Shown here one piece after another: positions 1 through 38,187 of a stretch of 38,187 nucleotides of DNA. This DNA is from an uncultured Geobacter sp. (GTDB lineage: Bacteria > Desulfobacterota > Desulfuromonadia > Geobacterales > CAIOGM01): contig CAIOGM010000065.1 of NCBI GenBank assembly GCA_903857795.1, positions 1-38,187 on the forward strand, given 5' to 3'. Positions within the stretch are counted from its first letter, which is position 1. The number at the start of each line of letters is the position of its first letter. The translations under genes and the position numbers were made by a program. Below the pieces are notes generated by a model, which searched no databases, was not told the origin of the DNA, and worked only from the letters and a program-made list of their open reading frames with translations.

Positions 1-2370
<2,370 letters not shown>

Positions 2371-2393
2371 TTAGCGGGGAAAGATGATCAGGG

Positions 2394-2422
2394 AACGTAG
2401 TACACCCCCCCCGTCAAGTCAA
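2394..2422 (-). promoter_or_regulatory. Candidate sigma70 promoter of guaBA
   Basis: On the minus strand TTGACT (2422-2417) and TACGTT (2399-2394) are separated by exactly 17 bp, which includes a run of eight G. The -35 box matches the consensus at five of six positions and the -10 box at three of six. A transcript from here would have a leader of about 30 nt before the guaB ATG. Judged by eye only. Confidence 0.4.
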
Positions 2423-2450
2423 GTTAAAAGGGGTTTAACGGCAGGAAAGG

Positions 2451-2498
2451 GGCACTCCCGCCCGGAGTCCGGCTGCGGAATCGTGAGGCGGGAGCGCC
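2451..2498 (-). terminator. Possible hairpin terminator after galE
   Basis: The arms GGCACTCCCGCC (2451-2462) and GGCGGGAGCGCC (2487-2498) pair over 12 bp with one mismatch and a 24-nt loop. The hairpin lies 25 bases past the galE stop and before the guaB promoter. Only a weak T-rich stretch follows on the minus strand, so it may be a terminator, an attenuating stem or only a small repeat. Confidence 0.35.
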
Positions 2499-2522
2499 AA
2501 CGTTCAGGGGGTGGGTGAGGTG

Positions 2523-3563
<1,041 letters not shown>

Positions 3564-3583
3564 TTATTTAATGTTGGTTACAG

Positions 3584-3677
3584 CTCCCTCCCTTTCAAGG
3601 GGAGGGCTGGGGTGGGGATGGGTTTAGTACGAAGAGTTCCCCATCCCCCTCCTGACCTCCCCCTTGAAAGGGGAGGA
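3584..3677. repeat. Imperfect inverted repeat in the prsR-galE gap
   Basis: Two arms of about 38 bases, TCCCTTTCAAGGGGAGGGCT and onward on the left and its near complement ending TTGAAAGGGGAGG on the right, flank about 17 central bases. This resembles a short intergenic palindromic repeat seen in many bacterial genomes, whose translation gives false peptides containing SGGGWG or PALPLKGRE. Transcribed, it would form a long stem beyond prsR and could serve as a terminator or RNA-stability element. It carries no gene. Confidence 0.7.
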
Positions 3678-3777
3678 ACGTAGGTGTGAATGATCGGCTC
3701 TACAGGTTCTATTTTCGTGAGCTGGATAGTTGCAGAGCAAAAATCTTTTTCTGAAAGTCTATATATGCTCTTCATGG

Positions 3778-5163
3778 TCAGATCCCATGTTTCTTCATCA
3801 GGTCGTAGAGGGTCGGACGGCTGACCCCCAGGGTATCCGCGGCCTTGGCGATGTTCCCCCCCTGGGTCCGGATGGCGGAGAGGATCATGTCCCGCTCCAG
3901 GGCGTCACGGGCGTCCTTGAGGGTCCCCAGATCCATGATCTCGGGGAGCGACGGGGTATTGACCGGCATGGAGGCGAAACCGAGATCATCCGGTTCGATC
4001 AGCTGCCCGCTCACCATGAGCACGGCGCGCTGCACCTTGTTCTCCAGCTCCCGGACATTCCCCGGCCAGGAGTAGGCGGAGATGTACTCCTCGGCTTCGG
4101 GACTGTACCCCCGCACCTTCTTATTGAAATCGCCGGAAAACTTGCGGAGGAAGAGATTCGCCAGGAGGAGCATGTCTTCGCCGCGGCTCCTCAGCGGCGG
4201 CAATTCTATGTTCACCACCCCGATCCGGTAGAAGAGATCCTCCCTGAACCGCCCCTCCTCCATCGCCTTGGAGATGTCGATGTTGGTGGCGGCGATGATC
4301 CGGACATCGACGGAGATATCCTCCCGACCGCCGACCCTCTGGATCGACCGCTCCTGAAGAAACCGGAGCAGTTTAACCTGAAGCGCCCCCGGGATCTCAC
4401 CGATCTCGTCCAGGAAGAGGGTCCCCTTATGGGCGTACTCCACCTTGCCGAGAACCCGGACATGGGCGCCGGTGAAGGAGCCCTTCTCATGGCCGAAGAG
4501 TTCCGACTCCAGGAGGGTCTCGGGGATGGCGCCGCAGTTGATGGCGATGAACGGGGCGTGTTTCCTGAGGCTCATGTCATGGATCGCCCGGGCCACCAGC
4601 TCTTTTCCGGTGCCGCTCTCCCCCGAGACCATGACCGAGACGTCGGATTGCGCCACCTTGCGGATGGTGGTGAAGACCTGCTGCATGGCCGGACACTGAC
4701 CGATGATGCCGTTGTTCTCTCCGGTCCGGTCCACCACGGTATGCTGGAGTCGGCGGTTCTCGGCCTCGATCATCTGCAGATGAAAGGCCCTGCTGATGAT
4801 CACCTTCAGCTCATCCAGGTTCACCGGTTTCGGGTAGTAGTCATAGGCCCCCATCTGCACCGCCTTGAGGGCGTTTGCCCGGCCGTCGTTGCCGGTAATG
4901 ACGACGATCTTGGTGGCCGGCGCAATATGGAGCATCTCCTTGAGACAGCGGAACCCCTCGTCGGTCCCCTCTTCGTCGGGAGGAAGCCCCAGATCAAGCG
5001 TCACCACCAGAGGCTGGTGCCGCTTGAACAACGCCAGAGCCTCCGTACCGTCAGCGGCCAGAAGCACGGCATACTCCTTGCCGAGCCCCCACTTGAGCTG
5101 CTTCCGGATGTCTTCTATGTCATCGACAATCAGTATCTTATGTAAAGTCACGCCTTGCTCCAT
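3778..5163 (-). CDS. prsR: PEP-CTERM-type sigma54-dependent response regulator PrsR
   Basis: NtrC-class activator that would be phosphorylated by the adjacent kinase and drive sigma54 promoters, probably for exopolysaccharide or PEP-CTERM protein genes. The 461 residues show a receiver domain (acid pocket Asp14-Asp15, phospho-acceptor Asp57 in LDLGLPPDEEGTDEG, Lys112). An AAA+ domain follows with Walker A GESGTGKE (181-188), the sigma54-contact loop GSFTGA (228-233) in place of the usual GAFTGA, and Walker B GTLFLDE (248-254). A Fis-type helix-turn-helix ends the protein (GNIAKAADTLGVSRPTLY). The LDLGLPP motif with its insertion is characteristic of the PrsR subfamily. Its ATG shares the A of the prsK TGA (TGATG), so the two are coupled. 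No sigma54 site was recognised nearby. Confidence 0.9.
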   Translation of the reverse strand: MEQGVTLHKILIVDDIEDIRKQLKWGLGKEYAVLLAADGTEALALFKRHQPLVVTLDLGLPPDEEGTDEGFRCLKEMLHIAPATKIVVITGNDGRANALKAVQMGAYDYYPKPVNLDELKVIISRAFHLQMIEAENRRLQHTVVDRTGENNGIIGQCPAMQQVFTTIRKVAQSDVSVMVSGESGTGKELVARAIHDMSLRKHAPFIAINCGAIPETLLESELFGHEKGSFTGAHVRVLGKVEYAHKGTLFLDEIGEIPGALQVKLLRFLQERSIQRVGGREDISVDVRIIAATNIDISKAMEEGRFREDLFYRIGVVNIELPPLRSRGEDMLLLANLFLRKFSGDFNKKVRGYSPEAEEYISAYSWPGNVRELENKVQRAVLMVSGQLIEPDDLGFASMPVNTPSLPEIMDLGTLKDARDALERDMILSAIRTQGGNIAKAADTLGVSRPTLYDLMKKHGI

Positions 5164-7274
5164 CAGTTCCCTCCTGCGCTGCGGCTGGTCGCATCCGGAA
5201 ACGGCAACCAGACGGTGAAAGCCGTTCCCTTCCCCACGGTGCTGATAACGTCAATCCGGCCCTGGTGATTCTCCACGATCTGTTTGCATTGGTAAAGTCC
5301 GATCCCGAGACCGTTTTTCTTGGTTGTCTGGAAGGGGGTAAAGAGTCTTGTCCGGAGGAACTCCTCGGAGATTCCCAGACCACCGTCGATGACCTTCACA
5401 TAGGGAGAGTCCTGCACTCCGACCTCCACCGATACCGGCCCCTTCCCATCGGTGGCCTCTACGGCGTTGAGGATCAGATTGAGGAATATCTTCTGGATCT
5501 CCTGCCGGTCCACGGTGACCGAGACCGCCGTGGACGGGCCGAAGAGCGTCACCTCACACCGCTTCACCAGGGCCACCGTCTCCCTGACCAGCTGCAGCAG
5601 ATCGGTCTTTTCCCGGGGCATCCCCTTCTTGTCGGGGATGGTGTTCAGGCGGGAGATGAGGGTGTTCATCTTGCCGACGCTGTTCCCCAGGGTCTCCAGC
5701 ATATCCTGCTGAAACTCGGCGTCGGAGATGTAGGTGCGGGCGTTATCCAGGGTCAGGCTGATGGTATAGACAAGGTTTTTCAGGTCGTGGATGATGAAGG
5801 TCGCGATCCTCCCCAGAGCCTCCATCTCCTTGGCCAGAGCCAGCTCTTCGGTGAGCCTCATGTTGAGCAGGGCAGACGAGGCCTGCTGGGCCAGGGTCTG
5901 CATCAGGTCATAGTCCTCATACGTGTAGCACTCGTCCGGATTAATCCGTGTTCCCAGGGTGATGAAGCCGTCCAGGAGCTGGTTGCTCACCAGGGGGATC
6001 AGGAAACAGAGACGCCGGGAACGAAAAAAGTTGTCCGGTTCCGGTAGCTCCTCCGTACCGTACCCTTCACAGAGATTCAGCACGCTCCGCTCCTCATTGA
6101 GCCTCATTATCAGGGGATCATCCGTGGTAAAGGTTTGTCCTGCAACATCCAGCTCCAGGGACGCGGCGGAGAAGTAGCTCTTCCGCTCCTGGTCGCAGAG
6201 AAACAGCGCCGCGCTCCCCATGCCGAAGGTGTCGCAGTAGACGGAGAGGATGGCCGTCAACACCGCCTGATTACTGTGCGCCGAGGAGAGCCGCTCGGTG
6301 AATTCCAGCCACTGGCTCCGGTAGTCGTGCTTGTTCTTATAGAAGTTCCGGGTTAGAAAGAGGATCAGCTTCCGCTTGGCTTTTTCGGAGAAGATGAAGA
6401 GGAGGAGCCCGATGGCCGCCAGAAAGGCGACCATGACCAGGGCCGAGCGCTGAAACGTCTCGCCGAAATATTTCAACCCTTCGCCCATAAGCCCGATGAA
6501 GATCAGATAGATCCCGATGGCGAGCAGGACGAAGGAGCGGTAGGCCATCTGCCGGGAGAGGACCACCTGGACCCCGGTTCCCCCTCTGATCTGTGATCCG
6601 GCGATCAGCACCACCGCCACGATGAGGGCCAGAGAGCGGACCGGAGCCAGCTGCATGTCCAGGGTCCGATAGAGCAGACCGTAACTGTAATAGAAGATCA
6701 GGATCGCCAGGAGGCCGCCACTCCCCAGGACTTCGAGCTTGATCTTCCAGCGTGACACCATGGAGGCCCCGGTGAGGGTCGCCTCCAGGTTGATCAGGGC
6801 CAGGACCAGGGTGACCATGATCCCCAGATAGAAATAGAATCCTATTGTCGTGAGAAAGAGGAGCTGTTCGGCGGAAAAGTCGGGGGAGTAGAAGAAGCTG
6901 CTCACCGGCAGGAGCAGAGCCACGGCGATCAGGGTAAGAGAAAAAGGAAAGATGATCTTCTGAGTTCGGGGAACCGCCGAGAGTTTCCCCGTCCGGGAGA
7001 AGAGCAGAGAGTAGAAGAGCCAGACCGGCCCCAGACAGGACTCGGCGATGACGGTGATCTGCTTCCAGAAATAGAGCTCCTCGGGATAGAACCGCGCGCA
7101 GAGATCCGCCCCTTCCACCGTAACGGTGACCAGCAGCGCCGCAAACAGCACGAAGGACGCCGAGGAGCGCTCCTTTCTGAACAGAGCGGTCAGAGGATAG
7201 GCGATGGCCAGAGTGATTGCCGTTATGGTGAGGAGCATAGCGAGCATGGGGGGGGTGTCCAGGTGGTCGGTCAC
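5163..7274 (-). CDS. prsK: PEP-CTERM system membrane histidine kinase PrsK
   Basis: Sensor kinase partner of PrsR. Residues 1-295 hold about eight to nine hydrophobic segments, a membrane sensor module with no evident periplasmic domain. Residues about 320-475 form a GAF-like domain. The phospho-acceptor motif is FIIHDLKN with His496. The ATPase core has the N-box around 592-609 (FLNLILNAVEAT), G1 DGGLG (632-636) and G2 GLGIGL (655-660). At 703 residues it matches PrsK length. The start is uncertain: GTG at 7274 gives the longest frame, an ATG nine codons later is close to the first hydrophobic segment, and neither has a clear ribosome site. It lies 141 bp downstream of rnr, possibly co-transcribed. 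An exosortase locus is not in this window. Confidence 0.88.
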   Translation of the reverse strand: MTDHLDTPPMLAMLLTITAITLAIAYPLTALFRKERSSASFVLFAALLVTVTVEGADLCARFYPEELYFWKQITVIAESCLGPVWLFYSLLFSRTGKLSAVPRTQKIIFPFSLTLIAVALLLPVSSFFYSPDFSAEQLLFLTTIGFYFYLGIMVTLVLALINLEATLTGASMVSRWKIKLEVLGSGGLLAILIFYYSYGLLYRTLDMQLAPVRSLALIVAVVLIAGSQIRGGTGVQVVLSRQMAYRSFVLLAIGIYLIFIGLMGEGLKYFGETFQRSALVMVAFLAAIGLLLFIFSEKAKRKLILFLTRNFYKNKHDYRSQWLEFTERLSSAHSNQAVLTAILSVYCDTFGMGSAALFLCDQERKSYFSAASLELDVAGQTFTTDDPLIMRLNEERSVLNLCEGYGTEELPEPDNFFRSRRLCFLIPLVSNQLLDGFITLGTRINPDECYTYEDYDLMQTLAQQASSALLNMRLTEELALAKEMEALGRIATFIIHDLKNLVYTISLTLDNARTYISDAEFQQDMLETLGNSVGKMNTLISRLNTIPDKKGMPREKTDLLQLVRETVALVKRCEVTLFGPSTAVSVTVDRQEIQKIFLNLILNAVEATDGKGPVSVEVGVQDSPYVKVIDGGLGISEEFLRTRLFTPFQTTKKNGLGIGLYQCKQIVENHQGRIDVISTVGKGTAFTVWLPFPDATSRSAGGN

Positions 7275-7415
7275 GGAGAAGGTCTGTTGTCAGGGGAGGC
7301 CGGGAGCAGTACACCGCTCAGCGCCGTCGAGACCGGAAACGTCGGCGGAAGAGATTACCACAGCATCATGAGACTGGCAACCACTTTCACCAGCCTCCTC
7401 TGTTGTCGGCCCCGG

Positions 7416-9671
7416 TCACCGCCCCCGCCGCCCCCTCTTGGGGGGCCTCCCTCCCGGACGACCGGGGGGGCTTACGGCGCCGGGGGGAAGCTTCCCCGAC
7501 AGGAACCGTTGCCGAAAACTCACCTTGGCCGCACCCTTTTCGGACGCTTTGGCCGGCGTTCCTACCGGGACGAATTCGATCCGGCGCCGCTCCAGATCGA
7601 CCCGGGCCACCTGAATCCGGAGCTGGTCGCCGATCCTGAACCGGACACCGCTGCGGCGCCCCACAAGAAGGTGCTCCTTCTCCTGATACTGATAGTAATC
7701 GTCTTTCAGCATCGCCACGGGAACCATCCCGTCAATGAAAATATCCACCAGTTCCACGAAGAGACCGAAGTTCGCCACTCCGGTGATGATGCCGTCGTAC
7801 TCCTCCCCCAGCCGTGAGAGCATGAACTGGGCCTTCCTCAGATTGACGATCTCCCGCTCCGCCTCCATGGCGATCCGTTCCCGGCGGCTCGTATGAGCCG
7901 CCGTTTCCGGCAGCTCCGTGGTGAGCCGCTGCCGCGTCTCATCGGAGAGCGCCCCGGCGAGGAGCGTCCGGAGCATCCGGTGCACCACCAGGTCGGGATA
8001 GCGCCGGATGGGCGAGGTGAAGTGGGTGTAGCAGGGAGAGGCGAGACCGAAGTGACCGAGCTGGTCGACGCTGTAGCGAGCCTGCTTCATGCAGCGAAGC
8101 AGCAGCTCGTTGATCATCCGCTCCTCGGGGCGCCCCTCTACCTCATCCAGGAGCCGTTGGAGGCGGGCGGGGGAGACACGCTCCTCCCCGGTTCCCGCCA
8201 GGCGGTAGCCGAGATTGTAGACGAAGTCGCGAAACTCGGCGATCTTGCCCGGATCAGGCTGTTCATGAATCCGGTAGAGAGAGGGGATCTGCCCGTTGGC
8301 CAGGGCCGTGGCCACCGCCTCATTGGCCGCCAACATGAACTCCTCGATGATCCGGTGCGCCAGGAGCCGTTTCGACCGGATCACATCCTCGATCTCCCCC
8401 TGAAGGTTCATGATGATCTCCGGCTCGGGGAGATCGAAGTCGATGCTCCCCCGCCGCCGGCGCATGGCCGTGAGCCGCAGGGCCAGCTCCTTCATGAGCA
8501 ACAGGTGAGGGACCAGGGAGGAGTGCAGAGCCGACGCCTCCGGCTCCAAAGCCACCACGATCCGCTCCACCAGGGTGTAGGTGAGTCGGGCCGCGCTCCG
8601 GATGACGGAGGGGTAGAAGCGCGCCTCCCCCAGCTCCCCCTCCCGGTCGAAGAGGAGCTCCGCCGTCATGGTCAACCGCTCCTCACCGGGAAGCAGGGAG
8701 CAGATGCCGTTGGAAAGCTCCTCGGGGAGCATGGGAATACAGCGCTCGGGGAAGTAGACCGAGCTCCCCCGGAGGTACGCCTCCCGGTCCAGGGGCGAAC
8801 CGGGGCTCACATAGTGGGAGACGTCGGCGATGGAGACCCAGAGCCGGATTCCGCCGTCCGGCGCCACCGCCACCGCCACGGCGTCGTCGAAATCCCGGGC
8901 CGTCTCGCCGTCGATGGTCACCGTGGTGAAGCCGCGCAGGTCGGTACGTCCCGACAGCTCGGCAGGTGTGACGCCCCGCTGCAGGGCACGGGCCTCAGCC
9001 AGGGCGTCGGGGGGGAACGTGTCGGGAAGTCCATGCTTCCTGATGATGGCCAACGCCTCCACCTGAGGGTCATCGGGACGCCCCAGGCGTTCCACGATCC
9101 TCCCCGCTGCCCCCTGCCGCTCCGTGGGATAGGCGGTGACCTCGGCGACCACCAGGTCACCGTCGCGGGCCAGGGCCCGGGCGCTCTCGGGGATCAGCAG
9201 CTCGCTGCCAGGGCGCTCGGCCGCGGCAACCACCCCCCCCTGCCGCAGCTCACGGAAGGTTCCGACGACGCGCTGCACCCCCCGCTCCAGGGTCCGGATG
9301 ATCCGCCCCTCCCGCTTGCCGTCGCGACGGGGAGGAAGCTCCCGCACCTCCACCCGATCCCCCTGCATGCTCTCGGCCAGGTACCGGGCAGGGATGTAGA
9401 GATCTTCGCCCCCCTCCTCCGGCGCCAGGAAGCCGTAGCCGTCTCGATGGATGGTGAGCCGTCCCGTCGCGCTCACCAGCCGCTCCCCCAGGGCGTACCG
9501 GTTCCCCTTCAGCTTCACCAGCTCTCCCTCCTGGACGAGCCCATCCACCAGGGTCGCCAGGTAGTGACGCTCGGCCCGGGAGATGCCGAACGCCCCCATG
9601 AGCTCCCGGAACTGGACCGGTTCCGGCACGGCGGCGACAACGGCGAGAATTTTCTTCGGCAGGATCTTCAT
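7416..9671 (-). CDS. rnr: Ribonuclease R
   Basis: 3'-to-5' exoribonuclease that degrades structured RNA and takes part in RNA quality control. Its 751 residues show, in order, a winged-helix-like N-terminus, a cold-shock OB fold (GRLTIHRDGYGFL, residues 70-82) and the RNB catalytic domain. Asp254, Asp260, Asp262 and Asp263 in IDGETARDFDDAV match the magnesium ligands of E. coli RNase R. A C-terminal S1 domain (GIITGVANFGLFVEL) and a short basic tail rich in Gly, Pro, Arg and Lys follow. The ATG at 9671 is used; only a weak purine-rich ribosome site precedes it. The gene is divergent from the lytic transglycosylase. Confidence 0.95.
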   Translation of the reverse strand: MKILPKKILAVVAAVPEPVQFRELMGAFGISRAERHYLATLVDGLVQEGELVKLKGNRYALGERLVSATGRLTIHRDGYGFLAPEEGGEDLYIPARYLAESMQGDRVEVRELPPRRDGKREGRIIRTLERGVQRVVGTFRELRQGGVVAAAERPGSELLIPESARALARDGDLVVAEVTAYPTERQGAAGRIVERLGRPDDPQVEALAIIRKHGLPDTFPPDALAEARALQRGVTPAELSGRTDLRGFTTVTIDGETARDFDDAVAVAVAPDGGIRLWVSIADVSHYVSPGSPLDREAYLRGSSVYFPERCIPMLPEELSNGICSLLPGEERLTMTAELLFDREGELGEARFYPSVIRSAARLTYTLVERIVVALEPEASALHSSLVPHLLLMKELALRLTAMRRRRGSIDFDLPEPEIIMNLQGEIEDVIRSKRLLAHRIIEEFMLAANEAVATALANGQIPSLYRIHEQPDPGKIAEFRDFVYNLGYRLAGTGEERVSPARLQRLLDEVEGRPEERMINELLLRCMKQARYSVDQLGHFGLASPCYTHFTSPIRRYPDLVVHRMLRTLLAGALSDETRQRLTTELPETAAHTSRRERIAMEAEREIVNLRKAQFMLSRLGEEYDGIITGVANFGLFVELVDIFIDGMVPVAMLKDDYYQYQEKEHLLVGRRSGVRFRIGDQLRIQVARVDLERRRIEFVPVGTPAKASEKGAAKVSFRQRFLSGKLPPGAVSPPGRPGGRPPKRGRRGR

Positions 9672-9826
9672 CTCAAGGGCTCTCTTGGTTTTTTGATACG
9701 TTCGGGAACAGGGTTCATCCAGGGATAGGCATTTGGCTCACATGAAGAATCAACGGAGCAGTGGACACTATGACCGGTGAGGAGAGCCGTTGTCAAACAG
9801 ATTCCCGCGGAGTGGGGAGAATACCC

Positions 9827-9856
9827 TTTACTTTTTCAGGGGGCGCCGAGTATTAT
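9827..9856 (+). promoter_or_regulatory. Candidate sigma70 promoter of the lytic transglycosylase gene
   Basis: TTTACT (9827-9832) and TATTAT (9851-9856) are separated by 18 bp. They match the consensus at four and five of six positions. They lie about 76 bases before the preferred ATG at 9933, in the divergent gap with rnr. Visual assignment only. Confidence 0.42.
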
Positions 9857-9932
9857 CCCACAGACAGTTTACCGGGCAGGTGAAGCGCCACTGCGTCATT
9901 CACCGTCCATGCTTTTCGGAGTTTCAAACATC

Positions 9933-12131
9933 ATGCGTACCCGTCTCCCGGCAGCACTCATCCTCCTGCTCCTCCTCTCCCTCCCCGCTTCGGGACTCCT
10001 GCTCAACCCACCGGCCGACGAGGCGCTGGTCACCGCGGCCCGGCGATTGAAGGACCGGGATTATCGCGGCGCCCACGATGCGGCCCTCACCTCCCGCGAG
10101 GGGGGGATGCGGGATTTCGTGGCCGGCTACGCTGGCTATCGCGCCGGCCTCTTTGAAGAGGCTGCCGGGTTGCTGGAACGGGCCGCCTCCTCCTATCCGC
10201 TCCTGGCCGACTACGCGCTCTACTCCCGCGGCGACGCCCTCTTGCAGATTGGTCGTCACGAAGAGGCCCTGGCGGCAGCCCGGCGGCTCCTCAGGGAGTA
10301 CCCCAACAGCATCCTGATCCGCAAGACCGAGCTCTTGAGCGCCGACATCCTCTATGCAAAGCAGGAGTGGCGCCCGGCCCTGGATGCCTACCTGGAGTTC
10401 ACCGAGAAGTACTCCTCGGGGAGCGACGCCGTCACCGCCCTCTCCCGCGCCGCCGCCTGCCGGGAGAACCTGGGGGAAAAAGAGGGCGCGGTCTCACTCT
10501 ACCGCTCCCTCTGGCTCAACTCCCCCGGCTCTTCTCTGTCTCCCCGGGCCGGGGAAGAGCTGCGGCGGCTCTCCGCCGCCGGAGTCCCGGTCCCCCCCTT
10601 CAGCCGGGAAGAGCTCTTTCATCGCGCCTCTACCCTGACCGACCTCCGCCAGTATGATTCGGCCATGGACGCCCTGGACTCCATCCCGCAACCGCTGGAG
10701 GACGATGAGCTTACTCCGCGAATCCAGCTGAAAAAGGGGCAAATTCTCTTCAAGAGCCGCCGGTACAAGGAGAGCGAGCAGCTCTTTTCCCGGCTGGCGG
10801 CCATCGACCGGGTGAAGGGGCGTGACGATGCCCTCTACTGGCGCTCCCGCTCCCTGGAGAAGATCGGCAGGGATGAGGAGGCCGCCCAGAGCTATCTGCT
10901 CCTGGCGGAGAGCCTGCCGAACTCCCCCCTGGCCGATGACGCCCTCCTGCAGGCGGCCCTCATCCGGAAGGATGAGGGGAAGAAGGGGGAGGCGCAGCTC
11001 CTCCTGGAGCGGATGCTCAACAGCTACCCCCGGTCGGAACTGAGGCAGCGCGCCCTCTGGGAGAGCGGCTGGAACCGCTATCTCTCCGGAGAGTACCCCC
11101 TCGCGGCAGAGCGGTTCCGCTCCCTGGCGAAATCACCGGAGCTGCGGGAGAAGGCGCTCTACTGGCTGGGGAGGAGTTATGAGGCGGCGGGGAATCGTGA
11201 CTTTGCCGGAACCGTCTTTGCCATGCTTCTTCGGGAGTATCCCACCGGGTTCTATACGGTCAGATACGTCAAAGGGAGCGAGCCCCGCAGTCGGGTGACC
11301 GGCGCCGCCGACAGCATCCCCATCCCCCCCGGCTACGACCGGATCAAGGCGCTCATCACCCTCGGGCTGTATGACGAGGCCCGCAAGGAGCTGGCGGCAG
11401 AGCGCAAGCGTCTGGGGAAACAGGGGGGGGCGCTGCTCCTGGCCCGGCTTTACCTGGAGATGGACGACTATTCGTCCCCCATGGGGCTGGTCAGGCCGGA
11501 CAAACTGACCACGGTCACTCCGGAAAACCTCCGTCTCTGGAATCTCTCCTACCCCCTCCCCTATCGGCAGCCGGTGGAGGAGCAGGTCGGCAGGAGCGGT
11601 ATCCCGGAGAGCCTGGTCTACGCCGTGATCAGGACGGAGAGCAGCTTCTCCCCCACCATTCTCTCATCCGCCGGGGCAGTTGGGCTCATGCAGCTCATGC
11701 CGGCGACCGCCCATGAGATGGCGGGGAAGGGGAATCCATTCAATCCCGCCGACCTGACCCGGCCGGAGTTCAACATCTCCTGCGGGGTGCGACATCTGAG
11801 GGATCTGACCAGGCTGCACGACAACAGCCTCGTCCTGACCGTGGCCGCCTACAACGCCGGTTCCACCGCGGTGAACCGGTGGCGCAAGAAGTTCGGCGCC
11901 CTGCGGGAGGATGAATTCATCGAAAACATCCCCTACGGTGAGACCCGGGAGTACGTCAAGAAGGTTCTGACCAGCGCCGAGCTCTATCACCGCATCTACA
12001 ACCTGTCGCCGGCCGTGCTCGCCGCACCGGCGAAGTCGTCTCCCAGAGTCCCGGCTACCCCTCTGGCGGTGGCTGCCCGCGACGAACGGTTCGACAACAT
12101 CTCGGCGGCGGCGCCCATGGCGCCGCTCTGA
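9933..12131 (+). CDS. Soluble lytic murein transglycosylase with TPR-like repeats
   Basis: Cleaves the MurNAc-GlcNAc bond of peptidoglycan with formation of 1,6-anhydro ends in the periplasm. The ATG at 9933 is chosen because it opens directly on a signal peptide (MRTRLPAALILLLLLSLPAS) and has GGAG 11 bases before it; ATGs at 9777 and 9909 lack a ribosome site. The 732-residue product has a long alpha-helical TPR-like region (about residues 30-530), as in the Slt70 doughnut. The SLT catalytic domain follows: RTESSF with Glu569, SSAGAVGLMQLMP, and AAYNAGSTAVNRW. It forms a two-gene plus-strand unit with the downstream pseudouridine synthase. Slt70 family; the exact orthologue is not resolved. 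Confidence 0.93.
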   Translation: MRTRLPAALILLLLLSLPASGLLLNPPADEALVTAARRLKDRDYRGAHDAALTSREGGMRDFVAGYAGYRAGLFEEAAGLLERAASSYPLLADYALYSRGDALLQIGRHEEALAAARRLLREYPNSILIRKTELLSADILYAKQEWRPALDAYLEFTEKYSSGSDAVTALSRAAACRENLGEKEGAVSLYRSLWLNSPGSSLSPRAGEELRRLSAAGVPVPPFSREELFHRASTLTDLRQYDSAMDALDSIPQPLEDDELTPRIQLKKGQILFKSRRYKESEQLFSRLAAIDRVKGRDDALYWRSRSLEKIGRDEEAAQSYLLLAESLPNSPLADDALLQAALIRKDEGKKGEAQLLLERMLNSYPRSELRQRALWESGWNRYLSGEYPLAAERFRSLAKSPELREKALYWLGRSYEAAGNRDFAGTVFAMLLREYPTGFYTVRYVKGSEPRSRVTGAADSIPIPPGYDRIKALITLGLYDEARKELAAERKRLGKQGGALLLARLYLEMDDYSSPMGLVRPDKLTTVTPENLRLWNLSYPLPYRQPVEEQVGRSGIPESLVYAVIRTESSFSPTILSSAGAVGLMQLMPATAHEMAGKGNPFNPADLTRPEFNISCGVRHLRDLTRLHDNSLVLTVAAYNAGSTAVNRWRKKFGALREDEFIENIPYGETREYVKKVLTSAELYHRIYNLSPAVLAAPAKSSPRVPATPLAVAARDERFDNISAAAPMAPL

Positions 12132-12203
12132 ACCGGTGGGGGACGGCTATCCATTTGTACGAAACTAACCATGGTGCATAAGAGCACCCCGAAAAGAGAG
12201 TTC

Positions 12204-13100
12204 ATGCTGACCATTCTGATCGATGAAAAAGAGCACTCCCGCCGGGTCGACAGCCTCCTGCGGAACCTTCTCCCCGGCGCCCCACTCTCCTACCTGCGGA
12301 AACTCCTGACATCAGGGCATATCCACCTCAACGGCGCAACGCCCGAAGGGGCAACGCTCCTGCGCCAGGGGGACCGGGTGACGATCAAGGAGAGCGCCCG
12401 GCTCACCGCACTCTACAAGGAGAACCGTTCGGGACTCGATATCGTCTTCGAAGACCAGTGGGTCATACTCTTCAACAAGCCGGGGGGGATGCCGATGCAC
12501 CGGGCCGCCGAAGTGGACGACCGGAATCTGGTGGATGTGGGGACTCTGCTCCAGAAGGGACGCGGCGAGGAGGGGAAACTGCGGCCGGTAAACCGGCTGG
12601 ACCGGGGGACCTCCGGCGTGGTGATCCTGGCCAAATCTCCCAGCGCGGCCGGGATGTTCGGCCGGTTCGTCAAGGAGGAGGGGCTGGACAAACTCTACCT
12701 GGCCGTGGTCGCCGGTGAGCTCTCCGGCAGGGGAAGGATCGATGAACCGCTGGGGGGGAAAGAGGCGTCCACCCTCTACCGGGTTCTCTGTTCCGGCAAC
12801 GGCATGGCGGTGGTGGCGCTGGCCCCGGTGACCGGCCGGATGCACCAGATCCGCCAGCACCTGACCCTCATCGGTCACCCGGTCATGGGGGATCTCCGCT
12901 ACAAGGGGTATCCGCTCCCCACGAGCTTTCCCGGATTCGCCCTCCACTCCTTCCGGACCGCCTTCACCCATCCGGCCACGGGGAACCTGGAGACCGTCTG
13001 CGCCCCCCTCCCCATCCCGTTTCAGGAGCTGATCGCCACCTGTGACCGGGAGGCATTCGCCCTCCTCTATCCCGCCCTCGTCGATCTCACCCTGAACTGA
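12204..13100 (+). CDS. RluA-family RNA pseudouridine synthase
   Basis: Converts uridine to pseudouridine in rRNA or tRNA. An N-terminal S4-like RNA-binding region covers about residues 10-65 (RRVDSLLRNLL, YLRKLLTSGHIHLNG). The catalytic domain has NRLDRGTSGVVILAK, where the Asp after Arg-Leu is the invariant catalytic residue (NRLDRGTSG in place of the common HRLDxxTSG), and GRMHQIRQHL, the second RluA signature. The preferred ATG at 12204 has a purine-rich AAAGAGAG just before it. An ATG at 12171 in the same frame lacks a ribosome site. Length (298 residues) is normal. Whether it is RluC, RluD or another member cannot be told from motifs alone. Confidence 0.9.
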   Translation: MLTILIDEKEHSRRVDSLLRNLLPGAPLSYLRKLLTSGHIHLNGATPEGATLLRQGDRVTIKESARLTALYKENRSGLDIVFEDQWVILFNKPGGMPMHRAAEVDDRNLVDVGTLLQKGRGEEGKLRPVNRLDRGTSGVVILAKSPSAAGMFGRFVKEEGLDKLYLAVVAGELSGRGRIDEPLGGKEASTLYRVLCSGNGMAVVALAPVTGRMHQIRQHLTLIGHPVMGDLRYKGYPLPTSFPGFALHSFRTAFTHPATGNLETVCAPLPIPFQELIATCDREAFALLYPALVDLTLN

Positions 13101-13140
13101 GAAGAGGCAGCAAGCCTGGTCGGGCGCGGCAAGGCAAGTC

Positions 13141-13484
13141 GGGCGCGGCAAGCGGCGTGGTAAAATCCGGGCGCGGCAAGCAGCGCCCCTACAATTTTGT
13201 TCTCCGTACCAGCAGGTTTCCCGTAGGGGCGCCGCTTGCTGCGCCCGATTTCCCTGCACCCGATTTATCCCGCAACCTGGGCGCGGCAAGCGGCGTGGTA
13301 AAATCCGGGCGCGGCAAGTCGGGCGCCCCTACAATTTTGTTCTCCGTACCAGCAGGTTTCCCGTAGGGGCGCCGCTTGCTGCGCCCGATTTCCCGCACCC
13401 GATTTCCCTGCACCCGATTTATCCCGCAACCAGGGCGCGGCAAGCGGCGTGGTAAAAGCTGGGCGCGGCAAGCGGCGCCCCTAC
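13141..13484. repeat. Tandem palindromic repeat between convergent genes (about 2.4 units)
   Basis: This fills the 380-base gene-free stretch 13101-13480. Unit 1 is 13141-13278 (138 bp), unit 2 is 13279-13432 (154 bp, with a small internal duplication), and a partial third unit is 13433-13484. Each full unit starts GGGCGCGGCAAGCGGCGTGG and contains an inverted repeat. In unit 1 the arms are 13169-13192 and 13223-13246 (22 of 24 bases pair) around a 30-nt spacer; in unit 2 they are 13307-13332 and 13363-13386. The spacer and right arm are identical in both units. The stems could act as a two-way terminator. The last arm runs into the acs coding end and supplies its stop. Short open frames here are translated repeat, not genes. 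Confidence 0.9.
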
Positions 13485-15109
13485 TCTTCCAGGGTGGAGA
13501 TGTCTCCCAGATCGGTGCCGAGGTACATCGCCTTCAATACCCGGCGCATGATCTTGCCGCTCTTGTTCTTGGGGATCCGTTCCAGCACCCGGACCTCCTG
13601 GGGGGTGGCGATGGAGGAGACCTTGTTGGAGATGTAGAGCCTGATCTTCAACTCCAATGAGGTCGAATACAGTACCCCCTCATGCAGGGCGATGAAGGCC
13701 ACCACCTTCTCGAAGAGGAGCTCGTCGGGGGCGCCGATGACCCCGGATTCGGCGATCTCGGGGATCTCCAGGAGGGCGCTCTCCACCTCGAAGGGACTCA
13801 GCAGGTGCCCGGCAGTATTGATGACATCGTCGCTTCTCCCCATGAACCAGTAGTGGCCGTCCCCGTCCCGCCTGGCCGTATCCCCGGTGTAGTACCACCC
13901 ATCCCGGAACTTGCTCTCATAGGCGCTCTCGTTGTTGAGATAGGTGGCGAACATGGAGGGCCACCCCGCCTTCACACAGAGATTCCCCTGCACGCCATCG
14001 GGGAGCGGGACGCCGTCATCGCCCAGGATCGCCGGCTGGATGCCGGGGATAGGGGTCCCCATGGAACCGGGGCGCAGCTCCACCCCGGGGCGGTTGCAGA
14101 TCATGATGGCCCCGGTCTCGGTCTGGAACCAGGTGTCGTAGATCTCACGCCCCAGGAGCCGCCGGGACCAGTGGATCACCTCGGGGTTGAGCGGCTCCCC
14201 GACACTGTAGATATGGCGGAGCCGGGAGGGGTCAAACTTTCGGTAGAGGTCGTCGGGCTCCCGCATGAGCATCCTTAGAGCCGTAGGAGCCGAATACCAG
14301 ACGGTGACCCCCTCCTTCTCCAGCAGGGAGAACCAGACGTCGGCGGCGTACCCGCCGGCGTAGTGGAGCTGGGTGACGCCGAGAGCCCAGGGGCCGATGA
14401 TGCCGTAGGAGGTTCCGGTGACCCACCCCTGATCGGCGGTGCACCAGAAGAGGTCGTCGGATTTCAGGTCGAGGACCTCCGCCGTGGTGCGGCTCTGGGA
14501 GATGATGCTCCGGTGGTGGTGGAGCACCCCTTTTGGCTTGCCGGTGGAGCCGGAAGTGTAGTGGAGCACCGAGGGGGTCTCCGGGCCGGTGGGCGCGACA
14601 ACGAATGAGTCGGACGCCTCGGCCATGAGCCGCTGGTAGCTGAGGACGCCGTCGCCGAGATGCTCGTCGCTGTCGATCAGGATGATATACTCCAGCCCCG
14701 GGAGGCGGGCCCTGATCCGCTCGATCTTTTTCAGAAAGTGTTTTTTGGTGATGATGCCGCGGGCCCGGGAGTCGCCCAGCCGGTCCAGGAGCGCCTCATC
14801 GCCGAAGTTGGCGAAGAGGGTCCCGCAGACGACCCGGGCCTTCAGGCTCCCCAGGAAGGCGAAGAACTGCTCGGTGGACTTGGGGAGGAAGGTGAAGAAG
14901 ATCTCCCCCGGCTGGAAGCCGAGCCCGGTCAGGACGTTGGCGAACCGGTTGGAGAGGAGATCCAGATCCCTGAACGTATAGTCGGTCCGCTCCAGGTGTG
15001 CCGAGATCCAGCGCATGGCTATCTTGTCGCCGAGACCGGCATCGCACTGGGCCGTGCTGCAGAGGTGACCGATGTTGAACTGGTTGCCCAGTGATTCATA
15101 GGTATGCAT
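13481..15109 (-). CDS. Acetyl-CoA synthetase, AMP-forming (AcsA-like)
   Basis: ANL-superfamily enzyme that would activate acetate (or a small acyl acid) with ATP and CoA. Motifs in the 542-residue product are the phosphate loop YTSGSTGKPKG (184-194), the core TETG (330-333), the hinge region with YYTGDTA and GRSDDVI, and the C-terminal catalytic Lys519 in KNKSGKIMRR, the site usually acetylated for control. The ATG at 15109 is preferred because GGGGAG stands just upstream; longer starts at 15127 and 15133 lack one. It lies 20 bp after a heptosyltransferase gene and closes the LPS gene run, although a role in LPS is not implied. Its TAG lies inside a palindromic repeat arm. Substrate is inferred, not proven. 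Confidence 0.88.
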   Translation of the reverse strand: MHTYESLGNQFNIGHLCSTAQCDAGLGDKIAMRWISAHLERTDYTFRDLDLLSNRFANVLTGLGFQPGEIFFTFLPKSTEQFFAFLGSLKARVVCGTLFANFGDEALLDRLGDSRARGIITKKHFLKKIERIRARLPGLEYIILIDSDEHLGDGVLSYQRLMAEASDSFVVAPTGPETPSVLHYTSGSTGKPKGVLHHHRSIISQSRTTAEVLDLKSDDLFWCTADQGWVTGTSYGIIGPWALGVTQLHYAGGYAADVWFSLLEKEGVTVWYSAPTALRMLMREPDDLYRKFDPSRLRHIYSVGEPLNPEVIHWSRRLLGREIYDTWFQTETGAIMICNRPGVELRPGSMGTPIPGIQPAILGDDGVPLPDGVQGNLCVKAGWPSMFATYLNNESAYESKFRDGWYYTGDTARRDGDGHYWFMGRSDDVINTAGHLLSPFEVESALLEIPEIAESGVIGAPDELLFEKVVAFIALHEGVLYSTSLELKIRLYISNKVSSIATPQEVRVLERIPKNKSGKIMRRVLKAMYLGTDLGDISTLEE

Positions 15110-15129
15110 GTGCTCTCCCCTTTTCATGA

Positions 15130-16146
15130 TCAACAGCTCTCGTCACTCTTCCCGATCCTCTCCATGACCGCCAGATACACCTCGTCCACGGTAATTTTCT
15201 CCATGCACTCCAGATAGACGGCATTACGGCACTTCCTGTCGTTACAGGGAACGCAGGCGACCTCAGTATGCCGGAGCACCCGATGCCCGTCCCCCACCGG
15301 CCCCGTACGCTCCGGATCGATGGCGCCAAACAGGGCGACGACCGGCGTCTTGACCGCGGTGGCCAGGTGGAGAGGGCCGGTATCGCCGCTGACCAGCAGG
15401 TGGCAGCTGGCCAGAATCGCTCCCAGTTGCCCGATGGAGAGCGCCCCCACCAGGTCCAGACAGGGACGCCGGAGCAGCGCCTGCAGTTCATCGGCCAGGT
15501 CGCGCTCCATCTCTCCGCCGATGAGGAGTACCCGGATACCGTCATCGGCCAACCGGTCGGCCACTCCGGCAAACTGCCGGGGACTCCAGCATTTGATCCG
15601 GTTGCTCGCCCCCAGATTCAACGCGACGATTGTGTGCCCCAGGGCGCCGTGATCATCCAGGAACGATCGCGCCCAGGTCATATCCCTGGCGCCGATGTAG
15701 AACTCCAGCTCCGGGCCATCATGGGGGATCCGGAGTGGCGCAACTGTCTTGAAGTGATCTTCTACCGCATGGATGACCCTGTTACGGGTTTTATGATAGA
15801 TGAGGAGCCGGCAGGGAAATGCGGCGGAAGCAAGGAGCCAGGTTTTCAGGTTGCTCCGCTGAAAATTGATGACCAGGTCATAGCGTCCCTGTTTCAGCAG
15901 CTGCCGAAGGGTCCAGAGCCCCCGCAGGGTACGGTGTTCATTCCACCGGTCATAGACAATGGTTCCATCCACATTGGGATTGTACCGGAACAGCTCCCGG
16001 GATGCAGTTGATCCCACGAGAACGGTAACCTTCGCCTCAGGGAACTGCTCCTTCAACCCGCGCAGTACCGGGGTCAGGTGGAGCAGGTCCCCCATGGCGC
16101 CCGGCTTGATGATGAGAATGCGGTGGTAACTGTCGATGCTTCTCAC
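15130..16146 (-). CDS. GT9 heptosyltransferase-like glycosyltransferase
   Basis: Cytoplasmic-face GT-B enzyme of the ADP-heptose:LPS heptosyltransferase family, likely adding a heptose to the core. The 338-residue product has the N-terminal KPGAMGDLLHLTPVL, matching the family pattern of an acceptor-site Gly-Asp near the start, and the donor-site motif SGDTGPLHLA. A C-terminal cysteine cluster (CVPCNDRKC and a later Cys) is frequent in this family. The start is GTG at 16146 with AGGA seven bases upstream. One of three GT9 genes in the block. Heptosyltransferase III or a core variant is possible. Confidence 0.85.
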   Translation of the reverse strand: MRSIDSYHRILIIKPGAMGDLLHLTPVLRGLKEQFPEAKVTVLVGSTASRELFRYNPNVDGTIVYDRWNEHRTLRGLWTLRQLLKQGRYDLVINFQRSNLKTWLLASAAFPCRLLIYHKTRNRVIHAVEDHFKTVAPLRIPHDGPELEFYIGARDMTWARSFLDDHGALGHTIVALNLGASNRIKCWSPRQFAGVADRLADDGIRVLLIGGEMERDLADELQALLRRPCLDLVGALSIGQLGAILASCHLLVSGDTGPLHLATAVKTPVVALFGAIDPERTGPVGDGHRVLRHTEVACVPCNDRKCRNAVYLECMEKITVDEVYLAVMERIGKSDESC

Positions 16147-16173
16147 ATTAATATCCTGTCATGCAAGCCACAA

Positions 16174-18225
16174 TCACTTCCCTATCACTCTCCTGAAGAG
16201 CTTCCTCAGCACGTTTTTCTCGAAGCGCCAAAGTGCTCTTCTCACCCGAAATTTCAGATACTCCGATGGAGGGAAATTATCTCTCAAAATCTGCTCAAAA
16301 TCTTTCTGGAATTCAAGATCAAGACCAATGGCGCTTATGCCGCCGGTATCTTCGTAGATGGCCACAAGGAGCGGCAGATACACGAAGCGAAACGTTTTGT
16401 CGTTGAAGCAACGGATATTAAGATGATAGTCTGCCGCAATCCGGTAGCGCAAATCATAAGAGTACTCGGCGAAAACCCTCTTGGGATAGAAGGTCGCAGG
16501 GTGCGGGATGCTCCTCTTCATCAGGTCGTAGCTGCTGAATTTACCGTCATAGAGCTTATGCCGGTGCGGCATATAGACATCACCGTAATAAATCCCGCTC
16601 TCCTGATTCAGATATCCCGACACCTTCTGCAGAACATCGAGCATGAGATCACCGCTGTTCAAAAAAACCAGCCAGTCGCCATTCGCTACCCTGGCTCCCT
16701 TGTTCATGGCGTCATAGATGCCGCTGTCGGGTTCACTCACCCAATAATCAAGCAGGCCATCATATCCTTTGATTACATCCACTGTCCCGTCACTGGAGCA
16801 GCCATCGATAAGGATGTATTCCACGTTATCATAGCTCTGCTGCAGGACGCTCCTGATGGTTCTTTCAAGATGACCCTCTCCGTTGCTGACAACGGTGACA
16901 ACAGAGATCAGCGGCCTCCCGGGAAACGACCTTTTGGCAAGCCCCCTGCGGCGCAATCCGCCTGCGCTGCAGTTGGGGGTCAAACCATCCACTTCCCCGA
17001 GAGAATCAGCAACCACGAGACGCCTCGTGGTCGCGTGGTTCCGGTCAAGACAGATGAAATCGGGGTTCTGTCCTGTCATCGTCGCGCCAGACTCCACCGG
17101 GGTACTCTCCGTTTCTCCATCCGCATCATAATCTCCGCCGGTTAAACCGGCAATGGACTGTTCCAGCAGATCCACGGCTCGCGCCCAGGTAAAGCGGTGA
17201 ATGGCCTTGTGGGCCGTCACTGCCAGCCGCACTCTCAGCTCGTCATCCCTGATCAATCTGAGGATGTTGGCCGCAAGCGCTTCGCAATCCCGCGGAGGGG
17301 TCATAAGGGCCGTCACATCCGGAGTGGCGAATTCACGATATCCCCCGATATCCGTGAGACAAAGCGCCGCCCCACACTGCGCAGCCTCAGCCGCAGTCAG
17401 CCCCCACCCCTCAACCCAGCTCGATCCGACAAACAGGGCAGCTTCGTTATAGATCTGTCTCAGCCGTACCTGTTTCGGCAGTTGCTCATACGTTATCCAT
17501 GACGGCAAACCATCGGGAACATCCGGAACACCGAAAAGGGTCGCCGTAAGCGCGGGATCGCACCCCCTGGCCAACGAAAGTGCGGCAAGACCATCCCTGG
17601 AGCCTTTAAACTCCTTGTCGTGATAAAGCATCACAACGTGGTGGGGATCCCTCATCCTGACGGGATTATCAAGCTCGAACGCCGTAAAATCAAGCCCGTT
17701 GGGAATGTAGAGCGCCTCTTCGTTCATCTCTTCGGCAATCCGCTGCAACCAGCGGGAGATGACGATTTTTTTCAGGGGAAGCCGCCAACTTGCCATGACC
17801 CGGCGTTCGAGTGCCCCGGCATAGCACGATTCCAACCCCTGGATAAGGTAGAACTTTCTTCCTTTTCCCGCAGCATATCCTGCAAGCCACTCAGCGGTCT
17901 GCCAGGCGGAGGCGATTACGATATCGGCATCGGGAATCCATCGGGGATGAAGTGTCGGCGTCCATTTCATTCTCACCCGGGGGTCAATCCGAAACCATCC
18001 TTCAGGGCGGAATCCACCTTTGAAACCGAGCATTCGACTACAGTATTTGAGCAATAGTCCCAGAATGCGGACAGTTCCGGTGGCGTCATCAGGCAGAGAA
18101 GGAGGCGCATGAATGACGGTTACCTCATGCCCCCGCCCGACGAGAGCATTGGCGTATTCATAGACCACCTTGAACCCGCCGATCGGCTGATGTCCGGAGC
18201 GCGGGAGAAGAAAGGTGATCTTCAT
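16174..18225 (-). CDS. Two-domain glycosyltransferase: GT4-like N-terminus fused to GT2 C-terminus
   Basis: A single uninterrupted frame encodes two different glycosyltransferase folds. Residues 1 to about 360 are GT-B/GT4-like, with the donor-site segment SSWVEGWGLTAAEAAQCG. About 75 residues of low-complexity linker follow. Residues about 438-683 are GT-A/GT2: ISVVTVVSNGEGHLERTI, LIDGCSSDGT and DSGIYDAMNKGARVANGDW, resembling WcaE-like colanic acid transferases. The start at 18225 (MKITFLLPRSG) fits GT4 N-termini; an ATG at 18243 is possible, and neither has a clear ribosome site. An internal ATG at 17079 with GGAG 12 bases before it might give a separate GT2 product. Base composition looks less GC-rich than in the lipid A genes, which suggests transfer. 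It probably adds two sugars in sequence; substrates are unknown. Confidence 0.82.
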   Translation of the reverse strand: MKITFLLPRSGHQPIGGFKVVYEYANALVGRGHEVTVIHAPPSLPDDATGTVRILGLLLKYCSRMLGFKGGFRPEGWFRIDPRVRMKWTPTLHPRWIPDADIVIASAWQTAEWLAGYAAGKGRKFYLIQGLESCYAGALERRVMASWRLPLKKIVISRWLQRIAEEMNEEALYIPNGLDFTAFELDNPVRMRDPHHVVMLYHDKEFKGSRDGLAALSLARGCDPALTATLFGVPDVPDGLPSWITYEQLPKQVRLRQIYNEAALFVGSSWVEGWGLTAAEAAQCGAALCLTDIGGYREFATPDVTALMTPPRDCEALAANILRLIRDDELRVRLAVTAHKAIHRFTWARAVDLLEQSIAGLTGGDYDADGETESTPVESGATMTGQNPDFICLDRNHATTRRLVVADSLGEVDGLTPNCSAGGLRRRGLAKRSFPGRPLISVVTVVSNGEGHLERTIRSVLQQSYDNVEYILIDGCSSDGTVDVIKGYDGLLDYWVSEPDSGIYDAMNKGARVANGDWLVFLNSGDLMLDVLQKVSGYLNQESGIYYGDVYMPHRHKLYDGKFSSYDLMKRSIPHPATFYPKRVFAEYSYDLRYRIAADYHLNIRCFNDKTFRFVYLPLLVAIYEDTGGISAIGLDLEFQKDFEQILRDNFPPSEYLKFRVRRALWRFEKNVLRKLFRRVIGK

Positions 18226-18282
18226 CACTGCTGTCGGCTGCATTTCATCAAGTCGGCCTTGTTACCCATATGAGTTTCCTAA

Positions 18283-19389
18283 TCATAGGTCAAGCTCCCC
18301 TTCGGCTATTTTCCTGAAGAGCTCCAACCCGCGTTCCACCACCTGGTCCATGTTCATGTAACGATATTCGGCAAGTCTCCCTACAAAATGGACATTGTGC
18401 AGTTTTTGCGCCTCCTCAGAATACAAGCGGTATAGCTCCCGGGACTCCTCCATGGGCATCGGGTAGTACGGGTCACCGTCGTTCTGGGGATATTCATAGC
18501 AGATCGTCGTCCCGGGTGACTGCTGGAAGTAGAACTGCTTTGACTCGGTAATCCTCGTATAGTCATGGTCGTTGGGATAGTTGACCACTGCCGCGTTCTG
18601 GAATTGCGGGACATTCAGATGAACAAAGTCGAAGCGGAGGCTCCGGTAGGGAAGTTTTCCATAACGATAATCGAAGAACTCATCGATGGGGCCGGTGTAG
18701 ATGACTCCCTTGCAGGATATTTCCCCCAGCACGTCCCGGTAATCTGTATTGAGAAGGAGCTCGATATTGGGATGATCCAACATCCTCTCGAACATCCGCG
18801 TATAGCCGTGGGTCGGAATCCCCTGATAGGTATCCGAGAAGTAACGCGTGTCCCGATTGAAGCGGACGGGGAGGCGCCGGGTCACTTCGGCGGCGAGCTC
18901 TTCCGGATAAACACCCCACTGCTTCTTCGTATAATTATGAAAGAAGAGTTCGTAAAGCTCCTCACCCACCTGGCTTACCACCACGTCCCGGGAATTCCGC
19001 ACAGCATCCATCGGCACCCGTACCATTTCCAGATACTGCTCCATCTCCTCGACGGTAAAGGTCCGGTCGTAGAGCTGCTCCATCGTCTCCAGGCTGATGG
19101 GAAGGTAGAGCTCCTTTTCCCGGACTCTGGCGATGACCCTGTGAACATAGTCGTTTCATTGGGTAAAGCGGTTCAGGTAGTTCCAGACATCTTCCGAGTT
19201 GGTATGAAAGATGTGAGGGCCGTACTTCTGAATGAGAATGCCGTGCTCATCATAATGGTCGTAGCTGTTCCCCCCCATATGGTTGCGCTTGTCCAGGATG
19301 AGGACTTTTTTCCCCAGGGAGGCGGCGATCCTTTCGGCGACGGTCGCTCCGGCGAGTCCGGCGCCTATGACCAGATACTCCACATTCAT
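18283..19389 (-). pseudogene. glf: UDP-galactopyranose mutase with one in-frame TGA (Trp codon to stop)
   Basis: Would convert UDP-galactopyranose to UDP-galactofuranose. The frame from ATG 19389 to TAG 18283 spans 368 codons, normal mutase length, but codon 78 is TGA (19158-19156), following FTQ and preceding NDYVHRV. The family has Trp there (pattern FTEW), so a single G-to-A change of TGG explains it. The N-terminal part has the FAD motif GAGLAGA and QKYGPHIFHTN. After the stop the same frame continues with FHNYTKKQWG, RFNRDTRYFSDTYQG, YTGPIDEFFDYRYGKLPYRS and GRLAEYRYMNMD. No other lesion is seen. The truncated 77-residue product would lack the active site. Alternatives are a sequence error or readthrough; I see no convincing SECIS hairpin for selenocysteine. 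Confidence 0.88.
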
Positions 19390-19410
19390 TCGCCGCTCCT
19401 CCTCTCCTCG

Positions 19411-20364
19411 TCACGAGGTCCTTTTCAGAACAGCAGCATCCCCGAGTACCCAGGCTCTTTTTTCCCTGCTCCGCCCCGCAAAAACCTCCGGCAACTTGCT
19501 TAATGCGCCACAGAATGCGGCATAGTAGGCAATGTCCAGCCAGAGGAAGCTGACCGCCAGACGGAAGAAGGTGTGGAGAAGATTTGACAGTATGAAACCC
19601 GGATCGGAAAGATTAATCCAATGGAACAGGAAGCGGTTCCGGAAGTAGATGGTCCTCTTCTTACGCCGTTTCACCTTACCGATGGTGGCGCTGGAGTAAT
19701 GATGAACCGTCGTACCCGGCTCATAGAGATTGCGCCAGCCACGCTTCCACGCCCGATAGGAGAGATCCACATCCTCGAACAGGTAGGGGGTGTATATTTC
19801 ACTGTATCCGCCCAGCGCCCGGAATTTTGCCAGGTCATAGGCAACACAGGCGCCGATACAGTAGAAATTTTCCCGACAACCGGAACGGTCATCGATCGGG
19901 GCAAAACCCCCTTTAAGAAACCCCTTGCCGTACATCCCGTAGACAATCCCCTGATTGCGCCCCTCCCGCTCGGCCAGGATCGCCGGGGTCACCGCAAAGA
20001 CACTCTCATCGGCAAAGTGCGGAACCACCGCCGTGAAGAGCGTGTCGCTCACCCCCACGTCGCTATTGATGCAGAAGACGATGGGATAGCGCGCCTCACG
20101 AAATCCCGCATTGCAGCTCCGGGAGAAACCGCTGTTGGCGTCGTTGATGAGAAGTCGGGCCTGGGGAAACCGGTCACGAAGCAGCCGACAGCTCTCATCG
20201 GTACTGGCGTCGTCCACGACGATCAGCTCCGACTCGCCGCTCCATCGCTGGAGCGCGGATATGACCGAGGGAAGATTTTCCGCCAGGAGCTGCTCGCCGT
20301 TGTAATTGGGAATGACGACGCTAATGCCCCCCCTCAACCCGCTTCCCCCTGAAACTAGCGCCAT
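19411..20364 (-). CDS. GT2 glycosyltransferase with hydrophobic C-terminus
   Basis: GT-A inverting transferase for surface polysaccharide. In the 317-residue product the nucleotide-sugar site shows ISVVIPNYNG (14-23), VVDDAS with Asp51-Asp52, NSGFSRSCNAGF, and a metal-site NSD near 100-102. The acceptor-side FEDVDLSYRAWKRGW is typical of rhamnosyl- or galactofuranosyl-type GT2 enzymes. A hydrophobic C-terminal stretch (about 250-290) suggests membrane association. The ATG at 20364 is used because AGAGG precedes it; a TTG at 20385 is also in frame. It lies immediately upstream of the mutase gene, so a galactofuranosyl donor is an attractive but unproven idea. Confidence 0.85.
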   Translation of the reverse strand: MALVSGGSGLRGGISVVIPNYNGEQLLAENLPSVISALQRWSGESELIVVDDASTDESCRLLRDRFPQARLLINDANSGFSRSCNAGFREARYPIVFCINSDVGVSDTLFTAVVPHFADESVFAVTPAILAEREGRNQGIVYGMYGKGFLKGGFAPIDDRSGCRENFYCIGACVAYDLAKFRALGGYSEIYTPYLFEDVDLSYRAWKRGWRNLYEPGTTVHHYSSATIGKVKRRKKRTIYFRNRFLFHWINLSDPGFILSNLLHTFFRLAVSFLWLDIAYYAAFCGALSKLPEVFAGRSREKRAWVLGDAAVLKRTS

Positions 20365-20396
20365 AACCAGATCCCTCTCCCCCAAAAATGATGCGA

Positions 20397-21491
20397 CTAC
20401 GGCGGCAATCCTCTGAACAATGTCAGATACGCAGCCGTCATCGCCTGGACGGTGTAGCGGGAGCGGACCAGCTCCATCCCCTCTCTCCCCATGGCAAAGC
20501 GCCGCTCATGATCCCGGAGCAGTTGGATCAGCGCCGCGGCAAACTCTGCCGCTCCCCCATGCACCAAAACCCCGGCGCTACTCCCTCGAAAGATGTCCAC
20601 CTGCCCCCCCTCATCGTACGCGACAACGGGAGTCCCGTTGGCGAGGCTCTCCAGATGGACCAGCCCGAACCCTTCATTGCGGAACGTACTCACCGTGAGG
20701 TCAAAATCGAAGTAGAGCTCTCGGAGACGCTCATGGGGAACCTTACCGGTCATGACCAGGTTATCCTCGACCCCCAGCGCCTGGGCTCTCTCCCCGATCG
20801 CCCCGGTCAACCCGGGATCGGTATCATCCCCCACCAGAGCCACTCGCACGGCCGGGAAGCTCCCTTTGACCAGGGCGACGACCTCCATCAGCTCGGTCTG
20901 GTTCTTGAAGAAGGCGCCCACCATGCCGATGAGCGGGAACCCGAGCCCCGTGAAATAGCGGCGGGGGCGCTCTCTGGTAAACTTTTCAGGGGTGACGTCG
21001 CCGTCGATCCGGATACCGTTGGAGATCACCCACAGGGGAGGAGTCAGGGCTCGGTGGGCCGACAGGAGCCGATCCCGCACATGACCCGAGATGCAGACGA
21101 CCCCATCGACCCGGTTCAGAAACGGCTGCTTCCGGGAGGTGGCGGTATGATAGCAGATGACGAATTTTCCCCTACGCCTGAAGGGAAAGGCCAGTTTCCA
21201 CGCAAGGAACGTGGCGGTGAGGTCATGTTCCCTCGTCACCATGATGATGTCGAAGGACTCCCTCCGCAACAGCACCGCGGTTTCGGTTATGGAGCGCCAG
21301 AGGCTCTTCTTCCGGTCGGTGACCGCGGTCACGGAGTAGCCGAGCCTCTTGAAGTTTCCCTCGGAGAGTGATCCGGACCGACAGAGCAGCCGGGTGCAAC
21401 AGCCTGAGGCCTCAAGATGGGGTATCAGCTCTTTCAGGTGCTCCTGCCCCCCGCCCCACCCCTTGTCGTTATTGACCACCAGAAGCTTCAT
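20397..21491 (-). CDS. GT4 (group 1) glycosyltransferase
   Basis: Retaining GT-B transferase, 364 residues. The N-terminal acceptor domain begins KLLVVNNDKGWGGGQEHLKELIPHL, with the Gly-rich loop common in group 1 enzymes. The C-terminal donor domain has VISNGIRID, LIGMVGAFFKNQ and the EX7E-like region FRNEGFGLVHLESLANGTPVVAYDEGG. The ATG at 21491 is separated from the previous stop (21495) by only three bases, so it is part of the operon and probably translated by coupling. The sugar transferred cannot be read from sequence. Confidence 0.86.
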   Translation of the reverse strand: MKLLVVNNDKGWGGGQEHLKELIPHLEASGCCTRLLCRSGSLSEGNFKRLGYSVTAVTDRKKSLWRSITETAVLLRRESFDIIMVTREHDLTATFLAWKLAFPFRRRGKFVICYHTATSRKQPFLNRVDGVVCISGHVRDRLLSAHRALTPPLWVISNGIRIDGDVTPEKFTRERPRRYFTGLGFPLIGMVGAFFKNQTELMEVVALVKGSFPAVRVALVGDDTDPGLTGAIGERAQALGVEDNLVMTGKVPHERLRELYFDFDLTVSTFRNEGFGLVHLESLANGTPVVAYDEGGQVDIFRGSSAGVLVHGGAAEFAAALIQLLRDHERRFAMGREGMELVRSRYTVQAMTAAYLTLFRGLPP

Positions 21492-21494
21492 TAG

Positions 21495-22334
21495 TCACAC
21501 CTCTGCCATCGCGCTCACGATACCATTCCGGCAGCAGCTCTCACCACGGGCAATCCTCTGCCGCAAGATCGTCATGTTGTGGTTATGCTTTTCATTGCCG
21601 GTACCCCAGGACGCCCTGTGCCAGAGATGAAAGACGATGGCCAGGCCGCGGACCGATTTCACCCTGCCGCCGCTGTTGATCACTCGAATCCCCAGATCGT
21701 TATCCTCCACCGACCCGTCGAGAAAATCCTCATCGCAGCCATTGATGGCGTAAAACAGATCGCGGTGGATACTGAAATTGCACCCCCAGATGCCGTCGTC
21801 CATAATCCGGTCACTCTTGAGCAGTCGCCTCAAGAGTCGGGAGCGGATCTGAATCGCCTCTTCCACCTTGCGGCTTCCATGAAACAGCGAATTCACCAGT
21901 ACCCTCACTGTAAGCCGGGTCAATGAAGTCCCCTTACGGAGCAGGCGCTCGGTAAACTCTTGCCCCAGTTCGACCCGCTTGCCACCGAGAATGGCTAACG
22001 GTTCTGCGGCGCGACAGTGTGAGCGAACAAAATCATGGTGAGCCATACAATCCCCGTCAATCACGACAAGATACTCTCCCGACGATCGACGCACGGTCTC
22101 ATTAATGATCTGTGGCTTGCGAAAGCCGCAATTCTCCTGCCAGACATGATGAACGGCAAAGGGGCAGCCCGTGCTGTTCGTGAACCGTTCCACCACGTGG
22201 CGGGTCGCGGCATCACTGCCGTCGTCGGCGATGAGCACCTCAGCGGGCAGCAGGCTCTGCCGGTTCAGGCTTTCCAGACAGAGGGCCAGCTCGGTTGGCC
22301 GGTTATACGTTGGAACGATTACCGATACTTTCAC
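21495..22334 (-). CDS. GT2 glycosyltransferase with GT7C-like C-terminal region
   Basis: The 279-residue product starts VSVIVPTYNRPTELALCL, with LIADDGSD as nucleotide site and VIDGDCMAH as the metal DXD-type motif. The C-terminal segment GCNFSIHRDLFYAINGCDE followed by EDNDLGIRVINSGG resembles the acceptor-binding part of galactosyl- or chondroitin-type transferases. The start is GTG at 22334, chosen because GGGGAG stands eight bases before it and the family N-terminus begins there; a TTG at 22406 overlapping the previous stop is the alternative. About 70 bases upstream then remain non-coding within the operon. Likely adds a hexose in the core or O-chain. Confidence 0.84.
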   Translation of the reverse strand: MKVSVIVPTYNRPTELALCLESLNRQSLLPAEVLIADDGSDAATRHVVERFTNSTGCPFAVHHVWQENCGFRKPQIINETVRRSSGEYLVVIDGDCMAHHDFVRSHCRAAEPLAILGGKRVELGQEFTERLLRKGTSLTRLTVRVLVNSLFHGSRKVEEAIQIRSRLLRRLLKSDRIMDDGIWGCNFSIHRDLFYAINGCDEDFLDGSVEDNDLGIRVINSGGRVKSVRGLAIVFHLWHRASWGTGNEKHNHNMTILRQRIARGESCCRNGIVSAMAEV

Positions 22335-22402
22335 GCAAAAATCTCCCCTCTTAGCCGGATGCCGCCGGGAAGATAAGCCCATCACCATCAGCTTGTTATT
22401 GA

Positions 22403-23416
22403 TCAAGCCACTCCATCCCTGGCACCCTGAACGGCCTGCAGCCCCAACATGAGACAGAGCAGTGGATAGACATCCTCAGGCCCATCGGGCCTCAGCAATA
22501 CCGTATTCAGCTCATCGAAGAGCGGATAGCGGATATCGTCCCGGGCGTAGATTCCCACCGACGGAATCCCCGCCAGATTGGCAAGGTGAAGCGGTCCGGT
22601 GTCGTTCCCCAGATACCCCGCGGCGTCGACCATGAGTTGAAAGAGCTGCCAGAGAGAGAGCCGCCCCCGCAGGTCCAGGAACCCCTCCAGTTGCGGAACC
22701 GGCGGCTCCCGGTCAAGACCGATGAACACGACCGTGCAGTGCTGGCGGCGAAGACGTTCGGCCAGGAGCAGAAAATGTTCCGGGTTCCAGCGTCGGTCGG
22801 CGTTGTTCTTCACGCTCCCATAGGCGGCCTCCATACAGCAGAGCACGTAGGGTGCGGAAACAAGGGGCGCCCCCGTGAAGCGGGACCGGTCAACGGGGAG
22901 AGAGTCACGGGAAAATGAAAATGACTGTTTTACCTGGGCAGGAGTGTAACCCAGGGCCTCGACCACGCCGAACATCGCTATGCTGTAGTCGTGGAGATTA
23001 CAGTTCGTGGCCAGAAAATCCCTCAGCTCCGGCGCCGGCCCTTCCCCTCTGAGCGAGGAGAGATCATGGGTAAAACGCGCCAACGGCTTGTTCCGCTGAC
23101 GAAGTCCATAGCTGCTTCGGCAATGGAACCCGAAATTTTTCGAGGTTGCGATGAGAAAGAACCCCTTATCCGGCGGGCTCAACCACGACTTAAACCTGGC
23201 GCCCCACCCCATCCGGAGCACTCCCGCCACTCCCACCGCTGCAAACAGCGGAGCCAGCGGGGTGGCTGAGTAGGCCGTGACACTCCGGCCCACCGGCCCA
23301 TGGTTTTCGATGAGATTACGGAGGCAGACGAGCAGGGGGAGAGAGAGGATGGCGTCCCCTACCCGGTTTGGCAGAACAATGGCGATCCGATCATTGCCGG
23401 GGCGAGGACTCTTCAA
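22403..23416 (-). CDS. GT9 heptosyltransferase-like protein
   Basis: The 337-residue product carries the GT9 pattern: N-terminal IAIVLPNRVGDAILSLPLLV and donor-site GNDTGPLHLANLAGIPSVGIY. It lacks the C-terminal cysteine cluster of the other two GT9 proteins here. The only start consistent with the family is TTG at 23416, which overlaps the TGA of the preceding gene as TTGA; a weak AGG lies five bases before it. Translation is therefore probably coupled. Divergent central sequence makes the exact acceptor uncertain. Confidence 0.82.
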   Translation of the reverse strand: MKSPRPGNDRIAIVLPNRVGDAILSLPLLVCLRNLIENHGPVGRSVTAYSATPLAPLFAAVGVAGVLRMGWGARFKSWLSPPDKGFFLIATSKNFGFHCRSSYGLRQRNKPLARFTHDLSSLRGEGPAPELRDFLATNCNLHDYSIAMFGVVEALGYTPAQVKQSFSFSRDSLPVDRSRFTGAPLVSAPYVLCCMEAAYGSVKNNADRRWNPEHFLLLAERLRRQHCTVVFIGLDREPPVPQLEGFLDLRGRLSLWQLFQLMVDAAGYLGNDTGPLHLANLAGIPSVGIYARDDIRYPLFDELNTVLLRPDGPEDVYPLLCLMLGLQAVQGARDGVA

Positions 23417-24189
23417 TCGAACCTGCCCAGCCGCTGCTGCAGCTCATACAGTTTCAGGTACTTGAGGAACACGCCGTAGGACTCCATGACGCAGATGACA
23501 TAGCCGGGGAGACCGTCCAGGATGCCGAGCCTGATCAGGTACCGGATAAAAAAGGTCGCCACCGGCCGAACGGTGAGATGAAAGAGCGTGGCCCGCTTTC
23601 CCTTGTGGAAATGATCCAGGGCCGTGCGGGAGGCGTAGCGGTTCTTCGTTTCGCTGAAGTGATTGAGATCCCGGTAGATGAAATGGGTGAGGTCACCGCT
23701 GAAATGACCCAGCTCGCCTGGGACCTGGATCTTGTCATGGGGCTCGTACCCTCCCCACCTGCAGCGGTCCTTGCGAAAGAGCCGGATATTCCGGTCCGGA
23801 TACCATCCCGAATGGTTGATCCATCTCTTCATGAACCAGTGCCGGCGCGGCATGTCGAAGGCGTCACACGGGGTGTTCTCCAGGTCGATGGAGAGAATTT
23901 CATCCCGCAGCTCCGGAGTAACCCGCTCATCGGAGTCGATATGAAAAATCCAGAGATTGCGCGCCTGTTCGGTGGCGACAACGCTCTGGGGGATGTGCCC
24001 TTCCCACCGGTTGAGAATGACCCGATCGGTGTACTCCCGAGCTATTTCAACGGTCCGATCGGTGCTGAAGGCGTCCACGACGACGATTTCGTCGGCCCAC
24101 GAAACACTCTCCAGGCACTCCCGAATATTCAACTCTTCGTTGAAAGTCCTGACTACCGCGGAAATGCCGGTTCTCCTCTTGCCACTCAT
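23413..24189 (-). CDS. GT2 core glycosyltransferase, WaaE/KdtX-like
   Basis: The 258-residue product resembles the WaaE/KdtX family that adds glucose or a similar hexose to the first heptose of the LPS core. Visible motifs are ISAVVRTFNEELNIRECL, SWADEIVVVDAFSTD, the metal site HIDSDERV, and WYPDRNIRLFRK. The C-terminal third has hydrophobic and basic stretches consistent with membrane contact. The ATG at 24189 forms ATGA with the preceding stop and has GGAGG four bases upstream; longer in-frame starts are not needed. It sits between two GT9 genes, which supports a core role. Confidence 0.86.
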   Translation of the reverse strand: MSGKRRTGISAVVRTFNEELNIRECLESVSWADEIVVVDAFSTDRTVEIAREYTDRVILNRWEGHIPQSVVATEQARNLWIFHIDSDERVTPELRDEILSIDLENTPCDAFDMPRRHWFMKRWINHSGWYPDRNIRLFRKDRCRWGGYEPHDKIQVPGELGHFSGDLTHFIYRDLNHFSETKNRYASRTALDHFHKGKRATLFHLTVRPVATFFIRYLIRLGILDGLPGYVICVMESYGVFLKYLKLYELQQRLGRFD

Positions 24190-25262
24190 CGGACCTCCGT
24201 CTCCTTGATCAACTCCTCGCACGCCTGACAGACCTGCTCCACCGAGATCGCCATGATGCATTCCGGTCTCCCCTCACCGGCCGGCTCACACTGGGTAAAA
24301 TACTTCTGCCGGCAGGGGGAGCAGGGGAACGCGGTATGAATCACCCTCGTCCGGCTCCCCCACGGCCCGAAGCGATCAGGGGAGGTGGGGCCGAACAGCG
24401 CCAGGAGCGGAACTCCGGCGGATGCGGCCAGGTGCATCACGCCGCTGTCGTTGCCGAGAAAGAGCGCGGAGCGGTGCAGGAGCGCCAGGGTTGTCCGGAG
24501 ATCGCACCCCCCCACAAGATCGCAGCACCCGTGAGGAAAGAGATGCCGCCACGGCTCGAACTCCTTGCGATCGCCTCCGGCGCCCAGCAGGAGAGGGGTC
24601 ATGCCGTACCGTTCCATGAGCTGCCGCGCCACTTCGGCAAACCGCGCCATGGGCCAGCTCTTTTGATAGATCGACCCGAACGGATGGAGCGCCAGGAGCC
24701 TGGCGTCTCCCCCCACCCCATGGCTCTGGAGCAGTTCATCGGCCTTACGCGCCTCATCAGCGGAGATCCAGGATTCCAGATAATCGTCCGTCACCGGAAC
24801 TCCGTCGGCCCGGAGCAGATCGAGGAAGCTTACGACCTCATGCTGTTCCGGCCGGTAGGGAACCGCCCTGGTCAGCATGAAGCGCCGCCCCTCGGTGTCG
24901 AAGCCGACCCTCTCCCGTGCACCGGAGAGGAGGGCGATGAGGGCGCTGGAAAAAGAGCGCTTCAGGACGTAGGCCTTGTCGAACTTTTTGGCCCGCAGCT
25001 CCCGGATAAAGGAGAGCTTCGCCCCCAGAGTCCGGTGCCCCCCCCGGCTGTCGGCATGGATGGTGGCCGGATCCCAGTAGATCAGCTCGTCCACATAGGG
25101 GATCCCCTTGACCACGTCCGAGGAGCCCGGCGCAACCACCCAGGCGATATGGGCCTCCGGCTCCGCCCGCCGGAGGTTCCGGAAAAAGGGAACCGTCAGG
25201 ATGGTATCGCCGATGAAGCGGTAGCGCAGGACAAGGATTTTTTTTCGCTGATTCAAGCTCAC
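24186..25262 (-). CDS. waaF: Lipopolysaccharide heptosyltransferase II-like (GT9)
   Basis: Transfers L-glycero-D-manno-heptose to the inner core from ADP-heptose. The 358-residue product has ILVLRYRFIGDTILTVPFFR at the N-terminus, LLALHPFGSIYQKSWP, and the donor signature GNDSGVMHLAASAGVPLLALFGPTSPDRFGPWG, which is close to WaaF. A cysteine-rich C-terminus (CSPCRQKYFTQC and a later Cys) is a common addition in this subfamily. The start is GTG at 25262, overlapping the lpxK TGA as GTGA. First of the glycosyltransferase block after lpxK, consistent with inner-core work. WaaF versus another GT9 member is not certain. Confidence 0.8.
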   Translation of the reverse strand: MSLNQRKKILVLRYRFIGDTILTVPFFRNLRRAEPEAHIAWVVAPGSSDVVKGIPYVDELIYWDPATIHADSRGGHRTLGAKLSFIRELRAKKFDKAYVLKRSFSSALIALLSGARERVGFDTEGRRFMLTRAVPYRPEQHEVVSFLDLLRADGVPVTDDYLESWISADEARKADELLQSHGVGGDARLLALHPFGSIYQKSWPMARFAEVARQLMERYGMTPLLLGAGGDRKEFEPWRHLFPHGCCDLVGGCDLRTTLALLHRSALFLGNDSGVMHLAASAGVPLLALFGPTSPDRFGPWGSRTRVIHTAFPCSPCRQKYFTQCEPAGEGRPECIMAISVEQVCQACEELIKETEVR

Positions 25263-26353
25263 TGGCTCTTCCCGGTCTCCTGAAACACTCTCTCCACCTC
25301 TGCCTCCAGCACTCCAGGATCAGCCAGGAGCAGCTCCAGCTGCGCCACCCAGATCTTCCCCAGCTGTCTCCGGTGCCGCTCCAGCTTGACCGCATCCTTG
25401 GCCGTGGTGACAAGACAGGTCGCCCCGGTGCTCCTGAAACTGCGCCGGATCCCGGCCACCGTCCGGTCATCATAGACGGCGTGATCCGGCAGGGCCAGCG
25501 AGCCGACCAGCTCCACCCCCGCTTCGACAAGCCCGGAGAAGAAGCGATCCGGATGGGCAACCCCGGCAAAGGCCAGGACCAGCTCCCCATACAGGGCGGA
25601 AAGTGGCCGACTCTCGCCTCCATCCAGGGGAACTATCCCGCTCAGGTGGTGACCGGCACAGAGGTGCGGCACTCCCGGAGCCGCCACAGGGGGGATCTTC
25701 TCCCCGTCACCGCAGCGGGTCATGACGATGAGCTCCGCCCGCCCCTTGGCCGACACCGGTTCCCGAAGGAGTCCCGCCGGCAGGGTCCAGCCGTTGCCGA
25801 AGGGGTTGCGGCAATCGAGGAGCAAGACATTCAGGTCCCGGTGCAGCCGGAGATGCTGGAAGCCGTCATCCAGAAGGAAGCAGTCGGGATGCAGCTCCAG
25901 CTGAGCCAGCAGACCCGCCGCGTACCGGTCGGCGCCTACCACTACCATCAGACCGGGCAGGTCACGAGCCAGGAGATACGGTTCGTCCCCGGCCTCCGCC
26001 GCCGACATGAAGAGAGTCTCGCCATCGGAGACGATCCGCGGCCTCCCCTTATGGCTGCCGCCGTACCCCCGGGAGAGGACCACCACCCGTCTTCCGGTCG
26101 CCAGGAAATAGCGGGCGATGAGCGCGGTCATGGGGGTCTTCCCGGTCCCCCCCACCGCCAGGTTCCCCACCGATATGACCGGCCGGTTCAGCCGCCGGGT
26201 GCGGAGCAAGCGGACCCGGTAGCCCCATGCCCGGAGCCGCAGGAGCAGCGCATAGGGGAGAGAGAGAGGAACCAGGAGCGCCAGGAGCAGCCGGTCCATG
26301 CATCCGCGCCGTGTTCCCGAGGCCAGAGCCCGCCAGTACGCCTCACCCCTCAA
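25259..26353 (-). CDS. lpxK: Tetraacyldisaccharide 4'-kinase
   Basis: Phosphorylates the 4' position of the lipid A disaccharide at the inner face of the inner membrane. The 364 residues contain an N-terminal membrane-associated helix (LLLALLVPLSLPYALLLRL), the P-loop GNLAVGGTGKT (63-73), VVVLSRGYGG, and the conserved LLDDGFQHLRL. The family N-terminus (YWRALASGTRRG) lies before the first ATG (26299), so the start is probably TTG at 26353, which has AGGAG six bases upstream. Both the TTG and that AGGAG lie inside a heptanucleotide tandem array. A start at 26299 would remove conserved residues. Confidence 0.92.
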   Translation of the reverse strand: MRGEAYWRALASGTRRGCMDRLLLALLVPLSLPYALLLRLRAWGYRVRLLRTRRLNRPVISVGNLAVGGTGKTPMTALIARYFLATGRRVVVLSRGYGGSHKGRPRIVSDGETLFMSAAEAGDEPYLLARDLPGLMVVVGADRYAAGLLAQLELHPDCFLLDDGFQHLRLHRDLNVLLLDCRNPFGNGWTLPAGLLREPVSAKGRAELIVMTRCGDGEKIPPVAAPGVPHLCAGHHLSGIVPLDGGESRPLSALYGELVLAFAGVAHPDRFFSGLVEAGVELVGSLALPDHAVYDDRTVAGIRRSFRSTGATCLVTTAKDAVKLERHRRQLGKIWVAQLELLLADPGVLEAEVERVFQETGKSQ

Positions 26354-26403
26354 TTCTCACTCCTCACGATTTACTCCTCACACTTCTCTCCTCACGCCTC
26401 ACC
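26342..26403. repeat. Heptanucleotide tandem array, CTCACNN type, overlapping the lpxK start
   Basis: About nine degenerate units of period 7 (CTCACCC, CTCAATT, CTCACTC, CTCACGA, TTTACTC, CTCACAC, TTCTCTC, CTCACGC, CTCACC). On the coding strand this reads as repeats of GTGAGGA, each carrying a Shine-Dalgarno-like AGGAG or GAGGA. The array overlaps the first codons of lpxK and its ribosome site. Confidence 0.8.
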
Positions 26404-26407
26404 AGCC

Positions 26408-26431
26408 GGGCGCGGCAAGCGGCGCCCCTAC
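26408..26431. repeat. Palindromic-repeat arm at the waaA stop codon
   Basis: These 24 bases, running from GGGCGCGGCAAGCGG to CGCCCCTAC, equal the arm at 13461-13484 base for base. On the minus strand the GTAG at its end supplies the TAG stop of waaA. Between this arm and the heptad array only four bases remain. Confidence 0.85.
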
Positions 26432-27714
26432 GGCAAAAGCCGGTGGATGACCGCCATGTGCCGCTCCGTGGAACCGCCAAGACGCGCCATGAGTTCCAGG
26501 CCGTTGCGACTCATCTGCGATCTCTTGTCAGGATCGTCCAGTAATCTGCTGAAGGCGCCGCCCAGCTCCCGGCCGTCGGCCACCTGAATCCCCGCCCCGG
26601 CCTCCAGGACCAGGGTGCTGATCTCACGGAAATTGCTCATATGCGGCCCGAAGAGGAGCGGAACCCCCACGGAGGCCGGCTCCAGGAGGTTGTGGCCGCC
26701 GGTAGGGACCAGACTGCCGCCGACGAAGACCAGATCCGCCAGGGGGTAGAGGGCCATCAACTCCCCGACCCGGTCGACGACGAGCGCCTCGCCGGAGATG
26801 AAGGGGGTGTCACGCTCCTCCAGTCGGGAGCGGAGGGTCACGCCGAACCCCGCCTTACGCAGCAGCAGCGCCGCCTCGCCGGAGCGTTCCGGATGCCGGG
26901 GAACCAGCAGCAGGATCAGCTCCCGTCCGGCGTCCAGGAGCCCCCGGCAGGCAGTGATGACCGGTTCGTCTTCCCCCTGGTGAGTACTCCCCGCCACGAT
27001 GACCGTGGCGTCGGGGGGGATCAGGTAGCGGCGCCGGGCCTCGGCCCGCTCTTCGGGCGTGAGCAGCGTCACCGGCAGGTCGTATTTGAGGTTGTTGGTG
27101 ACGACGACCTGTTCCGGCCGCGCGCCGATGGCGATGATCCGGCGGGCGTCCTCGCCGCTCTGCATACACAAGGCGGTGAAGTTTGCCAGGACCGGGCGAA
27201 AGAACCAGGAGAGCCTGAGATAGCGGCCAAGGGAGCGGTCGGAGATCCGGCCGTTCACCAGGAGCGACGGAATCCCCAGGCTCTTGACCTCTTTCATGAA
27301 GTTGGGCCAGATCTCCGTCTCCACCACGATGACCAACTCGGGGCGGATGGTTCGGAGGAGGCGGCGGACGGCGAAAGCATAATCAAAGGGGAAATAGATA
27401 CAGAGTTCCGGCTCCTTCAGCTTCAGCGCCACCTCCCTGCCGGTCTCGGTCACGGTAGAGAGCACGATCCTCTTTTCCGGGTAGCGCGCCTTCAACGCCG
27501 TGAGCAGGGGCCGGGCCGCCAGGGTCTCCCCCACCGACACCGCATGGACCCAGATCGTCCCCCCCCCTGCCACCCGGGAGGTCTCGGCCACGGGGATGAA
27601 ACCGAACCGCTCGGCAAAAGCCGCCCGCCTCCCCCGGCTCACCGAGCGGTACAGGTGGTAGCAGACAACCCCGGGGAACGCCAGCAGCAGGAGAAGAGAG
27701 TAGATCATTGACAT
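26428..27714 (-). CDS. waaA: 3-deoxy-D-manno-octulosonic acid (Kdo) transferase
   Basis: Transfers Kdo from CMP-Kdo to lipid IVA at the inner membrane. The 428-residue product has an N-terminal membrane anchor (IYSLLLLLAFPGVVCYHLY), the catalytic base Glu63 in HAVSVGET (Glu60 in E. coli), ETEIWPN, NGRISDRS, AGSTHQGED and the GT-B donor motif GGSLVPTGGHNLLEPASVG. The ATG at 27714 is preferred with GAGGGGTGG seven bases before it; ATG 27708 is possible. The protein ends HRLLP and its TAG is the end of a dispersed repeat, so the last codons may have been altered by repeat insertion. Whether it adds one or more Kdo is not visible. Confidence 0.94.
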   Translation of the reverse strand: MSMIYSLLLLLAFPGVVCYHLYRSVSRGRRAAFAERFGFIPVAETSRVAGGGTIWVHAVSVGETLAARPLLTALKARYPEKRIVLSTVTETGREVALKLKEPELCIYFPFDYAFAVRRLLRTIRPELVIVVETEIWPNFMKEVKSLGIPSLLVNGRISDRSLGRYLRLSWFFRPVLANFTALCMQSGEDARRIIAIGARPEQVVVTNNLKYDLPVTLLTPEERAEARRRYLIPPDATVIVAGSTHQGEDEPVITACRGLLDAGRELILLLVPRHPERSGEAALLLRKAGFGVTLRSRLEERDTPFISGEALVVDRVGELMALYPLADLVFVGGSLVPTGGHNLLEPASVGVPLLFGPHMSNFREISTLVLEAGAGIQVADGRELGGAFSRLLDDPDKRSQMSRNGLELMARLGGSTERHMAVIHRLLP

Positions 27715-27723
27715 GGCTCGACC

Positions 27724-27764
27724 ACCCCTCACCCCGGCCCTCTCCCACTGAGGGGAGAGGGAGG
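27724..27764. repeat. Short palindromic repeat upstream of waaA
   Basis: CCCTCTCCC (27738-27746) pairs with GGGAGAGGG (27753-27761) around ACTGAG, within a longer CCCCTCACCCCGGCC context. It is similar to a small dispersed repeat common in GC-rich genomes. It lies in the 187-base waaA-msbA gap next to the heptad array and supplies part of the purine-rich leader of waaA. Confidence 0.55.
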
Positions 27765-27821
27765 CTTTGTTTGGGTTTGTAAGGGATTAAAGGCAATTGC
27801 CCTTGAGACACTGCTGCACCC

Positions 27822-27898
27822 AGAACCTAGAACCCCGAACCTAGAACCCAGAACCCAGAACCCTGAACCCTGAACCCAGAACCTGTGAACGTAGAACC
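27822..27898. repeat. Heptanucleotide tandem array, WGAACCY type
   Basis: Nine units in perfect register (27822-27884): AGAACCT, AGAACCC, CGAACCT, AGAACCC three times, TGAACCC twice, AGAACCT. Two degenerate units follow. The array ends four bases before the msbA stop codon. The same unit recurs near 31675-31737 and at the right edge of the window. Confidence 0.9.
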
Positions 27899-27901
27899 GG
27901 T

Positions 27902-29623
27902 TTACGCCTTGCTGAACTGCATCTCACAGAGCCTCTTGTAGAGCCCCCCCTGGGCCAGCAGCTGGGCATGGTTCCCCTGCTCCACGATCCGGCCGCTCTC
28001 CAGCACCAGGATCTTGTCCGCATGAAGGATCGTCGACAACCGGTGGGCGATGACAAAGGTGGTCCGGTTGGTCATCAGGTTGTTGAGCGCCTTCTGGACC
28101 ATCTGCTCGCTCTCGGTATCCAGGGCGCTGGTCGCCTCGTCCAGGATCAGGATCGGGGCGTCCTTGAGAATGGCCCGGGCGATGCAGATCCGCTGGCGCT
28201 GGCCGCCGGAGAGTCGCACCCCCCGGTCGCCGATATTCGTGGCATACCCTTCGGGGAGCGCGGCAATGAATTCGTGGGCGTAGGCGGCCATGGCCGCGGC
28301 CTCCACCTCTGCGTCGGTTGCATCGAAGTTCCCGTAGCGGATATTATTGGCAAGGGTGTCGTTGAACAGGGTGATCTCCTGATCGACCAGGGCGATCTGC
28401 TGCACCAGGCACTCAATCCTGATCTTCCGGATATCCACGTCGTCGATACAGATAGCCCCCGAGGTGACGTCATAGAACCTGCTGAGGAGCGAGACCAGCG
28501 TGCTCTTGCCGCTGCCGGATGGTCCTACCAGGGCCACGATCTCCCCGGATTTTGCCTGGAGAGAGATCTCCCGGAGGACAGGGTCGTCGCCATAGGCAAA
28601 ATTGACATGGCGAAACGCCACATTCCCCTGGGAACGGCCGATGGTCACCGCATCAGGGAGGTCGACTATCTCCGGCTGCTCATCGATGATCTCGAAGATC
28701 CGGGTCGCGGCCCCGGCCGATGTCTGGATGGTGTTATAGGAGCTGTTGAGGCTCTTGATCGGCTTGTACACCAGCGCCATGGCGGTGAGAAAGGAAAAAA
28801 ACTCGGGAGCGGTGGTCTCTCCCCGGAGCACCATGCTCCCCCCCACCCAGATCACACCGGAGATCCCCAGTGAGGTGATCAACTCGGCAATGGGTGAGGA
28901 GAGGGAGTTGTACTTGATGTTCTTCCGGACGAAGCGGTAGTACGCCCTGGTGGTCTCCTGAAACCGTGAGACCTCCCACTTTTCCAGGCCAAAGGACTTG
29001 ACCACCTTGATACCGGAAAACGTCTCCTGGAGGATCGCCGCCACATCCCCCATCTTTTCCTGGCTCTCTCTGGAGAGCCGCTTGATCCGTTTCCCGATCT
29101 TCTGGGCGATGATGACGGTGACCGGAATCACGAGGAAGGTCACCAGCGCCAGGCGCCAGTTCCGGTAAAAGATCACCGTCAGAAGCGACAGAGCGGAAAA
29201 GCCGTCCCGACAGATGCTGGTCACCACATTGGCGATCCCCCCCTGCATCACCGCCACATCACTCAGCACACGGGACATGAGCCCGCCGGTGGTCTGTCGA
29301 TGATAAAAACGGAGGGTCAGCTTCATGCTGTTGCGGTAGACGTCGTTGCGGATCTCCTGCACCGCCAGTTCACCGGCGGTCCGGATGAAATAGTCGTTGA
29401 GAAACCGGCAGACGGCGCGCACGAGAAAGAGGAGGAAGACCACCAGAGGGAGGAGGGTGAATACCGTGAGATCCTTGGTGGCGAAGATCTTCTTGAGCAG
29501 CGGTTCAACCAGATAGGCGAAGGCGCCGTCCATGCTCCCCACGGCGACAGCGGCGAGGGTTGAGACGAGTATCCGCCCCCAGTAGGGCTTACTATACCGA
29601 ATGATCCTGCCGAAGGTCGTCAT
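27902..29623 (-). CDS. msbA: Lipid A export ABC transporter, permease/ATP-binding
   Basis: Homodimeric flippase that moves core-lipid A across the inner membrane. The 573 residues include an N-terminal exporter domain with about six transmembrane helices (residues 15-300). The ATPase domain has Walker A GPSGSGKST (367-375), signature LSGGQRQR (471-478), Walker B ILILDE (491-496) followed by ATSALD, and the switch His527. The ATG at 29623 forms ATGA with the lpxB stop, so it is coupled to lpxB. Position among lpx genes and upstream of waaA supports MsbA rather than another ABC exporter. Confidence 0.94.
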   Translation of the reverse strand: MTTFGRIIRYSKPYWGRILVSTLAAVAVGSMDGAFAYLVEPLLKKIFATKDLTVFTLLPLVVFLLFLVRAVCRFLNDYFIRTAGELAVQEIRNDVYRNSMKLTLRFYHRQTTGGLMSRVLSDVAVMQGGIANVVTSICRDGFSALSLLTVIFYRNWRLALVTFLVIPVTVIIAQKIGKRIKRLSRESQEKMGDVAAILQETFSGIKVVKSFGLEKWEVSRFQETTRAYYRFVRKNIKYNSLSSPIAELITSLGISGVIWVGGSMVLRGETTAPEFFSFLTAMALVYKPIKSLNSSYNTIQTSAGAATRIFEIIDEQPEIVDLPDAVTIGRSQGNVAFRHVNFAYGDDPVLREISLQAKSGEIVALVGPSGSGKSTLVSLLSRFYDVTSGAICIDDVDIRKIRIECLVQQIALVDQEITLFNDTLANNIRYGNFDATDAEVEAAAMAAYAHEFIAALPEGYATNIGDRGVRLSGGQRQRICIARAILKDAPILILDEATSALDTESEQMVQKALNNLMTNRTTFVIAHRLSTILHADKILVLESGRIVEQGNHAQLLAQGGLYKRLCEMQFSKA

Positions 29624-30777
29624 TCTTCTCCCTCTCTCCTCTCCAGCATCGTGACGGCAACCTCGGCCAACCGGGCCGAACAGCCGCCGCTCCCCAACTT
29701 TGCCCGCACCCCGGCCAGTTTCGCCCGGATCTGCGTACGGTACCCGGAGTCATCGAGGATGCGGCTGATCTCGGCGGCTATGGCCGGAGGCTGCGCCTCC
29801 CCTTGAATCAACTCCATCACCACCCGTTCTCCCGCCACGATATTGCAGATACCGGCGTGCTCGATCCGGACCAACCGTCTGCCGATCTGATAGGTCAGCT
29901 CCGACACCCGGTAGATAATCACCATGGGGACGGCCATGAGCGCCAACTCCAGGGTTACCGTGCCGGAGACGCTGATCACCGCGGCACAGAGCTGCATGAC
30001 GTCGTAGGTCAACCCTTCGACGATGGTGACGTGGAGAGCCGCGGCCTTCAGCAACGACTCCAGCTCTTCCCGTCGGAAACTGGGGGCCAGGGGGAGGACC
30101 AACTGGATATCCGGATACCGCTCCCTGAGCAGCCGGGCGGAGTCGATGATGGTGGCGAAGAGGTTTTTCAGCTCGCTCCGGCGGCTCCCCGGGAAGAGCC
30201 CCACCACCCGCCGGGAGGGATCGAGGCCAAAGCGATAAAACGCCTCGTCACGGGTCAAGGTAGGCCGCACGATATCCAGGAGCGGATGTCCCACATAGGT
30301 CACCGGCACCCCGACCCGCTCGTAGAGGGGGACCTCAAAGGGAAAGAGGACCGCCATCCGGTCCACGATCCGCGCCATCTTCTTCACCCTCCCGGGGCGC
30401 CAGGCCCAGACCTGAGGGCTGATATAAAAGAGGACCGTGACCCCGGCCCTCTTGGCCGCCGCGGCCAGTAGCTGGTTGAACTCCTGGTAATCGATGAGAA
30501 TCAGGAGATCGGGGCGGTTGGCAGTGAACTCTTTCTTGAGCAGGTGATAGGCGCGCCAGATGGTTCCGGCATGGGCGATGATCTCCACCAGGCCGAACAC
30601 CGCCATCTCATCGGCATCCACCAGGGTCCCCACCCCCGCCTCCCGCATCAGCTTCCCCCCCATGCCGTAGAAACGGGCAGCAGGGAGTCGAAGACGCATC
30701 TCCTCCGTCAGCCAGGCGCCGTACTTGTCACCGGACGCCTCACCGGCCACGATCATGATCCGCGGTTCAGCAATCAT
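29620..30777 (-). CDS. lpxB: Lipid-A-disaccharide synthase
   Basis: Condenses UDP-2,3-diacylglucosamine with lipid X to the lipid A disaccharide at the inner membrane. The 385-residue product has IMIVAGEASGDKYGA, AVFGLVEII, the catalytic Asp96 in LIDYQEFN (aligned with Asp98 of E. coli; the second acidic position is Glu), YISPQVWAWR and FPGSRRSEL with the donor-site Arg. The ATG at 30777 has GGAG eight bases before it. A longer frame reaching 30852 only translates a palindromic repeat and is rejected. Its substrate lipid X needs LpxI, LpxH or LpxG, none of which is present in this window. Confidence 0.95.
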   Translation of the reverse strand: MIAEPRIMIVAGEASGDKYGAWLTEEMRLRLPAARFYGMGGKLMREAGVGTLVDADEMAVFGLVEIIAHAGTIWRAYHLLKKEFTANRPDLLILIDYQEFNQLLAAAAKRAGVTVLFYISPQVWAWRPGRVKKMARIVDRMAVLFPFEVPLYERVGVPVTYVGHPLLDIVRPTLTRDEAFYRFGLDPSRRVVGLFPGSRRSELKNLFATIIDSARLLRERYPDIQLVLPLAPSFRREELESLLKAAALHVTIVEGLTYDVMQLCAAVISVSGTVTLELALMAVPMVIIYRVSELTYQIGRRLVRIEHAGICNIVAGERVVMELIQGEAQPPAIAAEISRILDDSGYRTQIRAKLAGVRAKLGSGGCSARLAEVAVTMLERREGEE

Positions 30778-30817
30778 GAAAGGAACTCCAGGCGGTATGC
30801 CGCGACCAATACACGTA

Positions 30818-30839
30818 GGGGCGACGCATGCGTCGCCCC
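30818..30839. repeat. Perfect 22-bp palindrome between lpxA and lpxB
   Basis: GGGGCGACGCATGCGTCGCCCC reads identically on both strands, and GTA before it gives the same GTAGGGGCG beginning as the other repeats in this window. It lies in the 100-base lpxA-lpxB gap. A cruciform or RNA hairpin of 11 pairs without a loop would have to open at its centre. No protein is encoded. Confidence 0.85.
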
Positions 30840-30877
30840 ACAGCCGTGCCAATGAGAGAGAGAGACAGATCCGGGCA

Positions 30878-31654
30878 TCAGCGGCAGATCCCCCGCTGGG
30901 CCGAGTCGATAAATCCGATGAACCTGACCACCTCCGGGAGCGGCAGCAGCTCCGACTTCATCCGCTCCACCGCCTCCTTGAGCCGCAGGTCGGAGGTCAG
31001 GAGTCGATAGGCCTTCTTCAACTCGGCAATGGCCTCTTCACTCACCCCCCGGCGCTTGAGGCCGATGAGGTTGAGTCCCCGCAGCGCGGCGTCACGCTTG
31101 TCGGTGGTGGCGGCGATGGTGTACGGCGGAACATCATGCCCCACCATGGTGCCGCCGCCGATCATGGAGTGACAGCCGATCCGGGAAAACTGGTGGATGG
31201 CGCAGAGTCCGCCGATGATGGCGTAATCCTCCACGCAGACATGGCCGGCCAGAGTGGCACAGTTGGCCATGACTACGCCGTTTCCCACGTGACAGTCGTG
31301 GGCCACGTGGGCGTAGGCCATGAAGAGGTTGTCATCCCCCACCGTGGTCTCCCCGTCGCCGGTGACAGTCCCCAGGTGGAGGGTGGAGAATTCACGAATG
31401 GTGTTACGGTCGCCGATCAGGAGCCGGGTCTCTTCCCCCTTGTACTTCAGGTCCTGGGGGATGGCCCCCACGGAGGCCATCTGAAAGATCCGGTTCTCCT
31501 CGCCGATCTCGGTCCACCCCTCAACCACCGCATGGGGGCCGACACTGCTCCCCCTGCCGATCTTCACATGGGGTCCGATGACTGCATAGGGACCGATCTC
31601 CACATCAGCTGCAAGTTCGGCGCCGGGATAGATAACTGCAGTGGGGTGTATCAT
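30878..31654 (-). CDS. lpxA: UDP-N-acetylglucosamine acyltransferase
   Basis: First step of lipid A synthesis: transfer of an R-3-hydroxyacyl chain from acyl carrier protein to the 3-OH of UDP-GlcNAc. The 258-residue product is a left-handed beta-helix with hexapeptide repeats beginning IHPTAVIYPGAELAADVEIGPYAVIG. YAHVAHDCHVGN contains the catalytic His in the position of His125 of E. coli. A helical C-terminal domain follows. The ATG at 31654 is chosen with AGGAG five bases upstream; an ATG at 31681 would add unrelated residues. Order lpxD-fabZ-lpxA is the standard one. Confidence 0.96.
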   Translation of the reverse strand: MIHPTAVIYPGAELAADVEIGPYAVIGPHVKIGRGSSVGPHAVVEGWTEIGEENRIFQMASVGAIPQDLKYKGEETRLLIGDRNTIREFSTLHLGTVTGDGETTVGDDNLFMAYAHVAHDCHVGNGVVMANCATLAGHVCVEDYAIIGGLCAIHQFSRIGCHSMIGGGTMVGHDVPPYTIAATTDKRDAALRGLNLIGLKRRGVSEEAIAELKKAYRLLTSDLRLKEAVERMKSELLPLPEVVRFIGFIDSAQRGICR

Positions 31655-31674
31655 AGCGTCTCCTGTTACAAAAA

Positions 31675-31739
31675 GGTTCACTGTTCAAGGTTCAAGGTTA
31701 AAACCCTGAACATAGAACCCTGAACATTGAACGGGTTCA
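31675..31739. repeat. Heptanucleotide array with an orientation switch, fabZ-lpxA gap
   Basis: About four units of GGTTCAA type (31675-31702) are followed by about five of the opposite ACCCTGA / ACATTGA type, so the two halves can pair into a hairpin. The array reaches into the fabZ stop codon: TGA is the start of a TGAACCC unit on the coding strand. Same family as the array at 27822. Confidence 0.8.
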
Positions 31740-32201
31740 CTGCCTGTCCATGGCCGCGAAGGTCGCCTTCAGGTCTGCCTGAGCCACCACCTTGCCGTCA
31801 ACCGTCGCCCTGCCGTGAAAGCACCAGATCCCCCGTTTGCACGCGGTGGCGGTCATCTCGATGAGCAGCTGGTCCCCGGGACGCACCGGCTTGCGGAACT
31901 TGGCGTTATCAATGGAGGCGAAATAGCAGACCTTTTTTTTGACCTCATCGTCCGAGGCCTGATAGGCGAGAATCCCCCCCACCTGGGCCATCCCCTCGAT
32001 GATGAGCACCCCCGGCATGATGGGGTGCCCGGGGAAATGGCCGGGGAAAAACGGCTCGTTGATAGTCACGTTCTTGAGCCCGACGATCCTCTTGCCCGGT
32101 TCATACTCGACCACCCGGTCCACCAGCAGAAAAGGATAGCGGTGCGGCAGGATACTCATTATCTCGCCGATATCCATGATTACCGGTCTCGACTCTTGCA
32201 T
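31737..32201 (-). CDS. fabZ: 3-hydroxyacyl-ACP dehydratase FabZ
   Basis: Dehydrates R-3-hydroxyacyl-ACP in fatty acid elongation and competes with LpxA/LpxD for the same substrate, which explains its place between them. The 154 residues form a hot-dog fold with [13 protein letters not shown] and [23 protein letters not shown] divided by the catalytic His55 and Glu69. The ATG at 32201 follows the lpxD TGA after one base and has GGGGGAG just upstream, so it is the preferred start over ATG 32177. Length is normal. Confidence 0.96.
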
Positions 32202-32202
32202 G

Positions 32203-33246
32203 TCACTCCCCCTTTTTCGCCGGAAGCAGCGCTTCCAGCTCTTTCAGTCGTTTTTCGAGCTCAATGATGCTCTTGCGCATCTCCGGAATCTTGGGAGCGG
32301 CCATGGCGGCCTTGAGCCACTGCCGATGCGGCATGGCGGGATAGCCGGAATAGACCTGCCCGGCGGGGATGTCGTTGTGAATCCCGGATTTGGCCCCTAC
32401 CATGGCCCGGTCGCCGATCTCCAGATGGCCGGCAACCCCCACCTGCCCCCCCAGGGTGACGAACTCTCCCAGCTTCGTGCTCCCGGAGACCCCTACCTGT
32501 GAGACGATGATGCTGTGCGCGCCGATGACACAGTTATGGGCGATCTGAACGAGATTGTCGATCTTGGCGCCGCGCCGGATGATGGTGGCCCCCAGGGCAG
32601 CCCGGTCGATGGTGGTGTTGGAGCCGATCTCCACATCATCTTCGATGATCACGATCCCCACCTGAGGGATCTTATAGTGCCCGGTGCTCTCCGGCGCGTA
32701 GCCGAACCCGTCACTCCCCACCACGGAGCCGTTATGGATGATCACCCGGCTCCCCACCCGGCAGCGCTCGCGGATACTCACATTGGCGTGGAGCACCGTA
32801 TCGGAACCGACCTCCACCCCCTCATAGAGCGCCACACCGGGGAAGAGGGTCACCCGGTCACCGAGGATCACCCCATCCCCCACGAAGGCGCCGGGGTAGA
32901 CGGTGACAGCGGCCCCCATGACCACGCGGTCGCCCACAAAAGCGCCCGGCATGACCCCCCTGACCCGAGGGGGGCGCACATAAAAGAGGGTGACCAGCTT
33001 GGCGAAGCCCAGATACGGATTGGCCAGGTAGATGGCGTTCTTCCCGTAGCTCTTCGCTCCGGGAGGGAGCAGGAGCGCCCCGGCTGCGGTGGACTCCACC
33101 CTGGCGGCATATCTGGGATTGGCCAGGAAGGAAATTTGGCGTTCCTGAGCATCGTCCAGACCGGCTACGCCGGATATCCTGACGCTCCCATCACCCTGGA
33201 GGTCACCGCCCAGATAATCTGCAAGTTCCTTGAGAGTTTTTTCCAC
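32203..33246 (-). CDS. lpxD: UDP-3-O-(3-hydroxyacyl)glucosamine N-acyltransferase
   Basis: Third lipid A step: N-acylation of UDP-3-O-acyl-glucosamine. The 347 residues comprise an N-terminal uridine-binding domain (1-95), a long hexapeptide-repeat beta-helix (about 98-300) and a charged C-terminal helix. The catalytic His237 lies in [10 protein letters not shown] (His239 in E. coli), and GHYKIPQVG is the conserved acyl-pocket segment. The start is GTG at 33246 with GAGG six bases before it. It follows skp by 29 bases in the same operon. Confidence 0.96.
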
Positions 33247-33275
33247 GGGGTACCTCGTGATGCGCGCGTTGCGTA

Positions 33276-33803
33276 CTACTTCCTCTTCATTGAGTTGAAC
33301 TGCTTCACCAAGACGTCGGTTACATCGACCTTCTCGTCAAAGAAGACGATGTTGTCGCTCCCGGTACGGGCAAAGATCAGGGTGTAGCCGTTCTTGCGGC
33401 CGTACTCTTCGACGACCTTGATAAATGACTCCAGTATTCTTTTGGTGAGTTCCTCATCCTTCGTCTGGAGTTCGTCCTGGGCGTCCTTGGTAAAGCGCTG
33501 GAAATCCTTGAGCTTGGCAGAGTAATCCTTCTCTTTTTCGGCCTTCTTGCTATCCGAAAGGAGCACCCCCTGACGTTCGAGTTCATCCTTCAGCTTCTTA
33601 AGCTCATCCTGCTTCACATTGATCTCGTCCTGGTATTTCTTTACCTTGACCGAGAGCTGTTCCTTGGCCTCTTTCCCCACATCGGACAGGTTCATGGCCT
33701 TTTGAATGTCCACGTACCCGAACTTCGCCTCGGCGGAGCAGACACCGGCGGCAACCGCCAGGGTCAGAAGGAGTGTCATGCTCATGGTGATGATTCGCTT
33801 CAT
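33276..33803 (-). CDS. skp: OmpH/Skp-family periplasmic chaperone
   Basis: Holds unfolded outer-membrane proteins in the periplasm and delivers them to the BAM complex. The 175-residue precursor has a signal peptide (residues 1 to about 24, ending CSA), then [12 protein letters not shown] and a long Lys/Glu-rich coiled coil (about 45-140) with a C-terminal beta strand, as in the jellyfish-shaped Skp trimer. ATG 33803 has GAGGAGAG upstream. It lies 60 bases after bamA, the usual partner order. Confidence 0.92.
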
Positions 33804-33862
33804 AATTCTCTCTCCTCACTGTTGATAATGAACGTCAGGTTGTTGATATGGGCGCCGGGTTC

Positions 33863-36187
33863 CTAAAAGAACCCTCCCATGGAAAACTCCAGTTTGCCGC
33901 TTTTCTTGTCGATCCCGGACCTGGGGTTGATGGGAATGCCGTACTCCAGCCGGAGAGGTCCCATGGGGGAGAACCAGCGGACCCCACCACCATAACTGGT
34001 CAGAAAACGGGAGAAGAACTGCTGGTCCCGCCCGTCCGGGGTCTGCCCCCATGCATACCCGGCGTCGTAGAAGAGGACCCCCTTGAGACCGGCGTCCTTG
34101 ACGATGGGGAAGGTGGTCTCCGCCGAGAAGACCCCCTCCTTGACCCCACCCAGGTAGTTGGTGCCGGTCTGGTTGTACACACCGGTAATCGGATCGTTCA
34201 CCCCCAGCGGAGTCGTCGGACAGACGGAACGGGAATCATAGCCGCGGACGGTATTTATCCCCCCCACATAGAATCGGTCCTGCTGGTAGATCTCTTTCCC
34301 CAGGCTCTGCATATAACCGAGGACTCCCCTGAGGGAACCGACCACGCTATAGAAGAGCGGGTGATAGTACTTGGCCTCCCCCATGTAGCGGATGAAGCGG
34401 GTCGTCCCTCCCAGCCCGGCAAACTCGGCGGAGAGGGAGGAGGTCAATCCCTTGGTGGGATCCGGCCGGTAATCGGTGGTATTCAGGCTGACGCTCCCCG
34501 TGACGGAGCTGGTGGTCGTGCTCGGGACGAGCTGCCCCGAGGTCACCAGCGTCTGGTCCAGGATGCCGTAGATATCGGTTTTTACCAGTTTGTAGAGCCA
34601 GTAGACGCTCAGATCATCGGTTAAGGCATATCCGGCCTTGATATCTCCGCCGGTGTCCCGCTGGCTGTAGTTGGTCCAGTCCCGTTGGGTCCGATAAATG
34701 TCCCCCCCCAGGGTCCAGCGGGTATCAAGGAAATAGGGATCGGTGACACCGACGTTGTAGGTCTGGGATCGCCCCCCCAGGGAGGCGGCCAGGTTGGCCT
34801 TGAGCCCCAGCCCCAGGAAGTTGGACTGGGATACCGACCCCTGACCGACGATCCCGTCAACGGAACTGTAGCCGGCTCCGAAACTGAAGGTCCCCGTGGG
34901 CTTCTCCTTGACCTCCACGTTGATATTCATCTTCTTCGCATCGCTCCCGGCCGCCGTGGCAAGATTCGCCTCCTCGAAGAAACCGAGATTCATCAGGTTC
35001 TGCTTGCTCCGCTTGAGCCCGGTGCCGCTATAGAGCTGCCCCTCGGAGAGGCGCAGCTCCCGTCGGATGACCTTGTCACGGGTTTTGCTGTTTCCCGAGA
35101 CACCGATCCTCTCGATGTAGACCTTCTCCCCCTTCTCCATATCATAGGTGAGGTCGATACTCTTCTTCTCGGCGTTCACCCTGGTCAGCGGGGAGATGTT
35201 GGCATAGGCGTACCCCTTGTCGCCGAAGGAGTCGGTAATGGTGAAGACATCGGTGCGGAGTTTGCCGCGGCTGAAGATCTCCCCTGTCAGGAGCTGGAGC
35301 TTCTCCTTGATGGCGGGGAGGTCCTCCGGCAGGTCCCCCTTGAAGTCGATGGTCCCGGCCCGGAACTGATCCCCCTCGGTGATCCCGATGGTCACCACCA
35401 ACCCGCTCTTGTCATCCAGGAGCCGGACCTTCGGCTCTCCCACCTTGACATTGGCGTAACCGTTGTTCATGTAGAGATCGGCGATGAGGCCGGCGTCATT
35501 TTTGAGGAGCTCTTCCTTGTAGGTCCCGGCGCCGGTGATCCAGGAGAGGAACCACTTCTCCTTGGTCTCCATGACCTTGAGAATCTGTTTCGCCGTATAG
35601 TTCTTGTTGCCGGTGAAGGTGATCTCTTTGATGTAAATCTTCTCCCCCTCCTTGATGGTGAAGAGGAGCTTGACTTCGGTAGGGGAGCTCTTCTCCACCG
35701 TCGTGGTGACCTCCGCCAGGTAGTACCCTTCATCGGCGTAGAGCTTCTTGATCTTCTTGACGCTCACGGTCAGATCCCGCGGGGTATACACCGTGCCGCT
35801 CTTGACGGTCAGGACCTCCCTGATCTTTTCGGCGGTGAGTTCCTTGTTCCCTTTGATCTCAATATCCCTGACAAACGGCTTTTCCACCAGATTGAATACC
35901 AGGTTGACGCCGCCGGAGACACTCTCCGTGGCCGCATTCACATCCTGGAAGAGGCCAAGCTGGTAGATGGCGCGCACGTCGGCGTCGATCCGGGCCGGCG
36001 CCGCCGGCTCTCCCTTTTTCGTCTTGACAACATTAATGACGGCCGCCGGTTCCACCCGGTTGACCCCCAGGACGATCAGCTCTATGACCGTAGGGTCCGC
36101 CTCGGCGCGGGCGACTCCCTGAAAAGTCAGGAGCAGCAGCACCGCCAGCAGCAGGGCCGGCCAGCTGCGCAATCCCGGAAACGACAT
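33863..36187 (-). CDS. bamA: Outer-membrane protein assembly factor BamA
   Basis: Omp85-family barrel that inserts outer-membrane proteins. The 774-residue precursor begins with a signal peptide (LLLAVLLLLTFQGVARA). Five POTRA domains span about residues 28-400; clear ones start at VRDIEIKGNKELTAEKI, IKEITFTGNKNYTAKQI and IERIGVSGNSKTRDKVI. A 16-strand barrel ends in the C-terminal Phe-Phe. The L6 motif appears as VRGYDSRS. The ATG at 36187 is preferred because GAGG stands eight bases upstream and the signal peptide follows at once; an ATG at 36226 overlapping the lolD stop is the alternative. Family assignment is secure. Confidence 0.95.
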   Translation of the reverse strand: MSFPGLRSWPALLLAVLLLLTFQGVARAEADPTVIELIVLGVNRVEPAAVINVVKTKKGEPAAPARIDADVRAIYQLGLFQDVNAATESVSGGVNLVFNLVEKPFVRDIEIKGNKELTAEKIREVLTVKSGTVYTPRDLTVSVKKIKKLYADEGYYLAEVTTTVEKSSPTEVKLLFTIKEGEKIYIKEITFTGNKNYTAKQILKVMETKEKWFLSWITGAGTYKEELLKNDAGLIADLYMNNGYANVKVGEPKVRLLDDKSGLVVTIGITEGDQFRAGTIDFKGDLPEDLPAIKEKLQLLTGEIFSRGKLRTDVFTITDSFGDKGYAYANISPLTRVNAEKKSIDLTYDMEKGEKVYIERIGVSGNSKTRDKVIRRELRLSEGQLYSGTGLKRSKQNLMNLGFFEEANLATAAGSDAKKMNINVEVKEKPTGTFSFGAGYSSVDGIVGQGSVSQSNFLGLGLKANLAASLGGRSQTYNVGVTDPYFLDTRWTLGGDIYRTQRDWTNYSQRDTGGDIKAGYALTDDLSVYWLYKLVKTDIYGILDQTLVTSGQLVPSTTTSSVTGSVSLNTTDYRPDPTKGLTSSLSAEFAGLGGTTRFIRYMGEAKYYHPLFYSVVGSLRGVLGYMQSLGKEIYQQDRFYVGGINTVRGYDSRSVCPTTPLGVNDPITGVYNQTGTNYLGGVKEGVFSAETTFPIVKDAGLKGVLFYDAGYAWGQTPDGRDQQFFSRFLTSYGGGVRWFSPMGPLRLEYGIPINPRSGIDKKSGKLEFSMGGFF

Positions 36188-36225
36188 TTCCGTCACCTCA
36201 CTCCTCATCGTTATGTACCATGACA

Positions 36226-36897
36226 TCAGGATATCCGCCCGTCTTCTAGCTGCACGATCTTCCCCATGCTGGAGGCCAGCCGCTCGTTGTGCGTCACAAT
36301 GATCAGGGTGATCCCCAGCTCGTCATGGAGCTGGCGCAAGAGATCGTGAACCCCATCGCTGCTCTTGCGGTCCAGGTTCCCTGTCGGTTCATCGGCAAGG
36401 AGCAGTGCCGGAGAATGGAGCAGAGCTCGGGCGATGGCCACCCGCTGCTGTTCACCACCGGAGAGTTCCGTGGGGCGGTGAGTCAGGCGGTGGCCGAGCC
36501 CCACCTTCCCCAGAAGCGCCGCCGCCTTCTCTTCCACGTCGCGCCGTCTCTGCCGGTCGATGAGTCCCGGCATCATCACGTTCTCCAGGGCGGTAAATTC
36601 GGGGAGAAGATGATGAAACTGGAAGACAAAACCGATGGTCCGGTTCCGGAAGGTCGCTAGGGCCGACTCGCGCCGCCGGAAGATCTCCTCCCCCTGAAAG
36701 AGAAGCGACCCTCCGGTGGGAAGGTCCAGGGTCCCCATGATATGCAGCAGGGTCGTCTTCCCCGCTCCCGAGGGCCCCACCAGGGCGATGGTCTCCCCTG
36801 CCCCGACGCTCATGGTTATCCCCTTGAGCACCTCGATCGTCCCTGGTCCGGCCCCGTAGGACTTCCGGATATCCAGGAGCTCCAGAAGATTACTCAT
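36226..36897 (-). CDS. lolD: Lipoprotein-releasing system ATP-binding protein LolD
   Basis: ATPase of the LolCDE complex that extracts outer-membrane lipoproteins from the inner membrane. The 223 residues show Walker A GPSGAGKT (41-48), Q-loop [18 protein letters not shown], signature LSGGEQQR (145-152) and Walker [13 protein letters not shown] (165-176). The [10 protein letters not shown] segment is characteristic of LolD. The ATG at 36897 overlaps the end of the permease gene by eight bases. Related MacB-type ATPases are alternatives, but the adjacent LolC/E-type permease supports LolD. Confidence 0.94.
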
Positions 36898-38149
36898 AGC
36901 GGAGCGCCTGGGCCGGAGGGAGGCGAGACGCCTGCCATGAAGGGTAGAGCGTGGCGGCGAAGGAGATCAGGACCGCGGTAATGGAGATGAGCGCCACATC
37001 CCCGGGTATCACCCGTGACGGAAAGTGGTCCAGGTAATAGACGTCCTTGCTGAAGAGCTGGAAACCGGTCAGGTTCTGGACCACCGTGACGATGCTCTCC
37101 AGATTGAGCGCCACCAGGAGACCGAACAGGACGCCAAAGAAGGTGCCGATCACGCCGATGACAACCCCTTCCAGGACGAAAATCTTCATGATAGAGGTTC
37201 CCGTCCCCCCCATGGACTTGAGAATGGCGATATCCTTGCTCTTCTCCATCACCACCATGAAGAGGGTGGAGGCGATGCCGAAGGCCGCCACCAGGACGAT
37301 GAGGGTCAGGATGATGAACATCACCATCTTCTCGGTCTTGAGGGCGAAGAGGATATTCTTGTTCATCTGCATCCAGTCGCGGGAGTAGTAGGGATACCCC
37401 AGAGTCCGGTTGATCTCCTTGGAGATGCCGCCGGTCTGGTAAACATCAGCGACCCTGAGCTGGATGCCGGTCACTCCGTCACCCAGGGAGAGGAACGCCT
37501 GAGCCTGGGCAAGCTCCACATAGGCCAGGGTCGAATCATACTCATACATCCCGGTGTTGAAGACGCCAACCACCCGAAACGGCTTCATCCTGGGGATCAT
37601 CCCCAGGGGGGTCAGGGTCCCCAGAGGGGAGATGACGCTCACCTTCTCCCCCACGGAGAGGTTCAGGTTCCTGGCCAGCTCCTTGCCGATGATGATTCCC
37701 GGCTCGGGGCCGTCCGGGCTCCCCCCCGGTCGAAGTCCGGCCACACTCCCCTGCACCACGGATTTCTGGAAGTTGGTCACCCGGAGATCACTGGCCGGCT
37801 CCATCCCCCTCAGCACCACCCCGGAGACGTTCTTGCCGCTGGAGAGCATCACCTGACTGTAGATGAAGGGGGTCGCCGCCACCACTCCGGGCACCGCTTT
37901 CAGCTTCGCCATCGCCCCCCGGTAATCGTCCATGGGGCCGCCGCCGTTCAGCACCACGATATGGGCATTGGTGCCGAGAATCTTCTCCTTCAGATCCTCC
38001 TCAAACCCTGTCATCACCGCCAGGACGATGATCAGGGCCATGACCCCCAGGGCAACTCCCAGGGTGGAGATGAAGGTGATGATGGAGATGAAGGCGGATT
38101 TCCGCTTGGCCCGCAGGTAGCGCAAGGCAACGAACAGCTCGTAGGGCAT
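36890..38149 (-). CDS. Lipoprotein-releasing system permease (LolC/LolE family)
   Basis: Membrane partner of LolD. The 419 residues have the typical layout: N-terminal [23 protein letters not shown] leading into transmembrane helix 1 (about 20-47), a large periplasmic domain (about 50-270), then three helices (about 272-297, 322-350 and 383-403) in the FtsX domain, ending in [17 protein letters not shown]. Only one permease gene is visible, as in species with a homodimeric LolF-type complex, so LolC and LolE cannot be told apart. The ATG at 38149 has no clear ribosome site and lies just beyond a heptanucleotide repeat. Confidence 0.92.
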
Positions 38150-38161
38150 AGTTTTAAAAAC

Positions 38162-38187
38162 CGTTCAAGGTTCAGGGTTCAGGGTTC
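38162..38187. repeat. Heptanucleotide array, GGTTCAG type, at the window edge
   Basis: GTTCAAGGTTCAGGGTTCAG and onward shows at least three to four units of period 7, the complement of the WGAACCY unit at 27822. It lies 12 bases before the lolC/E start and continues beyond the window, so its length and the operon promoter are not visible. Confidence 0.75.

Follow-up and report, generated by a model that had tools for sequence, protein, structure and literature searches.

A nonsense mutation has served in the laboratory as a tool for inactivating pamB, the glf homologue of Kingella (PMC12269835). In-frame stops are reported to be widespread in constrained bacterial genes, where they are often under purifying selection, and UGA in particular is a leaky stop at which tryptophan is inserted; for one B. 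subtilis UGA construct, a readthrough of 6% was found (PMC7918605). In E. coli, UGA is read by a tRNA-Trp that has a four-pair anticodon stem (PMC13092985). The glf gene of the uncultured Geobacter sp. described here has a single UGA in a frame that is otherwise complete. The reading that we favor, with a probability of about 0.6, is that this glf carries a recent, ordinary nonsense allele, so that the product would be 77 residues long and galactofuranose would be lost.

The window, that is, the whole stretch of 38,187 nucleotides that was analysed, contains on its minus strand a UDP-galactopyranose mutase (Glf) frame consisting of 368 codons and a terminal stop (Table 1). Glf enzymes interconvert UDP-Galp and UDP-Galf in an FAD-dependent reaction. 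The frame is not the uninterrupted one of a Glf gene. It has one interior stop, a TGA at codon 78, which directly follows the residues ...LNRFTQ. When this stop is read through, the translated product scores 396.3 bits against NCBIfam TIGR00031 (cut-off 303.75) and 262.8 bits against Pfam GLF, PF03275 (cut-off 26.3), and it can be aligned over its whole length with 3hdq, a UGM of solved structure (E 5e-129). Its best relatives, from Bacteroidota, Cyanobacteriota and other groups, are 58% identical. Because the homology is continuous on either side of the stop, the finding is not due to chance. This is the sole Glf gene found in the genome, whose assembly is rated 100% complete.

The codon lost to the stop was determined by aligning related mutases, as the preliminary description had suggested, using 95 independent homologues drawn from the relatives and from GTDB contigs. 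The aligned residue is Trp in 90 of these, encoded by TGG every time, Phe in four and Leu in one, and none of the 95 has a stop at the site. Nor were interior stops reported in the other Glf matches, which came from 97 relatives and 395 genomes of the phylum. Trp is thus the residue expected at codon 78 in the branch to which this glf belongs, with other large hydrophobic residues tolerated across the wider family. The preliminary description had been correct about the family, the site of the stop, the expected Trp and the lack of further damage (one stop in 368 codons). Its statement that Trp is usual in the family holds for most members, but the residue is not invariant.

Table 1. Position of glf, its parts and its surroundings in the window
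Feature	Position	Strand	Remarks
Variable block of glycosyltransferases, flanked by AMP-binding enzyme and LpxK	13481..26353	-	Flanks conserved in genus, glf absent there
Downstream neighbor, fused GT4-GT2 glycosyltransferase, 689 aa, 54.7% GC	16174..18243	-	Intact single ORF
glf frame	18283..19389	-	ATG at 19389; terminal TGA 18285-18283; one internal TGA
Longest ORF past internal stop, 266 aa	18283..19083	-	ATG at 19083
Premature TGA, codon 78	19156..19158	-	TGG in 90/95 homologues
N-terminal fragment, 77 codons, FAD-binding Rossmann part	19159..19389	-	Predicted translated product
Upstream neighbor, GT2 glycosyltransferase	19411..20385	-	Intact

The consequences that would follow for the cell can be laid out in order. 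Since UGA is a stop in this organism, translation of the single-copy gene, in which one premature UGA takes the place of the family's Trp codon, is predicted to yield the N-terminal fragment, and this fragment would be without the mutase domain. UDP-galactofuranose would then not be made, or would be made only in traces through the ordinary leakiness of UGA, by Trp readthrough. Any galactofuranose in the surface glycan would thereby be lost. The longest ORF past the stop is unlikely to supply an active enzyme, because its product would be missing the dinucleotide-binding N-terminus.

The window is a lipid A and LPS core region of the Gram-negative type. It encodes BamA, an OmpH/Skp-like protein, LpxD, FabZ-like and LpxA-like proteins, LpxB, an MsbA-like ABC transporter, KdtA and LpxK. 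Beyond LpxK are glycosyltransferases of the heptosyltransferase family and of GT2 and GT4, the glf gene, the fused GT4-GT2 protein and an AMP-binding enzyme. GC-rich palindromic repeats of the GTAGGGGCGCCGCTTGCTGCGCCC type, partly tandem and REP-like, are present at window positions 13098-13484 and 26404-26437; repeats of this type are also found in congeners and on several other contigs of this genome. The flanking genes (AMP-binding enzyme, LpxK, KdtA) are 69-89% identical in the three congeners, whereas the intervening glycosyltransferase block differs, and glf is absent from the three genomes. At 53.6%, the GC content of glf is below the 60-68% of the lipid A genes, and several neighbors of glf are likewise lower. 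Because the block is variable in the congeners and low in GC, and the nearest mutases come from Bacteroidota, Cyanobacteriota and others, it is best read as a putative surface-glycan cassette that is exchanged horizontally. The stop in glf is the only visible lesion in the cluster, all the remaining genes being open. The suggestion in the preliminary description that phages may have selected for the loss is speculative and finds no support in the window.

The age of the lesion was approached through the conservation of the rest of the gene. In a tree of 74 mutases filtered for redundancy, the length of the end branch of glf predicts 4.9 +/- 2.4 departures from 90%-conserved columns. Four are observed, so that there is no excess that would indicate relaxed constraint or further decay. 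A first count had given 10 departures against a median of 1, with the query at the top, but its set was biased to close hits of one cluster. The excess disappeared upon filtering for redundancy and using branch lengths, and relaxed selection was rejected. The absence of visible decay would fit residual function or a base error as well as a nonsense mutation of recent date. The lesion is probably recent, because nothing else in glf has decayed; weighing against the favored reading, however, an intact frame is equally expected from a leaky gene that still functions or from an error.

Part of the genome outside the window, about 330 kb, was scanned for comparison, though not exhaustively. One further clear single-nonsense case, and the sole one to survive homology checks, was found in this sample: a gene for a pilB/GspE-like ATPase (G000:C38:84238-86160, plus strand; locus L144, TAG at 4835). 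The TAG takes the place of a Lys codon, Lys being present both in the close homologues and in an intact paralogue with 86% identity (G000:C173:11024-12937). Interruptions were not widespread among some 350 genes sampled. The count of such genes is to be taken as a minimum, since a simple scan for adjacent ORFs picked up neither glf nor the pilB-like gene; a scan by codon score was confounded by antisense frames. These data show that glf is not unique in the assembly and that single-nonsense lesions of this sort belong to its background, and also that the lesions differ in kind.

An error in the sequence, the assembly or the population consensus is the main rival to a nonsense allele. The organism's glf would then be intact and the draft either wrong at one base or a mixture of strain alleles. 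The draft is in 179 contigs with a contamination of 1.8, the glf frame is otherwise perfect and normally constrained, and a second gene with a single nonsense codon turned up in the sampled part, all of which argue for an error; yet the rarity of interruptions in the sample indicates that the consensus is not generally poor, and we consider an error somewhat unlikely. Alternatively, glf may be leaky yet functional: a near-cognate Trp-tRNA would read the UGA inefficiently, and the small amount of wild-type enzyme that results might be a device for low expression. UGA is leaky and directs insertion of the very residue expected at codon 78, and the conserved columns are intact, but the stop occurs in no relative, leaving no signal of conservation, and there is no stimulatory structure, since the 40-61 nt on the 3' side of the UGA fold worse than their shuffles. 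Such a gene is improbable, and the specific form in which the cell tolerates the UGA as a leaky stop, a few per cent being suppressed by ordinary Trp-tRNA so that some wild-type mutase is made and galactofuranose in the surface glycan varies from cell to cell, is quite improbable. Of the causes named in the preliminary description, recent loss and sequence error fit best; programmed recoding is unsupported, given the lack of a SECIS-like hairpin, the Trp rather than Cys at the column, the rank of UGA as the commonest terminator and the presence of RF2.

Reassignment of UGA to Trp throughout the genome, or a strong opal suppressor, has a practically negligible chance, and the reassignment was rejected. 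TGA is the commonest terminator, ending 87 of 156 long ORFs and glf itself, and RF2 is present and intact. What leaves room for a suppressor is that neither a pattern search nor the Rfam tRNA model located a tRNA-Trp in the assembly whose anticodon and stem could be read; among those of the 36 tRNA matches that could be typed, none has a CCA or UCA anticodon. The gene secE, which often adjoins that for tRNA-Trp, was likewise not found in the assembly, and genes for tRNA-Tyr and tRNA-Thr lie at the extreme end of one contig (C86). Together these suggest that an assembly gap, at a repeat, is behind the missing tRNA-Trp and secE. Insertion of selenocysteine at codon 78 called for a test because the genome encodes tRNA-Sec, SelA and a SelD of the Sec type. 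The selD gene (G000:C61:20246-21169; locus L190, TGA at 1531) has one TGA within its frame, at the position where this enzyme is known to carry Sec or Cys, and 3' of it is a stable hairpin, with z of -1.4, -2.7 and -2.4 for 50, 61 and 40 nt when folded against shuffles. The selD TGA with its hairpin, tRNA-Sec and SelA show that the organism uses selenocysteine. The glf UGA, in contrast, has no SECIS-like hairpin on its 3' side, where 40-61 nt are less stable than shuffles (z +1.6, +1.4 and +1.0), and no Rfam SECIS match, and Cys is found at the codon 78 column in none of the 95 homologues. No redox function is known for this residue in the reaction that the mutase catalyzes. With neither a hairpin nor a Cys column, selenocysteine was rejected as hardly credible. 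A split gene, in which the fragments of 77 and 266 residues are made separately and act together, was also rejected and is very improbable: the second ORF does have an ATG, but it begins 25 codons past the stop and would leave conserved sequence untranslated, and no split Glf was seen among the 97 relatives and 395 phylum genomes.

If the nonsense allele is real, galactofuranose has disappeared recently from the surface glycan of one lineage through a single substitution, in a block of genes that varies within the genus. In other respects the stop in glf is a routine nonsense allele. Compared with known systems, the gene resembles bacterial Glf (TIGR00031, PF03275; solved structures 3hdq, 1i8t and 2bi7) in its whole-length homology, which on readthrough exceeds the curated cut-offs; it differs in the frame broken at codon 78 and in having best relatives only 58% identical. 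Like the Kingella galactan locus pamABCDE (PMC12269835), it places a glf homologue (pamB in Kingella) beside glycosyltransferases in a locus for an LPS glycan, although the neighbors here are different. With the single-stop pseudogenes and in-frame stops of bacteria (PMC7918605) it shares a frame that is constrained and, but for one stop, intact; that set, however, was limited to stops that recur in at least two genomes, and the glf stop is seen in one genome only. The remaining comparison is with selD of the same genome, which also has an in-frame TGA amid Sec machinery and from which glf differs in the missing hairpin and in the lack of Cys/Sec equivalence at the column. The pair forms a useful control, as within one genome with Sec machinery the two UGA codons are separable by downstream structure and by the residue in homologues.
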